Assembly: GCF_006715485.1 (NCBI RefSeq)
Contig: NZ_VFNH01000001.1
Span: 1,364,001 to 1,428,000, forward strand
Source of the DNA: Herbaspirillum sp. SJZ107
GTDB taxonomy: Bacteria > Pseudomonadota > Gammaproteobacteria > Burkholderiales > Burkholderiaceae_D
Direction of reading: 5' to 3'
DNA: 64,000 bases
In this document: in pieces, positions 1 through 64,000 of the stretch
How the letters are laid out: each line of letters begins with the position of its first letter
How positions within the stretch are numbered: position 1 is the first letter of the stretch
Translations under genes and position numbers: made by a program
Notes under the pieces: model-generated
Seen by the model: only the letters and a program-made list of their open reading frames with translations
Told to the model about the DNA's origin: nothing
Database searches by the model: none

Positions 1-239
1 GCGACTTCCAGCATCGAGGTGGTGATTTCCGGCGTCGCCACCCAGTCCTTTTCCTGCCTGTCGAGCAGCAGCAGGATGTCCGGCGCCGCCGGCAGCAGGT
101 CGTGGGTCAGGCGGTCGAGCACCATCAGCTCCAGCTCGATGCCCATCGTGCCCAGCTGCGAGCGGGCGAACGGCGGCAGGAAGGCGGGGCCGCGGCCGGC
201 GACGGCGCGGGCCTGGGCTTCATCTGTCGTAGTCGTCAT
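1..239 (-). CDS. YbdK-family carboxylate-amine ligase, 3' part outside the window
   Basis: Only the first ~79 codons are present; the gene runs off the left edge. After a short lead the protein shows a TMGIELELMVLD stretch followed by PEITTSMLEV. These match the opening strand and the next conserved block of the glutamate-cysteine ligase type 2 (YbdK/GCS2) superfamily, ATP-dependent enzymes joining an amino group to a carboxylate. The real substrate of most YbdK proteins is unknown. The ATG overlaps the stop of the upstream exchanger gene in an ATGA tetranucleotide, so the two are probably translationally coupled. Family assignment rests on a short N-terminus and is therefore moderate. Confidence 0.75.
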   Translation of the reverse strand, partial: MTTTTDEAQARAVAGRGPAFLPPFARSQLGTMGIELELMVLDRLTHDLLPAAPDILLLLDRQEKDWVATPEITTSMLEV

Positions 240-1447
240 GCTTCGTTCCCTTCATGTGTTTCGCCGGCCAGGCGCAGGCCGGCCCAGGTGACCGCGGGCG
301 CGGCCAGCACGTTCAGCGCCAGCAGGGCCTGCATCAGGCGGTGCGCGCTCTCGCTCAGGTAAGCCGCATTCGAAATCGAGCTGTCCACTACCAGCGTGCT
401 GAAGCTGACCAGCGAGCAGGCGGCCAGCGCGATCGCGTGTTTCTTGCGCCTGCTCCAGGCTTGCCCGGGCACCAGCGCCAGCCGGGTCAGGGCGATGCGC
501 GCACCGAACACCAGCAGCGCCGCCAGCAGGACCGACCAGTGCAGCAGCTGCTGGAACTGGACCAGCGCCGCCGACATCATGAACAGCAGCGCGTAGCCGA
601 TGTCCTGCACGGTCTTGATCTGGGCCTGGAACACGTTGTCGCGCTTTTCGGCGTTGCGCAGCAGGAGACCCATCAGCAGCAGCGACAGCAGCGCGCTCGA
701 CGAGGTCACCGAGCACAGGCCGAGGTCCATCATCAGCGTCGCCAGCAGGATACCCGGTCGCAGGCCGGCCTGGGCGCTCGACAGGCGTGCGGCGACCGTG
801 TACACGGCGTAGCACGCCAGGGCAATGCCGGCGCCCTGCAGCAGCTTGCCGCCCTGGAGCAGCAGCTGCCCGGCGAAGGGCGCTTCCTGCACCGCGCCGT
901 GGCTGCGCAGCCAGGCCAGCGACACCGACAGCGCGACCAGCGCCACCAGGTGGCTCAGGCCGACCGTATTGGCGGCGGCGTAGGTGGCCACGCCGCTGGC
1001 GTTGTTGTCGGCCACCATCGAGGTGAACACGACCGGGTTCACGGCGACCAGGATCGCGGCGATGAAGGCCGCCTCGGCCCAGGCCAGGCCGAACACGCGC
1101 AGCAGCACCAGGGTGCCGGCGCCGCGCAGCACGCAGCCGAGCGCCAGCGAGGCGCCCTGGGCGCGGCTGCGCCACAGCCAGGCCAGGTCGGTCTTGCGCC
1201 CGGCCTCGAACAGCACCAGCGCCGAAGCGGCGTTGAGCAGCTCCTGAAAATAGGTCAGCAGGGCGCCGTCGACCACCTTCAAGCCGCTCACGCCCAGGAT
1301 CAGGCCCGCCACCACGGCGCCGTACAGCCGCGGGACGCCGCGCTTCTGCAGCAGCACGCCGATCACCTGCGACAGCAGCAGGCCGGCGCCGATGATGGCC
1401 AGCGGCGAGAACAGGAACAGCGGCAGTCCGCCGCTTTCCTCATTCAT
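236..1447 (-). CDS. CPA-family cation:proton antiporter-like membrane protein
   Basis: A 403-residue polytopic membrane protein with about a dozen hydrophobic segments. The opening (LLLSQVIGVLLQKRGVPRL, then GAVVAGLILG) resembles the Na+/H+ exchanger domain of the CPA superfamily, which exchanges Na+ or K+ for H+ across the inner membrane. No C-terminal RCK/TrkA-N regulatory domain is attached. In the core helix where antiporters usually carry an Asp pair or Asn-Asp, I see VAVNPVVF and VADNNASG rather than a clear DD, so the ion coupling cannot be stated. It overlaps the preceding exported-protein gene by 8 nt and the following ligase gene by 4 nt, suggesting one transcript. Confidence 0.8.
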   Translation of the reverse strand: MNEESGGLPLFLFSPLAIIGAGLLLSQVIGVLLQKRGVPRLYGAVVAGLILGVSGLKVVDGALLTYFQELLNAASALVLFEAGRKTDLAWLWRSRAQGASLALGCVLRGAGTLVLLRVFGLAWAEAAFIAAILVAVNPVVFTSMVADNNASGVATYAAANTVGLSHLVALVALSVSLAWLRSHGAVQEAPFAGQLLLQGGKLLQGAGIALACYAVYTVAARLSSAQAGLRPGILLATLMMDLGLCSVTSSSALLSLLLMGLLLRNAEKRDNVFQAQIKTVQDIGYALLFMMSAALVQFQQLLHWSVLLAALLVFGARIALTRLALVPGQAWSRRKKHAIALAACSLVSFSTLVVDSSISNAAYLSESAHRLMQALLALNVLAAPAVTWAGLRLAGETHEGNEA

Positions 1448-2543
1448 GGCGCACTGCCCATTGCGCGGCGAGCGCTTCGAGTTCGTGTTCGACGGCTTGC
1501 CTGGCCTTGACCACCGGTGCCGCCTCCGGATGGGCGCCCAGGCCCGGCGCCAGGCGCGTGCTCATGCGCACGCGGATGGCGCGGCCGTCGCCCCTGGCCG
1601 GCATCCACAGCTGGCTTTTCAAGTCGTCGCCCTCGAGCCAGGTGGCGAGATACTTGGCGCCGGCCGCGGGTGCCGCCGGCAGGGCCAGCAGCTTGAACGG
1701 CGTCAGCCAGACGGCGTTCGGGAACTGGCGGCTCAGCTGGAGGTGGCTCGCCGCACGCTGTTCGAGGCGGCTGTCGGCGGCGTTGTAGGACAGCGGCAGC
1801 GTCGACTGGCCCGGCAGCGGGTTGCTGAGCCCGATGCACAGGCCGCCCGCATCCATGGCCATGCCGTCGCTGCCGATTTCACCGGCACGGCCGCCCAGCA
1901 CGGCAGCGAAGACGGCCTGCAGGCGCGTGGTATCGGGGGCGACCGCGGCGCTCTGCGGCGGGCTGCTGCCGGCGCCGCGGGCGGCGGCATCGACCAGCGC
2001 CTGCCAGCGGCCCTGTTGCCAGCGCCGCGTGGCGGGACGCGGGTTCGGGTCCCAGCGCCACTCGGTGGCCGCCCACTGGCCGCCGCGCTCGCGCCGCACC
2101 AGCAGCAGGCGGCGCTGTTCGCCGATGGCGAGCAGGGTAGCGTGGCTATTCCAGTTGGCGTGCCAGACGCTGCGCACGGCTTGCGGCGGCAGCGCCGACT
2201 GGGCCCAGGCCCACCAGCGCGCCGGATGGCTGATGCAGGACGCGGCCGCGTCGCCGGACCAGGTCCAGCTGCGCCGGCTCAAGCGGTTTTGCCAGGCGCA
2301 GGCGGCGTCGCCGGCGGCGATACCCTGCACGTTCGGCAGCGCCGACGGCGTGGCGCAGGTCCAGGGGCGCTGCTGGGCCAGCAGGTGGAAATCCGCCAGC
2401 ACGTCGGAGGCTGCGGTGGCCTTGGGCGCTTTTGGCGCCGCCTGGACCGGGCCGGCGCACAGGACGCCCAGCACGCCGGCGGCCAGGGTCACGGTGCGGG
2501 CGGCGTCCAGCGTGCGGCCGGAAGCGTGGTTCAGCTTGATCAA
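1440..2543 (-). CDS. Exported protein of unknown function
   Basis: A 367-residue protein I do not recognise. The first ~36 residues form a Sec signal peptide (hydrophobic TLAAGVLGVLCAG, then VQA-AP as a likely cleavage site), so the product is probably periplasmic. The rest is rich in Trp and Ala, with a few Cys and no obvious catalytic motif. No ATG lies near the signal peptide. The start taken is a TTG at 2541-2543, preceded on the minus strand by a purine-rich GGGGGAA about 6 nt away. Its 3' end overlaps the downstream antiporter gene by 8 nt, which supports co-translation. It could be an envelope accessory of the two following genes, but that is a guess. Confidence 0.7.
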   Translation of the reverse strand: MIKLNHASGRTLDAARTVTLAAGVLGVLCAGPVQAAPKAPKATAASDVLADFHLLAQQRPWTCATPSALPNVQGIAAGDAACAWQNRLSRRSWTWSGDAAASCISHPARWWAWAQSALPPQAVRSVWHANWNSHATLLAIGEQRRLLLVRRERGGQWAATEWRWDPNPRPATRRWQQGRWQALVDAAARGAGSSPPQSAAVAPDTTRLQAVFAAVLGGRAGEIGSDGMAMDAGGLCIGLSNPLPGQSTLPLSYNAADSRLEQRAASHLQLSRQFPNAVWLTPFKLLALPAAPAAGAKYLATWLEGDDLKSQLWMPARGDGRAIRVRMSTRLAPGLGAHPEAAPVVKARQAVEHELEALAAQWAVRHE

Positions 2544-2638
2544 TATTCCCCCATCTCACTAAGTTGCTCAGATCTGATGAGCAATCAGCGGGATGGTAGG
2601 GACGAACACTTAGCGCATACTTAGCAAGCCGGGCGGCC

Positions 2639-3475
2639 TCAGATCGCGATCGGTGCCGCGATGTGCGGATGCGGGTCGTAGCCGGCGATCTCGAAATCGT
2701 CGAAGCGGTAGTCGAAGATCGAATCCGGCTTGCGCTTGATGATCAGCTGCGGCAGTGGACGCGGTTCGCGCTCGAGCTGCAGGCGGGCCTGCTCCAGGTG
2801 GTTCGAATACAGGTGCAGGTCGCCGAAGGAATGCACGATCTCGCCCGGTTCCAGGTCGCACTGCTGGGCCACCATGTGGGTCAGGAAGGCCAGGCTGGCG
2901 GTGTTGTAGGGCACGCCGATGAAGCAGTCGCCCGAGCGCTGCGTCAGCATGCAGCTCAGTTTGCCGTTGGCGACGTAGAACTGGTACATGACGTGGCAGG
3001 GCGGCAGCGCCATGCGCCCGGCGGCGGCATTGTCGTGCGGCTTCATGCGCTCGTCGGGCAGCACGCCGACGTTCCAGGCGTTGATGATGTGGCGGCGGCT
3101 GTTCGGGTTCTTGCGCAAGCCTTCGATCAGGGCGCCGACCTGGTCGAACGTCTGGCCGTCGCGGCCTTCCCAGCGGCGCCACTGGGCGCCGTAGACCGGG
3201 CCGAGTTCGCCTTCCGGCGTCGCCCATTCGTCCCAGATGGTCACGCCGTTGTCGTGCAGGTAGCGGATATTGGTCTCGCCCTGCAGGAACCACAGCAGCT
3301 CGTGCAGGATGGAGCGGATGTGCAGCTTCTTGGTGGTCAGCAGCGGGAAGCCGGCGGACAGGTCGTGGCGCACCATGCGCCCGAACACCGAGATCGTGCC
3401 GGTGCCGGTGCGGTCGCCTTTTTGTACGCCGTTGTCGAGAATGTCCCGGAGTAGGCCGAGGTATTGTTGGTCCAT
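2639..3475 (-). CDS. thyA: Thymidylate synthase
   Basis: Converts dUMP and 5,10-methylene-tetrahydrofolate to dTMP and dihydrofolate in the cytoplasm. The 278-residue protein has the phosphate-binding DRTGTGT near residue 21, the NSRRH arginines (~125-129), the catalytic cysteine in PPCHV (Cys160), the RSGD block and a C-terminal IAAPIAI typical of ThyA. A short insertion (DNAAAGR) precedes the active-site loop relative to E. coli; such insertions occur in many bacterial ThyA. An in-frame ATG lies 9 codons upstream, but the chosen ATG has an AAGGAG Shine-Dalgarno at the right distance and gives the usual MDQQYL-type N-terminus. It may be read through from the aldolase gene 75 bp upstream; no folA lies next to it. 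Confidence 0.97.
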
Positions 3476-3511
3476 GCACGCTCCTTCAAATGATGCGCGC
3501 ATATGATACCT

Positions 3512-3533
3512 GACGGCGGACCTGGCCGCCGTC
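3512..3533. repeat. Short GC-rich inverted repeat between aldolase and thyA
   Basis: GACGGCGG, a 6-nt loop, then CCGCCGTC: a perfect 8-bp stem lying just after the stop of the aldolase gene and upstream of thyA. There is no U-tract on the minus strand side, so it is at best a weak or Rho-assisted terminator, or an RNA-stability hairpin. Confidence 0.5.
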
Positions 3534-3550
3534 TTTACGCCGCTGCCGCT

Positions 3551-4639
3551 TCAGGACCGCGACACCGCAGCCGCCAGCAGCGCCACCGCCTCGCGCACCC
3601 GGGCGTCGCCGGCGGCCAGCAGGTTGTCGCCCACGTACAGCTCGAAGTAGCTGGACCCGGGCAGCACGCCGTGGTTGATGCGGTTGAAGATCCAGATGCC
3701 GTGCTCCGCGGCCAGCTCCTGGCGGATGGCCAGCGCGCGCTCCGGGTCCACCGGCAGGTGGATGTGCAGCATGTTGGCCTGGGGCCGCGCCGGGTTCACC
3801 TGCAGCACCGGGTAAGCGCACAGCACCTCGTACAGGAACTCGGTGCGGCGGAAGTAATCGGGCATGGCGGCGAGGCGCTCGTCGAACTGCATCGCCGCCG
3901 CCACGATGTACGGGGAGCGGTGGATGACGTTACCGCCCTGGCGCCGGAACCATTCGGCGGCACGCGCCACGAAGTCGCGGCTGCCGGCCAGCATGGCGCC
4001 ACCGAGGCCGCCAATGCCCTTGTACAGCGAGACGTAGACCGAGTCGAAGCCGGCCGCGATGTCGTTCACCGGGCGTCCGTAGCCGGCGGCCGCTTCCCAC
4101 AGGCGGGCACCGTCCATGTGCAGGTGGATGTCCCTGGCCTTGCAGTGTGCCTTGATCGCCTGCAGTTCGTCCCAGCTTGAGAGCTGGCCGCCGATCTCGC
4201 GCATCGGGATCTCGAGGCCGACGGCGGCCAGGCGGTCCGGCACGTTCACGATGTCGGCTGCCTGCCAGGGCCGGTTGCGGTCGCCGATCTGCAGCGCATC
4301 GAAGTGGCCCAGCAACTGGTGGTTGCCACGCTCGTGCACGAAGATGTGCGAGGTCGGATGCAAGGCCACCGGCGCCCGGCGGCGGTCCATCGAGGCCAGG
4401 CGCAGCGCCGTCACCTGGGTCATGGTGCCGCTGATGCAGAACACGGCGGCCTCGAAGCCGAGCAGTCCGGCGACCTTGCGCTCGAAGTCCTGGATCAGGG
4501 CGCCCTCGCCATAGACGTCATGGCGCACGCCATTGGCCTCGCACCAGGCGCCCATGGCGGCATACAGTTCGGCGGGCGTGCGGGCGCGGTGGCCGGGGAG
4601 GATGGTGCTGCAGCGGGCGAGCAGGTCGGTGTCTGGCAA
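3551..4639 (-). CDS. Threonine aldolase / beta-eliminating lyase family PLP enzyme
   Basis: A fold-type I PLP enzyme of 362 residues. It carries GEGALIQDFE near the N-terminus, the HMDGARLWEA block with the PLP-contacting Asp176, and the Schiff-base lysine in VSLYKGIGG (Lys207). This pattern is that of low-specificity L-threonine aldolases, which cleave L-threonine or L-allo-threonine to glycine and acetaldehyde; related beta-eliminating lyases share it. No ATG is available; the likely start is a TTG (4637-4639) preceded by GGAG, with two GTG codons a little further upstream as alternatives. It lies upstream of thyA on the same strand; glycine formation and folate one-carbon use make a loose metabolic link. 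Confidence 0.85.
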   Translation of the reverse strand: MPDTDLLARCSTILPGHRARTPAELYAAMGAWCEANGVRHDVYGEGALIQDFERKVAGLLGFEAAVFCISGTMTQVTALRLASMDRRRAPVALHPTSHIFVHERGNHQLLGHFDALQIGDRNRPWQAADIVNVPDRLAAVGLEIPMREIGGQLSSWDELQAIKAHCKARDIHLHMDGARLWEAAAGYGRPVNDIAAGFDSVYVSLYKGIGGLGGAMLAGSRDFVARAAEWFRRQGGNVIHRSPYIVAAAMQFDERLAAMPDYFRRTEFLYEVLCAYPVLQVNPARPQANMLHIHLPVDPERALAIRQELAAEHGIWIFNRINHGVLPGSSYFELYVGDNLLAAGDARVREAVALLAAAVSRS

Positions 4640-4742
4640 AGGGGGCTCCGGTGGGTGGGCGCGAGGGTGGGCCACACTGTACACCGAAGGGAGGGAGCGG
4701 GGGAAGACCGGGCAAGTTCGTGGATGCCCCAAGCCCAAATAG

Positions 4743-4827
4743 CGTCGCCCCCGCGCAGGCGGGGCCCAAGTTTTGCCAGCATCTCGACAGTGCGTGCAAC
4801 TTGGGCCCCGCCTGCGCGGGGGCGACG
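4743..4827. repeat. Long intergenic palindrome, dispersed family copy 1
   Basis: A perfect 30-bp inverted repeat (left arm 4743-4772, right arm 4798-4827) with a 25-nt loop. Arms begin with CGTCGCCCCCGCGCAGG. A closely related palindrome lies at 22424-22511 and a collapsed half-copy near 18736-18763, all intergenic. It follows the chemoreceptor stop and precedes the aldolase gene on the minus strand. No T-run follows either arm, so it is not a standard intrinsic terminator. It is best described as a REP/MITE-like element of unknown function. Confidence 0.85.
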
Positions 4828-4842
4828 TGCGGATGTTATTAC

Positions 4843-6867
4843 TTAGTAGTGCGTGAGCTGCGGGCGCGCACTCGCGTTTTCCAGGGCAACCGCTTGGTCC
4901 AGCTTGAACAGGCGCACCGCCCGCGCCAGCTGGTCGGCCTGCTCCTGCATCGCCTGCGCCGCCGCACTGGCCTGCTCGACCAGCGCCGCATTCTGCTGCG
5001 TCACTTCGTCCATCTCGCCGATCGAGCGGTTGACGGCTTCGATGCCGCTGCTTTGCGCACTGCTGGCGGTGCTGATGCGGGTCATGATGGCGGTTACCTG
5101 CTCGGTACTGGCCAGCACGTCGTTCATGGTGCTGCCGGCTTCCTGCACCAGGCGGCTGCCGGCGTCGACTTCGTGGGCCGAGGCTTCGATCAGGGACTTG
5201 ATCTCCTTGGCCGCGGCGGCGCTGCGCTGGGCCAGGCTGCGCACTTCGGTGGCGACCACGGCGAAGCCGCGTCCCTGCTCGCCGGCGCGCGCTGCTTCCA
5301 CGGCGGCGTTCAGCGCCAGGATATTGGTCTGGAAGGCGATGCCGTCGATGACGCCGATGATGTCGCTGATCTTGCCCGAGGATTGCTTGATGGTGTCCAT
5401 GGTGTCGATCACCTGGCGCACCATGCGGCCGCCTTCCTGGGCCACCATCGATGTGTTCAGTGCCAGCTGGTTGGCCTGGCTGGCGTCGCCGGCATTGCGG
5501 CGCACGGTCTCGGTCAGGTCCTTCATCGAGTTGGCGGTGGAGGCCAGGCTCACGGCCTGTTCTTCGGTGCGCTGGCACAGGTCCAGGTTGCCGCTCGAGA
5601 TCTCGGTCGAGGCGTTGGCGATCTGCTCGGCGCCCTGGCGCACCTGGCCCACCACCGTCGACAGGCCGCTGCTGATGTCGTTCATGGCGTCGAGCATCAG
5701 GCCGATCTCGTCGCGGCTGCGTACGTCGACGTGGGTGCTCAGGTCGCCGGCGGCGATGCGCACGGCGGCATCGCGGGCTTCCTTCAGCGGCCGCGTCACC
5801 GTGCGCTTGATCAGGGCCGCGAGCAGGAAGGCGAACACCGCCAGCGCCGCCAGCCCGATACCTATGTTGCGGTTGCGCAGCTGGATCGATTCGCGGGTGA
5901 TCTCGTCTTCGTAGGTGCCGCCGGCGATCAGCCAGTTCCAGTCCTTGAAGACCGTGTAGGCGGTGACCTTCAGGCGCGGCGCGGTCTCGCCTTTTTCCGC
6001 GTTCTGCCACGGGTACTCGATCGTGCCTTCCTTCTGTTCCAGCATCTCCTTGATGAAGGCGCGGCCGCTGGGATCGCGGCTGTCGCTGATATTCTGGCCT
6101 TCACGGGTCGGGTGCACGATGGCGTCGCCGGCCGTCTTGCCCGGCGCGGCGTTCAGCACATAGTAGTAGCCGGTCTCGCCGACCTTCATGGCGCGGATCT
6201 TGTTCTTCAGCGCGGTGATGTCGCGGTCGACGTCGACGCCGACGTACAGGATGCCGATCACCTTGCCGGTGGCGTCGCGGATCGGTTCGTAGTCGGTCAT
6301 GAACTGCTTGCCGAACAGCTTGGCCATGCCGACATACGGTTTGCCCTGTTTCAGGGCGGCGTAGGCGGCGCCGCTGCGGTCGAGCGCGGTGCCGACGGCG
6401 CGCTCGCCGTTTTCCTTTTTCACCGAGGTACTGATGCGCACGAAATCGTCGCCCGAGGCGACGAAGATGGTGGCGTTGCCGCCGGTCTGGCGCGTGAAGC
6501 GGTCGGGTGCCGTGAAGTCGAGGTTGAGCGGCTTGCCGCCCAGGAGCAGGGTCGGCACGTCCAGCTCGCCGACCTTGACGGTGGCTTGCGGGTCGAGGCT
6601 GAATTCGCCGTCCAGAACGGTGGCGAAGATGCGGCCGTAGCTGGCCGCCTGGCTGGACATCGCCTGGTTGAACAGCTCGACGGTGTTGACGACGCCGTGC
6701 AGTTCGGAGTTCATGTTCTCGACGGCGCGCTTGCGCAGCATCGACGAAGTGGTAAAGCTGACGGTGACGACCAGGCCGAGCAGGATCAGGCTGACGAGGG
6801 CGAAGGTGAACGCGGTGAGCTTGGTACCGACGCTCCAGTCCTTGAAACCGAACGATTTGCTTTGCAT
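4843..6867 (-). CDS. Methyl-accepting chemotaxis protein with periplasmic Cache domain
   Basis: A 674-residue transmembrane chemoreceptor. TM1 spans about residues 16-38 and TM2 about 335-355. The ~295 residues between them look like a double (Cache3-Cache2 type) sensor: [20 protein letters not shown], then a GYYYVLN segment and HPTREGQ. A HAMP domain (~356-405) is followed by the cytoplasmic signalling domain with the hairpin signature [22 protein letters not shown] near residue 515 that contacts CheA/CheW. The C-terminus lacks a CheR-binding pentapeptide. The ligand cannot be told from sequence; Cache domains commonly bind small organic or amino acids. No other chemotaxis gene lies beside it, so it is an orphan receptor. 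Confidence 0.95.
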
Positions 6868-6910
6868 GGGAGAGCGGGAGTGCGTGGATAATTTCGCTAT
6901 GTTACGCTAA

Positions 6911-6936
6911 GTATCCTCGAGGAAACTAACACTTTA
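6911..6936 (-). promoter_or_regulatory. Possible FliA (sigma-28)-like promoter of the chemoreceptor
   Basis: On the minus strand TAAAGTGT (6936-6929) is followed after 10 nt by GAGGATAC (6918-6911). Compared with the FliA pattern TAAAGTTT-N11-GCCGATAA the first element is good, the second matches only in part, and the spacer is one short. Chemoreceptor genes are often FliA-dependent, which is why it is noted. Confidence 0.25.
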
Positions 6937-7025
6937 ACCGGATTTACCGGTTTAGCGGCATCCACGCAACAGCGTGTCGCATATTTTGCGACTTGCCATG
7001 TGGCATCTGCGACAACGCCGCGCGC

Positions 7026-8882
<1,857 letters not shown>

Positions 8883-8929
8883 TTCTTGTTCTTGCAAATA
8901 CAGGGGAAACACAGGGAAATACAGGGTGG

Positions 8930-9997
8930 CTACAGCGCCATGGCGTCGACGTAGCCGGTCAGCTCCAGGTAGCCGCGCCCGGCCGGGCGGCCGTCGCGCT
9001 CGACGCGCACCGCACCTTCCCAGTAGACGGCACCGGTCGAGCGGCGCGAATCGAGTTCCTGGTCCGGCTGCAGCGGCAGCAGGCGCCATGTGGTGGCCCC
9101 GGTCGTGACCAGGGTGCCGACCGGGTAGCTGGCGCCGGTGCGCGGCGACTTCCAGTGCTGCTGCGGCGTGAAGCTGACCTGGCCCGGGCCGTACTGGGTG
9201 ACCCGGCCGGCGCCGTCGCGCACGGCGGCGTGGGCCCAGAGTGTAGCACCGCCGGCGCTGCGGATGCGGAAGGCCATCAGGGCGCCGCCGTCGTCGAGGT
9301 TGACGCCGGTCCAGTCCCAGCCGGTGGCGCCGGGGTCCAGTACCTGGCTCGACCACTCGTGATCGAGCCACGCCGTGCCTGTCACGGCAGTGGTTTTTCC
9401 GGCTCGCGCCACCTGGCCTTCGACCTTCAGCTGCGGCTCGCTGTAATAATAACTGGCGTGCGATGGGTCCTTGCCCTTGCGCGAAAAACCGTTTTCGCCC
9501 TGCAGCAGCAGCGGCTGGGTCGGCGCCAGGCGCAGCGTCAAGGTCAGTTCGCCGGAACGCACCACGACGTCGTAGCGCCCGTCCGGGAGGCGCCGCATGT
9601 GCCAGTCGTCGAGCCTGACGTCGGTGGTGCCGGTCTTCGCATACGCCAGGCCGAAGCCTTCGCGCGCGCTGCGCTGGTCGTGCACCAGGTGGCCGAGCGC
9701 GGGGTCGGACAGCGCCGCGTGGCCGATGATCAGCTGCTTGGGCGCGAAGGCGCTCGGGTTGGCCGGATCGGTGCTCGTGCGGCTGCGGAAGAAGGTGACC
9801 TGGAAGCCGAGCGGCTTGCGCTCCGGGGTCTCCAGCCAGCCGGTGACGTACCACCATTCGGTGCGATGGCCGGGGTGGGCGCCGAAGTCACGCGGGAACT
9901 GCAGTGCGTGGCCGGGCGTGACCGGGTCGTAGGCCGGCGGCGCGGCTTGCGCAATCCCTGCGGCCAGGAGCAGCCATAGCAACCAGAGCAGGCGCAT
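8930..9997 (-). CDS. Lipocalin-like AttH/CrtC family protein
   Basis: A 355-residue exported protein beginning with a signal peptide (MRLLWLLWLLLAAG...AQAAPP). It shows the hallmarks of the AttH/carotenoid 1,2-hydratase N-terminal family: HRTEWWYVTGWL, GFQVTFFR, WLDHEWSS and WDWTGVNL. The family folds as two lipocalin-like domains binding hydrophobic ligands. Real CrtC enzymes hydrate carotenoids, but no carotenoid genes are nearby, so the annotation 'carotenoid hydratase' would be misleading. Its start overlaps the FtsX-like permease stop by 1 nt (TGATG). The permease-AttH pairing is a recurrent arrangement suggesting a joint role in moving a lipid or lipid-like molecule through the periplasm. 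An upstream in-frame ATG was rejected because the signal peptide starts here. Confidence 0.88.
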   Translation of the reverse strand: MRLLWLLWLLLAAGIAQAAPPAYDPVTPGHALQFPRDFGAHPGHRTEWWYVTGWLETPERKPLGFQVTFFRSRTSTDPANPSAFAPKQLIIGHAALSDPALGHLVHDQRSAREGFGLAYAKTGTTDVRLDDWHMRRLPDGRYDVVVRSGELTLTLRLAPTQPLLLQGENGFSRKGKDPSHASYYYSEPQLKVEGQVARAGKTTAVTGTAWLDHEWSSQVLDPGATGWDWTGVNLDDGGALMAFRIRSAGGATLWAHAAVRDGAGRVTQYGPGQVSFTPQQHWKSPRTGASYPVGTLVTTGATTWRLLPLQPDQELDSRRSTGAVYWEGAVRVERDGRPAGRGYLELTGYVDAMAL

Positions 9998-12570
9998 CAC
10001 CAATCCTCCCTTACCGCGCGCACCGGCCCGCCGGAGAGCGCATGGCGTCCCGATACCAGCGCCGTCGCCATCGACGCCGCCAGCAGCGCTGCCGCCACCG
10101 ACCCCAGCAGCATCCACGGCAGGTGCAGCTGCATGGTCCAGTGGAAGGACTGCGGATTGACCACGTACACCAGGATCAGGCTGATCAGGAGCCCGAGCGC
10201 GAAACCGGTGGCGACGCCGAGCGCGGTCAGGGCGCCGCCTTCGATGGCGAGGATGCCGAGGATCTGGCGCCGCGTCACGCCGACGTGGCGCAGCATGCCG
10301 AATTCCTTGGCGCGTGCCAGCGTCTGCGCCGAAAAGGTGGCGGCTACGCCGGACATGCCGATGGCGATCGCGATCGCTTCCAGCAGATAGGTGACGGCGA
10401 AGCTGCGGTCGAAGATGCGCAGGCTGGCGCTGCGGATGTCACCCGGGCGCGCCAGCGTCAGGGCGGCGCCGAAGGGCAGGGTGCGCAGCGCGTTCTCGAT
10501 GCGCTCGACCGGCACGCCCTCGGCCGCCCACAGTGCGGCATCGGTGACGCTGGTATCGCCGGTGAGGGCGCGGTAGTCGGACAGGCGCACGATGGCGGAG
10601 CCGGACTGGTTGGCGTAGTCGCGCCAGATGCCGGCAATGAAGAAGGCTTGTGCGCGCCCGCCCAGCGGCAGCTGCAGCGCCTGGCCGGGCCGCAGCCGGT
10701 ACAAGTCGCTCATCGCTTCCGATATCCACACTGGCCGCGCGCCGGCCGGCAGCGGCGCGCCCCGTCCGACCAGCACCAGCAGGCGGCCCGGGTCGGCGGC
10801 GTCGATGTCGCGTGCGATCAGCGTGATGTCGGGCCGCGCCGGGTCCAGCGACAGCGGCCGCGTGCGCAGGAAAGCCGCGCGCGCCACGCCGGGCGTTTGT
10901 GCCAGCGCCGCCTGCTCGCCCGGACCGAAGGCGCCTGTACTGCCGCCGGTGGCGGTACGCACGTACAAATCGGCCGGCAGGATGTGCTGGATCCAATCGT
11001 CGACCGACACCCGGAAGCTGGCCACCATGATCCCCATCGCCACCATCAGGCTGAAGCTGGCCAGCACCCCGCCCAGGGCGATCGAGGCCTGGCCGGGGGC
11101 GTTGGCCAGGCGCGCCAGGGTCAGGGACAGGACCGGCGAGCTTGCGCCGGACTGGCCGCGCCGCATGGCGGCGCGGTTCAGCATGCGGAACACGGTGGCC
11201 GCCAGGCGCGGCATCAGGCCGATGCCGCCGATCAGCAGCAGCGCCACCGAAAAATAGCCGAACAGCGGCAGTTCCAGCACCGGCGGCGCGAAGGCGAAGG
11301 CGCCCGCCAGCACCAGGCAGACGAGCGACGGCCAGATGCGCGCCAGGCGCTCCAGCGCGGTCTCGTCGTTGCCGGACTTGAGCGCGATCGCCGGCCGCGC
11401 ACGCGCCGCTTCCCAGGCCGGCGCCGCGCAGCCGAGCAGGGACACGCCCAGGCCGAGCGCGAAGAACACCAGCGCCGCCACCGGGGTAAAGCGCACCTGC
11501 GGCTTCACGCCCGGGAAGTAGCCGGCGCCGAGGTCGCCGCCAAAGAAATGCAGCGCGGCGGCGGCCAGCGCGTAGCCGCCCAGGATGCCGAGCGCGGCGC
11601 CGATCACGCCCAGGCTGGCGCCTTCCAGCAGCACCTGGCGCAGCAGCGCGCGCCGCTCCAGCCCCAGCACGCGCAGCAGCGCGAACTGACTGCGCCGCCG
11701 CAGCACCGACAGCGCCTGGGTCGAGAACACCAGAAAGGCGCCGGTGAACAGCGCCACCAGCGCCAGTACGGTCAGGTTCACGCGGTAGGCGCGGCTGAGG
11801 TTATTGTTGCGGCTCTCCTGGTCGGCGTCGTTGGGGCGGGCGACCCGGAAGCGGCCCGGAAAGTCGCGCTCCAGCTCGGCTGCCAACGCGCGCTCGAAGG
11901 CGGCACGGTCGACGCCGTCGCGCAGCTTGAGGTCGACCCGGGTCAGGCGCCCGAGCTGGCCGAAGCGCCACTGGGCGGCGCCGATGTCCATCACGGCAAT
12001 GCGCTGGCCGCTGCGCGCGCGCAGCACCGGCCCGGCCACGCGCAGCGTGAAGTCGCGGGTACCGGCGCGCAGCGGCAGCAGATCGCCCTGGCGCTTGCCG
12101 AGCCATTCCTGGGCCGCCGGCGACAGGAACAGGGCGTCGTCGGCCAGGAGGTCGGCAGGACGGTCCTTCGCCGGCACCCCGGTGAGGTCGGGCGAAATGA
12201 AGCCGGCGCGCAGCGGATCGAGGCCGACGATCTTCAGCGCGCCCTTCACGCCGGGCAGGGCGGCGTCGATTTCGAGGACCGGCGAGGCCAGCGCCACGCC
12301 CTCGTGCCGGGCCAGGCGCGGATACACCGCTTCGTCGATGCTGGGTTCGCGCCCGAACACCTGGACGTCGGCCTGGCCGGCGATGCTCTGGATCGCGGCC
12401 GAGAATTCGTTGAAGGCGGCGGCATTGATCAAGTGGATGGCGAAGCCCATCGCGACGCCGACGGCGATCGCGACGATGGCCAGCAGTGCGCGCACCGGAT
12501 GGGCGCGCCATTCGCCGAACAGCAGCCAGCGCTGCAGGGAGCTGGAGACGGGACGGTTCAGGCCGGGCAT
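9997..12570 (-). CDS. FtsX-like ABC transporter permease
   Basis: An 857-residue permease with a TM helix near residues 28-50 (LLAIVAIAVGVAMGFAIHLI), a large periplasmic domain, three TM helices around the first FtsX repeat, then a duplicated second half ending with the last FtsX domain (AKEFGMLRHVGVTRRQI). This is the MacB/LolC/YbbP-type architecture, normally energised by a LolD-like ATPase. No ATPase gene lies directly up- or downstream: the upstream neighbour is a DUF4124 gene overlapping by 13 nt, and the downstream one encodes the lipocalin-like protein. ATP hydrolysis must come from a distant gene. The start MPGLNRP was chosen over a longer ORF that reads antisense-like Arg-rich sequence. 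Confidence 0.92.
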   Translation of the reverse strand: MPGLNRPVSSSLQRWLLFGEWRAHPVRALLAIVAIAVGVAMGFAIHLINAAAFNEFSAAIQSIAGQADVQVFGREPSIDEAVYPRLARHEGVALASPVLEIDAALPGVKGALKIVGLDPLRAGFISPDLTGVPAKDRPADLLADDALFLSPAAQEWLGKRQGDLLPLRAGTRDFTLRVAGPVLRARSGQRIAVMDIGAAQWRFGQLGRLTRVDLKLRDGVDRAAFERALAAELERDFPGRFRVARPNDADQESRNNNLSRAYRVNLTVLALVALFTGAFLVFSTQALSVLRRRSQFALLRVLGLERRALLRQVLLEGASLGVIGAALGILGGYALAAAALHFFGGDLGAGYFPGVKPQVRFTPVAALVFFALGLGVSLLGCAAPAWEAARARPAIALKSGNDETALERLARIWPSLVCLVLAGAFAFAPPVLELPLFGYFSVALLLIGGIGLMPRLAATVFRMLNRAAMRRGQSGASSPVLSLTLARLANAPGQASIALGGVLASFSLMVAMGIMVASFRVSVDDWIQHILPADLYVRTATGGSTGAFGPGEQAALAQTPGVARAAFLRTRPLSLDPARPDITLIARDIDAADPGRLLVLVGRGAPLPAGARPVWISEAMSDLYRLRPGQALQLPLGGRAQAFFIAGIWRDYANQSGSAIVRLSDYRALTGDTSVTDAALWAAEGVPVERIENALRTLPFGAALTLARPGDIRSASLRIFDRSFAVTYLLEAIAIAIGMSGVAATFSAQTLARAKEFGMLRHVGVTRRQILGILAIEGGALTALGVATGFALGLLISLILVYVVNPQSFHWTMQLHLPWMLLGSVAAALLAASMATALVSGRHALSGGPVRAVREDW

Positions 12571-13058
12571 TCCACCGCCAATGCTTCTGCCTGGCGCCTG
12601 GCCTTGCGGCGGGCGGCATCGTGGGCCTTGCCGCCGGCGCGCGCGGCATCTTCGTCGGCCCACTTGCGGCGCAGGCGCAGCTTGTCGCAGGTCTTGCGGT
12701 GCGCCAGCGCGGCGCGGGCGCGCTGCTGGCGGCCCCGTTCGGCGCGCGCCTCTTCGCGGTTTTGCTCGCGGGCTTTTTCCCGGGCTATCTTGTCTTCACG
12801 CGCCAGGCGCAGTTTTTCGAATTCGACCAGCGTGCGCGCATCGCGCGTGGCAACCGCGCTCGCTTCCGGCGGCGTCACCCCGGCTGCGGGCGGCGGCAGG
12901 CGCGTCGACTGTCCTTCGGCGCAGGGCCGGTCGGCGTAGCTGATCTTGCCGCCGGCATTGCATTTATAGACGCCTTGCGCCACAGCCATCCTCCACGGCA
13001 CGGGTAACGCCACTAATAAAGTAACTGAGAAACTAACTGAGAGAAACAAGCGGATCAT
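12558..13058 (-). CDS. DUF4124 domain-containing exported protein
   Basis: A 166-residue protein with a signal peptide (MIRLFLSVSFSVTLLVALPV...AVAQ). It is followed by a DUF4124 core: GVYKCNAGGKISYADRPC, the usual Y-K-C ... G-x-x-x-Y-x-D-x-P-C pattern with two cysteines likely to form a disulfide. The C-terminal half is a charged Arg/Glu/Ala-rich helical segment. DUF4124 proteins are periplasmic and of unknown function. It sits 11 nt after the FAD oxidase gene and overlaps the FtsX permease gene by 13 nt. Confidence 0.85.
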   Translation of the reverse strand: MIRLFLSVSFSVTLLVALPVPWRMAVAQGVYKCNAGGKISYADRPCAEGQSTRLPPPAAGVTPPEASAVATRDARTLVEFEKLRLAREDKIAREKAREQNREEARAERGRQQRARAALAHRKTCDKLRLRRKWADEDAARAGGKAHDAARRKARRQAEALAVECPA

Positions 13059-13069
13059 GGTAAGTCCCG

Positions 13070-14482
13070 TCAAAGAATTTTGCCGGGGTTCATGATGCCA
13101 AGCGGGTCGAGCGCGGCCTTGAGCGCACGCATCAGGTTCAGCTCGACGGCGGACTTGTAGCGTGGTAGCTCGTCGCGCTTGAGGGCGCCGACGCCGTGCT
13201 CGGCCGAGATCGAGCCGCCGAACGCGGCCACGCTGTCGTGCACGATGCGGTTGACCGGCAGCTGTTCGGCCAGGAAATCCTCGTGCGCGATGCCTTCGGG
13301 CGGGGCGATGTTGTAGTGCAGGTTGCCGTCGCCGAGGTGGCCGAAGCACACCACCTGCACGCCCGGAAACTCGGCCTGCAGGCGGGCGTCGGTGGCCTCG
13401 ATGAAATCGGCGATGCGCGAGATCGGCAGCGAGATGTCGTGCTTGATGTTCTTGCCGGCCGCGGCCTGGGCCAGCGGGATGTGCTCGCGGATCGCCCACA
13501 GCGCGCGCGACTGGGCGATCGAGGTGGCGACCACCGCGTCCTGGACGATGCCGGTTTCGAGCGCCTGCTCGATCGCGCCTTCCAGCAGCGCCACGCCGTG
13601 CTGCTCGGATTCGTGGCTCGACAGTTCCAGCAGCGCGTACTGCGGATAATGGCCGGGGAAGGGGCGCGACAGGCTGGGGAAATGGCTGGCCACCAGGCGC
13701 AGGCAGACGTCGCTCATCAGCTCGAAGCCGGTGAGGGTCGGCCCGCATTCGGCCTCGAGCAGTTTCAGCAGCTTCAGCGCGTCGCCGGGGCTGCACAGGC
13801 CGACCAGCGCGGTGATCGCCGCCTTCGGCTGCGGGAACAGTTTCAGTACGGCGCCGGTGATGATGCCGAGGGTACCCTCGGCGCCGATGTACAGGTCGCG
13901 CAGGTCGTAGCCGGTATTGTCCTTGCGCAGGCCGCGCAAGCCATCCCAGACCTCGCCCGCGGCGGTGACGACTTCCAGGCCCAGGCACAGTTCGCGCGTG
14001 TTGCCGTAGCGCAGTACCCCGGTGCCGCCGGCATTCGTCGCCAGGTTGCCGCCGATGGTGCAGCTGCCCTCGGCCGCCAGCGACAGCGGGAACAGCATGC
14101 CCTGCGCCTCGGCCGCGGCCTGGACGTCGGCCAGGATGCAGCCGGCATCGACGGTCAGGGTACGGTTGAAGGTGTCGACCGCGCGCACCCGGTTCAGGCG
14201 CCGCAGCGACAGCACCACGGCATCGCCGGATGCGTCCGGCACGCTGCCCAGCACCAGCCCGGTGCGCCCGCCCTGGGGCACCACCGGCACCCGGTGCGCA
14301 GCGCACAGGCGCACCAGCGCCGCTACCTCAGCGGTCGAGCCGGGGGCGACGACGGCGCGCGCGCGGCCGGTGAAACGGCCGCGCCAGTCGGTCAGGTAGG
14401 GCGCCGTGTCGTGCGCTTCGGTGAGCACGTGGGCGGCGCCGGCGATGGCGCGGCAGCCGTCGAGAAAGCCGGCGTCAGTCAT
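13070..14482 (-). CDS. FAD-binding oxidase of the GlcD / D-lactate dehydrogenase family
   Basis: A 470-residue flavoprotein. The PCMH FAD-binding domain is visible as VVPQGGRTGLVLGSVP (~67-82) and GCTIGGNLATNAGGTG-type text (~140-157), followed by NTGYDLRDLYIGAEGTLGI. The C-terminal FAD-oxidase domain carries CFGHLGDGNLHYN and ISAEHGVGALKRDEL. Members oxidise D-lactate, glycolate, D-2-hydroxyglutarate or similar 2-hydroxyacids and pass electrons to a quinone or ETF. No iron-sulfur partner (glcF-like) is adjacent, so a single-subunit enzyme such as D-2-hydroxyglutarate dehydrogenase is most plausible, though substrate is inference. The start overlaps the DUF2069 gene by 8 nt. Confidence 0.9.
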   Translation of the reverse strand: MTDAGFLDGCRAIAGAAHVLTEAHDTAPYLTDWRGRFTGRARAVVAPGSTAEVAALVRLCAAHRVPVVPQGGRTGLVLGSVPDASGDAVVLSLRRLNRVRAVDTFNRTLTVDAGCILADVQAAAEAQGMLFPLSLAAEGSCTIGGNLATNAGGTGVLRYGNTRELCLGLEVVTAAGEVWDGLRGLRKDNTGYDLRDLYIGAEGTLGIITGAVLKLFPQPKAAITALVGLCSPGDALKLLKLLEAECGPTLTGFELMSDVCLRLVASHFPSLSRPFPGHYPQYALLELSSHESEQHGVALLEGAIEQALETGIVQDAVVATSIAQSRALWAIREHIPLAQAAAGKNIKHDISLPISRIADFIEATDARLQAEFPGVQVVCFGHLGDGNLHYNIAPPEGIAHEDFLAEQLPVNRIVHDSVAAFGGSISAEHGVGALKRDELPRYKSAVELNLMRALKAALDPLGIMNPGKIL

Positions 14483-14873
14483 GCGGCACTTTGACCTTGT
14501 CCAGCAATTCCTTGGCCAGCTTCTGGGCCTGCTTCTTGTAGGGCCGCAGGTAGAGCAGGGCGAACACGAAATACGCGCACACCAGCAGCGCCTCGCCCAG
14601 GGCCATGACGCGCGAGAGTTCGGTCTTGTCGCTCCACGCCCGCACCACGCCTTCGACGAAATAGATCAGGATCACCATCGACGACCATTGCAGCGTGTAC
14701 AGGTCGCGCTTGATGACGCCGCGCAGCGGCAACAGCAGCGGCAGCGCCTTGAGCGCCAGCAGCGAGCCGCCCGGGTGCAGCGGCGCGATCGCGATTTCCC
14801 AGCTCAGCAGCCAGACGCAGAGGATGACCAGGCTGGTCACCGCGCCCGTATGAAACACCCTTTGCGTTTGCAT
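14475..14873 (-). CDS. DUF2069 membrane protein
   Basis: A small (132 aa) inner-membrane protein with about four hydrophobic segments, including SLVILCVWLLSWEIAIAPL and ALPLLLPLRGVIKRDLYTLQW, and a Lys-rich C-terminus. The LPLRGxxxxxxYTxQW block is typical of DUF2069. Function is unknown. In many beta- and gammaproteobacteria DUF2069 genes lie directly behind wrbA, as here with a 2-nt gap. Confidence 0.88.
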   Translation of the reverse strand: MQTQRVFHTGAVTSLVILCVWLLSWEIAIAPLHPGGSLLALKALPLLLPLRGVIKRDLYTLQWSSMVILIYFVEGVVRAWSDKTELSRVMALGEALLVCAYFVFALLYLRPYKKQAQKLAKELLDKVKVPHD

Positions 14874-14875
14874 GA

Positions 14876-16976
<2,101 letters not shown>

Positions 16977-16987
<11 letters not shown>

Positions 16988-17285
16988 GCTTACCGGTCAC
17001 CATCTGCCAATACATCAGCCAATCCCCCCGGAACGACCACCACGGATTGCCGAAACTCGCCGGCCGGTTCTTTTCATAGAAGAAGTGCCCGATCCAGGCC
17101 CCGCCGTAGCCGCACACCAGCGCCGCCGGCAGCCACCATGCATTGCGGCCGAGCGCAGCCGCGGCGAGGCAGGCGATCGCCGCGGTGGTGCCGACGAAGT
17201 GGGCGCGCCGGCAGATGCGATGGCCGTGCTGGGCCAGGTAGTAGGGGTAGAACTCGGCGAAGCTGTGATAGGGCGCGGCTGCCAT
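16977..17285 (-). CDS. DUF962 (Mpo1-like) small membrane protein
   Basis: 102 residues with two central hydrophobic segments. It shows the DUF962 hallmarks: FYPYYLAQHGHRICRRAHFVGT near the N-terminus and GHFFYEKNRPASFGNPWWSFRGDW near the C-terminus. Yeast Mpo1 in this family is an Fe-dependent dioxygenase of 2-hydroxy fatty acids; the conserved His residues are present here, but bacterial function is untested. The ATG at 17283-17285 has AGGGAAA upstream. It lies 20 nt behind the alpha/beta hydrolase gene on the same strand. Confidence 0.88.
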
Positions 17286-17305
17286 CTTAGTTTCCCTTGA
17301 GCGTG

Positions 17306-18079
17306 TCATCCTTGTGCGCAAATGGCGGCAAAGGCCGCCAGGGCGTCCAGCACCGCCCCGGGCTGCTCGGCCATCATGGCGTGGCCGGCGTCCACCTCGA
17401 CGACCGTGCCATGGCGGGCGGCCGCGGTCAGCGCCGCGGCGGCGCGCGGCGGCGTCATCCTGTCGAGGCGGCCGAGGATGAACAGCACCGGGCAGTCCAA
17501 AGCGGCGATCGCCTCGGCGCCGCCGGCATAGGCCTTGCAGGCCGCCAGGTCGGTATGCAGCAGGCCGGGCGGACCCTCGGCCGCGATGCGCGCCATCAGC
17601 TGGCGCGAGCGTTCCTGCAGCGATGGCTCCTCCTCCCGGTCGTCCGACGCCGGCAGCGGCATGTGCGACCACTGCGCCACCATGCCGATGGCGGCATCCT
17701 GGTCTTCCAGCGCGCTGGCCAGCAGTGCATCCGACACCTTCATCGGCCAGGCGGTGCCGAGCAGGGCCAGGCCCGCGAAGCGCGCGGGTTCCCGGCGCGC
17801 CGCTTCCAGCGCGATGAGGGAGCCCATGCTGTGCCCGACCAGCAGCGCGCGTCCGATCCCGCCGGCGTCCAGGCGCGCCAGCAGCCAGTCGGCCATCGCT
17901 TCCACGCTCGCAAGCGCCGGGCCGGGGCTGGCGGCGCCATGGCCGGGCAGGTCGGGGGCGAGCACGGCGTAGCCGCGCGCGGCGAGGGCGTCGCTCTGCT
18001 TCGACCACACCGAGTGGTCGTTCAGGGCGCCGTGGAGGAAGACGATGGTGGGCTGGGCAGGCTGCATGGCGGGACGCAT
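17306..18079 (-). CDS. Alpha/beta-fold hydrolase
   Basis: About 257 residues with the canonical alpha/beta hydrolase order: oxyanion loop FLHGALNDHSVW, nucleophile elbow GHSMGSLI, a catalytic Asp in ILGRLDRMTPP and the His in VDAGHAMM near the C-terminus. The substrate is not predictable; esterases, lipases and C-C hydrolases share this layout. The start is uncertain: ATG codons exist at 18124, 18103, 18079 and 18067 (minus strand), none with a strong ribosome site. 18079 gives a short leader before TIVFLHG. Confidence 0.82.
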   Translation of the reverse strand: MRPAMQPAQPTIVFLHGALNDHSVWSKQSDALAARGYAVLAPDLPGHGAASPGPALASVEAMADWLLARLDAGGIGRALLVGHSMGSLIALEAARREPARFAGLALLGTAWPMKVSDALLASALEDQDAAIGMVAQWSHMPLPASDDREEEPSLQERSRQLMARIAAEGPPGLLHTDLAACKAYAGGAEAIAALDCPVLFILGRLDRMTPPRAAAALTAAARHGTVVEVDAGHAMMAEQPGAVLDALAAFAAICAQG

Positions 18080-18270
18080 CCGGAGAGTGTCGACGCAGTG
18101 CATCCTAGCACCGCAATTGTGCACTTCGGGTATTTTATTTACATAAATTCATGAATTTGCGACGCCGTGCTCCACGGCTGGGCGCAAAACTGGATTTTTT
18201 GGGGAGCATAGGCTAGAGTCCCTCTTATCTGTCATACAAGCAGTCCGATGCTCAACCTGGGGTGGCCAAC

Positions 18271-18726
18271 ATGAAAGTTTCCGAAATCCTGCAAGTCAAG
18301 GGCGATATCCTGTACACCGTGTCTCCGGACACGGCCCTGGGCGAGGCGTCCAGCACAATGGCCGAAAACGACATCGGTTCGCTGGTCGTGATGGAGTACG
18401 GCGATCTGGTCGGCATGCTGACCTTCCGCGAAGTGATCAAGGCGGTGCACGCCAACGGCGGCTCGATCGCCGGCGCCGGCACCGTGCGCAAGCACATGGA
18501 CGACAGCCCGATCACGGTCACGCCGGACACCGACGTCAACGAGGTGCGCCGCATCATGCTCGAAAAGCATGCGCGCTACCTGCCGGTGATGAGTGCCCGC
18601 ACGCTGCTGGGCGTGATTTCGTTCTACGACGTGGCCCGGGCGGTGCTGGAGGCGCAGAGTTTCGAGAACCGCATGCTCAAGGCGTACATCCGCGACTGGC
18701 CGGCGGAGCAGAACGCGGAAGACTGA
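18271..18726 (+). CDS. CBS-domain pair protein
   Basis: A 151-residue cytoplasmic protein consisting almost entirely of two CBS domains. The first spans about residues 5-60 (KVSEILQVKGD ... GSLVVMEYGDLVGMLTFREV), the second about 72-128 (VRKHMDDSPITVTPDTDVNEV ... YLPVMSARTLLGVISFYDV). CBS pairs bind adenosyl nucleotides and act as energy or redox-sensing regulators, but a stand-alone pair gives no clue to its partner. The ATG at 18271 has GGGGTGG upstream; a GTG three codons earlier is possible. It converges on the REC-GGDEF-EAL gene. Confidence 0.88.
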   Translation: MKVSEILQVKGDILYTVSPDTALGEASSTMAENDIGSLVVMEYGDLVGMLTFREVIKAVHANGGSIAGAGTVRKHMDDSPITVTPDTDVNEVRRIMLEKHARYLPVMSARTLLGVISFYDVARAVLEAQSFENRMLKAYIRDWPAEQNAED

Positions 18727-18735
18727 CATCGTCAG

Positions 18736-18763
18736 GTTGCCCCCGCGCAGGCGCAGGGCGACG
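18736..18763. repeat. Degenerate half-copy of the dispersed palindrome
   Basis: Between the convergent CBS and REC-GGDEF-EAL genes the sequence GCCCCCGCGCAGGCG runs directly into CAGGGCGACG, that is, the outer ends of the 4743-4827 palindrome fused with the middle lost. It looks like an internally deleted copy of the same element. Confidence 0.5.
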
Positions 18764-18765
18764 GG

Positions 18766-21066
18766 TCAGCCTGCCGACGCCAGCCACTCGATCAGCTGCT
18801 CCGGAGTCAGCGGCCGCGCAAACAGGTAGCCCTGCGCCAGCGGGCAGCCGAGCGACTGCAGGATCTGCGCCTGGCGTTCGTCCTCGACCCCCTCGGCAAT
18901 GATCGACAGTCCCAGGTTGCGCCCCAGTTCGATCACCATCTCGGCGATGCTGCTGCCGCGCGCCGCGTCCGTGATTTCCGAGACGAAGGTGCGGTCGATC
19001 TTCAGGCGGTCGACCTGCAGCCGCTGCAGGTAGGACAGCGACGAAAAGCCGGTGCCGAAGTCGTCGATCGCGATCGAGACGCCGGTGCGCTTGATCTGGG
19101 CCAGGCGCTCGATCAGCACATCGGGTTCTTCCATCGCCATCGATTCCGTGATCTCCAGTTCGATCCGCTCCGGCGGCGCGCCGGTATCCTGCAGGGCGCG
19201 CGACAGCATCTCCAGGAAATGCGGATGCCGGAACTGCACCTGCGAGACGTTGACCGACATCGTGAAGTCCAGGTGGCCGGCGGCGCGCACCCGCATCAGT
19301 TCGAAGCAGGCTTCGCGCAGCACCCATTCGCCGATCTCGATGATCAGGCCGGAGTACTCGGCGATCGGGATGAAGCGGTCGGGCGGTACGCTGCTGCCGT
19401 CCTCCAGGCGCCAGCGCAGCAGGGCTTCGGCGCCGAAGGCGCGGCGCCCGTCCAGCTCGACCTGCGGCTGGTAGGCCAGGAACAGCTGGCCGCGCGCGAA
19501 GCCGCCGCGCAGCGCGTGCATCAGGCGCACCCGCTCGCGGATCTCGACCCCCATCCCGCGCGAGAAATAGAAGTGGCCGCCGCGGCGCTGGGTCTTGGCG
19601 CGCTTCAGGGCGATGTCGGCATCCTTCAGCGCGTCGGCGCCGCTGCCGTCGTGCTCGCGCAGGCGCACCAGCCCGAGCGTGCCGGACACCTGCACGTCCT
19701 GGCCGTCGATCGAGAACGGTTCGTCGAACAGCGCGTGCAGCGCCACCGGGTCGACCTCGTCGTCGCGTCCCAGCACGCAGAACACGTCGCTGCCGATGCG
19801 CGCCAGCGTCAGGCCGCGATTCGGCCCCGCGCTCGGGCACTGGTCGAGGCGGCCCTCGAGATGCGCGCCGAGGCGCTGCGCCACCGCCACCAGCAGGGCG
19901 TCGCCGAACTGGTGGCCGAGGGCGTCGTTGGTCTCGGCGAAGTGGTCGATATCGACCATGCACAGCGTGGTGTCGGCTGCTGCCTCGAGGCGCTCGTCGA
20001 CCAGTTCCACCAGGCGCGTGCGGTTGGGCAGGCCGGTGAGGGCGTCGTGGAAGGCGGCGCGCTGCAGCGCCGTCATCAGCGCCACGTTGTCGAGCGCCAC
20101 CGCGATGCTGCTGGCGAAGAGGTCGAGCAGGCTGCGGCGCAGTTCGTCGACCGGGTGCGCCAGCGTCAGCCAGGCCGCGAAGCCATAGCCGGCATTGCCG
20201 CGGAAGTACAGCGCCACGCAATCCGGCAGGTAGATGTTGCGCCGTTCGGCCAGTGCATGCGCGATGGTGGCGCCGGCGTCGGCCGGGATGGCGGCGCGGG
20301 CGCCGCCCGCAGCCGCGGCACAGACGCCGCTGGCCGCCAGCACGGTCCAGTCGCGCACGCGCGCCGCCGGCGGGCAGGCGCACAGCAGGCCGTTAGCGGG
20401 TTGCCCGAGCAGCAGCGCGGCTTCGCGCAGGATGCCGGCGGACAGCGCCTCGGTGGTGTGCAGGGCCATCAGCTCGGCGTTGGCGCGCACCACGCGCGCC
20501 AGGCCGGCGCGGCTGTCTTCGAGCGCGCGCAGCTGGTCGTAGGCGCGGATCGCCGCCGCCACGCTGGTGTACAGCTTGGTGCGCGTCAGTTCGGACTTGG
20601 TGCGGTAGTCGTTGATGTCGTAGCCGCGGATCGCGTCCATCTCGGGCACGTAGCCGGGCTGCCCGGTGCGCAGGATGATGCGCACGTCGCGCATGCCGAG
20701 CGTCTCGCGGATATGGCGCACCAGGTGCAGGCCGGCGTCGGCCTGTTCCATGACGACGTCGAGCAGCACCACGGCCAGGTTGGCGGCGAGCTCGCGCTCC
20801 CGCGCCAGCAGGCGCTGCGCTTCCTGGTTCGAATAGGCGTGCACGAAATGCAGCGGCCGGCCCAGCACTTCGAGGCTGGACAGGGCGAAGGTGGTGGTCG
20901 AATGGACGTCGGCGTCATCGTCGACGATCATCACGCGCCAGGCGCCGGTGGCGTGCACGGCCGGTTCGCCGGCGTGCCCGGTCCCGCCGGATGCGGCCGG
21001 CGTCTCGACGACGAACACGAGCTCGTCGTCCGGCGCGGGGCCCGGGGGCGGAATCGATGCTGGCAT
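18766..21066 (-). CDS. Response regulator with DUF3369, degenerate GGDEF and EAL domains
   Basis: 766 residues. A receiver domain (~43-175) has the acidic cluster IVDDDAD and phospho-acceptor LLDVVME. A DUF3369-like linker follows (~185-330), then a GGDEF-type domain (~335-500) and an EAL domain (~510-760). The diguanylate-cyclase signature is replaced by IGSDVF, so cyclase activity is unlikely. The EAL domain keeps EALLRW, ELEITES and [10 protein letters not shown] with the metal-binding acidic residues, so it should hydrolyse c-di-GMP. A sensor kinase is not adjacent. The start ATG has GGAG about 10 nt upstream. It is transcribed away from aroC, with 227 bp between. Confidence 0.92.
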
Positions 21067-21293
21067 TGCTGCTTCTCCAGATGCTCGTATTGGATCGGCG
21101 ACTGCGGCGGCGTGGTCGCGACGCCGGTCGTGAAGTTGAGCCTAGTATATATGCAATGACCACCCCACAGGAAAAAAATTCTCCGTGGAAACACTTCGGT
21201 GGCATGATGTCGCGGCCGGCCATGCCTGGAGGTCGCCCAAAGGGCGCGGTGCTGGTAGAATCTTTCGTTCCATTCGAACAAGCGTCCCTCTCT

Positions 21294-22388
21294 ATGTCCG
21301 GCAACACATTTGGCAAGCTGTTTTCCGTAACCACTTTCGGCGAGTCGCACGGTCCGGCCATCGGCTGCGTGATCGACGGCTGCCCGCCCGGGCTGGCCCT
21401 GTCCGAGGCCGACATCCAGCCCGAGCTCGACCGCCGCAAGCCGGGCACCTCGCGCCACGTGACCCAGCGCCAGGAAGCCGACCGGGTGCAGATCCTGTCC
21501 GGCGTCTACCAGGGCGTCACCACCGGCACCCCGATCGCGCTGCTGATCCAGAACGAGGACCAGCGCAGTAAGGATTACGGCAACATCGCCGAGACCTTCC
21601 GTCCCGGCCATGCCGACTACACCTACTGGCACAAGTACGGCGTGCGCGATCCGCGCGGCGGCGGCCGCTCGTCGGCGCGCCTGACCGCGCCGGTGGTCGG
21701 CGCCGGCGCCGTCGCCAAGAAATGGCTGCGCGAGCGCTTCGGCATGGAATTCATGGGCTGCATGCGCCAGCTGGGCGACATCGAGGTGCCGTTCCAGGGC
21801 TGGGAACACGTGCATGCGAATCCCTTCTTCGCCGCCACCGGCGACGCCGACCTGCTGGCGCGCATGGAAGCCGCGATGGACGAGCTGCGCCGCGCCGGCG
21901 ACTCGATCGGCGCGCGCATCGACGTGGTGGCGAAGAACGTGCCGGTCGGCCTCGGCCAGCCGCTGTACGACAAGCTGGACGCCGACATCGCCTATGCGAT
22001 GATGGGGATCAATGCGGTCAAGGGCGTCGAGATCGGTGCCGGTTTCGCCTCGGTGGCGCAGAAAGGTTCCGAGCACGGCGACGAGCTGACGCCGGAAGGT
22101 TTCGTCGGCAACAATGCCGGGGGTGTGCTGGGCGGCATCTCGACCGGGCAGGACATCACGGTGTCGATCGCGATCAAGCCGACCTCGTCGATCCGCACGC
22201 CGCGCCGTTCGATCGACAAGGACGGCAACCCGGTGTCGGTCGAGACCTTCGGTCGCCACGACCCGTGCGTCGGCATCCGGGCGACGCCGATCGCGGAAGC
22301 GATGCTGGCGCTGGTGCTGATCGATCATGTGATGATGCACCGCGGGCAGTGCGGGGATGTGAAGGTCGGTACGCCGCGCTTGAGCTGA
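21294..22388 (+). CDS. aroC: Chorismate synthase
   Basis: Last step of the shikimate pathway: 5-enolpyruvylshikimate-3-phosphate to chorismate, using reduced FMN. The 364-residue protein begins [20 protein letters not shown] (signature 1, with the active-site His) and carries [17 protein letters not shown] (~125-141) and, near the C-terminus, [18 protein letters not shown]. Length matches the family. No good Shine-Dalgarno is visible before the ATG, but the conserved N-terminus fixes the start. No other aro gene is near. Confidence 0.97.
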
Positions 22389-22423
22389 CACCGGCCGGCT
22401 GGCGATTCCCGTCGGCATATGAA

Positions 22424-22511
22424 CGTCGCCCCTGCGCAGGCAGGGGCCCAATTTTGCACGCATTACGTCAGCGCATGCAGACCTTGGGCCCCTGCCTTCG
22501 CAGGGGCGACG
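22424..22511. repeat. Long intergenic palindrome, dispersed family copy 2
   Basis: Left arm 22424-22451 and right arm 22484-22511 form a 28-bp inverted repeat with a single mismatch and a 32-nt loop. The outer arm sequence CGTCGCCCCTGCGCAGGCAG is nearly that of the 4743-4827 element. It lies between the convergent aroC and HDOD genes. No T-run follows. Confidence 0.85.
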
Positions 22512-22557
22512 TGCTTGGTTTACGTCTTGTTGTCTTTGCCGCGGCCAGCAAGCCAGG

Positions 22558-24054
22558 TTACTTCGCCACCTCGGCCTGCTGGCGCCGCTCCACCGTCTGC
22601 ACCACCAGCGCCCTCAAATCGTTCAGCAGCGAAAACTCGGTCTGGTTCAGGTACACCGAGGGATAGCGGTCGTCCCAGTCGCCATAGATGAAGCCGACCG
22701 GCTCGCCGTGCGTGCACAGCGGGATGATCACGAAGCAGTGGCCGTCGCCCAGCGAGGCCTTCCACCAGCCCGGCAGCTTGCTGGCGAACTTCGGGTCGTG
22801 CGCGTTTTCGATGAAGATCACGCGGTCGCTGCCGAGCGCGGCGAAGAACACGTTCGGTTCGTAGCTGTCGTCGAAGGCGAGCTGCGGCAGCATCGCCTTG
22901 GCGCCGTCGCCGAGGCCGATCTTGGCGCTGTACTTGCCGTCGCGGCGGCTGCGCAGGAAGCCGAAGGCGCGCGTGAACGACAGGCCGTGGTAGGCGGTCT
23001 CGATCGCCATCGACATCATCTGGCCCGGGGTGGCGCTGGCCCCGCCCGCTGCAGCCTCGCGCATGTCGCTCACGCCGCTCAGCAGGACCTTGTTGCCGGC
23101 CTCGCGCATGCGCGCGCTGGCGGCGCTGCGGGCGCGCTTCTCGGGCGGGTTGGCCAGCGGCGCGATCGACAGTTCCGCGGCCGCTTCGGCCTTGGCCATT
23201 TCGACGGCGCCGACGATGGCTTCCGGGGCCACGCCGAGCATCGCCGAAAAATCGGCGGCCAGCTCGGCCACCCGCGCGGCGCCGGCTTCGTCGCCGTTCC
23301 ACAGCGATTCCGCGCATTGCGAGGACATGGTGCCGAGCGCCGCCAGCCAGTCGTCGTGACCGAAGGCGTCGGAACGCTCGCCCGGCTCGACCCGGCGCAT
23401 GCCGGCGGTCAGGTTGCGCGGCAGGCCCCAGTGCTCGGCGGTGGCACGCCCGATCTGTTCCAGCGACAGGCCCAGATGGTCGTGCGCGGCGGCGTCCTGG
23501 CGGCCGGCATCGTCGCCGCCGGCCTGCTGCTGCAGCAGGATCCAGTGCTCGGGCAGGTAGAAGGTGACCATCATGCGGCCCAGCGAGTGCAGGATCGAGC
23601 ACACCACGGCTTCCTCGGGATCGCGGCTGGCCGACTGCAGCGCCACCTTCTGCGCCACCATCCCAGCCAGCACCGCCTTTTCCATCTCGATGTGGGCCTG
23701 CAGCGAGTCCGGGCTCGACTTGCCGAGTTCCTCGATCAGCTTCAGGCCCAGCGCCAGGTGGCCGATGGCTTCGGTGCCGAGCACCAGCACCGCCTTGGAG
23801 ACGGTGTTGATGCGCTGGCCGAAGGCCGAGTACATGCCGCTGTTGGCCAGGCGCAGCACCTTCTGGGTCAGCACCGGATCCGACAGCACCGTCTGGGTCA
23901 TCGAGAAGTCGCGCTCGTCCTCGCCGCGCATCGAGGCCAGGATGGCGGTGATGGCACGGGTGAAGCCGGGCATGTCGCCGCGCTTGCGGATGCGTTCCCA
24001 CAGCAGGGCCAGGGTGGCCTCGGCTTTCGGCGAGCGCTGGATTGTCTCATTCAT
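22558..24054 (-). CDS. HDOD domain signalling protein with C-terminal GAF-like domain
   Basis: 498 residues. An N-terminal HDOD domain (~20-215) is recognisable from LSDPVLTQKVLRLANSGMYSAFGQRINTV and ILHSLGRMMV. HDOD domains are HD-like modules without reliable metal ligands and act as protein-interaction signalling units. The C-terminal ~170 residues (AIETAYHGLSFTRAFGFLRS ... CFVIIPLCTHGEPVGFIYGDW) look like a GAF domain. The ATG overlaps the stop of the upstream GGDEF-EAL gene by 4 nt, so the two are coupled and probably work in one c-di-GMP-related output. The ligand and partners are unknown. Confidence 0.87.
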   Translation of the reverse strand: MNETIQRSPKAEATLALLWERIRKRGDMPGFTRAITAILASMRGEDERDFSMTQTVLSDPVLTQKVLRLANSGMYSAFGQRINTVSKAVLVLGTEAIGHLALGLKLIEELGKSSPDSLQAHIEMEKAVLAGMVAQKVALQSASRDPEEAVVCSILHSLGRMMVTFYLPEHWILLQQQAGGDDAGRQDAAAHDHLGLSLEQIGRATAEHWGLPRNLTAGMRRVEPGERSDAFGHDDWLAALGTMSSQCAESLWNGDEAGAARVAELAADFSAMLGVAPEAIVGAVEMAKAEAAAELSIAPLANPPEKRARSAASARMREAGNKVLLSGVSDMREAAAGGASATPGQMMSMAIETAYHGLSFTRAFGFLRSRRDGKYSAKIGLGDGAKAMLPQLAFDDSYEPNVFFAALGSDRVIFIENAHDPKFASKLPGWWKASLGDGHCFVIIPLCTHGEPVGFIYGDWDDRYPSVYLNQTEFSLLNDLRALVVQTVERRQQAEVAK

Positions 24055-25799
24055 TGTATGCCTGCTCGTAGTTCGTCGGGCAGCAGCGCCGCGTACAGGT
24101 TTTCCTTGAGGGCGGCCATGGCCACGTGGGCCGGCATCGGCTTGCCTGTGAGGTAGCCCTGCACATAGTCGCAGCCGCGCGATGCCATGTAGCCCAGTTG
24201 TTCTTCGGTCTCGACGCCCTCGGCGACCACCGACAGGCCAAGGTGCTTGGCCAGGTCGAGCACGGTGTTGCAGATGGCCGCGTCCTTGGCCGACGCCGGC
24301 AAGTCCTTGATGAAGGCGCGGTCGATCTTCAGCACCGAGATCGGGAAGCGCTTCAGGTAGGCCAGCGAGGAGTAGCCGGTGCCGAAATCGTCGATCGCGA
24401 TGCGCGCGCGCCGCTCGGCCATCTTTTGCAGGATCGCTTCGGCGTGCACCGGATCGATCATCAGCGTGCCCTCGGTGATCTCGAGCACCAGCTTGTCGCC
24501 CGAGGTGCCGGAAAAGGCGAGGGCATCGTCGAGCACCGCCAGGAAGCGGTCGTTGCGGAACTGGCGCGGGCTGATGTTGACCGAGATGTAGAGGTCGCGC
24601 TTGGCGACTTCCTCGAACTGGCGGATCTGCGCGCAGGCTGCCTTCAGCGCCCATGCGCCCAGCAGGTTGATCAGGCCGTTGGTTTCGGCGATCGGGATGA
24701 AGCGCACCGGCGGCACCATGCCAAGGGTCGGGTGCTTCCAGCGCATCAGCGTCTCGAAGCCTTCGATGCGGCGCGAGCGCGAGCACACGATCGGCTGGTA
24801 ATACAGCTGGAATTCGCCTTCGCGCACGGCCTGGAACATCGCCGCTTCCAGCGAGATGTCGTGCTGCGGAGGTCCGCTTTCCTTCACGCTGTAGACCACG
24901 GTGCGCGCGCCGCCGGTTTCCTTGGCGCGGCCCATGGCGGCGTCGGCCAGGGCCAGCAGGCGCACCTCGTCCTCGGCATGCTCGGGATATACCGAGACTC
25001 CGATCGAGGCGCCCAGGTAGATCGTGTGGCTGCCGACCTCGAACGGCGACTGCAGCGCCGCCAGCAGGCGCCCGGTGACCAGCTTGATCTGGGCCGGGCT
25101 CAAGGTGCCGGGCAGCACCGCCACGAATTCGTCGCCGCCGACGCGCGCCAGCGTATCGCTGTCGCGCAGCGTCTTGCGCAGGCGCGCCGCGGCCTGGCGC
25201 AGGATGTCGTCGCCGACCGGGTGGCCGAGGCCGTCGTTGACCTTCTTGAAGCCGTCCAGGCCGATGTTGGCGATCGAAAAACCCTGGCCCGAACGGCGCG
25301 CGTTGGCGATCACCATGCGGATGCGGTCGGACAGCAGCAGCCGGTTGGGCAGCTCGGTCAGCGCATCGTGGGTCGCCATGTGGCGCAGCTGCTGTTCGGT
25401 GGCGCGCTGGGCCGACATGTCGCGGCCCACGGCCAGCAGGTCATGGCCGCCGGCCAGGGGGGCGACGCGCAGTTCGAACCAGGTGTCGTGCTCGCCGCAG
25501 CGCAGCCGTGCCTCGACCAGGATGGCATCGCCGCGCGCGGTAGCGTCGACGATCGCGTTGCGCAGCGCTGCCTGGTCGGTCTCCGGCGCCAGCAGCGGCA
25601 GCGCGCTGCCGGCCAGCGGCGCGCCTGCGGCCAGGCGCTGGCGGGCACGGTGGCTGGCAAAGCGGATCAGGCCGGACGGGTCGAGGCGGAATACGACGTC
25701 GCCGGCGGCTTCCAGCAGGTGGTCGAGGCTGGAACCCTGCGCCGCCTGGCTCCCGTGTGTCTGATCCTGTTTCGCTGCAGCGGATGAACTGGAGCCCAT
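24051..25799 (-). CDS. PAS-GGDEF-EAL cyclic di-GMP enzyme
   Basis: 582 residues: a PAS-like sensor (~26-140, LLEAAGDVVFRLDPSGLIRF), a GGDEF domain (~145-305) with intact VGGDEF, and an EAL domain (~325-575) with FETLMRW in the EAL position, VLEITEG and DDFGTGYSSL. The ETL variant keeps the catalytic Glu, so both synthesis and hydrolysis of c-di-GMP are possible; which dominates cannot be told. No membrane segment or signal peptide is seen, so it is cytoplasmic. It is translationally coupled to the HDOD gene and divergent from the AidB-like gene. Confidence 0.92.
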   Translation of the reverse strand: MGSSSSAAAKQDQTHGSQAAQGSSLDHLLEAAGDVVFRLDPSGLIRFASHRARQRLAAGAPLAGSALPLLAPETDQAALRNAIVDATARGDAILVEARLRCGEHDTWFELRVAPLAGGHDLLAVGRDMSAQRATEQQLRHMATHDALTELPNRLLLSDRIRMVIANARRSGQGFSIANIGLDGFKKVNDGLGHPVGDDILRQAAARLRKTLRDSDTLARVGGDEFVAVLPGTLSPAQIKLVTGRLLAALQSPFEVGSHTIYLGASIGVSVYPEHAEDEVRLLALADAAMGRAKETGGARTVVYSVKESGPPQHDISLEAAMFQAVREGEFQLYYQPIVCSRSRRIEGFETLMRWKHPTLGMVPPVRFIPIAETNGLINLLGAWALKAACAQIRQFEEVAKRDLYISVNISPRQFRNDRFLAVLDDALAFSGTSGDKLVLEITEGTLMIDPVHAEAILQKMAERRARIAIDDFGTGYSSLAYLKRFPISVLKIDRAFIKDLPASAKDAAICNTVLDLAKHLGLSVVAEGVETEEQLGYMASRGCDYVQGYLTGKPMPAHVAMAALKENLYAALLPDELRAGIQ

Positions 25800-26121
25800 T
25801 GTGTAAATAGTTGCTTTCTTAACGTGTTCGGAACGTCGGGCGTGCTGTCGGAAACTGCCGAGTGTACCAAATCAGCAAAGAATGTATCACTGAAAGATTC
25901 CAATAAGCATTAAAAAGCACAAGCCGCATCGTCGTTGGGTGCCGGGTGCTTGCCGGGTACGCATGTTTGCGCTAGCCTGATTGCCTTATCGATAAGCCGA
26001 TCGACGCCCCACCCTTGCATTGTCGCCGATATAGTGCAATTAGGAAACTTTTGAGCGTGATCGATGATGCTTCATTGCAACACCGAGCACGCTGCGAACT
26101 CACAGTTGCCGGGAGACGCCC
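25800..26121. other. Divergent intergenic region, no gene seen
   Basis: 322 bp between the GGDEF-EAL gene (minus) and the AidB-like gene (plus). It is clearly richer in A+T than the flanks (e.g. around 25880-25920). It must hold both promoters, but I could not single out a convincing -35/-10 pair, repeat or small ORF. GGGAGA before 26122 is the ribosome site of the dehydrogenase. Confidence 0.5.
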
Positions 26122-27819
26122 ATGAACCGTTTCGATACGCACGAGGTATTCAACCAGGCGTCGGCGTTCGCCGACGTCAACCTGTTTGCCTGCGATCCGG
26201 CGCTGCGCGAAGGGCTGGCGCGCGAAGGCGGCGGCTGGGCGGCGCCGGGACTGGAGCAGCTCGGCGCCCGTCTCGGCAGTGCGGCGGTGCGCGAGCTGGC
26301 GCGGCTGGCCAACGAGTTTTCGCCCAGGCTGGTCAACTTCGACCGCAACGGCCGCCGCATCGACGAGGTCGAATTCCACCCGGCCTGGCATGAACTGATG
26401 GGCCTGCTGATCGGGAACGGCGCGCATTCGCTGCCCTGGGAGGGCGTCCAGCCGGGCGCGCAGGTGGCGCGTGCCGCCGCTTACCTGCTGTTCGGCCAGG
26501 TCGAGAACGGCACGCAATGTCCGGTCACGATGACCTACGCCTCGGTGCCTGCGCTGCGCCAGAACCCGGCCATCGCGGCGCGCTGGCTGCCGAAGATCCT
26601 GTCGCGCGACTATGACCCGCGCTCGCTGCCGGTCGGGCAGAAGCGCGGCGCCCTGGTCGGCATGGGCATGACCGAGAAACAGGGCGGCACCGACGTGCGC
26701 GCCAACACCACCCGCGCGACGCCGCTGGACCCGGGCAGCGCAAGGGCGCGCTTCGGCGGCGAGGGCGAAGGCGCCTGGAACATCGTCGGCCACAAGTGGT
26801 TCTTTTCGGTGCCGCAGTCGGATGCGCACCTGATCCTGGCGCAGACCGACGAGGGTGGCAGTGCCGGTTTATCGTGCTTTTTCGTGCCGCGCTTCCTGCC
26901 GGACGGCAGCCGCAACGCGATCCGCGTGCAGCGCCTCAAGAACAAGCTGGGCAACCGCTCGAGCGCCTCGTCCGAAGTCGAATTCTGCGACGCCGTCGGC
27001 TGGATGATCGGCAAGGAAGGGCGCGGCATCCCGACCATCCTCGAGATGGGCAGCCACACCCGCCTCGATTGCGTGCTCGGCAGCGCCGGCATCATGCGCG
27101 CGGCGTTGTGCCATGCGCTGCACCATGCGCGCGGGCGCAGCGCCTTCGGCCGGCCGCTGGCGCAGCAGCCGCTGATGCAGAACGTGCTGGCCGACCTGGC
27201 GCTCGAATCCGAGGCGGCGACGGCGTTTTCGCTCAGGTTGGCGCGCTGTTTTGATCAGGTGAGCGACCCGGTGGCCGGTCCGGCCCAGGCGCTGCTGGCC
27301 CGCATCCTGACCCCGGCCGGCAAGTACTGGATATGTAAACGCGGTCCCGGTTTTGGCGCCGAGGCGATGGAAGTCATGGGCGGCAACGGTTACGTCGAAG
27401 ACGGACCGCTGGCGCGCCTGTACCGCGAATTCCCCGTCAATTCGATCTGGGAAGGTTCCGGCAACGTGATGTGCCTGGACGTGCTGCGGGCAATCGCCAG
27501 GGGACCCGAAATGCGCGACGCCCTGGAAACCGAGCTGGCGCCGGCAGCCGGACGCGACGCGCGCTTCGATGCCCATGCGGCGCGCCTGCTCGACGGTTTG
27601 GCGGCCTCGGCACAGGACGAATTCGGCGCGCGCCGGCTGGCCGAAGGGCTGGTGCTGGCGGTGCAGGCCAGCCTGCTGCTGCGCCACGCGCCGGATTACG
27701 TTGCCGATGCCTTCGTCGCCTCGCGTATCGCGCGTGAACCCGGCGGCGCCTTCGGACGTCTGCCGGAGGGGGTCGACAGTGCGGCGATCCTGGCGCGGGC
27801 GCTGGTCGAGACACCGTAA
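26122..27819 (+). CDS. AidB-like acyl-CoA dehydrogenase family protein
   Basis: 565 residues. It has the acyl-CoA dehydrogenase fold with the AidB-type layout. The FAD-binding block GMGMTEKQGGTDVRANTT (~178-195), the GHKWFFSVPQSDAHLILAQT segment, the RLDCVLGSAGIMRAAL helix and MEVMGGNGYVEDGPLARLYRE near residue 415 are all present. E. coli AidB is an alkylation-response flavoprotein that binds DNA and may protect or destroy alkylating agents; others in the branch act as short or branched acyl-CoA dehydrogenases. No ada/alkB gene is nearby. The start has GGGAGA about 7 nt upstream. Confidence 0.88.
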   Translation: MNRFDTHEVFNQASAFADVNLFACDPALREGLAREGGGWAAPGLEQLGARLGSAAVRELARLANEFSPRLVNFDRNGRRIDEVEFHPAWHELMGLLIGNGAHSLPWEGVQPGAQVARAAAYLLFGQVENGTQCPVTMTYASVPALRQNPAIAARWLPKILSRDYDPRSLPVGQKRGALVGMGMTEKQGGTDVRANTTRATPLDPGSARARFGGEGEGAWNIVGHKWFFSVPQSDAHLILAQTDEGGSAGLSCFFVPRFLPDGSRNAIRVQRLKNKLGNRSSASSEVEFCDAVGWMIGKEGRGIPTILEMGSHTRLDCVLGSAGIMRAALCHALHHARGRSAFGRPLAQQPLMQNVLADLALESEAATAFSLRLARCFDQVSDPVAGPAQALLARILTPAGKYWICKRGPGFGAEAMEVMGGNGYVEDGPLARLYREFPVNSIWEGSGNVMCLDVLRAIARGPEMRDALETELAPAAGRDARFDAHAARLLDGLAASAQDEFGARRLAEGLVLAVQASLLLRHAPDYVADAFVASRIAREPGGAFGRLPEGVDSAAILARALVETP

Positions 27820-27857
27820 TTGCTATCAAGAAACAAATAGTTTTTGTTGTTAAAGAC

Positions 27858-27886
27858 GCGACAAAGCGGCGCGCGGCTGGGATAAT
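27858..27886 (+). promoter_or_regulatory. Probable sigma-70 promoter of upp
   Basis: GCGACA (27858-27863), a 17-nt spacer, then GATAAT (27881-27886): 4/6 and 5/6 matches to TTGACA and TATAAT. It lies 32 bp before the upp ATG, so the leader is about 25 nt. Confidence 0.55.
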
Positions 27887-27918
27887 GCGGGCCACCAAGT
27901 CACAAGCCACCGCATTCC

Positions 27919-28578
27919 ATGTCGATAATGAAACAAGACCCGCGTTTTCCGAACCTGTTCATCCTGAACCATCCCCTGATTCAGCATAAGCTGACGCACA
28001 TGCGTGACCGCGGCACCTCGACCCGCACCTTCCGCGAGCTGCTGCGGGAGATCACGCTGCTGATGGGTTACGAGATCACGCGCGATCTGCCGCTGACGAC
28101 GCAACAGATCGAGACGCCGCTGGTCACGATCGACGCGCCGGTCATCGCCGGCAAGAAGCTGGCGATCGTCCCGATCCTGCGCGCCGGCATCGGCATGAGC
28201 GACGGCCTGCTGGAACTGGTGCCGTCGGCCCGCGTCGGCCACATCGGCGTGTTCCGCGACCCCGCCACCCACCAGCCGGTGGAATACCTGGTGCGCCTGC
28301 CGGACACCACCGAACGCACCTTCATCCTGTGCGATCCGATGGTCGCCACCGGCAACTCGGCGGTGTATGCGGTCGACGTGCTCAAGAAGCGCGGCGTGCC
28401 CGACGACCAGATCCTGTTCCTGGCCCTGGTGGCCGCGCCGGAAGGCGTCGAGGTGTTCCACAGGGCGCATCCGGACGTGAAGCTGTACGTGGCGTCGCTC
28501 GACAGCCACCTGAACGACCACGCCTACATCATCCCCGGCCTGGGCGATGCCGGCGACCGAATCTTCGGCACCAAGTAA
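27919..28578 (+). CDS. upp: Uracil phosphoribosyltransferase
   Basis: Salvages uracil with PRPP to UMP in the cytoplasm. 219 residues. [39 protein letters not shown], the PRPP-binding [11 protein letters not shown] (~138-148) and [17 protein letters not shown] are the family's conserved blocks. The C-terminal [17 protein letters not shown] is standard. There is no clear Shine-Dalgarno; an ATG three codons further in is an alternative start. An HPt gene follows after 19 nt. Confidence 0.96.
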
Positions 28579-28597
28579 GCGCAACGGGGGAGGGCAC

Positions 28598-28972
28598 ATG
28601 AGCGACGCGGTCGATGCCGAATTCTTTACCCGCCTGTCGGAGCTGAACGACAAGTTCGCAGCCAGCCTGCCGCACACGCTCGGACGCCTGTCCGAGGCGC
28701 GCGCGGCCTTCGACCCGGCCCATCCGCAGGCGGCGCTGGTGGACGAGATGCACGCGATCCTGCATACGCTGGCCGGCTCGGCCGCGACTTTCGGTTTCCG
28801 GGTGCTCGGCACGCAGGCGCGCGTGCTCGAGCAGCGGCTGCGCGTCTTCACCACGTTCGACGCGGTCCTGCCGGCAGATTGGGAAGCCTGGTTGGCCGAA
28901 CTCGACGTGTACGTGGCCTGGGGACGGGACGATCCAAAATCCGCCTACCCTAACGATGAGGCCGCTATTTAG
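28598..28972 (+). CDS. HPt (histidine phosphotransfer) domain protein
   Basis: A 124-residue stand-alone HPt protein. The phospho-acceptor is His56 in LHTLAGSAATFGF, matching the HxLKG[ST]A pattern of HPt four-helix bundles, with Leu/Phe at the expected helix positions. GGGGGAGGG precedes the ATG by ~5 nt. HPt proteins relay phosphate between a hybrid kinase and a response regulator, neither of which is nearby; the closest receiver domain is in the REC-GGDEF-EAL protein 7.5 kb away. Co-transcription with upp is likely from the 19-nt gap but functionally unexplained. Confidence 0.85.
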   Translation: MSDAVDAEFFTRLSELNDKFAASLPHTLGRLSEARAAFDPAHPQAALVDEMHAILHTLAGSAATFGFRVLGTQARVLEQRLRVFTTFDAVLPADWEAWLAELDVYVAWGRDDPKSAYPNDEAAI

Positions 28973-29169
28973 CGTTGCCGCAAGGTTCCTGTTCTGAAAA
29001 CGTTTGATCCAGAACAAACTTTACGATCCTCGATGACCTATATTCACCGTACTGCCGACGCAAATGGCGTTTGTAACGAATCGCCGAAGAGCCAGTAAAA
29101 GTTGGTTTTAGGAATTGTTACATGCTTTTTTTTATTTTGCGAAAACCGTGTACATCTGGTTTTATTCGG

Positions 29170-29175
29170 TATAAT
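29170..29175 (+). promoter_or_regulatory. -10 element of the cold-shock gene, with long leader
   Basis: A perfect TATAAT 112 bp before the cold-shock ATG. No good -35 is found at 17 bp (GTGTAC at 16 bp is the nearest). Transcription would begin near 29182 and give a ~105-nt 5' leader. Long structured leaders are typical of cspA-type genes and mediate cold-dependent translation. The region 28973-29165 upstream is A+T-rich and holds no gene that I can see. Confidence 0.55.
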
Positions 29176-29287
29176 TAGGGATCGTTGGATTCGAGTTAGC
29201 AGTGCAGTTAGTCTGTCATTTGTTTCTTGCTTCTTCAAACGATCGTAAACGGACGCAAGTCCACTTTAACTGAAATAGGAAATTGTA

Positions 29288-29491
29288 ATGGCAACTGGCA
29301 TCGTAAAATGGTTCAATGACTCGAAGGGCTTTGGCTTCATCACCCCGGACGAAGGCGGCGAAGATCTGTTCGCTCACTTCTCGGCTATCCAGAGCGCCGG
29401 CTTCAAGTCGCTGCAGGAAAACCAGCGCGTCTCGTTCGACGTGACCTCGGGTCCGAAGGGCAAGCAAGCTTCGAACATCCAGCCGCTGTAA
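29288..29491 (+). CDS. Cold-shock protein of the CspA family
   Basis: A 67-residue single CSD-domain RNA chaperone that binds single-stranded nucleic acid. RNP1 is KGFGFI (13-18) and RNP2 is LFAHFS (27-32; the usual form is VFVHFS). [10 protein letters not shown] and the C-terminal [13 protein letters not shown] complete the fold. AGGA lies 8 nt before the ATG. The gene is monocistronic, with its own promoter and an intrinsic terminator immediately downstream. Which paralog (CspA/C/D/E type) cannot be assigned from sequence alone. Confidence 0.96.
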
Positions 29492-29514
29492 TATAGCGCC
29501 GCTGCATGTCTGGC

Positions 29515-29548
29515 AAAAAATCCTCGGAATTTCCGGGGATTTTTTTTT
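29515..29548 (+). terminator. Intrinsic terminator of the cold-shock gene
   Basis: TCCTCGGA, a short AT loop, then TCCGGGGA followed by a run of nine T. A flanking A-run pairs with the T-run, so it may also serve the convergent LysR gene. Confidence 0.9.
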
Positions 29549-29602
29549 GCCTGTTTGATTTGTCTCCGCTTATTATTTCTGATTGTAAACTCATCAGTTC
29601 TG

Positions 29603-30517
29603 TCAGATCGCTGACTTATTCCGCCAATAGTCCGGCTGGGAATATGCCCGGCGTAGAAAATCGACGAACACGCGGATGCGCAAGGGCAAATGCCGCCGCT
29701 GCGCGAACACTGCATGGATATCGTTCCCGGGCGCGGCATATTGCTCCAATACCGGCAGCAAACGGCCGGCCTCGATATCGGCCCCCACTTCCCACATCGA
29801 ACGCCAGGCCAGGCCACGGCCTTCCAGCGCCCAGGCGTGCAGCACCGTGCCGTCGTTGCACACCATGTTGCCGCCCACTTTCAAGGTGACCGCCTTGCCG
29901 TGTTCGCGGAAGGTCCAGCCGCGCTGGCTGCCGGCGCTGCTGATCGCCAGGCAGTTGTGGCGCGCCAGGTCTTCCAGCGTCTGCGGCGTGCCATGGCGCT
30001 TCAGGTAAACGGGCGCCGCTACCACGACACGGTGGTTGTCCGCCAGCTTGACCCCGACCAGGTTGGAATCCTCGAGGCTGGCGATGCGGATCGCCACGTC
30101 GACGCCTTCGCCGACCACGTCGACCAGGCGGTCGCTCAGGTTGAGATTGACGCTCACCTCGCGGTGCTCGGCCAGGAAGGAGGGCAGCAACGGCGCCACG
30201 TGCTGGCGCCCGAAGCCGGCCGGCGCCGACACCAGCAGGTGGCCGCTGGCGCGCGCACTGCGCTCCGACACCGCCGACTCCGCTTCATCGAGCTCGGCGA
30301 GGATGCGCTGGCAGTCCTCGAGGAAGGCCGCGCCCTCGTCGGTCAGCGCCAGCTTGCGCGTGGTCCGCTGCAGCAGCTTGACGCCGAGCCGGCTTTCCAG
30401 CGCATCGAGGCGGCGGCCGATCATGGCCGGGGCGATGCCCTCGGCGCGGGCGGCGGCGGACAGGCTGCCGCGCGCGACCACCTCGACGAAGGTGGAGATC
30501 TGGCGGAAATGGTCCAT
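29603..30517 (-). CDS. LysR-family transcriptional regulator (next to aceB)
   Basis: 304 residues: N-terminal winged helix-turn-helix (residues ~3-62, LSAAARAEGIAPAMIGRRLDALESRLG) and a LysR effector-binding domain (~90-295, LLVSAPAGFGRQHVAPLLPSF). It is of the DsdC/AaeR-like CrgA group by its LVSAPAGFGR and RGLAWRSMWEVG text. Divergent from aceB with 136 bp between; the shared region has a clear dyad 20 bp from its own ATG. Regulation of aceB is possible from this layout but unproven. Confidence 0.93.
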   Translation of the reverse strand: MDHFRQISTFVEVVARGSLSAAARAEGIAPAMIGRRLDALESRLGVKLLQRTTRKLALTDEGAAFLEDCQRILAELDEAESAVSERSARASGHLLVSAPAGFGRQHVAPLLPSFLAEHREVSVNLNLSDRLVDVVGEGVDVAIRIASLEDSNLVGVKLADNHRVVVAAPVYLKRHGTPQTLEDLARHNCLAISSAGSQRGWTFREHGKAVTLKVGGNMVCNDGTVLHAWALEGRGLAWRSMWEVGADIEAGRLLPVLEQYAAPGNDIHAVFAQRRHLPLRIRVFVDFLRRAYSQPDYWRNKSAI

Positions 30518-30537
30518 CGCGGCGTCGGCTCCTCGCT

Positions 30538-30562
30538 CATCTGTGACTTATACGCACAGATG
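30538..30562. promoter_or_regulatory. Dyad operator candidate between LysR gene and aceB
   Basis: CATCTGTG (30538-30545), 9-nt spacer, CACAGATG (30555-30562): a perfect 8-bp dyad over 25 bp, typical in size and position for a LysR autoregulatory site. It sits 20 bp from the regulator's ATG in an A+T-rich region. Confidence 0.55.
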
Positions 30563-30653
30563 AATATATTTATTATCTCGTTTAGTGATGCGGAAGTGAA
30601 TATACTTGAGAGAACAGCAAACACCAAATTCATCATCAAAACAGGAGCATGCC

Positions 30654-32243
30654 ATGACCATCGCCACCCCAGCCGGAATGGAGATCCGGGCCGAGATCAA
30701 GCCGGAATACGAACAAATCCTCACGCCGGAAGCGCTCGCGCTGGTAGCGAAGCTGAGCCGCACGTTCGAGCCGCGCCGCCAGGAACTGCTGGCCGCCCGT
30801 GTCGAGCGCGCCAAACGGATGGACGCCGGCGAGCGCCCGGACTTCCTGCCTGAAACCGCCCACATCCGTGACGGTGACTGGAAAATCGCGCCGATCCCGA
30901 AGGCGCTGGAATGCCGCCGCGTCGAAATCACCGGCCCGGTCGAGCGCAAGATGGTCATCAACGCGCTGAACTCGGGCGCGGACAGCTACATGACCGACTT
31001 CGAGGATTCGAACACCCCGAACTGGGACAACCAGATCACCGGCCAGATCAATATGCGCGACGCCGTGCGCCGCACGATTTCGCTGGAACAGAACGGCAAG
31101 CAGTACAAGCTGAACGACAAGGTCGCGACCCTGGTCGTGCGTCCACGCGGCTGGCACCTCGACGAAAAACACGTGCTGGTCGACGGCAAGCGCGTCTCCG
31201 GCGGCATCTTCGACTTTGCGCTGTTCATATTCCACAACGCCAAGGAACTGCTGGCACGCGGCGCCGGCCCGTACTTCTATCTGCCGAAGATGGAATCCCA
31301 TCTCGAGGCACGCCTGTGGAACGACATCTTCAAGATGACCCAGGACGAGCTCGGGCTGCCGCAGGGCACGATCAAGGCGACGGTGCTGATCGAGACCATC
31401 GTGGCCGCCTTCGAAATGGACGAGATCCTGTACGAACTGCGCGAACACAGCGCCGGCCTGAACGCAGGCCGTTGGGACTACATTTTCTCGTGTATCAAGA
31501 AGTTCAAGCTGGACAAGAATTTCTGCCTGGCAGACCGCCCGAAAGTGACGATGACGGCGCCCTTCATGCGCGCCTATGCGCTGCTGTTGCTGAAGACCTG
31601 CCACAAGCGCGGCGCGCCGGCAATCGGCGGTATGTCGGCCCTGATCCCCATCAAGAACGATCCGGAAAAGAATGCCACCGCGATGGCTGGCGTGATCGGC
31701 GACAAGTCGCGTGACGCCACCGACGGCTATGACGGCGGCTGGGTTGCCCACCCGGGCCTGGTCGAGGCTTCCATGGCCGAGTTCAAGAAGGTGCTGGGCG
31801 ACAAGCCTAACCAGATCGAGAAACAGCGCCCGGATGTCGAAGTGACGGCAGCTCAACTGCTCGATTTCAAGCCGGAAGCCCCGATCACCGAAGCCGGCCT
31901 GCGCTACAACATCAACGTCGGCATCCACTACCTGGGCGCATGGCTGGCCGGCAATGGCTGCGTGCCGATCCACAACCTGATGGAAGACGCGGCCACGGCC
32001 GAGATCAGCCGCTCCCAGGTGTGGCAGTGGATCCGTACCCCGAAAGGCGTGCTGGAAGACGGCCGCAAGGTCACGGCCGAGATGGTGCGCGCGATGATCC
32101 CGGAAGAACTGGCCAATGCCAAGGCGGCGGCACCGAATGGCGACAATCCGAGCTATGCGCGCGCCGCGGAGATCTTCGAGCAGATGTCGACATCGGAAGA
32201 GTTTGCCGAGTTCCTGACGCTGCCGCTGTACGAGGAAATTTAA
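30654..32243 (+). CDS. aceB: Malate synthase A
   Basis: Second enzyme of the glyoxylate shunt: glyoxylate plus acetyl-CoA to malate and CoA. 529 residues, the normal length for the A isoform. Recognised by [90 protein letters not shown] and [17 protein letters not shown]. The ATG at 30654 has ACAGGAG upstream; the longer in-frame ORF was not used. Isocitrate lyase (aceA) is not in the window. Divergent LysR gene upstream. Confidence 0.97.
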
Positions 32244-32297
32244 GGTAACTGCGTGGACGGCGCCGCCGTCCACGCGTTCAAGCCGCGCAAGCGCTAA

Positions 32298-33122
32298 TCA
32301 GAACACGTTCTTCCATTCCCGCAAGGCGACAAACGCCGCCACCGGCTCCGCGCCACGCGCCAGCCGTCCAGCAGCCACCAGGCTGTCCACAATCGCCGGT
32401 TCCCGATAGCGCAGGAAAGGATTGGTCGCCTTTTCGATCGCAATCGTCGACGGCACCGTCGGCAAATGCGTGCCGCGCGCCTGGCTGTCGGCCGCCACCC
32501 GCATCTGCAGCGCCCGGTTATCCGGTTCCACGGCTTCCGCAAAGCGCAGGTTCGACAGCGTGTACTCGTGCGCGCAATACACCAGGGTATCGTCGGGCAG
32601 GGCCGCCAGCTTGCCGAGCGACGCGGCCATCTGCGCCGGCGTGCCTTCGAACAGGCGGCCGCAGCCGGCACCGAACAGCGTATCGCCGCAGAACAGCCAG
32701 TGGACGTCGTCGTCTTCGCGCACGTAGGCGATATGGCCGAGCGTATGGCCCGGCACGTCCAGCACCGAGAAACTCAGGTCCAGTCCGGGCACCTGCACCC
32801 GGTCGCCTTCGTCCAGCGGATGCGTCACCGCCTTGATGCCGTCATTGCGCGGGCCGAACACAGGTACGTCAGCATGCTGCAACCGAGCCTGTTCGAGCAG
32901 GAGCGGGACGCCCCCGGTGTGGTCAGCATGATGATGGGTGAGTAAAATGGCAGTCAGGGTAAGCCCATTCGCCCGCAGCGCCTCGAGGATGGGTTCGCCA
33001 TCGCCGGGGTCGACCACTGCCGCATGGACGCCATCGTGGATGAGCCAGAGGTAGTTGTCCTTGAACGCAGGCACCGTCAGAACGGCCAGTTTGGTGGGAG
33101 TCGGGGTCGGCGATTGGGTCAT
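32298..33122 (-). CDS. gloB: Hydroxyacylglutathione hydrolase (glyoxalase II)
   Basis: Hydrolyses S-D-lactoylglutathione to D-lactate and glutathione, completing methylglyoxal detoxification. 274 residues with the metallo-beta-lactamase motif [11 protein letters not shown] (62-71) for the binuclear metal site, [29 protein letters not shown] and [14 protein letters not shown], then a C-terminal helical glutathione-binding part. The start overlaps the leader of the divergent methyltransferase gene, as in other betaproteobacteria with the gloB-methyltransferase-rnhA-dnaQ order. Confidence 0.95.
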
Positions 33123-33152
33123 ATGAGAATGTGGGATCGAACAAGGGGTTGC

Positions 33153-33950
33153 ATGGACGGCGTGGCATCCGAAAAATCCATTATAGCGCTCGACCGCTGG
33201 CTGCAATCGCCGGCGGGCGCGTACGTGCGCGCCTGGGAGCAGGCCTGCCTGGACGAGCTGACCGCCGACATCTTCGGCTTCAACGCGATCCAGATCGGCG
33301 TACCGCAGATCGACGCGCTGGCCGCCAACCGCATGCCGAACAAGTGGCAGGCGGCAACGCGCACCTCGACCGCGGACGAGCTGGCCTACGCGGCCGGCGG
33401 CAAGCAGATCGCGGTTGCGCTCGACTTTGCCGACCTGCCGTTCGCGTCGCAGAGCCTGGACCTGGTAGTGTTGCCGCACGTACTCGAGTTCGCGGCCGAG
33501 CCGCACCAGGTGCTGCGCGAAGTCGAACGGGTGCTGATCCCGGAAGGGCAGGTCATCATCTGCGGCTTCAACCCAGCCAGCATGTGGGGCATCCGCCAGG
33601 GCATGGGGCGCCTCACCAGCAGCGATTACCTGCCGACCGCGGGCGAGTTCATCTCTTTGCCACGTCTCAAAGACTGGTTAAAATTGCTGAATCTTGCCCC
33701 TTCGCGCAACTATTTCGGCTGCTATGCACCGCCGTTTCGCACCACGCAATGGCTGAACCGCTTCGCCTTCGTCGAGGGTGCCGGGCGGCGCTGGTGGCCC
33801 TACCTGGGCGCGGTCTATATCGTGCATGCGATCAAGCGCGTCAAGGGCATGAACATCATCGGTCCGGCCTGGAACAAAAAGCCGGGCAAGGCGCCGGTCG
33901 TCGTGCCGGCGACCAACCGCAATGAGCGGCATCAATCATCCGAACAATAA
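33153..33950 (+). CDS. Class I SAM-dependent methyltransferase
   Basis: 265 residues of the Methyltransf_11 type. The motif I glycine loop is weak, but [24 protein letters not shown] and [24 protein letters not shown] are characteristic of SAM enzymes with small-molecule substrates. The substrate is unknown. In many betaproteobacteria this gene lies between gloB and rnhA. Of three possible ATG codons (33123, 33129, 33153) the last has AAGGGG 4 nt upstream. rnhA begins 15 nt after its stop. Confidence 0.85.
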
Positions 33951-33965
33951 AGGAAGCAACGCAGC

Positions 33966-34406
33966 ATGACCAAAGTTGAGATTTTTACCGACGGCGCCTG
34001 CAAGGGAAATCCGGGCACCGGCGGCTGGGGCGCGCTGCTGGTCGCCGATGGCGGCCACGAGAAGGAAATCTTCGGCGGTGAGCCGAACACGACCAACAAC
34101 CGCATGGAACTGCGTGCGGTGATCGAAGCGCTCGGCGTGCTCAACCGCCCGTGCCAGGTGGTGCTGCACACCGACAGCCAGTACGTCCAGAAAGGCATCT
34201 CGGAATGGATCCACGGCTGGAAGGCGCGCGGCTGGAAGACGGCGGCCAAGGAACCGGTCAAGAACGACGACCTGTGGAAGGCGCTCGACGCCGCCCAGCA
34301 GCAGCACGCGGTCGAATGGCGCTGGGTGCGCGGCCACAACGGCCATCCGGGCAATGAACGGGCCGATTCGCTGGCCAACATGGGGGCGGCGTCGGTCAAG
34401 CGCTGA
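33966..34406 (+). CDS. rnhA: Ribonuclease HI
   Basis: Degrades the RNA strand of RNA-DNA hybrids. 146 residues with the carboxylate tetrad Asp9, Glu48, Asp70 and Asp134 (E. coli D10/E48/D70/D134) and the basic protrusion [28 protein letters not shown]-type text near residue 124 carries the catalytic His. AAGGAAGC precedes the ATG. Followed by dnaQ after 81 nt, the classic rnhA-dnaQ neighbourhood. Confidence 0.97.
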
Positions 34407-34487
34407 ACGTTGCGGGGCCCGACCTGCGCGGGCCTTCGCTGGTATACTGGGTGATTCTTTCCACGCTTTAGATTGATCTTCACGCGC

Positions 34488-35195
34488 ATGCGCCAAATCG
34501 TTCTCGATACCGAAACCACAGGCTTCAACCCGCGCACCGGCGACCGTATCGTCGAAGTCGGCTGCGTCGAAATCCTGGACCGCAAGCTTACCGGTAACAA
34601 TTTCCACCGCTACGTCAACCCCGAGCGCGACTCGGACGAGGGCGCGCTGGCGGTGCACGGCCTGACCACGGAATTCCTCAGCGACAAGCCCAAGTTCCAC
34701 GAGATCGCGCACGAACTGCGCGAATTCTGCCAGGGCGCCGAAATCATCATCCACAACGCCCCGTTCGACCTGGGCTTCCTGAACCACGAATTCCAGCGCG
34801 CCGGCCTGCCGCCCTTCGTCGACCATTGCAGCGGCGTGATCGACACCCTGGTGAATGCCAAGGAACTGCACCCAGGCAAGCGCAACTCGCTGGACGCGCT
34901 GTGCGACCGCTACGGCGTCTCCAATGCGCACCGCAAGCTGCACGGCGCATTGCTCGACTCGGAACTGCTGGCCGACGTCTACCTGGCCATGACGCGCGGG
35001 CAGAACATGCTGTCGATGGATGTCGAGGTCGAAGCATCGGGCGGCGCCCAGCTGGTCGATGCCGGTCCGCTGGGCGAGATCATCGTGATCGCCGCGGCCG
35101 ACGACGAGCTCGCCGAGCACGACAAAGTGCTGGCTGCGCTCGACAAGGGGGTGAAAGGTGAATGTCTTTGGAGAAAATATTCTCTGCAGGGGTGA
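34488..35195 (+). CDS. dnaQ: DNA polymerase III epsilon subunit (proofreading exonuclease)
   Basis: The 3'-5' proofreading exonuclease of the replicative polymerase. 235 residues of the DEDDh type: Asp7/Glu9 in LDTETTGF, Asp94 in NAPFDLGFLNH, His152 and Asp157 in LHGALLDSELL. The C-terminal part is the segment that would contact the polymerase alpha subunit. The ATG start gives MRQIVLDTETTG; a TTG five codons upstream is a weaker alternative. Its stop codon overlaps the -35 box of the tRNA-Val promoter. Confidence 0.97.
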   Translation: MRQIVLDTETTGFNPRTGDRIVEVGCVEILDRKLTGNNFHRYVNPERDSDEGALAVHGLTTEFLSDKPKFHEIAHELREFCQGAEIIIHNAPFDLGFLNHEFQRAGLPPFVDHCSGVIDTLVNAKELHPGKRNSLDALCDRYGVSNAHRKLHGALLDSELLADVYLAMTRGQNMLSMDVEVEASGGAQLVDAGPLGEIIVIAAADDELAEHDKVLAALDKGVKGECLWRKYSLQG

Positions 35196-35220
35196 CAAAA
35201 CGCAAAACTCCCCCTATAAT
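35192..35220 (+). promoter_or_regulatory. Sigma-70 promoter of tRNA-Val
   Basis: GTGACA (35192-35197), 17-nt spacer, perfect TATAAT (35215-35220), then a GC-rich discriminator GCTCGTC of the kind found at stringently controlled tRNA promoters. The -35 overlaps the dnaQ stop codon. Confidence 0.85.
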
Positions 35221-35273
35221 GCTCGTCATTGCAGCGATGCAAACGCAGCAAAGCAGTAGATAGTAGTAAAGCA

Positions 35274-35348
35274 GGGCGGTTAGCTCAGGGGTAGAGCACA
35301 GCATTCACACTGCTGGGGTCGCAAGTTCGAAACTTGCACCGCCCACCA
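35274..35348 (+). tRNA. tRNA-Val (anticodon CAC)
   Basis: A 75-nt cloverleaf with encoded CCA. The acceptor stem GGGCGGT pairs with ACCGCCC. The D arm is GCTC...GAGC, the anticodon stem CAGCA/TGCTG encloses the loop TTCACAC (anticodon CAC), and the T arm is GCAAG-TTCGAAA-CTTGC. It is a single gene with its own promoter and a terminator about 95 nt downstream. Confidence 0.97.
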
Positions 35349-35439
35349 GGATTCAGCGTTTGAATTCAAAGACTTGGATTGCCGTAGCGAGTTGAGAAAA
35401 ACAACTTGAGGGGAATTCGGGGAATTCGAACGCAACAAT

Positions 35440-35467
35440 AAAGGCCAGCGCTCAGCTGGCCTTTTTG
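35440..35467 (+). terminator. Intrinsic terminator downstream of tRNA-Val
   Basis: AAGGCCAGC, loop GCTCA, GCTGGCCTT followed by a T-run: a perfect 9-bp stem. It should end the tRNA precursor. The rest of 35349-35634 contains two GGGGAATTCG repeats at ~35410-35428 and no gene that I can support. Confidence 0.9.
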
Positions 35468-35634
35468 TTTTTGTCGCGCATTTTTGATGGGACTGCAAGC
35501 GTCGGCGTGACGGCATGGATGGGAATTCTGCGCCGACAGAGGTGATGCTCATCCGGAGACCAGACACTGTGAAAACGATGATGGCTCATGAAGCACGGAA
35601 CCTCGAAGACGCTGATGGCCTGGCGCGAATCCCC

Positions 35635-37041
35635 TCAGGCCGGTGTGGTCACCGGTAAGCCACAGTCGCCGCAAAAACGCGCGTCGTCGTCGAGGGTGGC
35701 GCCGCAGTGATGGCATTCTGCAGGGCGGGTGATCGCGATGACCTGCGCCTGCTGCGCGCGCAGTTCCTGCTGGCCACGCGCATCGGTCGCTTGGTCGTCG
35801 ACCAGTTTGCCCATGGCACCTATGCGCTGCGCGCGGTCGAGGTCACTGGCGGACGTCGGCGCGACGACCATCGAACGCGTCTCGCCGAACTGTTTCAGCA
35901 CGCCAGCCAGTTCCTCGGCGCGCTGCGGCATCCCGCGCATGCCGATCAGCTGGCGCCACGCATTCTTCCCGAAAATGACCGAGTCGATTTCCGAAACCCA
36001 CACGCGCATGGTCATGCTTTCCACGTTGATCACGTTCTTCGAGGTCTGCACATTGCCCGCAAGCTGGTTGCCGACGTTCAGGCGCGCCGATTCGAAACTG
36101 CCGCTGATTTCTACCCAGACGAGCTCGGATACGAAGTCGAACCGTCCCCATAACGCATGCGCCGCCTTGCGGCAGAATTCGCCGACCGCCAGCATGCTCG
36201 TCGCCTGGCTCATGGTCGACGATACCGGCTCGCCATCGAGGATATGGTTCACGGTCTCGACCGCGAAGAGGGTGCCGGCCAGCATGTACATGGTTGCCAG
36301 TGCCGACAGCGCGGCCAGCCAGCGGAACTGAGGTAAGGCGAACGCATCGGCCAGCTTGGCAACCGTGCGATTCGCTTGCGGCCGCGGCTGGGTTTCCTCG
36401 AAGAGTTCCGCTTCAAAGCGACCTTGCTGGCCGTGGATCTCGGGCGACCGGCGCGCATAGCGGCGGTTCGGAATGTTCTGGTACCAGCGCGCCATCATGA
36501 CGCGATCGATTTCCTCGAGCAGCTTGTTCGGATGGGCGTTCATGGTCACGGTATCGGCGACGCGCGCGACGCCGACCGACTGCGGGGGAGCTTGCAGCTG
36601 ATTCCTGAGCGCCAGGCCGAATACCACGCACCCGGCCAGCGCCGCCAATAGCGCGACCAGCAGCGAGCCATTGATCGAAAAGCTGCCGATATCCGGCAAG
36701 GCGTTACGAGCCATCGCCAGCACCACCGGGCCAAGGACCGCCAGCAAAATCAGCGTGACCAGCCACCTCTGCCCAACAGCCACGCGTCCCGCGACCTGGC
36801 CATTCGACGCATGCGTCTGCGCGACCATCGGTCGCAGGATCAAGGGAAGGCTGAACGCCGCATACGCGATGCCGATCCAGCCGCTGGCCCTGGCTTGCCC
36901 GAATAGCAGCCAGCACATGCTGAAACTTGTCAGGGTCGCGGCCAGCGCCAGGAAGTTATGGAATTGCGCCTGTGCGTTTTCCTGGATGCGCTTCGGAGCG
37001 AAGATCAGGTGCGGCAGCCATGAATACAGCTGTTCGCTCAG
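35635..37041 (-). CDS. Polytopic membrane protein with C-terminal zinc ribbon, Tad-linked
   Basis: About 468 residues, not recognised as a named family. At least four N-terminal TM segments occur in the first ~160 residues (FLALAATLTSFSMCWLLFG, GIAYAAFSLPLIL, LVTLILLAVLGPVVLA, LLVALLAALAGCVVFGLAL), with one more near residue 255. A soluble part follows, ending in a zinc ribbon with Cys443, Cys446, Cys457 and Cys460 (CHHCG...FCGDCG). No ATG, GTG or TTG fits: the first in-frame ATG after the TadE stop is at codon ~43, inside TM1. The best start is a CTG (37039-37041) overlapping the upstream stop as CTGA. An ATG at 37182 is possible but would add 47 residues read out of frame from the TadE gene. 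Confidence 0.7.
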   Translation of the reverse strand: MSEQLYSWLPHLIFAPKRIQENAQAQFHNFLALAATLTSFSMCWLLFGQARASGWIGIAYAAFSLPLILRPMVAQTHASNGQVAGRVAVGQRWLVTLILLAVLGPVVLAMARNALPDIGSFSINGSLLVALLAALAGCVVFGLALRNQLQAPPQSVGVARVADTVTMNAHPNKLLEEIDRVMMARWYQNIPNRRYARRSPEIHGQQGRFEAELFEETQPRPQANRTVAKLADAFALPQFRWLAALSALATMYMLAGTLFAVETVNHILDGEPVSSTMSQATSMLAVGEFCRKAAHALWGRFDFVSELVWVEISGSFESARLNVGNQLAGNVQTSKNVINVESMTMRVWVSEIDSVIFGKNAWRQLIGMRGMPQRAEELAGVLKQFGETRSMVVAPTSASDLDRAQRIGAMGKLVDDQATDARGQQELRAQQAQVIAITRPAECHHCGATLDDDARFCGDCGLPVTTPA

Positions 37042-37646
37042 GGGGAGACCGGATCGCCGGCGTGATAGCCCAGCGTCTCCGCACTGACGATCGTCGTAGA
37101 CGTCGGCAGCGTTACGCCCAGGTTCAGTAACGGGATCAGCATTTGGTAATTGACCGGTGCGCAATCGGAATCGGGTTTGCATATCCGGGCCCGAACCATA
37201 CGAATACAGGTATTGGATGGGCTGGTTGCGCTTCCGTAGGGATTTGTGAGGCAGTTTTGACGATTCCGGCCCGGGCTGCCGGGCATGCTTGCGGCCGGAA
37301 TTGGTTCGTAAGTCGTCGTCGCTCCCTGTTTCAGGTAAATGTAGTCGATGCGAATGTGCCGGTCGGTGACCGGCGCACCGAATGGAAGTTCCCCGGGGGA
37401 GGCTCGCAACATCGCATGCTGCTTTGCAAGATCCAGATCGGCGGTGCTGCGCCAGTCGATATTTGCGGCGGCTCTCGCTGCGCTCCGGGTAACGTTGGCA
37501 AGTGTGTTGTACATGTACATTATCCGGGCGATCTCAAGGATCCCGAACACGACGATGAAGAACAGAATCGCTACAAGCGCAAATTCGACTGCTGCCACGC
37601 CGCTCTCTGCATGCCTCACCGGGCGCCGGATAGTTGGCTTCTTCAC
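37038..37646 (-). CDS. TadE-like pseudopilin, second copy
   Basis: 202 residues. The N-terminus is typical of TadE: basic lead KKPTIRRPVRHAESG, then VAAVEFALVAILFFIVVFGILEIARIMYMYNTLANVTRSAAR, a type IV prepilin-like helix with the Glu at position +5 after the Gly. TadE proteins are minor pseudopilins processed by the TadV peptidase in the Flp pilus system. The C-terminal domain has four cysteines. Start is GTG with a strong GGAGG 5 nt away; the preceding TadE gene ends one nt before it. Middle gene of a four-gene operon. Confidence 0.85.
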   Translation of the reverse strand: MKKPTIRRPVRHAESGVAAVEFALVAILFFIVVFGILEIARIMYMYNTLANVTRSAARAAANIDWRSTADLDLAKQHAMLRASPGELPFGAPVTDRHIRIDYIYLKQGATTTYEPIPAASMPGSPGRNRQNCLTNPYGSATSPSNTCIRMVRARICKPDSDCAPVNYQMLIPLLNLGVTLPTSTTIVSAETLGYHAGDPVSP

Positions 37647-37647
37647 G

Positions 37648-38142
37648 TCAGCCTCCTACATAGTCGGTTGCCATGACTGCCCTGAGGACGATTGGTCCAC
37701 CATCGGTAAAGACTGATGTAAATGGATCAAAGAACGAGTCGTAGACCGGGACGGTGACGCGTACCATGACCTTCTTTGGCACGTCGATGCCGAAACAGTG
37801 ATCCCAGTATGGCGTAGGGCTGCCTGCATAGCACTGCACCGAAACGGCGATGCCCGCGCCAGGGTTCAATTCTGCTATCTCATCCCTCGCGATTTTCTCT
37901 GCCAAAAGAGCAACTGGCACGTCGCTGCCGGTCGACGATGGCGTAATTTCCCTGAGCGTTGTGGTCGCCATGAACCTGGCGGCATCGTGCGCGGCTTTTT
38001 CTGCAACGGTATAGCACCAGAAAACCCGCGCAAAGAACAGCATGCCGCTGATCATAATCAGCAAAAAGGGAAGTACGATTGCGCACTCGACGGCAATGCT
38101 GCCTCGTCTACGCAAGGACGGTTTTCGAATCGATGCTTTCAT
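37648..38142 (-). CDS. TadE-like pseudopilin, first copy
   Basis: 164 residues with RRRGSIAVECAIVLPFLLIMISGMLFFARVFWCYTVAEKAAHDAARF, again a TadE-type hydrophobic N-terminus with Gly followed by Glu at the +5 position. Its start overlaps the TadG stop by 4 nt (ATGA), and the next TadE gene follows immediately. The base composition is visibly lower in G+C than the genome average, like its neighbours. Confidence 0.85.
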   Translation of the reverse strand: MKASIRKPSLRRRGSIAVECAIVLPFLLIMISGMLFFARVFWCYTVAEKAAHDAARFMATTTLREITPSSTGSDVPVALLAEKIARDEIAELNPGAGIAVSVQCYAGSPTPYWDHCFGIDVPKKVMVRVTVPVYDSFFDPFTSVFTDGGPIVLRAVMATDYVGG

Positions 38143-39662
38143 TGATAGATCTCCACTGGCCCACCCAGCTGATCTTCTGTCGTGAGACCACCAAATTCTG
38201 CATAGAGTGAGGTGGCACTGGCTTGTGTCGTCATCAAGAATTTCCCGGTTCCAAGCACCGTCGCGGTAGAGCCGGTTACTGGACAGGAAAGCAGAGGTAT
38301 GTTCAGAACCCGTCTGTTCGCGGTGCCGGGCCTGCGTGCCACTGCCGGGCTCTGAAAATAGGCGCCACCACTGGCCATGAGATAAGGCGCCGATGCCGGA
38401 TAAGTCCCGATTGTCGACGTCGAGCCGTACAGCTTGCTCCAGATGTTGGGTGAAGTTGCAGCGAAGGGCGTATAGCCCCCGGGCGGTTCCGGTGCATTCG
38501 GATTGGTAACGGACGACCAGGGGACCGCGCGAGCAAAAGACCAGAGCACGCCGTAATCCACGGCAGTCGGGTAATTCGTCGGTCCGATCTCGGCAACCGT
38601 CTGCAGCTTTGTGGTTGTCGCGAAATCCTGTTTTGCGACCTGGACTGTAGCCTTCGTGGACATCCAGCTCACCCCGGCAAACGCGTATTGCTTGACATTG
38701 CTGTCGGGCGGCGAGTTGTTGACGTCGCAGGTCCCCGAATAAGGGTCAAAACGGGAATTGAGATGACCGAAGTACGTACCGATTGGAAACGGGCTCTGGA
38801 CGGCAACCGTTGCACCCGTCACCTGCCGGACGGCCATCGTTCCTGTGCAGATATATGCTGCGTAAATCGATGGGTCGAGATTGGATGCCGCGGCGCCGCT
38901 GCCTGCCAATGAAACCGGATCGACCTGGAAACTCATGGGACCCGGCCCCTTTGGATTGAGGTTCATGAGGTCATAGCCCACGCCACGGCGAAAACCGTAT
39001 TCGATCAGCTCATCGTACTGGGCGCCGTTCGAGTTCGGGCGCTTGTCACGCGGCGTGGACGACATGGCGCAAATGGCCAGCGGCGTCACCTGAAGGCGGC
39101 CCTTGCCTGCAATCGTGACGTGGCCGACTTCGACGGAACTGAACGATGCCGATATGATCGGCGCGAAGAACAGGGCGACTTTTCCATACTTTCCGCTCAG
39201 CAGCTTGGTGTCCACTTTTACAAACACCAGCCCAGCAGGAGAAGCTGCCGCGTCCCCACTCGATTTCCAGCCGCTGCCAGCTTCGTGTGAAGCACCGAAT
39301 GTTATCGCGGCGTTCTCCCAGGTCATATTGTGCAGATAGGCATACTTTGGCCCATTCACCTGATCCTCCACGACTTGCTGCGCAGCAGTCAGCGCCGCAT
39401 TGACGCCTGCGCTTGTTCCATCCAGTTTTTTTGCTGCTGCAAGCGCAACTGCATCGGCCAGAATCTGCATTTCAGCTTGCCGGTTGTAGATCCGCGAGAG
39501 ATCGAGAGCAAGCATGAAAAAACCCAGGATAACGGGAAGAAGCAATACGGTCATGATCGCAATTGCACCGGTTTCCTGTTTTATTCCGTAACCGGCACGC
39601 GAGGATGACCAGCTTTTCAAGAAAGAGGAATCCCGATTCAGCGTAGTCACCTTATCTTTCAT
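38139..39662 (-). CDS. TadG-like pilus-assembly protein
   Basis: 507 residues. A cytoplasmic N-terminal tail is followed by ETGAIAIMTVLLLPVILGFFMLALDLSRIYNRQAEMQILADAVALAAAKKLDG (from ~residue 30), the Tad/TadG N-terminal signature; the hydrophobic helix anchors it in the inner membrane. The remaining ~430 residues are Ser/Thr/Gly-rich and extracytoplasmic. I see no clear MIDAS DxSxS motif of the vWA domain found in longer TadG proteins. GGAGGAACGCG precedes the ATG. First gene of the tadG-tadE-tadE-zinc-ribbon operon. Confidence 0.85.
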   Translation of the reverse strand: MKDKVTTLNRDSSFLKSWSSSRAGYGIKQETGAIAIMTVLLLPVILGFFMLALDLSRIYNRQAEMQILADAVALAAAKKLDGTSAGVNAALTAAQQVVEDQVNGPKYAYLHNMTWENAAITFGASHEAGSGWKSSGDAAASPAGLVFVKVDTKLLSGKYGKVALFFAPIISASFSSVEVGHVTIAGKGRLQVTPLAICAMSSTPRDKRPNSNGAQYDELIEYGFRRGVGYDLMNLNPKGPGPMSFQVDPVSLAGSGAAASNLDPSIYAAYICTGTMAVRQVTGATVAVQSPFPIGTYFGHLNSRFDPYSGTCDVNNSPPDSNVKQYAFAGVSWMSTKATVQVAKQDFATTTKLQTVAEIGPTNYPTAVDYGVLWSFARAVPWSSVTNPNAPEPPGGYTPFAATSPNIWSKLYGSTSTIGTYPASAPYLMASGGAYFQSPAVARRPGTANRRVLNIPLLSCPVTGSTATVLGTGKFLMTTQASATSLYAEFGGLTTEDQLGGPVEIYQ

Positions 39663-39994
39663 CGCGTTCCTCCTGCACCGAACGGCATTTGCGATATATC
39701 AATTAGAAAGAATCAAGGTAAATTTTAAGGTTGAGCACCGCTGTGGCATTGATTTCCGGCAATCTCGATTGGGATGCCGAGAACCTGCAACACTGCCGGC
39801 ACTTGGGCAGCGAGCGAGAGGCGCGGTCAATAGTCAGGGTTTGTTGATGTCGCAAATGGTCGGGCGATTACTGATCCGCATCAAACTTAGGCAGATGTTT
39901 GCTTGAGGCAGATTTCGAAGCAGAACAGACTATAAGTTTCCTGCAATTCATAAACGTCGCATCCTCGGGCCACAGACGTCGGAAACCGATCATC
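39663..39994. other. Divergent intergenic region upstream of the tadG operon
   Basis: 332 bp between the tadG-like gene (minus) and a lone membrane-protein ORF (plus). The stretch 39690-39735 is strongly A+T-rich and probably contains the tadG promoter, but no -35/-10 pair stands out. No RNA gene or coding sequence is supported. Confidence 0.45.
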
Positions 39995-40630
39995 ATGATT
40001 CTGAGAAAAATAGAGTCTGTAACAGCAAACCTTACGTTCAGCGTATTTTTCTGCGCAATTCTTGGCTGGGGTGTGTTTGAAATCCTGCTTTTCCAGCTAG
40101 GCAGCGGAATTCGCTTGCATCTCATGATCACGCTGATGGGCGGCATTATTTCTACGCTCGCGCTGCGGAGGTGCAGGACATGGTGGCCCGGATTCAGCAG
40201 TCCTGATGCTGGCACCCGGGTGCCGTCGAGCGGATTCGTCACCAGTGACGTGTTGCCTTGCCTGGCATTGGCAGGGATCGGGGGGCTATGGGGGCTCTCG
40301 ATACAGTCCGGTTCCTGCTCCTTTTTCGCGTTCTCTGTAGCTGGACTGGTCTTTTTCCCATGGTCCAAAATCAGTTTTTGCCTGCGGCACTTCTTCATCT
40401 CCACTGCAGCGCTGGTCGTGGGCGCCGGAGGGCCCCTGGTAGCTGGAGGAGCCCGTGTACCTGGAGGGACTCTGATGGACCTGTTTCCCTACATGCTTGA
40501 CGCATGGCTTCTCTGGTTTATCGCCATTTGCCTGGTACTCGCCACGTATCGGAAGCCTGGCGCCACGACGAGTGGAGAGGCTGGGAAGGTCCGCTTGCAG
40601 TCTTCCGAAGATGCAATCGTACACAACTAG
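39995..40630 (+). CDS. Uncharacterised membrane protein
   Basis: About 211 residues with roughly four to five hydrophobic segments (LTFSVFFCAILGWGVFEILLF, LMITLMGGIISTLAL, CLALAGIGGLWGLSI, FFISTAALVVGAGGPLVAGG, MLDAWLLWFIAICLVLATY) and a short polar tail. I do not recognise a family. The ORF could start 32 codons earlier, but the ATG at 39995 is preceded by GGAAA and gives a normal N-terminus. It lies in the same lower-G+C patch as the Tad genes but on the opposite strand. Coding status is likely from its hydrophobic pattern, not certain. Confidence 0.5.
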   Translation: MILRKIESVTANLTFSVFFCAILGWGVFEILLFQLGSGIRLHLMITLMGGIISTLALRRCRTWWPGFSSPDAGTRVPSSGFVTSDVLPCLALAGIGGLWGLSIQSGSCSFFAFSVAGLVFFPWSKISFCLRHFFISTAALVVGAGGPLVAGGARVPGGTLMDLFPYMLDAWLLWFIAICLVLATYRKPGATTSGEAGKVRLQSSEDAIVHN

Positions 40631-40718
40631 CGTTCTGCACCACTTCCGTGTCGAAGTCGTACGGCCGGCACACCCGGGGTGATCTGGCCGAACCTGCCGG
40701 GGCAACCGGCGACGATCG

Positions 40719-40742
40719 AAAAAAAACCCGCACGAGGCGGGT
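40719..40742 (-). terminator. Intrinsic terminator on the minus strand
   Basis: Read on the minus strand: ACCCGC, 5-nt loop, GCGGGT, then eight T. It lies about 54 nt after the stop of the 66-codon ORF at 40796-40996 and faces away from the membrane-protein ORF, so it ends a transcript coming from the right (that ORF or the cysteine desulfurase). Confidence 0.8.
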
Positions 40743-40795
40743 CCGCGTCGCCGCGGTTGGTCAGCGTGAACGTCACGTCGATGGTTCGCCGCCCT

Positions 40796-40996
40796 TCATG
40801 GTGTTGCTCGACAGATGTCGCTGTAGTAGCGGTCGGCTTTGAGCTTGACGGTCTTGCCGAAGCGGCTGACCGCATCGATCAAGCCGCCAGCGGTCGAGAA
40901 GCCTTCGATCGGACGAAGGATCCTGCGCATCGCTGGCTGCGGCAACAGCTGACCGCAGTGGCGCAGGGCGACTGACTGAACGTCCCACGCAGACAA
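40796..40996 (-). CDS. Small orphan ORF, possibly a gene remnant
   Basis: 66 codons with an unremarkable but non-repetitive composition (RPIEGFSTAGGLIDAVSRFG, then KTVKLKADRYYSDICRATP). An intrinsic terminator follows about 54 nt downstream on the same strand, suggesting a genuine transcript end. There is no recognisable domain. It may be the 3' remnant of a longer gene whose 5' part is lost between here and the cysteine desulfurase stop at 41032. The flanking stretches 40631-40718 and 40997-41031 show nothing else. Confidence 0.3.
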   Translation of the reverse strand: MSAWDVQSVALRHCGQLLPQPAMRRILRPIEGFSTAGGLIDAVSRFGKTVKLKADRYYSDICRATP

Positions 40997-41031
40997 GGCG
41001 CCCAGCGGTCCGCGAAGCGGTCTCGCTTACC

Positions 41032-42225
41032 CTAGCGCAGCGCCAGCCGCAATTGCAGCAGCAGATAATCGACGTCGGCGGCGCCGGTATAGCGGCCCAG
41101 CGAAATGCGCACCGCATTGCGCGCCTGCGCATCGCTCAGCCCGATCGCGCGCAGCACATACGAGGGCGCGGCGCTGGCCGAATTGCAGGCGGAGCCGGCG
41201 GACACCGCAATGCCGGGCAGCTTGTCCGCCAGCCCGCCGGTGCCGCTGAAGCTGACGTTGACGTTGTGCGGAATGCGCTGTGCGAGGTCGCCGTTGAAGC
41301 GCACGCCGGGCAGGGCCGCCAGGCCGCTGCGCAGGCGTTCCTGCAAGGCCGCGATGCGCGATGTTTCGCCAGCCAGTTCCAGGCGGGCGAGTTCGCAGGC
41401 CTCGCCCATGCCGACGATCTGGTGGCTCGGCAGCGTGCCGGAGCGCAGGCCCTTTTCATGCCCACCGCCGTCCATCTGCGCCTCCAGCCGGACTTGCGGG
41501 TCGCTGCGCACGTACAGCGCGCCGATGCCCTTGGGGCCGTACAGCTTGTGCGCACTCAGCGACAGCAGGTCGACCTGCAGCTGCTCGACGTCGACCGGCA
41601 TCTTGCCGGCCGCCTGCGCCGCGTCGGCGTGCAGCAGGATGCCGCGTGCGCGGCAGATGCGCCCGAGTGCCGCCACCGGCTGTATCACGCCAATCTCGTT
41701 ATTGACCAGCATGACCGAGGCCAGGATGGTATCCGGCCGCAGCGCCGCCTCGAAGGTGGCCGGGTCGACCAGGCCGCTGGCCTGCGGCTGCAGGTAGGTG
41801 ACTTCGTAGCCTTCGCCCTCCAGCCGGCGCATGGTGTCGAGCACCGCCTTGTGCTCGGTCGCCACCGTGACCAGGTGCCGGCCTTTGGCGCGGTTGGCGT
41901 GCGCCGCACCCTTGATGGCGAGATTGTTCGATTCGGTGGCGCCGGAGGTCCAGACGATGTCGCCGGCGCGTGCGCCGATCAGGGCCGCGACCTGGGTGCG
42001 GGCACGTTCCACCGCGAAGGCGGCATCCTGGCCGAAAGCGTGGGAGGAGCTGGCCGGGTTGCCGAATTTTTCAGTCATGTAGACCAGCATCTTCTGGGCG
42101 ACGCGCGGATCGACCGGCGTGGTGGCCGCGTAGTCCAGGTAGATGGGACGCGCCGCCGGCGCGGGGAGGTCGGCGGGGCTGCAACAGGGCGCCGCGGCGC
42201 GGCTAGGCGTGAGGGCTTCGGTCAT
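41032..42225 (-). CDS. IscS-like cysteine desulfurase
   Basis: 397 residues, fold-type I PLP enzyme that removes sulfur from cysteine to a protein persulfide. [12 protein letters not shown] near the N-terminus, [25 protein letters not shown], the PLP lysine in [10 protein letters not shown] (Lys227) and the catalytic cysteine in [17 protein letters not shown] (Cys347) are all present. The loop around Cys347 is of the group I (IscS/NifS) type. The N-terminus carries an Ala/Pro-rich extension with a Cys-Cys pair. No iscU, iscA, iscR, suf or thiamine/tRNA-thiolation gene is next to it, so it is likely a secondary desulfurase. The first ATG with MTEALTPS was chosen; the longer ORF lacks support. 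Confidence 0.9.
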
Positions 42226-42499
42226 GACGGTCCTGGTGGATGGAGGAAAACCCACCTTAACCGCGTCCCTTACAAAAATGAACGACCGAATGTGCACATC
42301 CTTATGCGGTTTTTCACGAGCCCAGGTCCGCTTGCTGTCGGCGCGACGTTGGCCTTGACGCGTATGGCGGCAGTTGGTCAAGCACGTTGCAGAGGCATTC
42401 CGATCCAAGAAGTGCAACTAACCGACAAACGAAAGGCGACCGAACGACACCCCGCCACCAACGGCCGGTGGCAGTGACGAAGCGCCGGTCGGTGTTCCG
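42226..42499. other. Intergenic region, no gene seen
   Basis: 274 bp between the cysteine desulfurase and the esterase, both on the minus strand. It should carry the desulfurase promoter; no convincing hexamer pair, repeat or small ORF was found. Confidence 0.4.
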
Positions 42500-43504
42500 T
42501 CAACCCGGCTGCACGGCGACCTCGGGTTCGACCGGATCCAGCGCGTCGCGTGCCCCCGTGCACTGGTGGCGCAGGAAGAAACGCAGCATCTCGCGGCTGG
42601 CGTCCGGGCCGCCCGCCTCGGTGTAGCTGCCGCGCCGGTTGCCGCCGCACCAGGCGTGGCCGACGCCGTCGAGCGTCCAGTGCTCGGCCAGGATGTTCCC
42701 CGCGGGACTCTTGTGGACGTGCCGGGTGAAGCCGCGGCCGGCCATCTCCCCTCGCTCCTGCGACAACGACAGCGCAAGCCGTCCGCGCGGCGTTTGCGCC
42801 GTGTAGGCATCGATGGTCTGCTGAATCACGCCGGCGCTGTTATTCGGATGCACGGTGCTGTCCTGGTCACCGTGGAAGACGATCGTCGGCACGCCGGACG
42901 GCGCATTCCCGCGCACCGGTGCCGGCGCGGCGGCGCCGTCGCGCATGGCCAGCATCGCGCCATAGTGGTCGGTGGCGCTGCCGTACGCCAGGCCGGAATG
43001 ACAGCCGACGGCGGCGAACAGATCGGGATAGGTCCTGCCGAGGATGACCGCCATGGCGCCGCCGGCGGACAGGCCCGCGACGTACACGCGCGTCCGGTCG
43101 ACCGCGTGCTCGGCCATGACCTTGCGCACGACGCCGGCGATGAGGGCAGGTTCGCCCCGGCCGCGCTGGTGGTGGCCATCGTCGAACCAGTTCCAGCAGC
43201 GGCTCCAGTTGGCGTCGGCCGGTTGCTCGGGGTAGGCGACCAGGTAGCCGGCTTCCTGCGCGAGCTCGTTCATGCCGGTGCCGAGGGCGAAATCGTCGGC
43301 GTCCTGGCCGCCGCCGTGGAGCATGACGACCAGCGGCAGCGGGTCGTCGCCATGCCCGCCCGGCACGAACAGCTTGTAGCGCAAGGATCGGGCGTCGCCG
43401 TGGTAACGGTCGGCGGTGAATGTCCCGCCGCTGGATGCGCGGGCCGGGGCGAACGGGGAAAGGGCGAAGGACGACCATGCGTCCAGCATCGTATGTAACA
43501 TCAT
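42500..43504 (-). CDS. PHB-depolymerase family esterase
   Basis: 334 residues of the esterase-PHB family (alpha/beta hydrolase). YKLFVPGGHGDDPLPLVVMLHGGGQDADDF is the family opening, with the oxyanion motif. The lipase box is GLSAGGAM (Ser146), the Asp is in FHGDQDSTVHP and the His in GVGHAWCGG. Substrates range from short-chain poly-hydroxybutyrate to acetylated xylan or feruloyl esters. There is no clear signal peptide or linker/substrate-binding domain, so a cytoplasmic or atypically exported enzyme is possible. Confidence 0.87.
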   Translation of the reverse strand: MMLHTMLDAWSSFALSPFAPARASSGGTFTADRYHGDARSLRYKLFVPGGHGDDPLPLVVMLHGGGQDADDFALGTGMNELAQEAGYLVAYPEQPADANWSRCWNWFDDGHHQRGRGEPALIAGVVRKVMAEHAVDRTRVYVAGLSAGGAMAVILGRTYPDLFAAVGCHSGLAYGSATDHYGAMLAMRDGAAAPAPVRGNAPSGVPTIVFHGDQDSTVHPNNSAGVIQQTIDAYTAQTPRGRLALSLSQERGEMAGRGFTRHVHKSPAGNILAEHWTLDGVGHAWCGGNRRGSYTEAGGPDASREMLRFFLRHQCTGARDALDPVEPEVAVQPG

Positions 43505-43679
43505 CTGGCTCCCTTCAGGCGCTGAGTCCTTGTATTTGTGCCAGTGTCACACGATGCTGCGCTGCAGCATAGGCAATGCTGAGCCGTCGTCGTGTAGGAG
43601 ATCACGCCGACACGATGCACGGCGAGGAACAGGAGCGCCAGCCGGGTCCTGCACGGCCGCCGCGCAGGAAAACACCCGG

Positions 43680-45278
43680 CTACTCGGCCGCCAGCACCTG
43701 GATCTGCGCCGTCGCCTTCGGCGTCGGCCAGATCTTCGATTGCAGGCCGGTGCTGACCGCCACCTTTTGTCCGGCGCCGGTGTCGTAGGTGATCACGCCG
43801 CCGCTGACGGCCCCACCCAGCGCACGCTTCCACAGTACCTTGCCGCTGGCGCTGTCGATCACATAGAAGTTGCCGCCCATGTCGCCGAAGAAGGCCACGC
43901 CGCCGGCGGTCGGGGTCACCGCGCCGATGATCGGATTCGGCGCCTTGAAGCGCCAGCGCTGCTTGCCGGAGACCGCATCGACCGAGGTCAGCCAGCCGCC
44001 CCACCTGGCTTTCGGGTCGTTCTTGCCGAAGCCGTCCTTCGATGAACCGGACCAGGCCTGGCCCTTCGACACCGAGGCGATCTTGTCGTCGCCGTCGACG
44101 CGCACGGTCGTGCACCAGTCGACCTGGCCGCTGAGCACGGCGTCGTGGGCCAGGTCGTAGGCCGGCCCGTTCCATTCGGAGCCGCCCTGGGTGCCGGGGC
44201 AGAAGCGCGTGCCCTTGGGCGACAGCGGGGCGCCCGTGTTGAACTGGGTGGTCATCGGCAGCCGGTACAGGCGCTTGCCGCTCTTGCGCTCGAAGGCGTA
44301 GAGGAAGCCGTCCTTCGGGCTCAAGGCCATGATGTCGGTGCCGTTGCGGGCGGTGAACAGCGCCGGGGCCGACGACACGTCGTAGTCGTGGAAATCTTCC
44401 GGCACGATCGGGAAATGGCGCTTGTAGGCGCCGGTCTTGGCATCGAGCACGACGACCGAGCCGGCGTACAGGTTCTCGCCCTTGCGCAGGTGCTTGGCGA
44501 AGTCGGGCGCCGGATTGCCGCCCGGGACGTACAGTTCGCCGCTTGCGGGATCGAGCGAATACGAGGTCCAGGTGGCGCCGCCGGTGATTTCCACGCCGGG
44601 GGCATTGTTCCAGGTCGCGGCCGGGGGCGCGCCGCTGCCCTGCGGACCGCGGGTCGGGTCGGCGGCCGATTTCGGCACCAGGTAGTACTCCCAGACGATC
44701 TTGCCGGTCGCGGCGTCGAGGGCGTACATGCGTCCCTTGACGCCGCGGTTGTCGCCGCCGGCATTGCCGATGAAGACCAGGCCGTTCCAGACGATCGGCG
44801 CGGCCGGTACGGTTTCGCCTTTTTCCTGGTCGGCGATCTGCGTATGCCACAGGCGCGCACCGGTCTTCTCGTCATACGCATAGACCGAGCCGTTCGACGC
44901 GCCGCGGAACACGCGGCCTTTTTCGATGGCGACGCCGCGCTGGGCGCCCAGGTAGCTGTTCTTGAACTCCTCGTGCATGCGCCAGTTCAGCTTGCACGTG
45001 TCCGGATTGATGGAAAAGGTGTCGTGCTCGGTGGTGGCGAACAGGGCGCCATCGACCTGCACCAGCCCGGACTGGAAGCCGGTCGATTCGCCGGTATCGT
45101 AGCTGCACACGATCTTCATGGCGCCCGCATTCGCAGGCTTGATGGCGTCGAGCGGCGAAAAGCGTTCGGAGGCGACGGTCCGGTTATAGCTCGGCCAGTC
45201 GGCGACCGGCGCGGCATGCAGCACGGGCATGGCGACGGCGAGCGCGGTCGTACCCAGAAACACGGTAAATGGTCGCAT
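43680..45278 (-). CDS. PQQ-type beta-propeller dehydrogenase-like protein
   Basis: 532 residues with a Sec signal peptide (AVAMPVLHAAPV) and repeated propeller-blade motifs such as GRVFRGASNGSVYAYDEKTGARLWHTQI, GRMYALDAATGKIVWEYYLV and GNFYVIDSASGKVLWKRAL. PADWPSYNR-type text at the N-terminus and the GGATWTSYSLDPASGELYVPGGNPAPDF block recall the quinoprotein alcohol dehydrogenases of the periplasm. No haem CxxCH is present and no PQQ biosynthesis gene or cytochrome is adjacent. Enzyme function is therefore inference. The ATG at 45278 has GAGGA upstream; a TTG seven codons earlier is less likely. Confidence 0.83.
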   Translation of the reverse strand: MRPFTVFLGTTALAVAMPVLHAAPVADWPSYNRTVASERFSPLDAIKPANAGAMKIVCSYDTGESTGFQSGLVQVDGALFATTEHDTFSINPDTCKLNWRMHEEFKNSYLGAQRGVAIEKGRVFRGASNGSVYAYDEKTGARLWHTQIADQEKGETVPAAPIVWNGLVFIGNAGGDNRGVKGRMYALDAATGKIVWEYYLVPKSAADPTRGPQGSGAPPAATWNNAPGVEITGGATWTSYSLDPASGELYVPGGNPAPDFAKHLRKGENLYAGSVVVLDAKTGAYKRHFPIVPEDFHDYDVSSAPALFTARNGTDIMALSPKDGFLYAFERKSGKRLYRLPMTTQFNTGAPLSPKGTRFCPGTQGGSEWNGPAYDLAHDAVLSGQVDWCTTVRVDGDDKIASVSKGQAWSGSSKDGFGKNDPKARWGGWLTSVDAVSGKQRWRFKAPNPIIGAVTPTAGGVAFFGDMGGNFYVIDSASGKVLWKRALGGAVSGGVITYDTGAGQKVAVSTGLQSKIWPTPKATAQIQVLAAE

Positions 45279-45368
45279 GGCATTCCTCGAGATGGTCAAT
45301 ATGACATCTCCAGTGTAGCAAGCCGCGCCGGCGGGGACTGTTCAGCTGGTGGGAATGAGTGTTCCGTT

Positions 45369-46388
45369 TTACGTCTCGATGACGATCTTGCCGAACGCCC
45401 CGCGGTCCAGCTGTTCGAAGGCGGCCGGCAGGTCGGCCAGCGGGTGGCGCGACCCGATCACCGGCTTGATCCGGTTGCGGTCGACCGCGCGCACCAGGTT
45501 CTCCAGCGCCAGCCGGCTGCCGGTGCCGATGCCGTGGATCGTCACATCCTTCAGCATCAGCGGCATGGCCGGCGCGCCGAGGTCGAAGCCCTCGAGTGCC
45601 CCGATCTGACAGATACGGCCGCCGACGGCCGCCGCCTGCACCGATGTGCCGAGGTGGGCGCCGCCCACGACTTCGAGGACGATATCGGCGCCGCGGTCCG
45701 CGGTCAGCGCGTACACGGCCTCGAGCCAGTTCCCGCGCTTGCTGTCGATATAGTGGTCGGCGCTCAGCGCACGCGTGCGCGCCTCGTTGTCCGCGCGGCC
45801 GCAGACGATCACTGTGGCCCCGTGCGCCTTGGCGATCTGCAGACCGAACAGCGCCACGCCGCCGGTGCTCGGAATCAGCACGGTGTCGCCGGCGCGCACG
45901 CGGGCGCGCTCGGCCAGCGCAAACCAGGCCGTCACGCCGGCGCAGGGCAGGGTGCAGGCTTCGGCATCTGTCAGCGTGGACGGGGCGCGCACCAGCCACG
46001 CCTCCGGCAGCGCCACGTACTCTGCCAGCACGCCCGGATAGTAGCCGCCGAGGGTACGGTAGGCCGGCGTGCGCGCATCGCCGGGGCGCAGGCCGTCGAT
46101 CCAGTCGGGCATGAAGGTCGAGATCACGCGCGCGCCGGCCTCGAAGCGGTTGGCGCCCGGACCCGATGCGACCACTTCCCCGCACAGGTCGGAGCCGGGT
46201 GTGAACGGAAACGCCAGCGGCAGGCCGCGCCCGGTCTCGACGACCATCTTGTCGCGGTAGTTGAGGGCGACCGCCGCCACTTTCACCAGTACCTGGTGTT
46301 CGCCAGGGACCGGGATCGGCGCCTCGCGTAATGCCAGCCGGTCGCGTCCGATGGCGTCGATTTCCCAGCGCCGCATGGTATCAGTCAT
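45369..46388 (-). CDS. Zinc-type alcohol dehydrogenase-like / quinone oxidoreductase family protein
   Basis: 339 residues of the medium-chain dehydrogenase superfamily. N-terminal GroES-like part (VLVKVAAVALNYRDKMVVETG, FTPGSDLCGEVVASGPG) and a Rossmann domain (VLIPSTGGVALFGLQIAKAHGATVIVCG). The structural and catalytic zinc cysteines are missing, so it fits the zinc-independent NAD(P)H-quinone reductase/enoyl reductase branch. The ATG at 46388 has AAGGA 7 nt upstream. It is divergent from a LysR gene with 103 bp between, a layout suggesting that regulator controls it. Confidence 0.87.
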   Translation of the reverse strand: MTDTMRRWEIDAIGRDRLALREAPIPVPGEHQVLVKVAAVALNYRDKMVVETGRGLPLAFPFTPGSDLCGEVVASGPGANRFEAGARVISTFMPDWIDGLRPGDARTPAYRTLGGYYPGVLAEYVALPEAWLVRAPSTLTDAEACTLPCAGVTAWFALAERARVRAGDTVLIPSTGGVALFGLQIAKAHGATVIVCGRADNEARTRALSADHYIDSKRGNWLEAVYALTADRGADIVLEVVGGAHLGTSVQAAAVGGRICQIGALEGFDLGAPAMPLMLKDVTIHGIGTGSRLALENLVRAVDRNRIKPVIGSRHPLADLPAAFEQLDRGAFGKIVIET

Positions 46389-46454
46389 GATGTTTTCCTT
46401 TACTGTCAACGAGATGGATGAGTGTGACAGCGGCGACTATGCGCGTGAATATCC

Positions 46455-46460
46455 TATAAT
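46455..46460 (+). promoter_or_regulatory. -10 box for the LysR gene in the divergent region
   Basis: TATAAT 32 bp before the LysR ATG. A LysR-type half-dyad TTGA-N10-TCAA lies between it and the ATG (~46472-46490). No good -35 was found. Confidence 0.4.
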
Positions 46461-46491
46461 CGGCATTGGTTGTTGAATATGGTGCATCAAT

Positions 46492-47394
46492 ATGACAGGG
46501 ACCGAATACGCCGAGCTGGTGGCTTTCATGGCGGTGGCGAGCGAGCGCAGTTTCCGGCGCGCGGCGCAGCGCCTGGGGCTGTCGCCGTCGGCCTTGAGCC
46601 ATACGATCCGCGCGTTGGAGACGCGGCTCGGCGCGCGCCTGCTCAACCGGACCACGCGCAGCGTCGCCCCGACCGAAGCCGGGCAACAGTTGTTCGCGCG
46701 CCTGCAGCCGGTGCTGGGCGAGATGGACGCGGCCGTGCGCGAGGTCGGCGCGCACCAGGACACGCCGCGCGGCACCGTGCGCGTGAACCTGCCGCGTATC
46801 GCCGCGCAATGGGTCGTCGGGCCAATCCTGGCCGACTTCCTGGCGGCTTACCCGGGCGTACGGGTCGATCTGGTGGTGGACGACAGCATCACCGACGTCG
46901 TCGCCGGCGGCTTCGACGCCGGCATCCGCTCTGGCGAACTGGTGCAGCAGGACATGGTGGCGATCCGGCTCACACCCGACCTGCGCATGGCGGTGGTGGG
47001 CGCCCCTGCCTATCTTGCCCGGCATCCGGCCCCGCAAGCGCCGCTGCAACTGCGCGAACACGCCTGCCTGACCTACCGCTGGCGCGAGAGCGGGACGCTG
47101 CAGCGCTGGCGTTTCTCGGGGCCGGCGGGGGCCAGCGAGGTCGCCGTCGACAGCGTGTTCACCGCCAACGACACCAATCTGCTGCTGGATGCCGCGCTGC
47201 GCGGCGCCGGCCTGGCGTATCTCCTCGACGGTCTGGTGGCGCCCTACCTGGGGCGTGGGGAACTGGTGCGCGTGCTGGAACCCTGGTGCCCGCCATTCGC
47301 CGGCTTTTACCTCTATTACCCGAACCGGACGCACATGCCGGCGGCGTTGCGCGCATTCGTCGACGTCCTCAAGTCCAGCTACGCGGATCGATGA
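46492..47394 (+). CDS. LysR-family regulator (next to quinone reductase gene)
   Basis: 300 residues with a winged helix-turn-helix (~3-62, FRRAAQRLGLSPSALSHTIRALETRLG) and the usual C-terminal effector domain. The NRTTRSVAPTEAGQQLF block is typical of the LTTR family. Its gene is divergent from the MDR enzyme gene at 45369 and converges on the DadA-like gene, ending 18 nt from it. Effector unknown. Confidence 0.93.
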   Translation: MTGTEYAELVAFMAVASERSFRRAAQRLGLSPSALSHTIRALETRLGARLLNRTTRSVAPTEAGQQLFARLQPVLGEMDAAVREVGAHQDTPRGTVRVNLPRIAAQWVVGPILADFLAAYPGVRVDLVVDDSITDVVAGGFDAGIRSGELVQQDMVAIRLTPDLRMAVVGAPAYLARHPAPQAPLQLREHACLTYRWRESGTLQRWRFSGPAGASEVAVDSVFTANDTNLLLDAALRGAGLAYLLDGLVAPYLGRGELVRVLEPWCPPFAGFYLYYPNRTHMPAALRAFVDVLKSSYADR

Positions 47395-47412
47395 TTATCC
47401 CGTATCGCCGGA

Positions 47413-48663
47413 TCAGGAAAACGGGAACGCGACCTCGGGCGCGCGACCCGAGACGATATCGGCCAGCGCCCGGCCCGAGCCGCAGGCCATGGTCCAGCCA
47501 AGCGTGCCGTGGCCGGTATTCAGGTACAGGTTGGCATAACGCGTCCTGCCGACATACGGCAGGTTCGACGGCGTCAGCGGCCGCAGGCCGGCCCAGTAGC
47601 GCACCTGGTCGTAGTCGCAGGCGTCTGGAAACAGGGCGCGCACGCGGCGCGTGATCGCTTCGCAACGCACCATGTTGAGTTCGCGCGAATAACCGTTCAA
47701 CTCGCAGGTGCCGGCTACCCGCAGGCGCGATCCGAGCCGCGACATGACCAGCTTGTGGCCGTCGTCGGTGAGCGACACCGTCGGTGCCGCGCCGGCATCG
47801 GCGATCGGGTAGGTGGCGGAATAGCCTTTGCCCGGATAGATCATCAGCCGGATGCCGAGCGGTGCCAGCAGGGCAGGGGAGAAACTGCCGAGGGCGACGA
47901 CGAAGCCGTCGGCACGCAGCACCTGGTGCCGGCCGGCGCCGTCGATGACTTCCACGCCGGTGATGTTTCCTGCCTCGGCCAGCAGGCGGGTCGCCGTCAT
48001 GTTGTAGGCAAAATGGACGCCGGCAGCCGTGCTGCGGGCGGCAAGCTGGGACGTGAACCGGTAGACGTCGCCCGATTCGTCGGTGGCCGTGAAGTCGCCT
48101 CCCACCAGCCGCGGGCGTGCCGCGCGCAAGGCCGGCTCGATGCGCACCACCTCGTCGGCGTCGATCGTCATGCGCGGGCAGCCCAGTGCGCGCATCGCCG
48201 CCGCCGCCGCGCAGGATTTGTCGAACTCCCGTTGGTCCGTGTAGAAATGCAGGATGCCGCGTTCCAGATGGTCGTATTCGATGCCGGTGTCGGCACGCAG
48301 CGCCTGCAGGCTGCGGCGGCTGTAGTCGGCCAGCGCCACGATCCGGCGCAGGTTCGCCGCGACGCGCTCAGGCCGGCACTCGCGGATGAACTGCAGGCAC
48401 CAGCGCCATTGCAGCGGATCGGCGCGCAGCCGAAACAGCAGCGGCGCATCTTCGCGCCCGAGCGAGCGCAATACCTTGAGCAGGCTGGCAGGATTCGCCC
48501 ACGGCTCGGCATGCGACACCGAAATCTGGCAGCCGTTGGCAAAGCTGGTCTCCTGCGCCGGTCCTGGCTGGCGTTCGAGGACGGTCACGGCATCGCCGGC
48601 CTGGCGCAGGTACCAGGCCGACGCGGTGCCGACTGCGCCGGCGCCCAACACGATGATGTTCAA
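47413..48663 (-). CDS. DadA-like FAD-dependent amino-acid dehydrogenase, under a TPP riboswitch
   Basis: 416 residues of the DAO/DadA family. The FAD-binding GAGAVGTASAWYL (7-19) and QETSFANGCQISVSHAEPWANP (~38-59) lie near the N-terminus. GKGYSATYPI lies in the middle and the C-terminal RYWAGLRPLTPSNLPYVGRTRYANLYLNTGHGTLGWTMACGSGR matches E. coli DadA closely. DadA oxidises D-amino acids to 2-oxo acids, passing electrons to the respiratory chain. The 5' leader holds a TPP aptamer, which is unexpected for dadA but common for thiO, the glycine oxidase of thiamine synthesis; the protein may serve a ThiO-like role. No alr, lrp or thi gene is next to it. Confidence 0.92.
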   Translation of the reverse strand: MNIIVLGAGAVGTASAWYLRQAGDAVTVLERQPGPAQETSFANGCQISVSHAEPWANPASLLKVLRSLGREDAPLLFRLRADPLQWRWCLQFIRECRPERVAANLRRIVALADYSRRSLQALRADTGIEYDHLERGILHFYTDQREFDKSCAAAAAMRALGCPRMTIDADEVVRIEPALRAARPRLVGGDFTATDESGDVYRFTSQLAARSTAAGVHFAYNMTATRLLAEAGNITGVEVIDGAGRHQVLRADGFVVALGSFSPALLAPLGIRLMIYPGKGYSATYPIADAGAAPTVSLTDDGHKLVMSRLGSRLRVAGTCELNGYSRELNMVRCEAITRRVRALFPDACDYDQVRYWAGLRPLTPSNLPYVGRTRYANLYLNTGHGTLGWTMACGSGRALADIVSGRAPEVAFPFS

Positions 48664-48751
48664 GGTTGCTCACTCCCCGGGTCACTGTAAGGACTGGCGA
48701 TGCAGGGAAGAGAAGAAAAACGGATGCGGGGCGGCGCGCGCAGGCTGTTCG

Positions 48752-48838
48752 GGCTTCCCTTCGCTGGCATTATCCAGATCAGGTTCAAAGGGTATGTCTC
48801 ACCCGCGCGCCGGTAACGACGGCGCAGGACCCCTAGCG
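48752..48838 (-). ncRNA. TPP (thi-box) riboswitch
   Basis: On the minus strand: CTAGGGGTCC, a P3 hairpin (GCGCCG/CGGCGC), GGGTGAGACATACCC, then CCTGATCTGGATAATGCCAG and CGAAGGGAAG. These are the conserved elements of the thiamine pyrophosphate aptamer in the right order and spacing. It lies 88 nt before the DadA-like ATG and well after the stop of the upstream porin gene, so it controls the flavoenzyme gene. A 9-nt stretch of the aptamer (CGGCGCGCG, 48812-48804) is complementary to CGCGCGCCG in the downstream leader (48740-48732), a possible switching helix. Confidence 0.95.
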
Positions 48839-48929
48839 GTTTGTCGGCTCATGCGAGCAGACGGCAGCAGTGTACGCAGGATTGGCGTGGCTGGCAAACG
48901 GCGGCCGTGTCGACGGCCGCGCAAACGGT

Positions 48930-49994
48930 TCAGAAACGGTACTGGATCCCGGTCGTCAAGCCGGTCTGCGTCGATGCGCTGCCCAACTCGTCGCGCGACA
49001 GTCCGATCGGTTGCCCGTGGGCGGCGCGTGCTTGCGCAGCGACGACATAGAAGGTCGTGCGTTTCGAAAATGCGACCATGGCGCGCACCACCACCATGGT
49101 CGGGTCGGCATCGCGGCTGGCAGGCAGGTTCCGCGTATTGATATGGTAGGCGGCGCCGGTCAGCGTCACGTTGCCGACCAGGTAGCTCACGCCGGCCCAG
49201 CAGGTGTCGGCGCGCAGGTCGGCCTTGCCGGGCGTGGCGGAGTCCAGCTCGAAGCCGCGCATTGCCATCATCGTGCGCCAGCGGCCCGACTGGTAAGCCG
49301 CGCCCAGGTGCCACGCGCGGGTCTGGTCGCGCCGGCCGCTGGCGGCCAGGGTATTGCCGTTGACCTGTTCCCAGGTCGCCATGACACCGAGGCCGCCACC
49401 GGACCATGATCCGCCGACGGCGACCTTGCGGCCATCGGCCGCGTGCCCGGCCTGTTCGCCAAGCCCGACGGTGGCGCCGTAGGTCAAACCGCCGCTGTGG
49501 CCCGTATATTTGACCAGGTTGTCGAAGCCGGTCGTCATGCCGTATTTCGATGGCCCGGTGGCGCTGCCGGTGGTCGCCCAGGAGTAGTTCGGCGCGTAGC
49601 CCATCGGATCGAACTTGCTCACCAGGTCGTAGGTCGTGGTGAACGAGCGGCCGACCACGATGCGTCCGAAGCCCCCTTCGAGGCCGACATTGGCCTGGCG
49701 CTTGAACAGCGGGCCGCCGCCGGTATCGCCGGTATCCATGCCGATCGCGCCCTCGAGGTTGAAGACCGCCTTCAGGCCGGCGCCCAGGTCTTCGCTGCCG
49801 CGAAAACCCCAGCGCGAGGTGTTCTTGCCGCCCGAAACCACGCGGACCACGCTGCCGTCGCCGGGTGCCGCGTGGTTCACGTATTCGACGCCGGCGTCGA
49901 TGATGCCGTAGATCTGGACCTCGCTCTGGGCCATGGCGGCCGGGTCCAGGAAAAGCGCTGCCACGACGGCGAGCGCGCGTGCCGACTTCTTCAT
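48930..49994 (-). CDS. Gram-negative general porin
   Basis: 354 residues, an Omp32/porin_4-type trimeric outer-membrane channel. The signal peptide is MKKSARALAVVAALF...AMA. SEVQIYGIIDAGVEYV opens the first strand, with RWGFRGSEDLGAGLKAVFNLE following and LVGRSFTT-type loop text. It ends in the C-terminal aromatic signature GIQYRF needed for Bam insertion. GGAG lies 7 nt before the ATG. It is the last gene of the GntR-linked MFS-hydrolase cluster, probably supplying outer-membrane entry. Confidence 0.92.
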   Translation of the reverse strand: MKKSARALAVVAALFLDPAAMAQSEVQIYGIIDAGVEYVNHAAPGDGSVVRVVSGGKNTSRWGFRGSEDLGAGLKAVFNLEGAIGMDTGDTGGGPLFKRQANVGLEGGFGRIVVGRSFTTTYDLVSKFDPMGYAPNYSWATTGSATGPSKYGMTTGFDNLVKYTGHSGGLTYGATVGLGEQAGHAADGRKVAVGGSWSGGGLGVMATWEQVNGNTLAASGRRDQTRAWHLGAAYQSGRWRTMMAMRGFELDSATPGKADLRADTCWAGVSYLVGNVTLTGAAYHINTRNLPASRDADPTMVVVRAMVAFSKRTTFYVVAAQARAAHGQPIGLSRDELGSASTQTGLTTGIQYRF

Positions 49995-50053
49995 GCTTGT
50001 CTCCAATGTGATGGTATTTTTTGTGCCGGTGCCATGCCGGCGGCGGGTGCGGT

Positions 50054-50962
50054 TTACGTGAACCCGAACAGCGCTTTCGGCGTATCGGCCAGCACGATGC
50101 GCCGTTCGTCCGGGTCCGGCAGCCAGGTATCGAGCGCTTGCCTGGCCGACCCGTAGTCGGCCTGGTTTTCGAACTGGGTGTGCGGCCAGTCGCTGCCCCA
50201 CAGCAGGCGTTCCATACCGAAGGCGTGGCGCAGCAGCGGGATGGCGTCGAGGGCGATCTGCTGGCCGCGGCCGCCGGCGCCGTTGCGGTAGGCGCCCGAC
50301 AGCTTGATCCAGACGCGCCGCGTCGACGCGGCGTCCAGCAGGAAGCGAAAGCCCGGATCGTCGACGCCGAGCGCCGGGTCGGGACGGCCGAAGTGGTCGA
50401 CCACGACCTTGACGCCGGCATCCAGCAGCGGCTGCAGGACGGCCGGCAGGCGGCCGGCTTCGCGGTGCACCTCGACCTGCCATCCGAGGTCCGCGACCTG
50501 CCGCAGGAGTGCGCGCCAGCGGCCATCCGCGAAGTCGGGCACGGCGGCGTTGCCGACGAGGTTCAGGCGGATGCCGGCGATGCCGGCGGCCTGCATCGCG
50601 CCGAGCGCCGCCGGCGTGGCGTCGGGCCCGACGACCGCGATGCCGCGCAGGCGCCCGGGCAGGAGCTTCAGTCCGGCGAGAAGATAGCTGTTGTCGGTAC
50701 CCAGGAAGCTGGGTTGCACCAGCACGCCGCGCGCGATGCCTTGCCGGTCCAGCATGCCGATGTAGTCGGCGAGCAGGGCGTCATGGTCGGGTGCGTAGCG
50801 CCGCACGTTGGCCAGCTTGAGGCCGCGCTGGAAGATGTGGGCGTGGGTATCGATGGCTGCCATGCTGGGATGCTCCTCACGCTTCCCGGTGCCGGCACAG
50901 GCGGGCAGCAGGAAAGGCAGGATGGCGCTGGCCACGCCCATGTGGAATTGGCGTCGTTTCAT
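50054..50962 (-). CDS. Amidohydrolase_2 family lactonase-like protein
   Basis: 302 residues, TIM-barrel metal-dependent hydrolase of the amidohydrolase 2 type. DTHAHIF gives the HxH motif (His40, His42), VDHFGRPDP and the C-terminal LLWGSDWPHTQFEN supply further ligands. Relatives include 2-pyrone-4,6-dicarboxylate lactonase, rhamnono- and fuconolactonases. The N-terminus has RRQ plus a hydrophobic stretch ending LLPAC, so it may be a Tat or lipoprotein signal, which would put the enzyme in the periplasm; this is unusual and worth checking. Between an MFS gene and the porin gene. Confidence 0.86.
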   Translation of the reverse strand: MKRRQFHMGVASAILPFLLPACAGTGKREEHPSMAAIDTHAHIFQRGLKLANVRRYAPDHDALLADYIGMLDRQGIARGVLVQPSFLGTDNSYLLAGLKLLPGRLRGIAVVGPDATPAALGAMQAAGIAGIRLNLVGNAAVPDFADGRWRALLRQVADLGWQVEVHREAGRLPAVLQPLLDAGVKVVVDHFGRPDPALGVDDPGFRFLLDAASTRRVWIKLSGAYRNGAGGRGQQIALDAIPLLRHAFGMERLLWGSDWPHTQFENQADYGSARQALDTWLPDPDERRIVLADTPKALFGFT

Positions 50963-51003
50963 GCAGTGTTATCGCTGAGGTGGAGTTGAGGACCATGTTT
51001 CGT

Positions 51004-52248
51004 TCAGTGTCCGGCGGCGCCGTCGGCGAGATCCTTGCCGCGGGTTTCCGGCAGCGCGATAACGGCAAGGATCACCAGCGCATAGGCGATGCCGGCATCG
51101 ACGCCGATCGCGGTACCGAGCGGCATGTTGCCGCTCATGTGGCCGACCAGGACCGGAAACCCGGCCGAGACGATGCGGCCGAAGTTGTAGCAGAACCCGA
51201 CGCCGGCGCCGCGCATCTCCGCCGGATAGAGTTCGTTGAACAGGGCGCCCAGGCTGGCCGGAATGCCGGCGGCAAAGAAGCCCAACGGCAGTCCGAGCAG
51301 CAGCATGGCGCTGTCGCCCAGATCGAGGAAGACGTAGGCCTGTACGGTGACGATGCAGCAGGCGGCGAACAAGACCAGATTCCAGCGCCGGCCGAGGCGG
51401 TCCATCAGGTAGGCGCTCGCAATGCAGCCGCACCAGAATGCGCCGATGATCAGCGCCAGGTAGCCGCTCGTGCCGAGCACGGACAGGTGGCGTTCCGTCT
51501 TCAGGTAGGTCGGGAGCCAGGTCATCAGGGCGTGGTAGCCACCATGCGCGCCGACGCCGACGAGGGCGCCCATCGCGGTCAGGCGTAGCACGCCGGGCCC
51601 AAAGATGGCCAGCGGTCCGGGTCCGCCGGCGCCGGGCCGGGAAGCGCTGTCCGTAAAACGCTCGGGCTCGGGAATGTGGCGGCGCACATAGATGATGAGC
51701 AGGGCCGGCAGGACGCCGATCCCGAACATGATGCGCCAGGCCAGCTCGGGCGGCAGCAGCAGGTAGACTGCCGAATACAGCAGCACCGCCGCACCCCAGC
51801 CCACCGCCCAGGCGCTCTGGACCGAGCCCATTGCCTTGCCGCGGTGCGCCGGCCGGATGACCTCGGCCATCAGCACGGCGCCGGCCGCCCATTCGCCGCC
51901 GAAGCCGAAGCCCTGCAGTGCCTTGAGCACCAGCAGCTGGCCGAAGCCGGTGGCAAACGCCGACAGCATCGTGAACAGCGAGAACCAGGCAATCGTCAGC
52001 TGCAGTGCCCGGACCCGGCCGATGCGGTCGGACACGGCCCCCATGATCCAGCCGCCGAGGGCCGAGGACACCAGCGTCACGCCGCCGATCAGGCCGGCGT
52101 CCGTCTTGTCGAGGCCGAATGTGGCGATCAGGGCCGGTATGGCCAGGCTGAACATCTGCACGTCGAGCGCATCGAGCGCCCAGCCGCCGAAGCAGCCCCA
52201 GAAAGTCTTGCGTTCCCGTGGAGTGATCTCCCGGTACCAGTTGAACAT
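51004..52248 (-). CDS. MFS transporter (AAHS/sugar-acid symporter type)
   Basis: 414 residues, twelve TM helices. The loop signature DRIGRVRALQLTIAWFSL between TM2 and TM3 and LMDRLGRRW in the second half are MFS motifs. GFGFGGEWAAGAVLMAEV is typical of the aromatic acid:H+ symporter or sialic-acid/metabolite symporter groups. Expected to import an organic acid by proton symport. It shares the catabolic run with a second MFS carrier of another subfamily. Confidence 0.88.
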   Translation of the reverse strand: MFNWYREITPRERKTFWGCFGGWALDALDVQMFSLAIPALIATFGLDKTDAGLIGGVTLVSSALGGWIMGAVSDRIGRVRALQLTIAWFSLFTMLSAFATGFGQLLVLKALQGFGFGGEWAAGAVLMAEVIRPAHRGKAMGSVQSAWAVGWGAAVLLYSAVYLLLPPELAWRIMFGIGVLPALLIIYVRRHIPEPERFTDSASRPGAGGPGPLAIFGPGVLRLTAMGALVGVGAHGGYHALMTWLPTYLKTERHLSVLGTSGYLALIIGAFWCGCIASAYLMDRLGRRWNLVLFAACCIVTVQAYVFLDLGDSAMLLLGLPLGFFAAGIPASLGALFNELYPAEMRGAGVGFCYNFGRIVSAGFPVLVGHMSGNMPLGTAIGVDAGIAYALVILAVIALPETRGKDLADGAAGH

Positions 52249-52352
52249 GAATGTCTCCGCATGATGCGGCGGGGTGGCATCGACGCCCGCCTGTCATCGG
52301 GCCGCTGGTGCTGTCAGCGCTGCGGCCCTGGTTGGGTGCAATGGGAAGCCGG

Positions 52353-53666
52353 TCAGCGCTTGCGGGTGAGCAGCCACAGGGTGATGCAGCCGATCAGGGA
52401 GATCAGCGCGATCGGCAGCAGGGCCAGCGCAAAGCTGCCGGTCGCCTGCTTGATGGCGCCCAGCATCGCGGAGCCGACGAAGCCGGCCAGGTTGCCGACC
52501 GCGTTGACCTGGGCCAGGCCGGCGGCAGCACTCTTGCCGGGCATCCATTCGCTGGCCAGTGCCCAGAACGGTCCCTTGAAGATATAGGTGCCGGTGACTG
52601 CCAGCACCAGCAGCGCGATGGTGAGGGTGAGGGAAGAACCCGTAAACGCCACCAGCATCAGGCTGATCGCCACCGCGGCCAGCGGCAGGCCGCTGTGCCA
52701 GACGCGTTCTTGGGTGCGGTCCGAGTGCTTGCCCCACCACAGCATCAGGACGGCGGCTATGCCGAAGGGCACCGAGTTGAGCAAGCCGGTTTCCAGCGTC
52801 GAGAGGCCGAAGGCCTTGATGATCTGCGGCTGCCACAGGGACAGGCACTGGCTGGCGCCGGACGCACCCGCATACACCAGCGCCGCGGCCAGCACGTAGC
52901 GGTTCAGCAGGATGTCGCGCAGGCGGCCGTGGTCGGCGCCGCCGGCGGTCTTGCCGGCCGCCGCGTTCTCGGTGTCCAGCTGGCGCGTCAGCCAGGACTT
53001 TTCTTCCGCATTCAGCCACTTGGCTTCCTGCGGCTTGTTGGTCAGCAGCCATGGCACCATCACGCCGAGCAGGATGGCGGGCATGGCTTCCAGCACGAAC
53101 ATCAGCTGCCAGCCCTGCAGGCCGAACAGGCCGTCGAGCTGCAGCAGCGCGGCCGACAGCGGCGAGCCGATGAAGCTGGACAGCGGCACCGCGACCATGA
53201 AGATGGCGATGATGCGGGCACGGTAGGCGGACGGGAACCATTGGGTCAGGTACAGGATCACGCCCGGGAAGAAGCCCGCTTCGGCGGCGCCGAGCAGGAT
53301 CCGCATCGCATAGAACGAGTTCGGTCCGCTGATGAGGGCAGTGCAGGCCGACACCAGGCCCCAGCTGATCATGATGCGGGCGATCCACAGGCGCGCCCCG
53401 ACCTTCTGCATCGCCAGGTTGCTCGGAATTTCGAACAGCACGTAAGTCAGGTAGAACAGGCCGCCGCCGAGTCCGAAGGCGGCGTGGTCGATGCCGACGG
53501 CATGGTTCATCTGCAGCGCCGCGAAGCCGACATTGACGCGGTCGACAAAGGCGATGAAGTAGCCCAGCATGAGAACCGGCAGCAGGCGCCATGCGACCTT
53601 GCGCATGGTCTGGCGCTCCAGCTGCGATATGACGCGCGTGCTTGTGTCCAGGGTGGTCGAATGCAT
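52353..53666 (-). CDS. MFS transporter (anion:cation symporter, ACS type)
   Basis: 437 residues. RKVAWRLLPVLMLGYFIAFVDRVNVGFAALQM is the signature start of the ACS family (tartrate, phthalate, hexuronate, glucarate carriers), followed by EIPSNLAMQKVGARLWIARIMISWG and GAAEAGFFPGVILYLTQWFP. It lies 125 bp downstream of the GntR gene on the same strand, as first structural gene of the cluster. A tartrate-like or sugar-acid substrate would fit the tartrate dehydrogenase gene 2 kb away, but that is inference. Confidence 0.9.
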   Translation of the reverse strand: MHSTTLDTSTRVISQLERQTMRKVAWRLLPVLMLGYFIAFVDRVNVGFAALQMNHAVGIDHAAFGLGGGLFYLTYVLFEIPSNLAMQKVGARLWIARIMISWGLVSACTALISGPNSFYAMRILLGAAEAGFFPGVILYLTQWFPSAYRARIIAIFMVAVPLSSFIGSPLSAALLQLDGLFGLQGWQLMFVLEAMPAILLGVMVPWLLTNKPQEAKWLNAEEKSWLTRQLDTENAAAGKTAGGADHGRLRDILLNRYVLAAALVYAGASGASQCLSLWQPQIIKAFGLSTLETGLLNSVPFGIAAVLMLWWGKHSDRTQERVWHSGLPLAAVAISLMLVAFTGSSLTLTIALLVLAVTGTYIFKGPFWALASEWMPGKSAAAGLAQVNAVGNLAGFVGSAMLGAIKQATGSFALALLPIALISLIGCITLWLLTRKR

Positions 53667-53791
53667 TGTCTTTCCTCGGGTCGAATTTATAGGTAAAGAG
53701 GGGCCATCCGCGCCTGTCGCCAGGCTGGCCTCTGTAATTCGGGACGGCGGGGTGTGCCCCGCCGGCCGCTCAGCGGATCCTCAGTGGATCC

Positions 53792-54526
53792 TCAGCGGAT
53801 CTCTACGTGATAGCGGAACTGCTCGGCCGGGCCGCGCGAACGGCGCCACTCCAGCGGCTGGCGGTCATAGCCCAGCGCCACGCGCTCGACCACGATCACC
53901 GGCGCGCCGGGCTGCAGTTGCAACAGCCGCGCATGCACCTCGTCGACCGCTTCGGCGGTGAGGTCTTCCTCGGCCGACGCGATCACCTGGCCGCAGCGTT
54001 CCTCGTACAAGGGATACAGCAGGTCGCCGAAGGCGCCGGTGTCGATGTCGAGCAGTGCCGCAAATTTGTACTTGGGCAGCCAGATCGATTCGGCGAGCAG
54101 CGGTGTGCCGTTCAGCAGGCGCAGGCGCGTCATGTGGATGACTTCCGAACCGGGCGCCAGGCGCAGGGCGGACGCCACCGCGGAGGGCGCTTCCATGACT
54201 TCGCGGCGCAGGATGCGGCCCTCCGGCACCTGGCGTTCGCCGCTTTCCTTTTGAAAGCGGAAGAAGCGGAACAGGGAAGAATCGAAGCGTGCCCGGCGCA
54301 CGAAGGTGCCGCGTCCCTGGAAGCGCTCGAGCGCGCCTTCCGCGACCAGCATGTCGATCGCCTTGCGCACCGTGCCGATGGACGCCGAGAACTGCTTGAC
54401 CAGTTCGGCTTCAGTGGGGATGGCTTCGCCCGGCCGCCACTGCTGGCTGGCAATGCGCTCGCTGAGTTCGTCCCGCAAGCGCTGGTACAAGGGAAGCCGT
54501 TCGTCGTGTCTCCGTACGAAGTTCAT
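53792..54526 (-). CDS. GntR/HutC-family transcriptional regulator
   Basis: 244 residues. The N-terminal winged HTH (~10-78, YQRLRDELSERIASQQWRPGEAIPTEAELVKQFSASIGTVRKAIDML) is followed by a UTRA effector domain (~95-238, the HutC type). It likely represses the cluster 53666-48930 and itself, releasing on an organic-acid or sugar-acid inducer. Confidence 0.93.
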   Translation of the reverse strand: MNFVRRHDERLPLYQRLRDELSERIASQQWRPGEAIPTEAELVKQFSASIGTVRKAIDMLVAEGALERFQGRGTFVRRARFDSSLFRFFRFQKESGERQVPEGRILRREVMEAPSAVASALRLAPGSEVIHMTRLRLLNGTPLLAESIWLPKYKFAALLDIDTGAFGDLLYPLYEERCGQVIASAEEDLTAEAVDEVHARLLQLQPGAPVIVVERVALGYDRQPLEWRRSRGPAEQFRYHVEIR

Positions 54527-54538
54527 ATGCTCATCTAG

Positions 54539-54550
54539 TCATATATATGA
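54539..54550. promoter_or_regulatory. Palindromic operator candidate of the GntR gene
   Basis: TCATATATATGA, a perfect 12-bp palindrome 12 bp upstream of the GntR ATG, within an A+T-rich stretch unlike the surrounding sequence. Its location fits autoregulation. Confidence 0.4.
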
Positions 54551-54712
54551 ATTTATGGATGTACTGTACACACAGTGCTTGCGCGCGTCAACAAAGATCG
54601 ACGTCATGACCATGCCACTTGCGTGCGGAGCATTTGCGCATGATCCGCAACTAACCGACAACGCGGAGCTGCCCGAAAAAGACGTCTTCAGGATGCAGCG
54701 GGGCGCACGCGA

Positions 54713-55633
54713 TCAACCATCCAGCCGAGCGCCCAGCCATTCCTCCAGAAAGCGCACGCACACCCGCACGTTGGCCGTGGTCCCCAGCCGCGCCAGATAG
54801 ATCGCCCACACGTCCGCCGGCTGGTGATACGCCGGCAGCACCCGCACCAGGCTGCCGTCGGCCAGGCTGTGCCCGATGTCCCAGATCGAGCGCAGGATGA
54901 TGCCGTGGCCGTCGATGCCCCACTGGTGCACCAGCTCGCCGTTGTTGGTCGACAGCGCGCCTTTGACGCGCACGGTGTCTTCGCCGTCCGGGCCGGCCAG
55001 CTTCCAGCGACCGAAATCCTGGTCGCGCTCGCGGATCACGATGCAGTCGTGCTGCGCCAGCTCGGCCAGTTCGGCGGGCATGCCCCTGCGCGCCAGGTAG
55101 GCCGGCGCCGCGCACAGCACGCGCTGGTTGGCGGCGATGCGGCGCGCGATCAGGTGCGGCTCCTGCACCTGGCCGACCCGGATGTCGAGATGGAAGCCCT
55201 CGGCGACCAGGTCGACCGGCCGGTCCAGCAGTTCCAGCTGCACTTCAAGATCGGGGTAGGCGCGCGCCAGCGCCGAGATCGCCGGTCCGACGCGGTTGCG
55301 CCCGAAACCCGAACTGGTGCATACGCGCAGCAGCCCGCGCGGCGCGCTGCCTTTCTGCGAGATCGCTTCCGCCAGCTGGTCGACGTCTTCCTGGATGCGC
55401 TGCGCCCACTGGTGGACCACGGTGCCGTGCTCGGTCAGGGCCAGCCGGCGCGTGGTCCGGTGCAGCAGGCGCACGCCGAGCGCTTGCTCGAGCACGGCGA
55501 TGCGCTTGCTGACGAAGGCGTTCGAGACGCCCAGCTCGAGCGCGGCCGCGGCAAAGCCCTGCTTGCGCACCACGGTGCAGAACAGGTTCAGGTCTTCCAG
55601 CAGCGATTTGCTGGGGAGCGGCAGATTATTCAC
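54713..55633 (-). CDS. LysR-family regulator (divergent to tartrate dehydrogenase)
   Basis: 306 residues with an HTH (~12-70, FAAAALELGVSNAFVSKRIAVLEQALG) and an effector domain. It belongs to the CrgA-type branch (LLRVCTSSGFGRNRVGPAIS). A gene of this type paired divergently with tartrate/D-malate dehydrogenase matches the dmlR-dmlA arrangement of E. coli. Effector may be tartrate or D-malate, by analogy. Confidence 0.92.
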   Translation of the reverse strand: MNNLPLPSKSLLEDLNLFCTVVRKQGFAAAALELGVSNAFVSKRIAVLEQALGVRLLHRTTRRLALTEHGTVVHQWAQRIQEDVDQLAEAISQKGSAPRGLLRVCTSSGFGRNRVGPAISALARAYPDLEVQLELLDRPVDLVAEGFHLDIRVGQVQEPHLIARRIAANQRVLCAAPAYLARRGMPAELAELAQHDCIVIRERDQDFGRWKLAGPDGEDTVRVKGALSTNNGELVHQWGIDGHGIILRSIWDIGHSLADGSLVRVLPAYHQPADVWAIYLARLGTTANVRVCVRFLEEWLGARLDG

Positions 55634-55731
55634 GCTGCGTGTTCTTTGGATTCACGAAATGGGGGATTATATGTTCGATCGTATTCGATATCATGCTCAC
55701 CATCGCAACGTCGGAAAGAAAGCCCCCCACC

Positions 55732-56808
55732 ATGAAGACCCAGAAGATTGCAGTGATCGCCGGCGACGGCATCGGTAACGAAGTGATGCCCGAAGGCCTG
55801 CGCGTGCTGGAAGCTGCCGCCCGCCGCTTCGGCCTCGACCTCGAGTTCACCACCATGGCGTGGGCCAACTGCGACTATTACCTGAAGCATGGCCAGATGA
55901 TGCCGGACGACTGGCGCCAGCAGCTGGAAGGGATGGATGCGATCTATTTCGGCGCCGCCGGCATGCCCGACCTGGTGCCCGACCATATCTCGCTGTGGGG
56001 GTCGCTGCTCAAGTTCCGCCGCGATTTCGACCAGTACGTCAACCTGCGTCCGGTGCGCCTGATGCCGGGCGTGCCCAGCCCGCTGGCCAACCGCAAGCCG
56101 GGCGACATCGATTTCTACGTGGTGCGCGAGAACACGGAAGGCGAGTATTCGTCGGTGGGCGGCCAGATGTTCGCCGGTACCGACCGCGAATTCGTGCTGC
56201 AGGAATCGGTGTTCACGCGCAAGGGCACCGACCGCATCCTCAAGTACGCCTTCGACCTGGCCCAGAGCCGTCCGAAAAAGCACCTGACTTCGGCCACCAA
56301 GTCGAACGGCATCTCGATCAGCATGCCGTACTGGGATCAGCGGGTGGAAGCGATGGCGCCGTCCTACCCGGACGTCAAATGGGACAAGTACCACATCGAC
56401 ATCCTGTGCGCGCGCTTCGTGCTGTCGCCGGAACGCTTCGACGTCGTGGTGGCCTCGAACCTGTTCGGCGACATCCTGTCGGACCTCGGACCGGCCTGCA
56501 CCGGCACCATCGGCATCGCGCCGTCGGCCAACCTGAATCCGGACCGCAGCTTCCCGTCGCTGTTCGAGCCGGTGCACGGGTCGGCGCCCGACATCTTCGG
56601 CAAGAACATCGCCAATCCGATCGGCATGATCTGGTCGGGCGCGATGATGCTCGAGTTCCTCGGCAACGGCGACGAAACATTCCAGGCCGCGGCCGACGCC
56701 ATCATGAAGGCGATCGAACTGTCGCTTGCCCAGGGGCCGAAGACCCCGGACCTGGGCGGCAGCGCCAACACCACCGAAGTCGGCAAGGCGATCGCCGCCG
56801 CGATCTGA
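55732..56808 (+). CDS. ttuC: Tartrate dehydrogenase / D-malate decarboxylase family enzyme
   Basis: 358 residues of the isocitrate/isopropylmalate dehydrogenase superfamily. IAVIAGDGIGNEVMPEGLRVL opens the protein, with LKFRRDFDQYVNLRPVRLMPG, VVRENTEGEYSSVGGQMFAGT and LFEPVHGSAPDIFGKNIANPIG. YWGSLLKFRR-like text and the ENTEGEYS block point to the TDH/DmlA group rather than LeuB. It oxidises (+)-tartrate or D-malate with NAD+ and a divalent metal. Divergent LysR gene upstream; the intergenic region carries two TTCGAT repeats 4 nt apart near 55676-55691. Confidence 0.88.
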   Translation: MKTQKIAVIAGDGIGNEVMPEGLRVLEAAARRFGLDLEFTTMAWANCDYYLKHGQMMPDDWRQQLEGMDAIYFGAAGMPDLVPDHISLWGSLLKFRRDFDQYVNLRPVRLMPGVPSPLANRKPGDIDFYVVRENTEGEYSSVGGQMFAGTDREFVLQESVFTRKGTDRILKYAFDLAQSRPKKHLTSATKSNGISISMPYWDQRVEAMAPSYPDVKWDKYHIDILCARFVLSPERFDVVVASNLFGDILSDLGPACTGTIGIAPSANLNPDRSFPSLFEPVHGSAPDIFGKNIANPIGMIWSGAMMLEFLGNGDETFQAAADAIMKAIELSLAQGPKTPDLGGSANTTEVGKAIAAAI

Positions 56809-56839
56809 GCGGCGCGCCGGGTGCGCGGCTCAGTGGGAC

Positions 56840-58150
56840 TCAGTGCCAGCGCACCGGCATCAGCATCTTCGAACGGCTCCAGCGCGCCAGCACGTTGGCG
56901 CACATGCGCCACAGCCCGAGGTGGCCCATCACGTGGCGCTGGTAGGTCAGCTTGTACATCGCCAGCGCGAACGTGCCCTTCACGCGCAGGTGGTGGCTGC
57001 CGATCGCGCGGCGCAGGATGCCGACCGCGTCGCCGCGGCCGAGCGACACCAGCGTGCCGTAGTCGCGGTACTGGAAGCCCTTGAGCTGGTTCGGCTTCTC
57101 GTGCGTCAGCAGTTTCGCCAGGTAGATCGCCTGCTGGCGCGCCGCCTGGGCGCTGGGCGGCGCCATCGCGGTCTTGTCCGGGTTCTGCAGCGTCGAGCAG
57201 TCCCCCAGGGCAAAGATCTGCGGGTCGGTCAGGCTGCGCAGCTGGCCGTCGACCAGCACCTGGTTGCTGCGGTTCAGTAGCACGTTCAGGCGGGTGCTGA
57301 AATCCGGACCCTTGACGCCGGCCGCCCATACCGTGATCGCGGCCGGGAATACGCGCCCGTCGACGGTCGCGACCTCGCTCTCGCGCACCTCGGCAACCGC
57401 CGTGTCGGTGCAGATCTCGATTCCCATCGCTTCCAGCTTGCGCACCGCCAGGCTCGACGCCTGCGCGTCCAGCGACGGCAGCACCTGCGGCCCGCGCTCG
57501 ACGATGCGGATGCGCACCTGGTGCGGCGCCGCCAGGCCGGACAGGCCGTAGTGGGCCAGCGTGTCGACCGTGTGGCGCAGGTCGGCCGCCAGCTCGATGC
57601 CGGTCGGACCGGCGCCGACGATGACGATGTCGAGTGCTGGCGCGGCCGACTGGGCGTGCAGGCTGCGGCGCCGTCCGGCCGCTTCGCACAGGTTCAGGAA
57701 GCGCTTGCGGAAGGTTTCAGCGCGTTCCACGCTGTCGAGCGACAGGCAGTGCTGCTCGGCGCCGGGAATGCCGAAGAAGTTCGTCACCGAGCCGTAGGCC
57801 AGCACCAGGCGGCCGTAGCCGATCAGGGTGTGGCTGCTGTCGCCGCCATGGCCGTCGTCGAAGCGGCGGCCGCGCACCGTCAGCGTGTGGCGGGCCCGGT
57901 CGACGTGTACCACTTCGCCGCACAGGAAGGTGAAATGGTTGTCGATGGCCTGGCGCGCATAGTCGATGGTGTGGCTGGCCGGGTCGATGGTACCGGCCGC
58001 GACTTCGTGCAGCAGCGGCTTCCAGAAGTGGGTGGGCGCGGTGTCGATCAGGATCACGCGGTCCTTGTGGAACGGGCCGAACTGGCGTCCAAGCCGGGTC
58101 GCGAGTTCGAGGCCGGCGACGCCGCCGCCGACGATGACGATGGATTGCAT
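56840..58150 (-). CDS. Type II NADH dehydrogenase-like flavoprotein
   Basis: 436 residues. Two Rossmann motifs, GGGVAGLELATRLG (8-21, FAD) and GAGPTGIELAADL (~178-190, NADH), flank TPTHFWKPLLHEVAAGTID, the Ndh-type block. The GDCS motif and AQAARQQAIYLAKLL near the C-terminus match NDH-2 enzymes, which pass electrons from NADH to quinone without proton pumping on the inner membrane. The last ~60 residues contain a membrane-associating amphipathic stretch. Ends convergently 31 nt from ttuC. Confidence 0.92.
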   Translation of the reverse strand: MQSIVIVGGGVAGLELATRLGRQFGPFHKDRVILIDTAPTHFWKPLLHEVAAGTIDPASHTIDYARQAIDNHFTFLCGEVVHVDRARHTLTVRGRRFDDGHGGDSSHTLIGYGRLVLAYGSVTNFFGIPGAEQHCLSLDSVERAETFRKRFLNLCEAAGRRRSLHAQSAAPALDIVIVGAGPTGIELAADLRHTVDTLAHYGLSGLAAPHQVRIRIVERGPQVLPSLDAQASSLAVRKLEAMGIEICTDTAVAEVRESEVATVDGRVFPAAITVWAAGVKGPDFSTRLNVLLNRSNQVLVDGQLRSLTDPQIFALGDCSTLQNPDKTAMAPPSAQAARQQAIYLAKLLTHEKPNQLKGFQYRDYGTLVSLGRGDAVGILRRAIGSHHLRVKGTFALAMYKLTYQRHVMGHLGLWRMCANVLARWSRSKMLMPVRWH

Positions 58151-58169
58151 GGTGGTCTCCAGAAGGCGC

Positions 58170-58598
58170 TTAGTGGCGGGTGTCGGGGCGGACGATGGTG
58201 CGGGTCTTGCGGCGGGTGACGCGCACCGCCTTGCGTTCGGCCTGCACGCCGATGCGGGCGGTGCGCGCGGCGGCGATCGCATGCGGCGAGGCGGTCACGG
58301 CCAGCGCGTCGTCGGGTGGCACGCCCATCTGGTCGAGCACGACGGAATAGGGGGACTTGGGGCCGCGGGTCTTGAAGTCGGCGCCGGTCAGCACCACGGA
58401 AAAGATATGGTGGGCGGTGTCGCCGAAGCGGCGGCGCAGCTGCTGCTCCGCCTGCGGATAGGGCAGTTCGGAGATCAGGGCGCAGGGCAGGCCGTGTTCG
58501 ACCGCTTCGTCGAGCAGGCGCTCGGCATCCAGGCCGGCAGGCGCGGTATCCGTGCCGGGGAAAGCGGATAAGTCGAAGATAAGCGCTTGTGCCGTCAT
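58170..58598 (-). CDS. Reduced HAD-like protein
   Basis: 142 residues. It retains the HAD motif II/III region (CALISELPYPQAEQQL, then GADFKTRGPKSPYSVVLDQMGVPPDDALAV), but motif I reads FDLSAF, lacking the second Asp of DxD, and there is no cap domain. Catalysis is therefore doubtful. The C-terminus is Arg-rich. It lies 19 nt upstream of the Ndh-like gene on the same strand, so the two are probably co-transcribed. Divergent from a LysR gene. Confidence 0.7.
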   Translation of the reverse strand: MTAQALIFDLSAFPGTDTAPAGLDAERLLDEAVEHGLPCALISELPYPQAEQQLRRRFGDTAHHIFSVVLTGADFKTRGPKSPYSVVLDQMGVPPDDALAVTASPHAIAAARTARIGVQAERKAVRVTRRKTRTIVRPDTRH

Positions 58599-58689
58599 GA
58601 TGAACTCCTTTTCTGAACTATTGACGCTGAATGGTGTTCACTATACGGCTGAGCAGGCTAAAATAAAAATAAATAATTTTCGAAATCTA

Positions 58690-58705
58690 ATAAGTAAAAG
58701 CTTAT
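58690..58705. promoter_or_regulatory. Dyad before LysR gene in A+T-rich divergent region
   Basis: ATAAG-N6-CTTAT immediately upstream of the LysR ATG, in a stretch (58655-58705) far richer in A+T than the flanks. A plausible autoregulatory site; it would overlap the ribosome-binding region. Confidence 0.35.
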
Positions 58706-59638
58706 ATGTATCCAGCCAGCTTCAAACAACTGCAAGCCATCGTGCACGTGGCGCGCCACCAGAGCGTCTCGCGCGCGGCCGAGGCGATGCACGTGACCCA
58801 GCCTGCCGTCTCCCTGCACCTGAAACTCCTCGAGGAGGCGGCCGGCGTGCCGCTGACGCGGCGCCAGGGCCGCACCATCCAGCTGACCTCGGCCGGCGAA
58901 CTGCTGGTGGGCTACGCCGAACGCATCCTCGGCCTGTGGGAAGAGGCGGGCGACGAGATCGCCGCGCTGAAGGGCGTCACCACCGGTACCCTGCGCATCG
59001 GCGCCGTGATGACCGCCGAACACCTGCTGCCGCCGATGCTGGTGCGCTTCACCACCGGCCGGCCGCACGTGCGCATCAAGCTGCAGGTCGGCTCGCGGCC
59101 CGAGGTGCTCGGCATGCTGAGCCGCGACGAGATCGACCTCGCCATCATGGGCACGCCGCCGCGCGAATTCCCGACCCACGCCAGCCGCTTCGCGCGCCAT
59201 CCGATGGCGTTCTTCGTGGCGCCCGGGCATCCGCTGCTGGCCAAGGCCACGGTGACGCTGGCCGACATCGCCGACCACAACCTGCTGGTGCGCGAGCGCG
59301 GCTCGGGTACGCGCGCCGCCATCGACCGGGTGTACGAGGACGAGGGCGTGCCGCTGGCGATCGGGTCCGAGTTGTCGAGCAACGAGGCGATCAAGCAGAT
59401 GACGGCCGCCGGGCTGGGCGTGGCGTTCCTGTCGGTGCACGCCTGTACGCTGGAAGTGCGCAACCGCCTGCTGAATGTGTTGAGCGTCCCCGGCGTTCAC
59501 GTGCAGGGCGAGTGGCATGTGATGCACAAGGCGGCGCGGGCGATTCCGACTGTAGCGGCCTCGTTCGAGGAGTTCATGGTCGAGCATGGGCAGCAGGTCA
59601 TTTCGGATGAGCTGGAAAACCTGGCGTGGGAGCGCTGA
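58706..59638 (+). CDS. LysR-family regulator of the CysB/CbbR-like group
   Basis: 310 residues. HTH at ~5-62 (VSRAAEAMHVTQPAVSLHLKLLEEAAG) and an effector domain beginning TGTLRIGAVMTAEHLLPPML. The start in A+T-rich sequence lacks an obvious Shine-Dalgarno. Divergent from the HAD/Ndh genes and upstream of a BASS transporter gene 64 bp away on the same strand; it might regulate either. Confidence 0.92.
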   Translation: MYPASFKQLQAIVHVARHQSVSRAAEAMHVTQPAVSLHLKLLEEAAGVPLTRRQGRTIQLTSAGELLVGYAERILGLWEEAGDEIAALKGVTTGTLRIGAVMTAEHLLPPMLVRFTTGRPHVRIKLQVGSRPEVLGMLSRDEIDLAIMGTPPREFPTHASRFARHPMAFFVAPGHPLLAKATVTLADIADHNLLVRERGSGTRAAIDRVYEDEGVPLAIGSELSSNEAIKQMTAAGLGVAFLSVHACTLEVRNRLLNVLSVPGVHVQGEWHVMHKAARAIPTVAASFEEFMVEHGQQVISDELENLAWER

Positions 59639-59702
59639 CGCATCGGTCCAGCCCGATTCGATACAATGCCTGCCAGCCGCATGACCCAGGGAGAAACCGC
59701 GC

Positions 59703-60629
59703 GTGAACGCACTTGAAAAAACCAGCAACTTCGTAGCAAAAACCTTTCCGCTCTGGGTCGTCCTGTTCGCCTGCTGCGGCTTCTTCGCCCCGCAGCTGTT
59801 CGTCGGCTACAAGTCCTGGATCGCGCCGCTGCTCGGCATCGTCATGTTCGGCATGGGCCTGACGCTGTCGGCCGACGATTTCCGCGAAGTCTTCCGCCGT
59901 CCGCGCGACGTGGTGATCGGCGTGGTCGGCCACTACCTGATCATGCCCGGCATCGCCTACGTGCTGGCGATCGTGCTGCGCCTGCCGCCCGAGATTGCCG
60001 TCGGCGTGATCCTGGTCGGCTGCTGCCCGAGCGGCACCGCCTCCAACGTCATGACCTTCCTGGCCAGGGGCGACGTCGCGCTCGGCGTCTCGATCGCGCT
60101 GGTGTCGACGCTGATCGCGCCGCTGGCCACGCCGGCGCTGGTGTCGCTGCTGGCCGGCAAGTGGATGGCCATCAATACGCAGTCGCTGTTCCTGGACATC
60201 GTGCAGGTGGTCATCGTGCCGATCGCGCTCGGCCTGATCGTCAAGGCACTATTCCGCAAGGGCGCCGCGGCCAGCGTCAAGGCGCTGCCGCTGGTGTCCA
60301 CGCTGACGATCGTCTTCATCATTGCCATCATCGTCGGCCTGAACCGCTCGAAGATCGCCTCGAACGGCTTGACGATCCTGACCGCCGTCATCCTGCACAA
60401 CCTGCTCGGCTTCGCGCTCGGCTACGGCTTTGCGCGGCTGTTCGGCATGGACCTGGCGAAGCGCAAGGCCGTGATGCTGGAGACCGGCATGCAGAATTCC
60501 GGCCTCGGCGCGGCCCTGGCGGCGGCCCATTTCAGTCCGCTGGCGGCCGTGCCGAGCGCGCTGTTCAGCGTGTGGCACAACCTGTCCGGATCGGCGCTGG
60601 CGACCTGGTTTGCGCGCAAGCCGAATTAG
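59703..60629 (+). CDS. Bile acid:sodium symporter (BASS) family transporter
   Basis: 308 residues, about ten TM helices. LGIVMFGMGLTLSADDFREV and GCCPSGTASNVMTFLARGDVALGVS are the family's conserved blocks, with ETGMQNSGLGAALAAAHF near the C-terminus. BASS proteins import organic acids such as bile acids, pyruvate or pantoate with Na+; the substrate is unknown. The start is GTG at 59703 with AGGGAGA 7-8 nt upstream. Confidence 0.92.
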   Translation: MNALEKTSNFVAKTFPLWVVLFACCGFFAPQLFVGYKSWIAPLLGIVMFGMGLTLSADDFREVFRRPRDVVIGVVGHYLIMPGIAYVLAIVLRLPPEIAVGVILVGCCPSGTASNVMTFLARGDVALGVSIALVSTLIAPLATPALVSLLAGKWMAINTQSLFLDIVQVVIVPIALGLIVKALFRKGAAASVKALPLVSTLTIVFIIAIIVGLNRSKIASNGLTILTAVILHNLLGFALGYGFARLFGMDLAKRKAVMLETGMQNSGLGAALAAAHFSPLAAVPSALFSVWHNLSGSALATWFARKPN

Positions 60630-60734
60630 CCGCTTCCGAATGGGACGGTACCAGTCAAGTTATTGATCGTTCATGGCGGCCGCGGCCCAAGCCACCCAAC
60701 TGTCGATACACTGCGGCGAACAGTTGGAGACACG

Positions 60735-63194
60735 ATGCTACGCTGGATCATTCTGCTTGCCGCGCTGCTCGCCAGCCCGGCCATATGGGCACAGGGCTGG
60801 GTGCAATCGGCCGGCACCGCCGCCGACTTCGCACTGGCTGGCCCGAAGGGCGCCGCCCGCATCGTGCTTGCGCCGACGGACGCGAAAGTCGTCGAGCACG
60901 CGGTGCGCGACCTGGCCGCCGACATCGCGCGTGTCAGCGGCCGCAAGCCGGAACTGGTCACCGCGAAGGAGGCCGCCGCCGGCGCATCCGCGGTGCTGGT
61001 CGGGACTCTCGGCAAAAGCCCGATCGCCGATGCGCTGGCCGCCAGCGGCAAGCTCGATCTGTCCTTTCTCCTCGGCAAGTGGGAAAGCTTCGTCATCGCC
61101 ACGGTCGAGCAGCCGATGCCGGGCGTGCCACGCGCGCTGGTGATCATCGGCAGTGACCCGCGCGGCACTGCGTTCGGCATCTACGAGCTGTCGCAGGCGA
61201 TCGGCGTGTCGCCCTGGACCTGGTGGGCCGACGTCGTCCCGGCGCGACGCGACGCCCTGTACGTGAAGGCCGGCCTGCGCCGTTTCGGACCGCCCTCGGT
61301 CAAGTACCGCGGCATCTTCATCAACGACGAGGACTGGGGCCTGCGCCAGTGGGCCGCGAGAACCTACGAGCCGGAACACGGGAACATTGGCCCCAGGACC
61401 TATACCCGCATCTTCGAACTGCTGCTGCGCCTGAAGGCAAACACGCTGTGGCCGGCCATGCATCCGGGGACCCGGCCGTTCAACAGCTTTCCTGAAAACG
61501 CCGCGCTGGCCAGCGAATACGGCATCGTGATGGGTTCGTCCCACGCCGAGCCGATGCTGCGCAATAACGTCGGCGAATGGACCGACGCGCCCGACAGGTA
61601 CAACTACGCGACCAATGCCGGGGGCATGCGCACCTACTGGGAAGCGCGCGTGGCCGCCAACGGCCGCTACGAGAACATCTACACGATCGGCACGCGCGGC
61701 ATCCACGACGGCGCCATGCAGGGGCCGAAGGCGGTGCCGGAGCGGGTCGCGCTGCTGCAGCAGATCTTCGCCGACCAGCGCGCGCTGCTGGCCAGGCACG
61801 TGAACCCGCAGGTCGACAAGGTGCCGCAGCTGTTCGTGCCCTACAAGGAAGTGCTGGCGCAGTACCAGGCCGGCATGCAGGTGCCGGACGACGTTACGCT
61901 GATGTGGACCGACGATAACTTCGGCTACGTGCGCAGTTTTACGACGCTGGCCGAGCGCAGGCGTGCGGGCGGCTTCGGCGTCTACTATCACGTCTCTTAC
62001 CTGGGCGCGCCGCTGTCCTACCTGTGGCTGAACACGACACCGCCGGCGCTGATCTGGGAAGAGATGAAGCGCTCGTACGACGCCGGCGCCGATCGCGTCT
62101 GGATCCTGAACGTGGGCGATCTCAAGCCGGCCGAAATCGGCACCGAATTCTTCCTGCAGATGGCCTGGGACATCGGGCGCTGGCGCCCGGACAACTTGCC
62201 GGACTTCCTCAAAACCTGGGCGGCGCGCGAATTCGGACCGGCCAGGGCGGACGACATCGCGGCGATCATGAACGACTACTACCGCCTGAATTTCCAGCGC
62301 CGTCCCGAACACCTGCAATGGTGGCTGCCGAAGGAGCAGCCGCGCCGCAGTTCCATGACGCCGGCGCAGGCGGATGCGCGCCGGCGCGCGTTCGCCGGCC
62401 TGCGCCGGCGCGTCGATGCGCTCACGCCCGTAATCCCGGCGGCCAGCCGCGACGCCTGGTTCGAGCTGGTCGCCTATCCGGTGCAGGCATCGGCGCTGGC
62501 CAACGAGCGCTTCCTGGAGGGCGAGCGCGGCCATCGCGATGCGGCCGAAGCGGCCGACGCGGCGCTTCAAAAGCTGACCGCCCACTGGGACGGCGGCCTG
62601 GCGGGCGGCAAGTGGAAACACATCATGGCCGAGAACCTGCCGGCCGGGGAGTGGCCCTCGTTCCGCACCGCCCAATGGACCATGCCGGCGTATCCGTTCG
62701 GGCCGCCGGCCACGCCGACGGCCACAGCGGAGACCGTGCTCGAAGCCGAGCATTTCGACGGCCAGCGCAACGCCGGCGCGGCTTCATGGCAGGCAGTGCC
62801 CGGCCTCGGCACCAGCGGCAGCGGCGCCGTGGTGCTGGTGGCGCCCGACGGCGCCGGCATCGCGCCCGAACGCGCCGCCGACGCGCCGCGCCTCGACTAC
62901 GACCTGCATCTCGCCCAAGGCGGCGTGCTGACGGTGCGCGCCAAGCTGTTGCCGACCCATCCCGGCGCCGGCAAGCTGCGCTTCGCGCTGGCGCTCGACA
63001 CCGGCGCGCCGCAAATCGTCGAGATGGCGAACCGCGACAGCGGCGCCGAATGGGCCGAGGGTGTGCTGAACAATGCGCGCACGGTCACTGCCAGCCTGGG
63101 ACCGGCGGCGGCGGGCAGGCACGTGCTGCGCCTGTACGCGATCGATCCGGGTGTGGTGGTCGATACGCTGGCGGTCGGCACCGCCGGACCGTGA
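60735..63194 (+). CDS. GH115-family glycoside hydrolase
   Basis: 819 residues with a Sec signal peptide (MLRWIILLAALLASPAIWAQG). The GH115 core is seen in GTAFGIYELSQAIGVSPWTWWADVVP, KYRGIFINDEDWGLRQW, LLLRLKANTLWPAMHPGTRPFN and MWTDDNFGYVRSF. The C-terminal domain (from ~residue 660, VLEAEHFDGQRNAGAASWQAVPG) is a carbohydrate-binding type beta-sandwich. Known GH115 enzymes are alpha-glucuronidases removing (4-O-methyl)-glucuronic acid from xylan. No other xylan gene is nearby. GGAGACACG precedes the ATG. Confidence 0.92.
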   Translation: MLRWIILLAALLASPAIWAQGWVQSAGTAADFALAGPKGAARIVLAPTDAKVVEHAVRDLAADIARVSGRKPELVTAKEAAAGASAVLVGTLGKSPIADALAASGKLDLSFLLGKWESFVIATVEQPMPGVPRALVIIGSDPRGTAFGIYELSQAIGVSPWTWWADVVPARRDALYVKAGLRRFGPPSVKYRGIFINDEDWGLRQWAARTYEPEHGNIGPRTYTRIFELLLRLKANTLWPAMHPGTRPFNSFPENAALASEYGIVMGSSHAEPMLRNNVGEWTDAPDRYNYATNAGGMRTYWEARVAANGRYENIYTIGTRGIHDGAMQGPKAVPERVALLQQIFADQRALLARHVNPQVDKVPQLFVPYKEVLAQYQAGMQVPDDVTLMWTDDNFGYVRSFTTLAERRRAGGFGVYYHVSYLGAPLSYLWLNTTPPALIWEEMKRSYDAGADRVWILNVGDLKPAEIGTEFFLQMAWDIGRWRPDNLPDFLKTWAAREFGPARADDIAAIMNDYYRLNFQRRPEHLQWWLPKEQPRRSSMTPAQADARRRAFAGLRRRVDALTPVIPAASRDAWFELVAYPVQASALANERFLEGERGHRDAAEAADAALQKLTAHWDGGLAGGKWKHIMAENLPAGEWPSFRTAQWTMPAYPFGPPATPTATAETVLEAEHFDGQRNAGAASWQAVPGLGTSGSGAVVLVAPDGAGIAPERAADAPRLDYDLHLAQGGVLTVRAKLLPTHPGAGKLRFALALDTGAPQIVEMANRDSGAEWAEGVLNNARTVTASLGPAAAGRHVLRLYAIDPGVVVDTLAVGTAGP

Positions 63195-63204
63195 AACGGT
63201 ACGA

Positions 63205-64000
63205 TCAGAAATACCTGACCCAAGCCTTGCCGCTCTCGCGCTTGTAGCGGCCGAAGCGCCTGGCCGGCCAGTACAGCAGCACCGGCAGCAGCACCGCGAT
63301 CGCCCACACCTGCCAGACCTGGCCCACGTCTGCCCGCGGCACGCCGAGCACGGCGGCGGTCAGTTTCTGCAGGGCGAGCAGGGCGTACAGATGCAGCAGG
63401 TAATAGAACAGCGGCGCGCCCCCGAACACGGCCAGCACCCTGGTGGCCAGCGTGTCGCTGCGTTCGATCCAGGCCAGCGCCAGCAGGCCGCAGCCAAGCG
63501 TCAGCAGGATGAAGTCGAGCGAGGGTGGATACTTGGTGAAGTTCAGGAAGGCCATCGCCGTATGCAGCGCGTCGGCCTGCGCGGTCCAGGGCACCGGCTC
63601 GCCGTACAGGTTCACGCTGCGCAGCGCGACCAGCAACGCCAGCCCGGCCGTACCGGCCAGCACCAGCCAGCGCCGGCGCCAGGCCGGGGCGGCGCTGCGC
63701 GCGTACAACGGACCGCAGGCATGGCCGAGCAGGATCACGCCGATCCAGGCCAGCACCGGGTAACTGGCCTTGATGCGTACCGGATCGGTCATCAGGAAAC
63801 CGCGCTGCTCGAGCACGGTCCAGGCGAGCGATGCCGCGCTGCCCGGCTCGAACGCGACGCTGGCGAGCGCATTGTGGCCGGCCACGATCGTTCCGCCCAC
63901 TAGCGCCAGGGCAGGCAGCGGCAAGCGGTGCAGCAATGCCAGGACCAGCATCGACAGGCCGATTGCCCAGATCACCTGCAGGTAGACGATCGAGGGCACG
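63205..64000 (-). CDS. DUF1624/HGSNAT-like membrane acyltransferase, 5' part outside window
   Basis: The last ~264 codons of a polytopic membrane protein; the start lies beyond 64000. The KASYPVLAWIGVILLGHACGPLY and AFLNFTKYPPSLDFILLTLG blocks, then FGGAPLFYYLLHLYALL, are characteristic of the DUF1624 / heparan-alpha-glucosaminide N-acetyltransferase-like family, membrane acyltransferases that may modify surface sugars. It converges on the GH115 gene, ending 10 nt from it. Confidence 0.82.
   Translation of the reverse strand, partial: VPSIVYLQVIWAIGLSMLVLALLHRLPLPALALVGGTIVAGHNALASVAFEPGSAASLAWTVLEQRGFLMTDPVRIKASYPVLAWIGVILLGHACGPLYARSAAPAWRRRWLVLAGTAGLALLVALRSVNLYGEPVPWTAQADALHTAMAFLNFTKYPPSLDFILLTLGCGLLALAWIERSDTLATRVLAVFGGAPLFYYLLHLYALLALQKLTAAVLGVPRADVGQVWQVWAIAVLLPVLLYWPARRFGRYKRESGKAWVRYF

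Follow-up and report, generated by a model that had tools for sequence, protein, structure and literature searches.

The window analysed here, that is the whole stretch of 64,000 nucleotides from Herbaspirillum sp. SJZ107, carries on its reverse strand a TPP riboswitch followed by one gene for a DadA-type FAD enzyme. An Rfam covariance search matched the aptamer (48739-48844, - strand) to the full RF00059 model (positions 1-105, window 48844-48739) with 64.5 bits and an E value of 2.3e-10 at a gathering threshold of 54.3. The original prediction of a thi-box leader thus identified the right element at the right locus, except that its boundary at 48838 clipped 6 nt of the matched aptamer. Since most columns of the aptamer core are invariant in all 14 leaders from genomes of the genus with a full-length ortholog of the gene, the window aptamer is more than a chance match. 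Upstream of it, a consensus scan predicts a promoter-like TTGCCA-17-TACACT (48869-48897, - strand) that agrees with the consensus at 9 of 12 positions; one such site was observed where 0.1 would be expected, on consensus match alone. The first open reading frame 3' of the aptamer (47413-48663, - strand) begins with TTG 75 nt from the aptamer, encodes a protein of 416 amino acids (P0001) and has a Shine-Dalgarno-like GGGGAG (48673-48678, - strand, from reading the sequence) 9 nt before its start. The gene appears to stand alone: the open reading frame beyond it lies on the opposite strand and the one upstream looks porin-like by eye. As had been predicted, no thiamine gene was seen when the open reading frames listed for window positions 42000-54000 were inspected by eye. 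The aptamer is of the standard type of RF00059 thi regulons, whereas the gene behind it belongs to the DadA family, an arrangement for which we found no report in the open papers searched.

Control by this leader is likely translational, by analogy with Neisseria, where a TPP riboswitch precedes cytX-thiO-thiE and cytX is controlled at translation (PMC7237195). A transcription terminator was sought in the leader and none was found. RNAfold predicts a candidate hairpin (48669-48712, - strand) that would mask the ribosome binding site, with a pairing of 0.98 for the Shine-Dalgarno sequence, but 13 of 60 shuffled sequences equalled this value, and the predicted fold of the whole leader does not surpass that of shuffled sequences (z 0.79). 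Masking of the ribosome site as the off-switch is thus suggested by folding and does not rise above shuffles in most of the 14 leaders. Because shuffled sequences pair the ribosome site about equally well in most leaders, we infer a translational switch rather than read it from the fold. In 11 of the 14 leaders (e.g. L124:4048-4285 and L022:3802-4040), a short upstream open reading frame that is 12-23 codons long and has a ribosome-site-like sequence reaches the dadA start; the leader in the window and two others lack it. Its stop codon overlaps the dadA ATG in nine leaders and lies 10 nt inside the gene in two, and its start is found 35, 47, 50, 53, 56 or 68 nt before dadA, which gives six lengths in one frame. 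This arrangement suggests translational coupling.

The protein is a DadA-type flavoenzyme as predicted, with 484.6 bits to NF001933 (cut-off 383) and 216.4 bits to the Pfam DAO family, and it is 41% identical to E. coli DadA (b1189) and 44% to the ordinary dadA product of its own genome. Seven pairwise comparisons with orthologs gave dN/dS values of 0.17-0.25, so the protein is kept under purifying selection. The ThiO model TIGR02352 gave only 99.9 bits against a curated cut-off of 250.8, whereas two Cupriavidus genomes, with a ThiO gene between thiC and thiG, reach 222-232 bits; as these also fall under the cut-off, a fair bar for ThiO in this group is about 200 bits. In a quick tree with very long branches, from which 23 of 109 rows were dropped by hand for thinning (including two that duplicated rows retained in the set), the protein falls on the DadA side of a branch with support 99, apart from the ThiO and ThiO-like rows, and the two Cupriavidus ThiO rows do not group with it. 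Score and tree together rule it out as a canonical ThiO member. It nevertheless resembles ThiO, as represented by the B. subtilis structure 1ng3, in being an FAD enzyme of the DAO fold and in its association with thi genes or the thi regulon. The structure model (pLDDT 89.6, pTM 0.90) has glycine oxidase 4ysh as its top match in VIA-align (Z 41.6, rmsd 2.1 over 353 residues), followed by proline dehydrogenase (Z 40.5), sarcosine oxidase (40.0) and ThiO 1ng3 (39.3). For a predicted model, these matches indicate a common fold and are no proof of substrate. In the alignment with glycine oxidase, the arginine of the protein's GLRP motif is matched; in ThiO, this residue binds the carboxylate.

A covariance search of the own genome detected three TPP riboswitches, including that of the window, and one of them precedes thiC-thiS-thiG-thiD-thiE (L004), an operon in which no flavin oxidase gene was seen. 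ThiH (TIGR02351) had no match in this genome at an E value of 1e-10, and no match came near the score of Burkholderiales ThiO. The search for a canonical thiO thus returned no recognisable one; its top match was a dadA at C1:1971483, with 117.6 bits in six-frame translation and 151.2 bits as a whole protein. This gene is the second dadA that the original prediction had proposed to look for. Flanked by an alanine racemase gene and, on its other side, by a divergent Lrp-type regulator, it scores 723.6 bits as a DadA and clusters with the E. coli enzyme at a support of 100/96. Ordinary DadA work is covered by this locus, whereas neither racemase nor Lrp-type regulator was seen adjoining the gene behind the aptamer.

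Of the 62 genomes searched in the genus, 14 encode a full-length ortholog (80-100% identity). Three TPP matches occur in precisely this set of 14 and in no other genome, and the coordinate gap between aptamer and gene is 71-134 nt in every case. ThiG is present in 58 of the 62; the remaining four, which are also the only ones with just a single TPP match, have no ortholog. ThiH was matched in none of the 62 at an E value of 1e-10, and no ThiO match exceeded 168.9 bits with the 27 best candidates per genome scored. Twenty thi regions, three of them from ortholog-bearing genomes, have the order thiC-S-G-D-E (thiS unmatched in one, L112). They contained no DadA-like match, and inspection by eye revealed no flavin oxidase gene behind thiE, one region ending 1.2 kb past thiE.

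In relatives the ortholog also lies next to thiamine genes themselves. Our view of relatives covers the best 80 of 589 loci, and the clade is under-sampled for this reason; open reading frames were called by a crude script, neighbours were partly identified by eye, and TPP motifs were sought in these loci with up to six mismatches. Among these best 80 of 589 loci, the ortholog has thi genes nearby in 12. It immediately follows thiE in Massilia psychrophila and M. eurypsychrophila, where a TPP element heads the thiC-S-G-D-E row, and a contig of a metagenome-assembled genome (L018), which starts inside thiG, reads thiG-thiD-thiE and then the ortholog (ThiD identities are rough, the query having a long upstream extension). 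In Noviherbaspirillum soli, which has one thi-linked and one unlinked copy, the ortholog lies just before a TPP-thiC unit. In eight Janthinobacterium loci it stands directly before an extra thiG, beside which no thiS was found. Each of the five Janthinobacterium genomes searched has two thiG genes, of which one adjoins the ortholog and the other lies 2-3 kb from a TPP element; the thi operon was inspected in one genome (L146). A TPP element lies upstream of the ortholog in four more loci, those of M. niastensis, M. phosphatilytica, M. kyonggiensis and Massilia sp. PDC64, which belong to the 14 genomes of the genus (G019, G023, G015 and G052), as their matching coordinates and scores show. Two thiG loci were also observed in Herminiimonas fonticola (G083:C4:47495 and C4:117423; L141 and L142), one thiS-thiG-thiE without a thiC match nearby, the other thiC-thiS-thiG.

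Phylogeny, which the original prediction had proposed as a check, unites these arrangements. In a careful tree of 62 hand-chosen proteins, which leaves out the truncated ortholog of G061, the ThiO rows and a distant DadA-like protein of the own genome (L127), all 26 thi-linked proteins form one clade with support 99/96, made up of 14 behind TPP elements, three behind thiE, eight before thiG and one before TPP-thiC. Its sister group consists of 26 sampled Oxalobacteraceae DadAs, none of which was found to be thi-linked, and the thi-linkage label changes once on the tree. Unlinked status was assigned by tblastn of thi genes and by the TPP motif within loci, mostly 4 kb per side (23 and 3 rows), and for 13 of the 26 rows also by whole-genome covariance searches, which covered 26 genomes of relatives. 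Many of the unlinked DadAs occupy a common conserved place, exemplified by a locus typed as M3 peptidase, HolC and an Lrp-type regulator (L026). Twelve clade-wide differences separate the 26 thi-linked from the 26 unlinked proteins, and no clear case of active-site specialisation was found among them. The ThiO model does not separate the two groups: six thi-linked proteins scored 99.6-121.3 bits and three unlinked ones 108.7-117.9 bits.

ThiG builds the thiazole from dehydroglycine, ThiS-thiocarboxylate and DXP. Aerobes such as B. subtilis obtain dehydroglycine through glycine oxidase, anaerobes and E. coli through ThiH (PMC9046217). Given the four arrangements with thi genes and the lack of a recognisable ThiO or ThiH in the genomes, the dehydroglycine step is the simplest role for the enzyme. 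Judging from sequence comparison, we therefore consider it probable that a DadA paralog was recruited to make dehydroglycine for ThiG and acts as a functional stand-in for ThiO from outside the ThiO family. A D-amino acid dehydrogenase paralog would have become part of the thiamine regulon. At low TPP, the riboswitch would permit synthesis of the enzyme, which would oxidise glycine to dehydroglycine (2-iminoacetate), and ThiG would combine this with ThiS-thiocarboxylate and DXP to form the thiazole; when TPP is ample, the leader would switch the enzyme off, probably at translation. As the enzyme is DadA-like, its electrons would probably pass to the quinone pool and not to O2. We infer glycine as substrate, the electron acceptor, the TPP response and the on/off mechanism from the comparisons described. 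In favour of recruitment to the dehydroglycine step are the coincidence of TPP element and ortholog in 14 of 14 genomes, the linkage to thi genes, the single clade, the two copies in N. soli, the own genome with a separate dad locus and without ThiO or ThiH, glycine oxidase as the top fold and the GLRP arginine. Against it stand the 44 thiG-positive genomes of the genus without the enzyme, the truncated gene in G061, the retained DadA character, the YeiH and xsc neighbours in Janthinobacterium, ThiO scores that do not separate the groups, the 12 differences, and sarcosine oxidase and proline dehydrogenase folds that are nearly as close. The idea of a non-orthologous ThiO put forward in the original prediction thus has strong comparative support from linkage, phylogeny and the lack of an own ThiO or ThiH, and is partly supported overall, given that 44 of 58 thiG-positive genomes do without the enzyme.

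The alternative named alongside it, a thiamine-regulated enzyme for a D-amino acid, is less likely. In its wider form, the enzyme would belong to the thiamine regulon but serve another thiazole- or sulfur-linked step, acting on a different amino acid (e.g. D-cysteine, D-alanine or a sulfonated one); the product formed from it, or its removal, would be important for thiamine synthesis or for enzymes that depend on TPP. The family match to DadA, kept together with a score far under the ThiO cut-off, fits such a role, and so does the order YeiH-dadA-thiG-porin-xsc found in all eight Janthinobacterium loci (e.g. L046:2839-9245). In L046, xsc matched sulfoacetaldehyde acetyltransferase with 1045.5 bits, and YeiH was assigned to PF03601. 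Xsc uses TPP. A YeiH with 80% identity also precedes the ortholog in N. soli. However, YeiH and xsc were matched in none of the 17 Massilia-type loci (L018 included), nor in the window, and the neighbour common to the clade is a thi gene or a TPP element. Moreover, the flavin-oxidase product known to be necessary in the pathway is dehydroglycine from glycine (PMC9046217). We regard another substrate as unlikely, while giving it some weight beside the dehydroglycine step.

It is more improbable still that an ordinary D-amino acid dehydrogenase acquired a TPP riboswitch, with a genuine regulation in the service of amino acid catabolism or with an aptamer that is a relic. The full DadA family match would agree with this, as would the lack of a full ortholog in 48 of the 62 genomes of the genus. 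In one of these 48 (G061; L125:3758-4669), a piece corresponding to residues 113-416 with 76% identity remains; the N-terminal 112 residues and the riboswitch were not found beside it, which points to gene loss. Twenty-three genomes contain a second group of DadA proteins (44-48% identical), and the TPP-linked copy is absent from all of them; no thi gene was matched in the three regions read around this group, and shared descent could explain the pattern. An ordinary DadA is difficult to reconcile with the Lrp-type/dadA/racemase locus already present in the genome, with an aptamer core kept in 14 of 14 leaders, and with orthologs that lie behind thiE or before thiG and for which no riboswitch of their own was found.

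Since 44 of the 58 thiG-positive genomes lack a full ortholog and have no ThiO or ThiH match over the cut-off, the enzyme must be dispensable or replaced there. ThiO seems rare in the family: with the nine best candidates per genome scored, one of 195 sampled genomes had a ThiO match above 181 bits (224.3), and the other 15 genomes matching ThiO at an E value of 1e-48 reached 168-180 bits. Some Massilia carry ThiO-like proteins of 145-169 bits, and Collimonas and Undibacterium have others of 173-180 bits; these may be glycine oxidases. No thi gene was matched in the regions taken for five of them (L131-L134, with L149 and L150 bringing the regions to six in all). The protein of L131 gave 169.3 bits with the ThiO model, while none of the other family models reached its cut-off. 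Dehydroglycine may also form without an enzyme from glyoxylate and ammonia. That this route, an unlinked DadA or another DAO enzyme already provides dehydroglycine, and the TPP-linked copy only raises the supply in thiamine shortage, would agree with the rarity of ThiO and with the 44 genomes without a recognisable source, but it is compatible with the dehydroglycine reading, alters the essentiality of the gene and not its product, and as a separate explanation is very improbable.

A bolder extension of the recruitment reading, to which we give somewhat less than even confidence, would add a third way for bacteria to make dehydroglycine. Once ThiO had been lost, a DadA-derived, quinone-linked glycine dehydrogenase that neither needs O2 nor forms H2O2 might have arisen a single time in Oxalobacteraceae, with its link to thiamine status provided by a riboswitch, an operon or pairing with thiG, depending on the genus. 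The clade is a concrete candidate enzyme for organisms in which ThiO is rarely recognisable, ThiH was not found in the genus and thiG is kept (58 of 62). It suggests that a catabolic dehydrogenase was recruited for the synthesis of a vitamin, and offers a role for a gene that a family model would call a plain D-amino acid dehydrogenase.

Another of the TPP riboswitches in the own genome (G000:C2:1617446-1617544; L005) precedes a TonB-dependent receptor that scores 319.1 bits with TIGR01783 (cut-off 223.5). The model labels it a siderophore receptor, and it may import thiamine or a precursor. Elsewhere in the window, a tRNA gene was detected at 35274-35345 (+ strand) with 65.8 bits.
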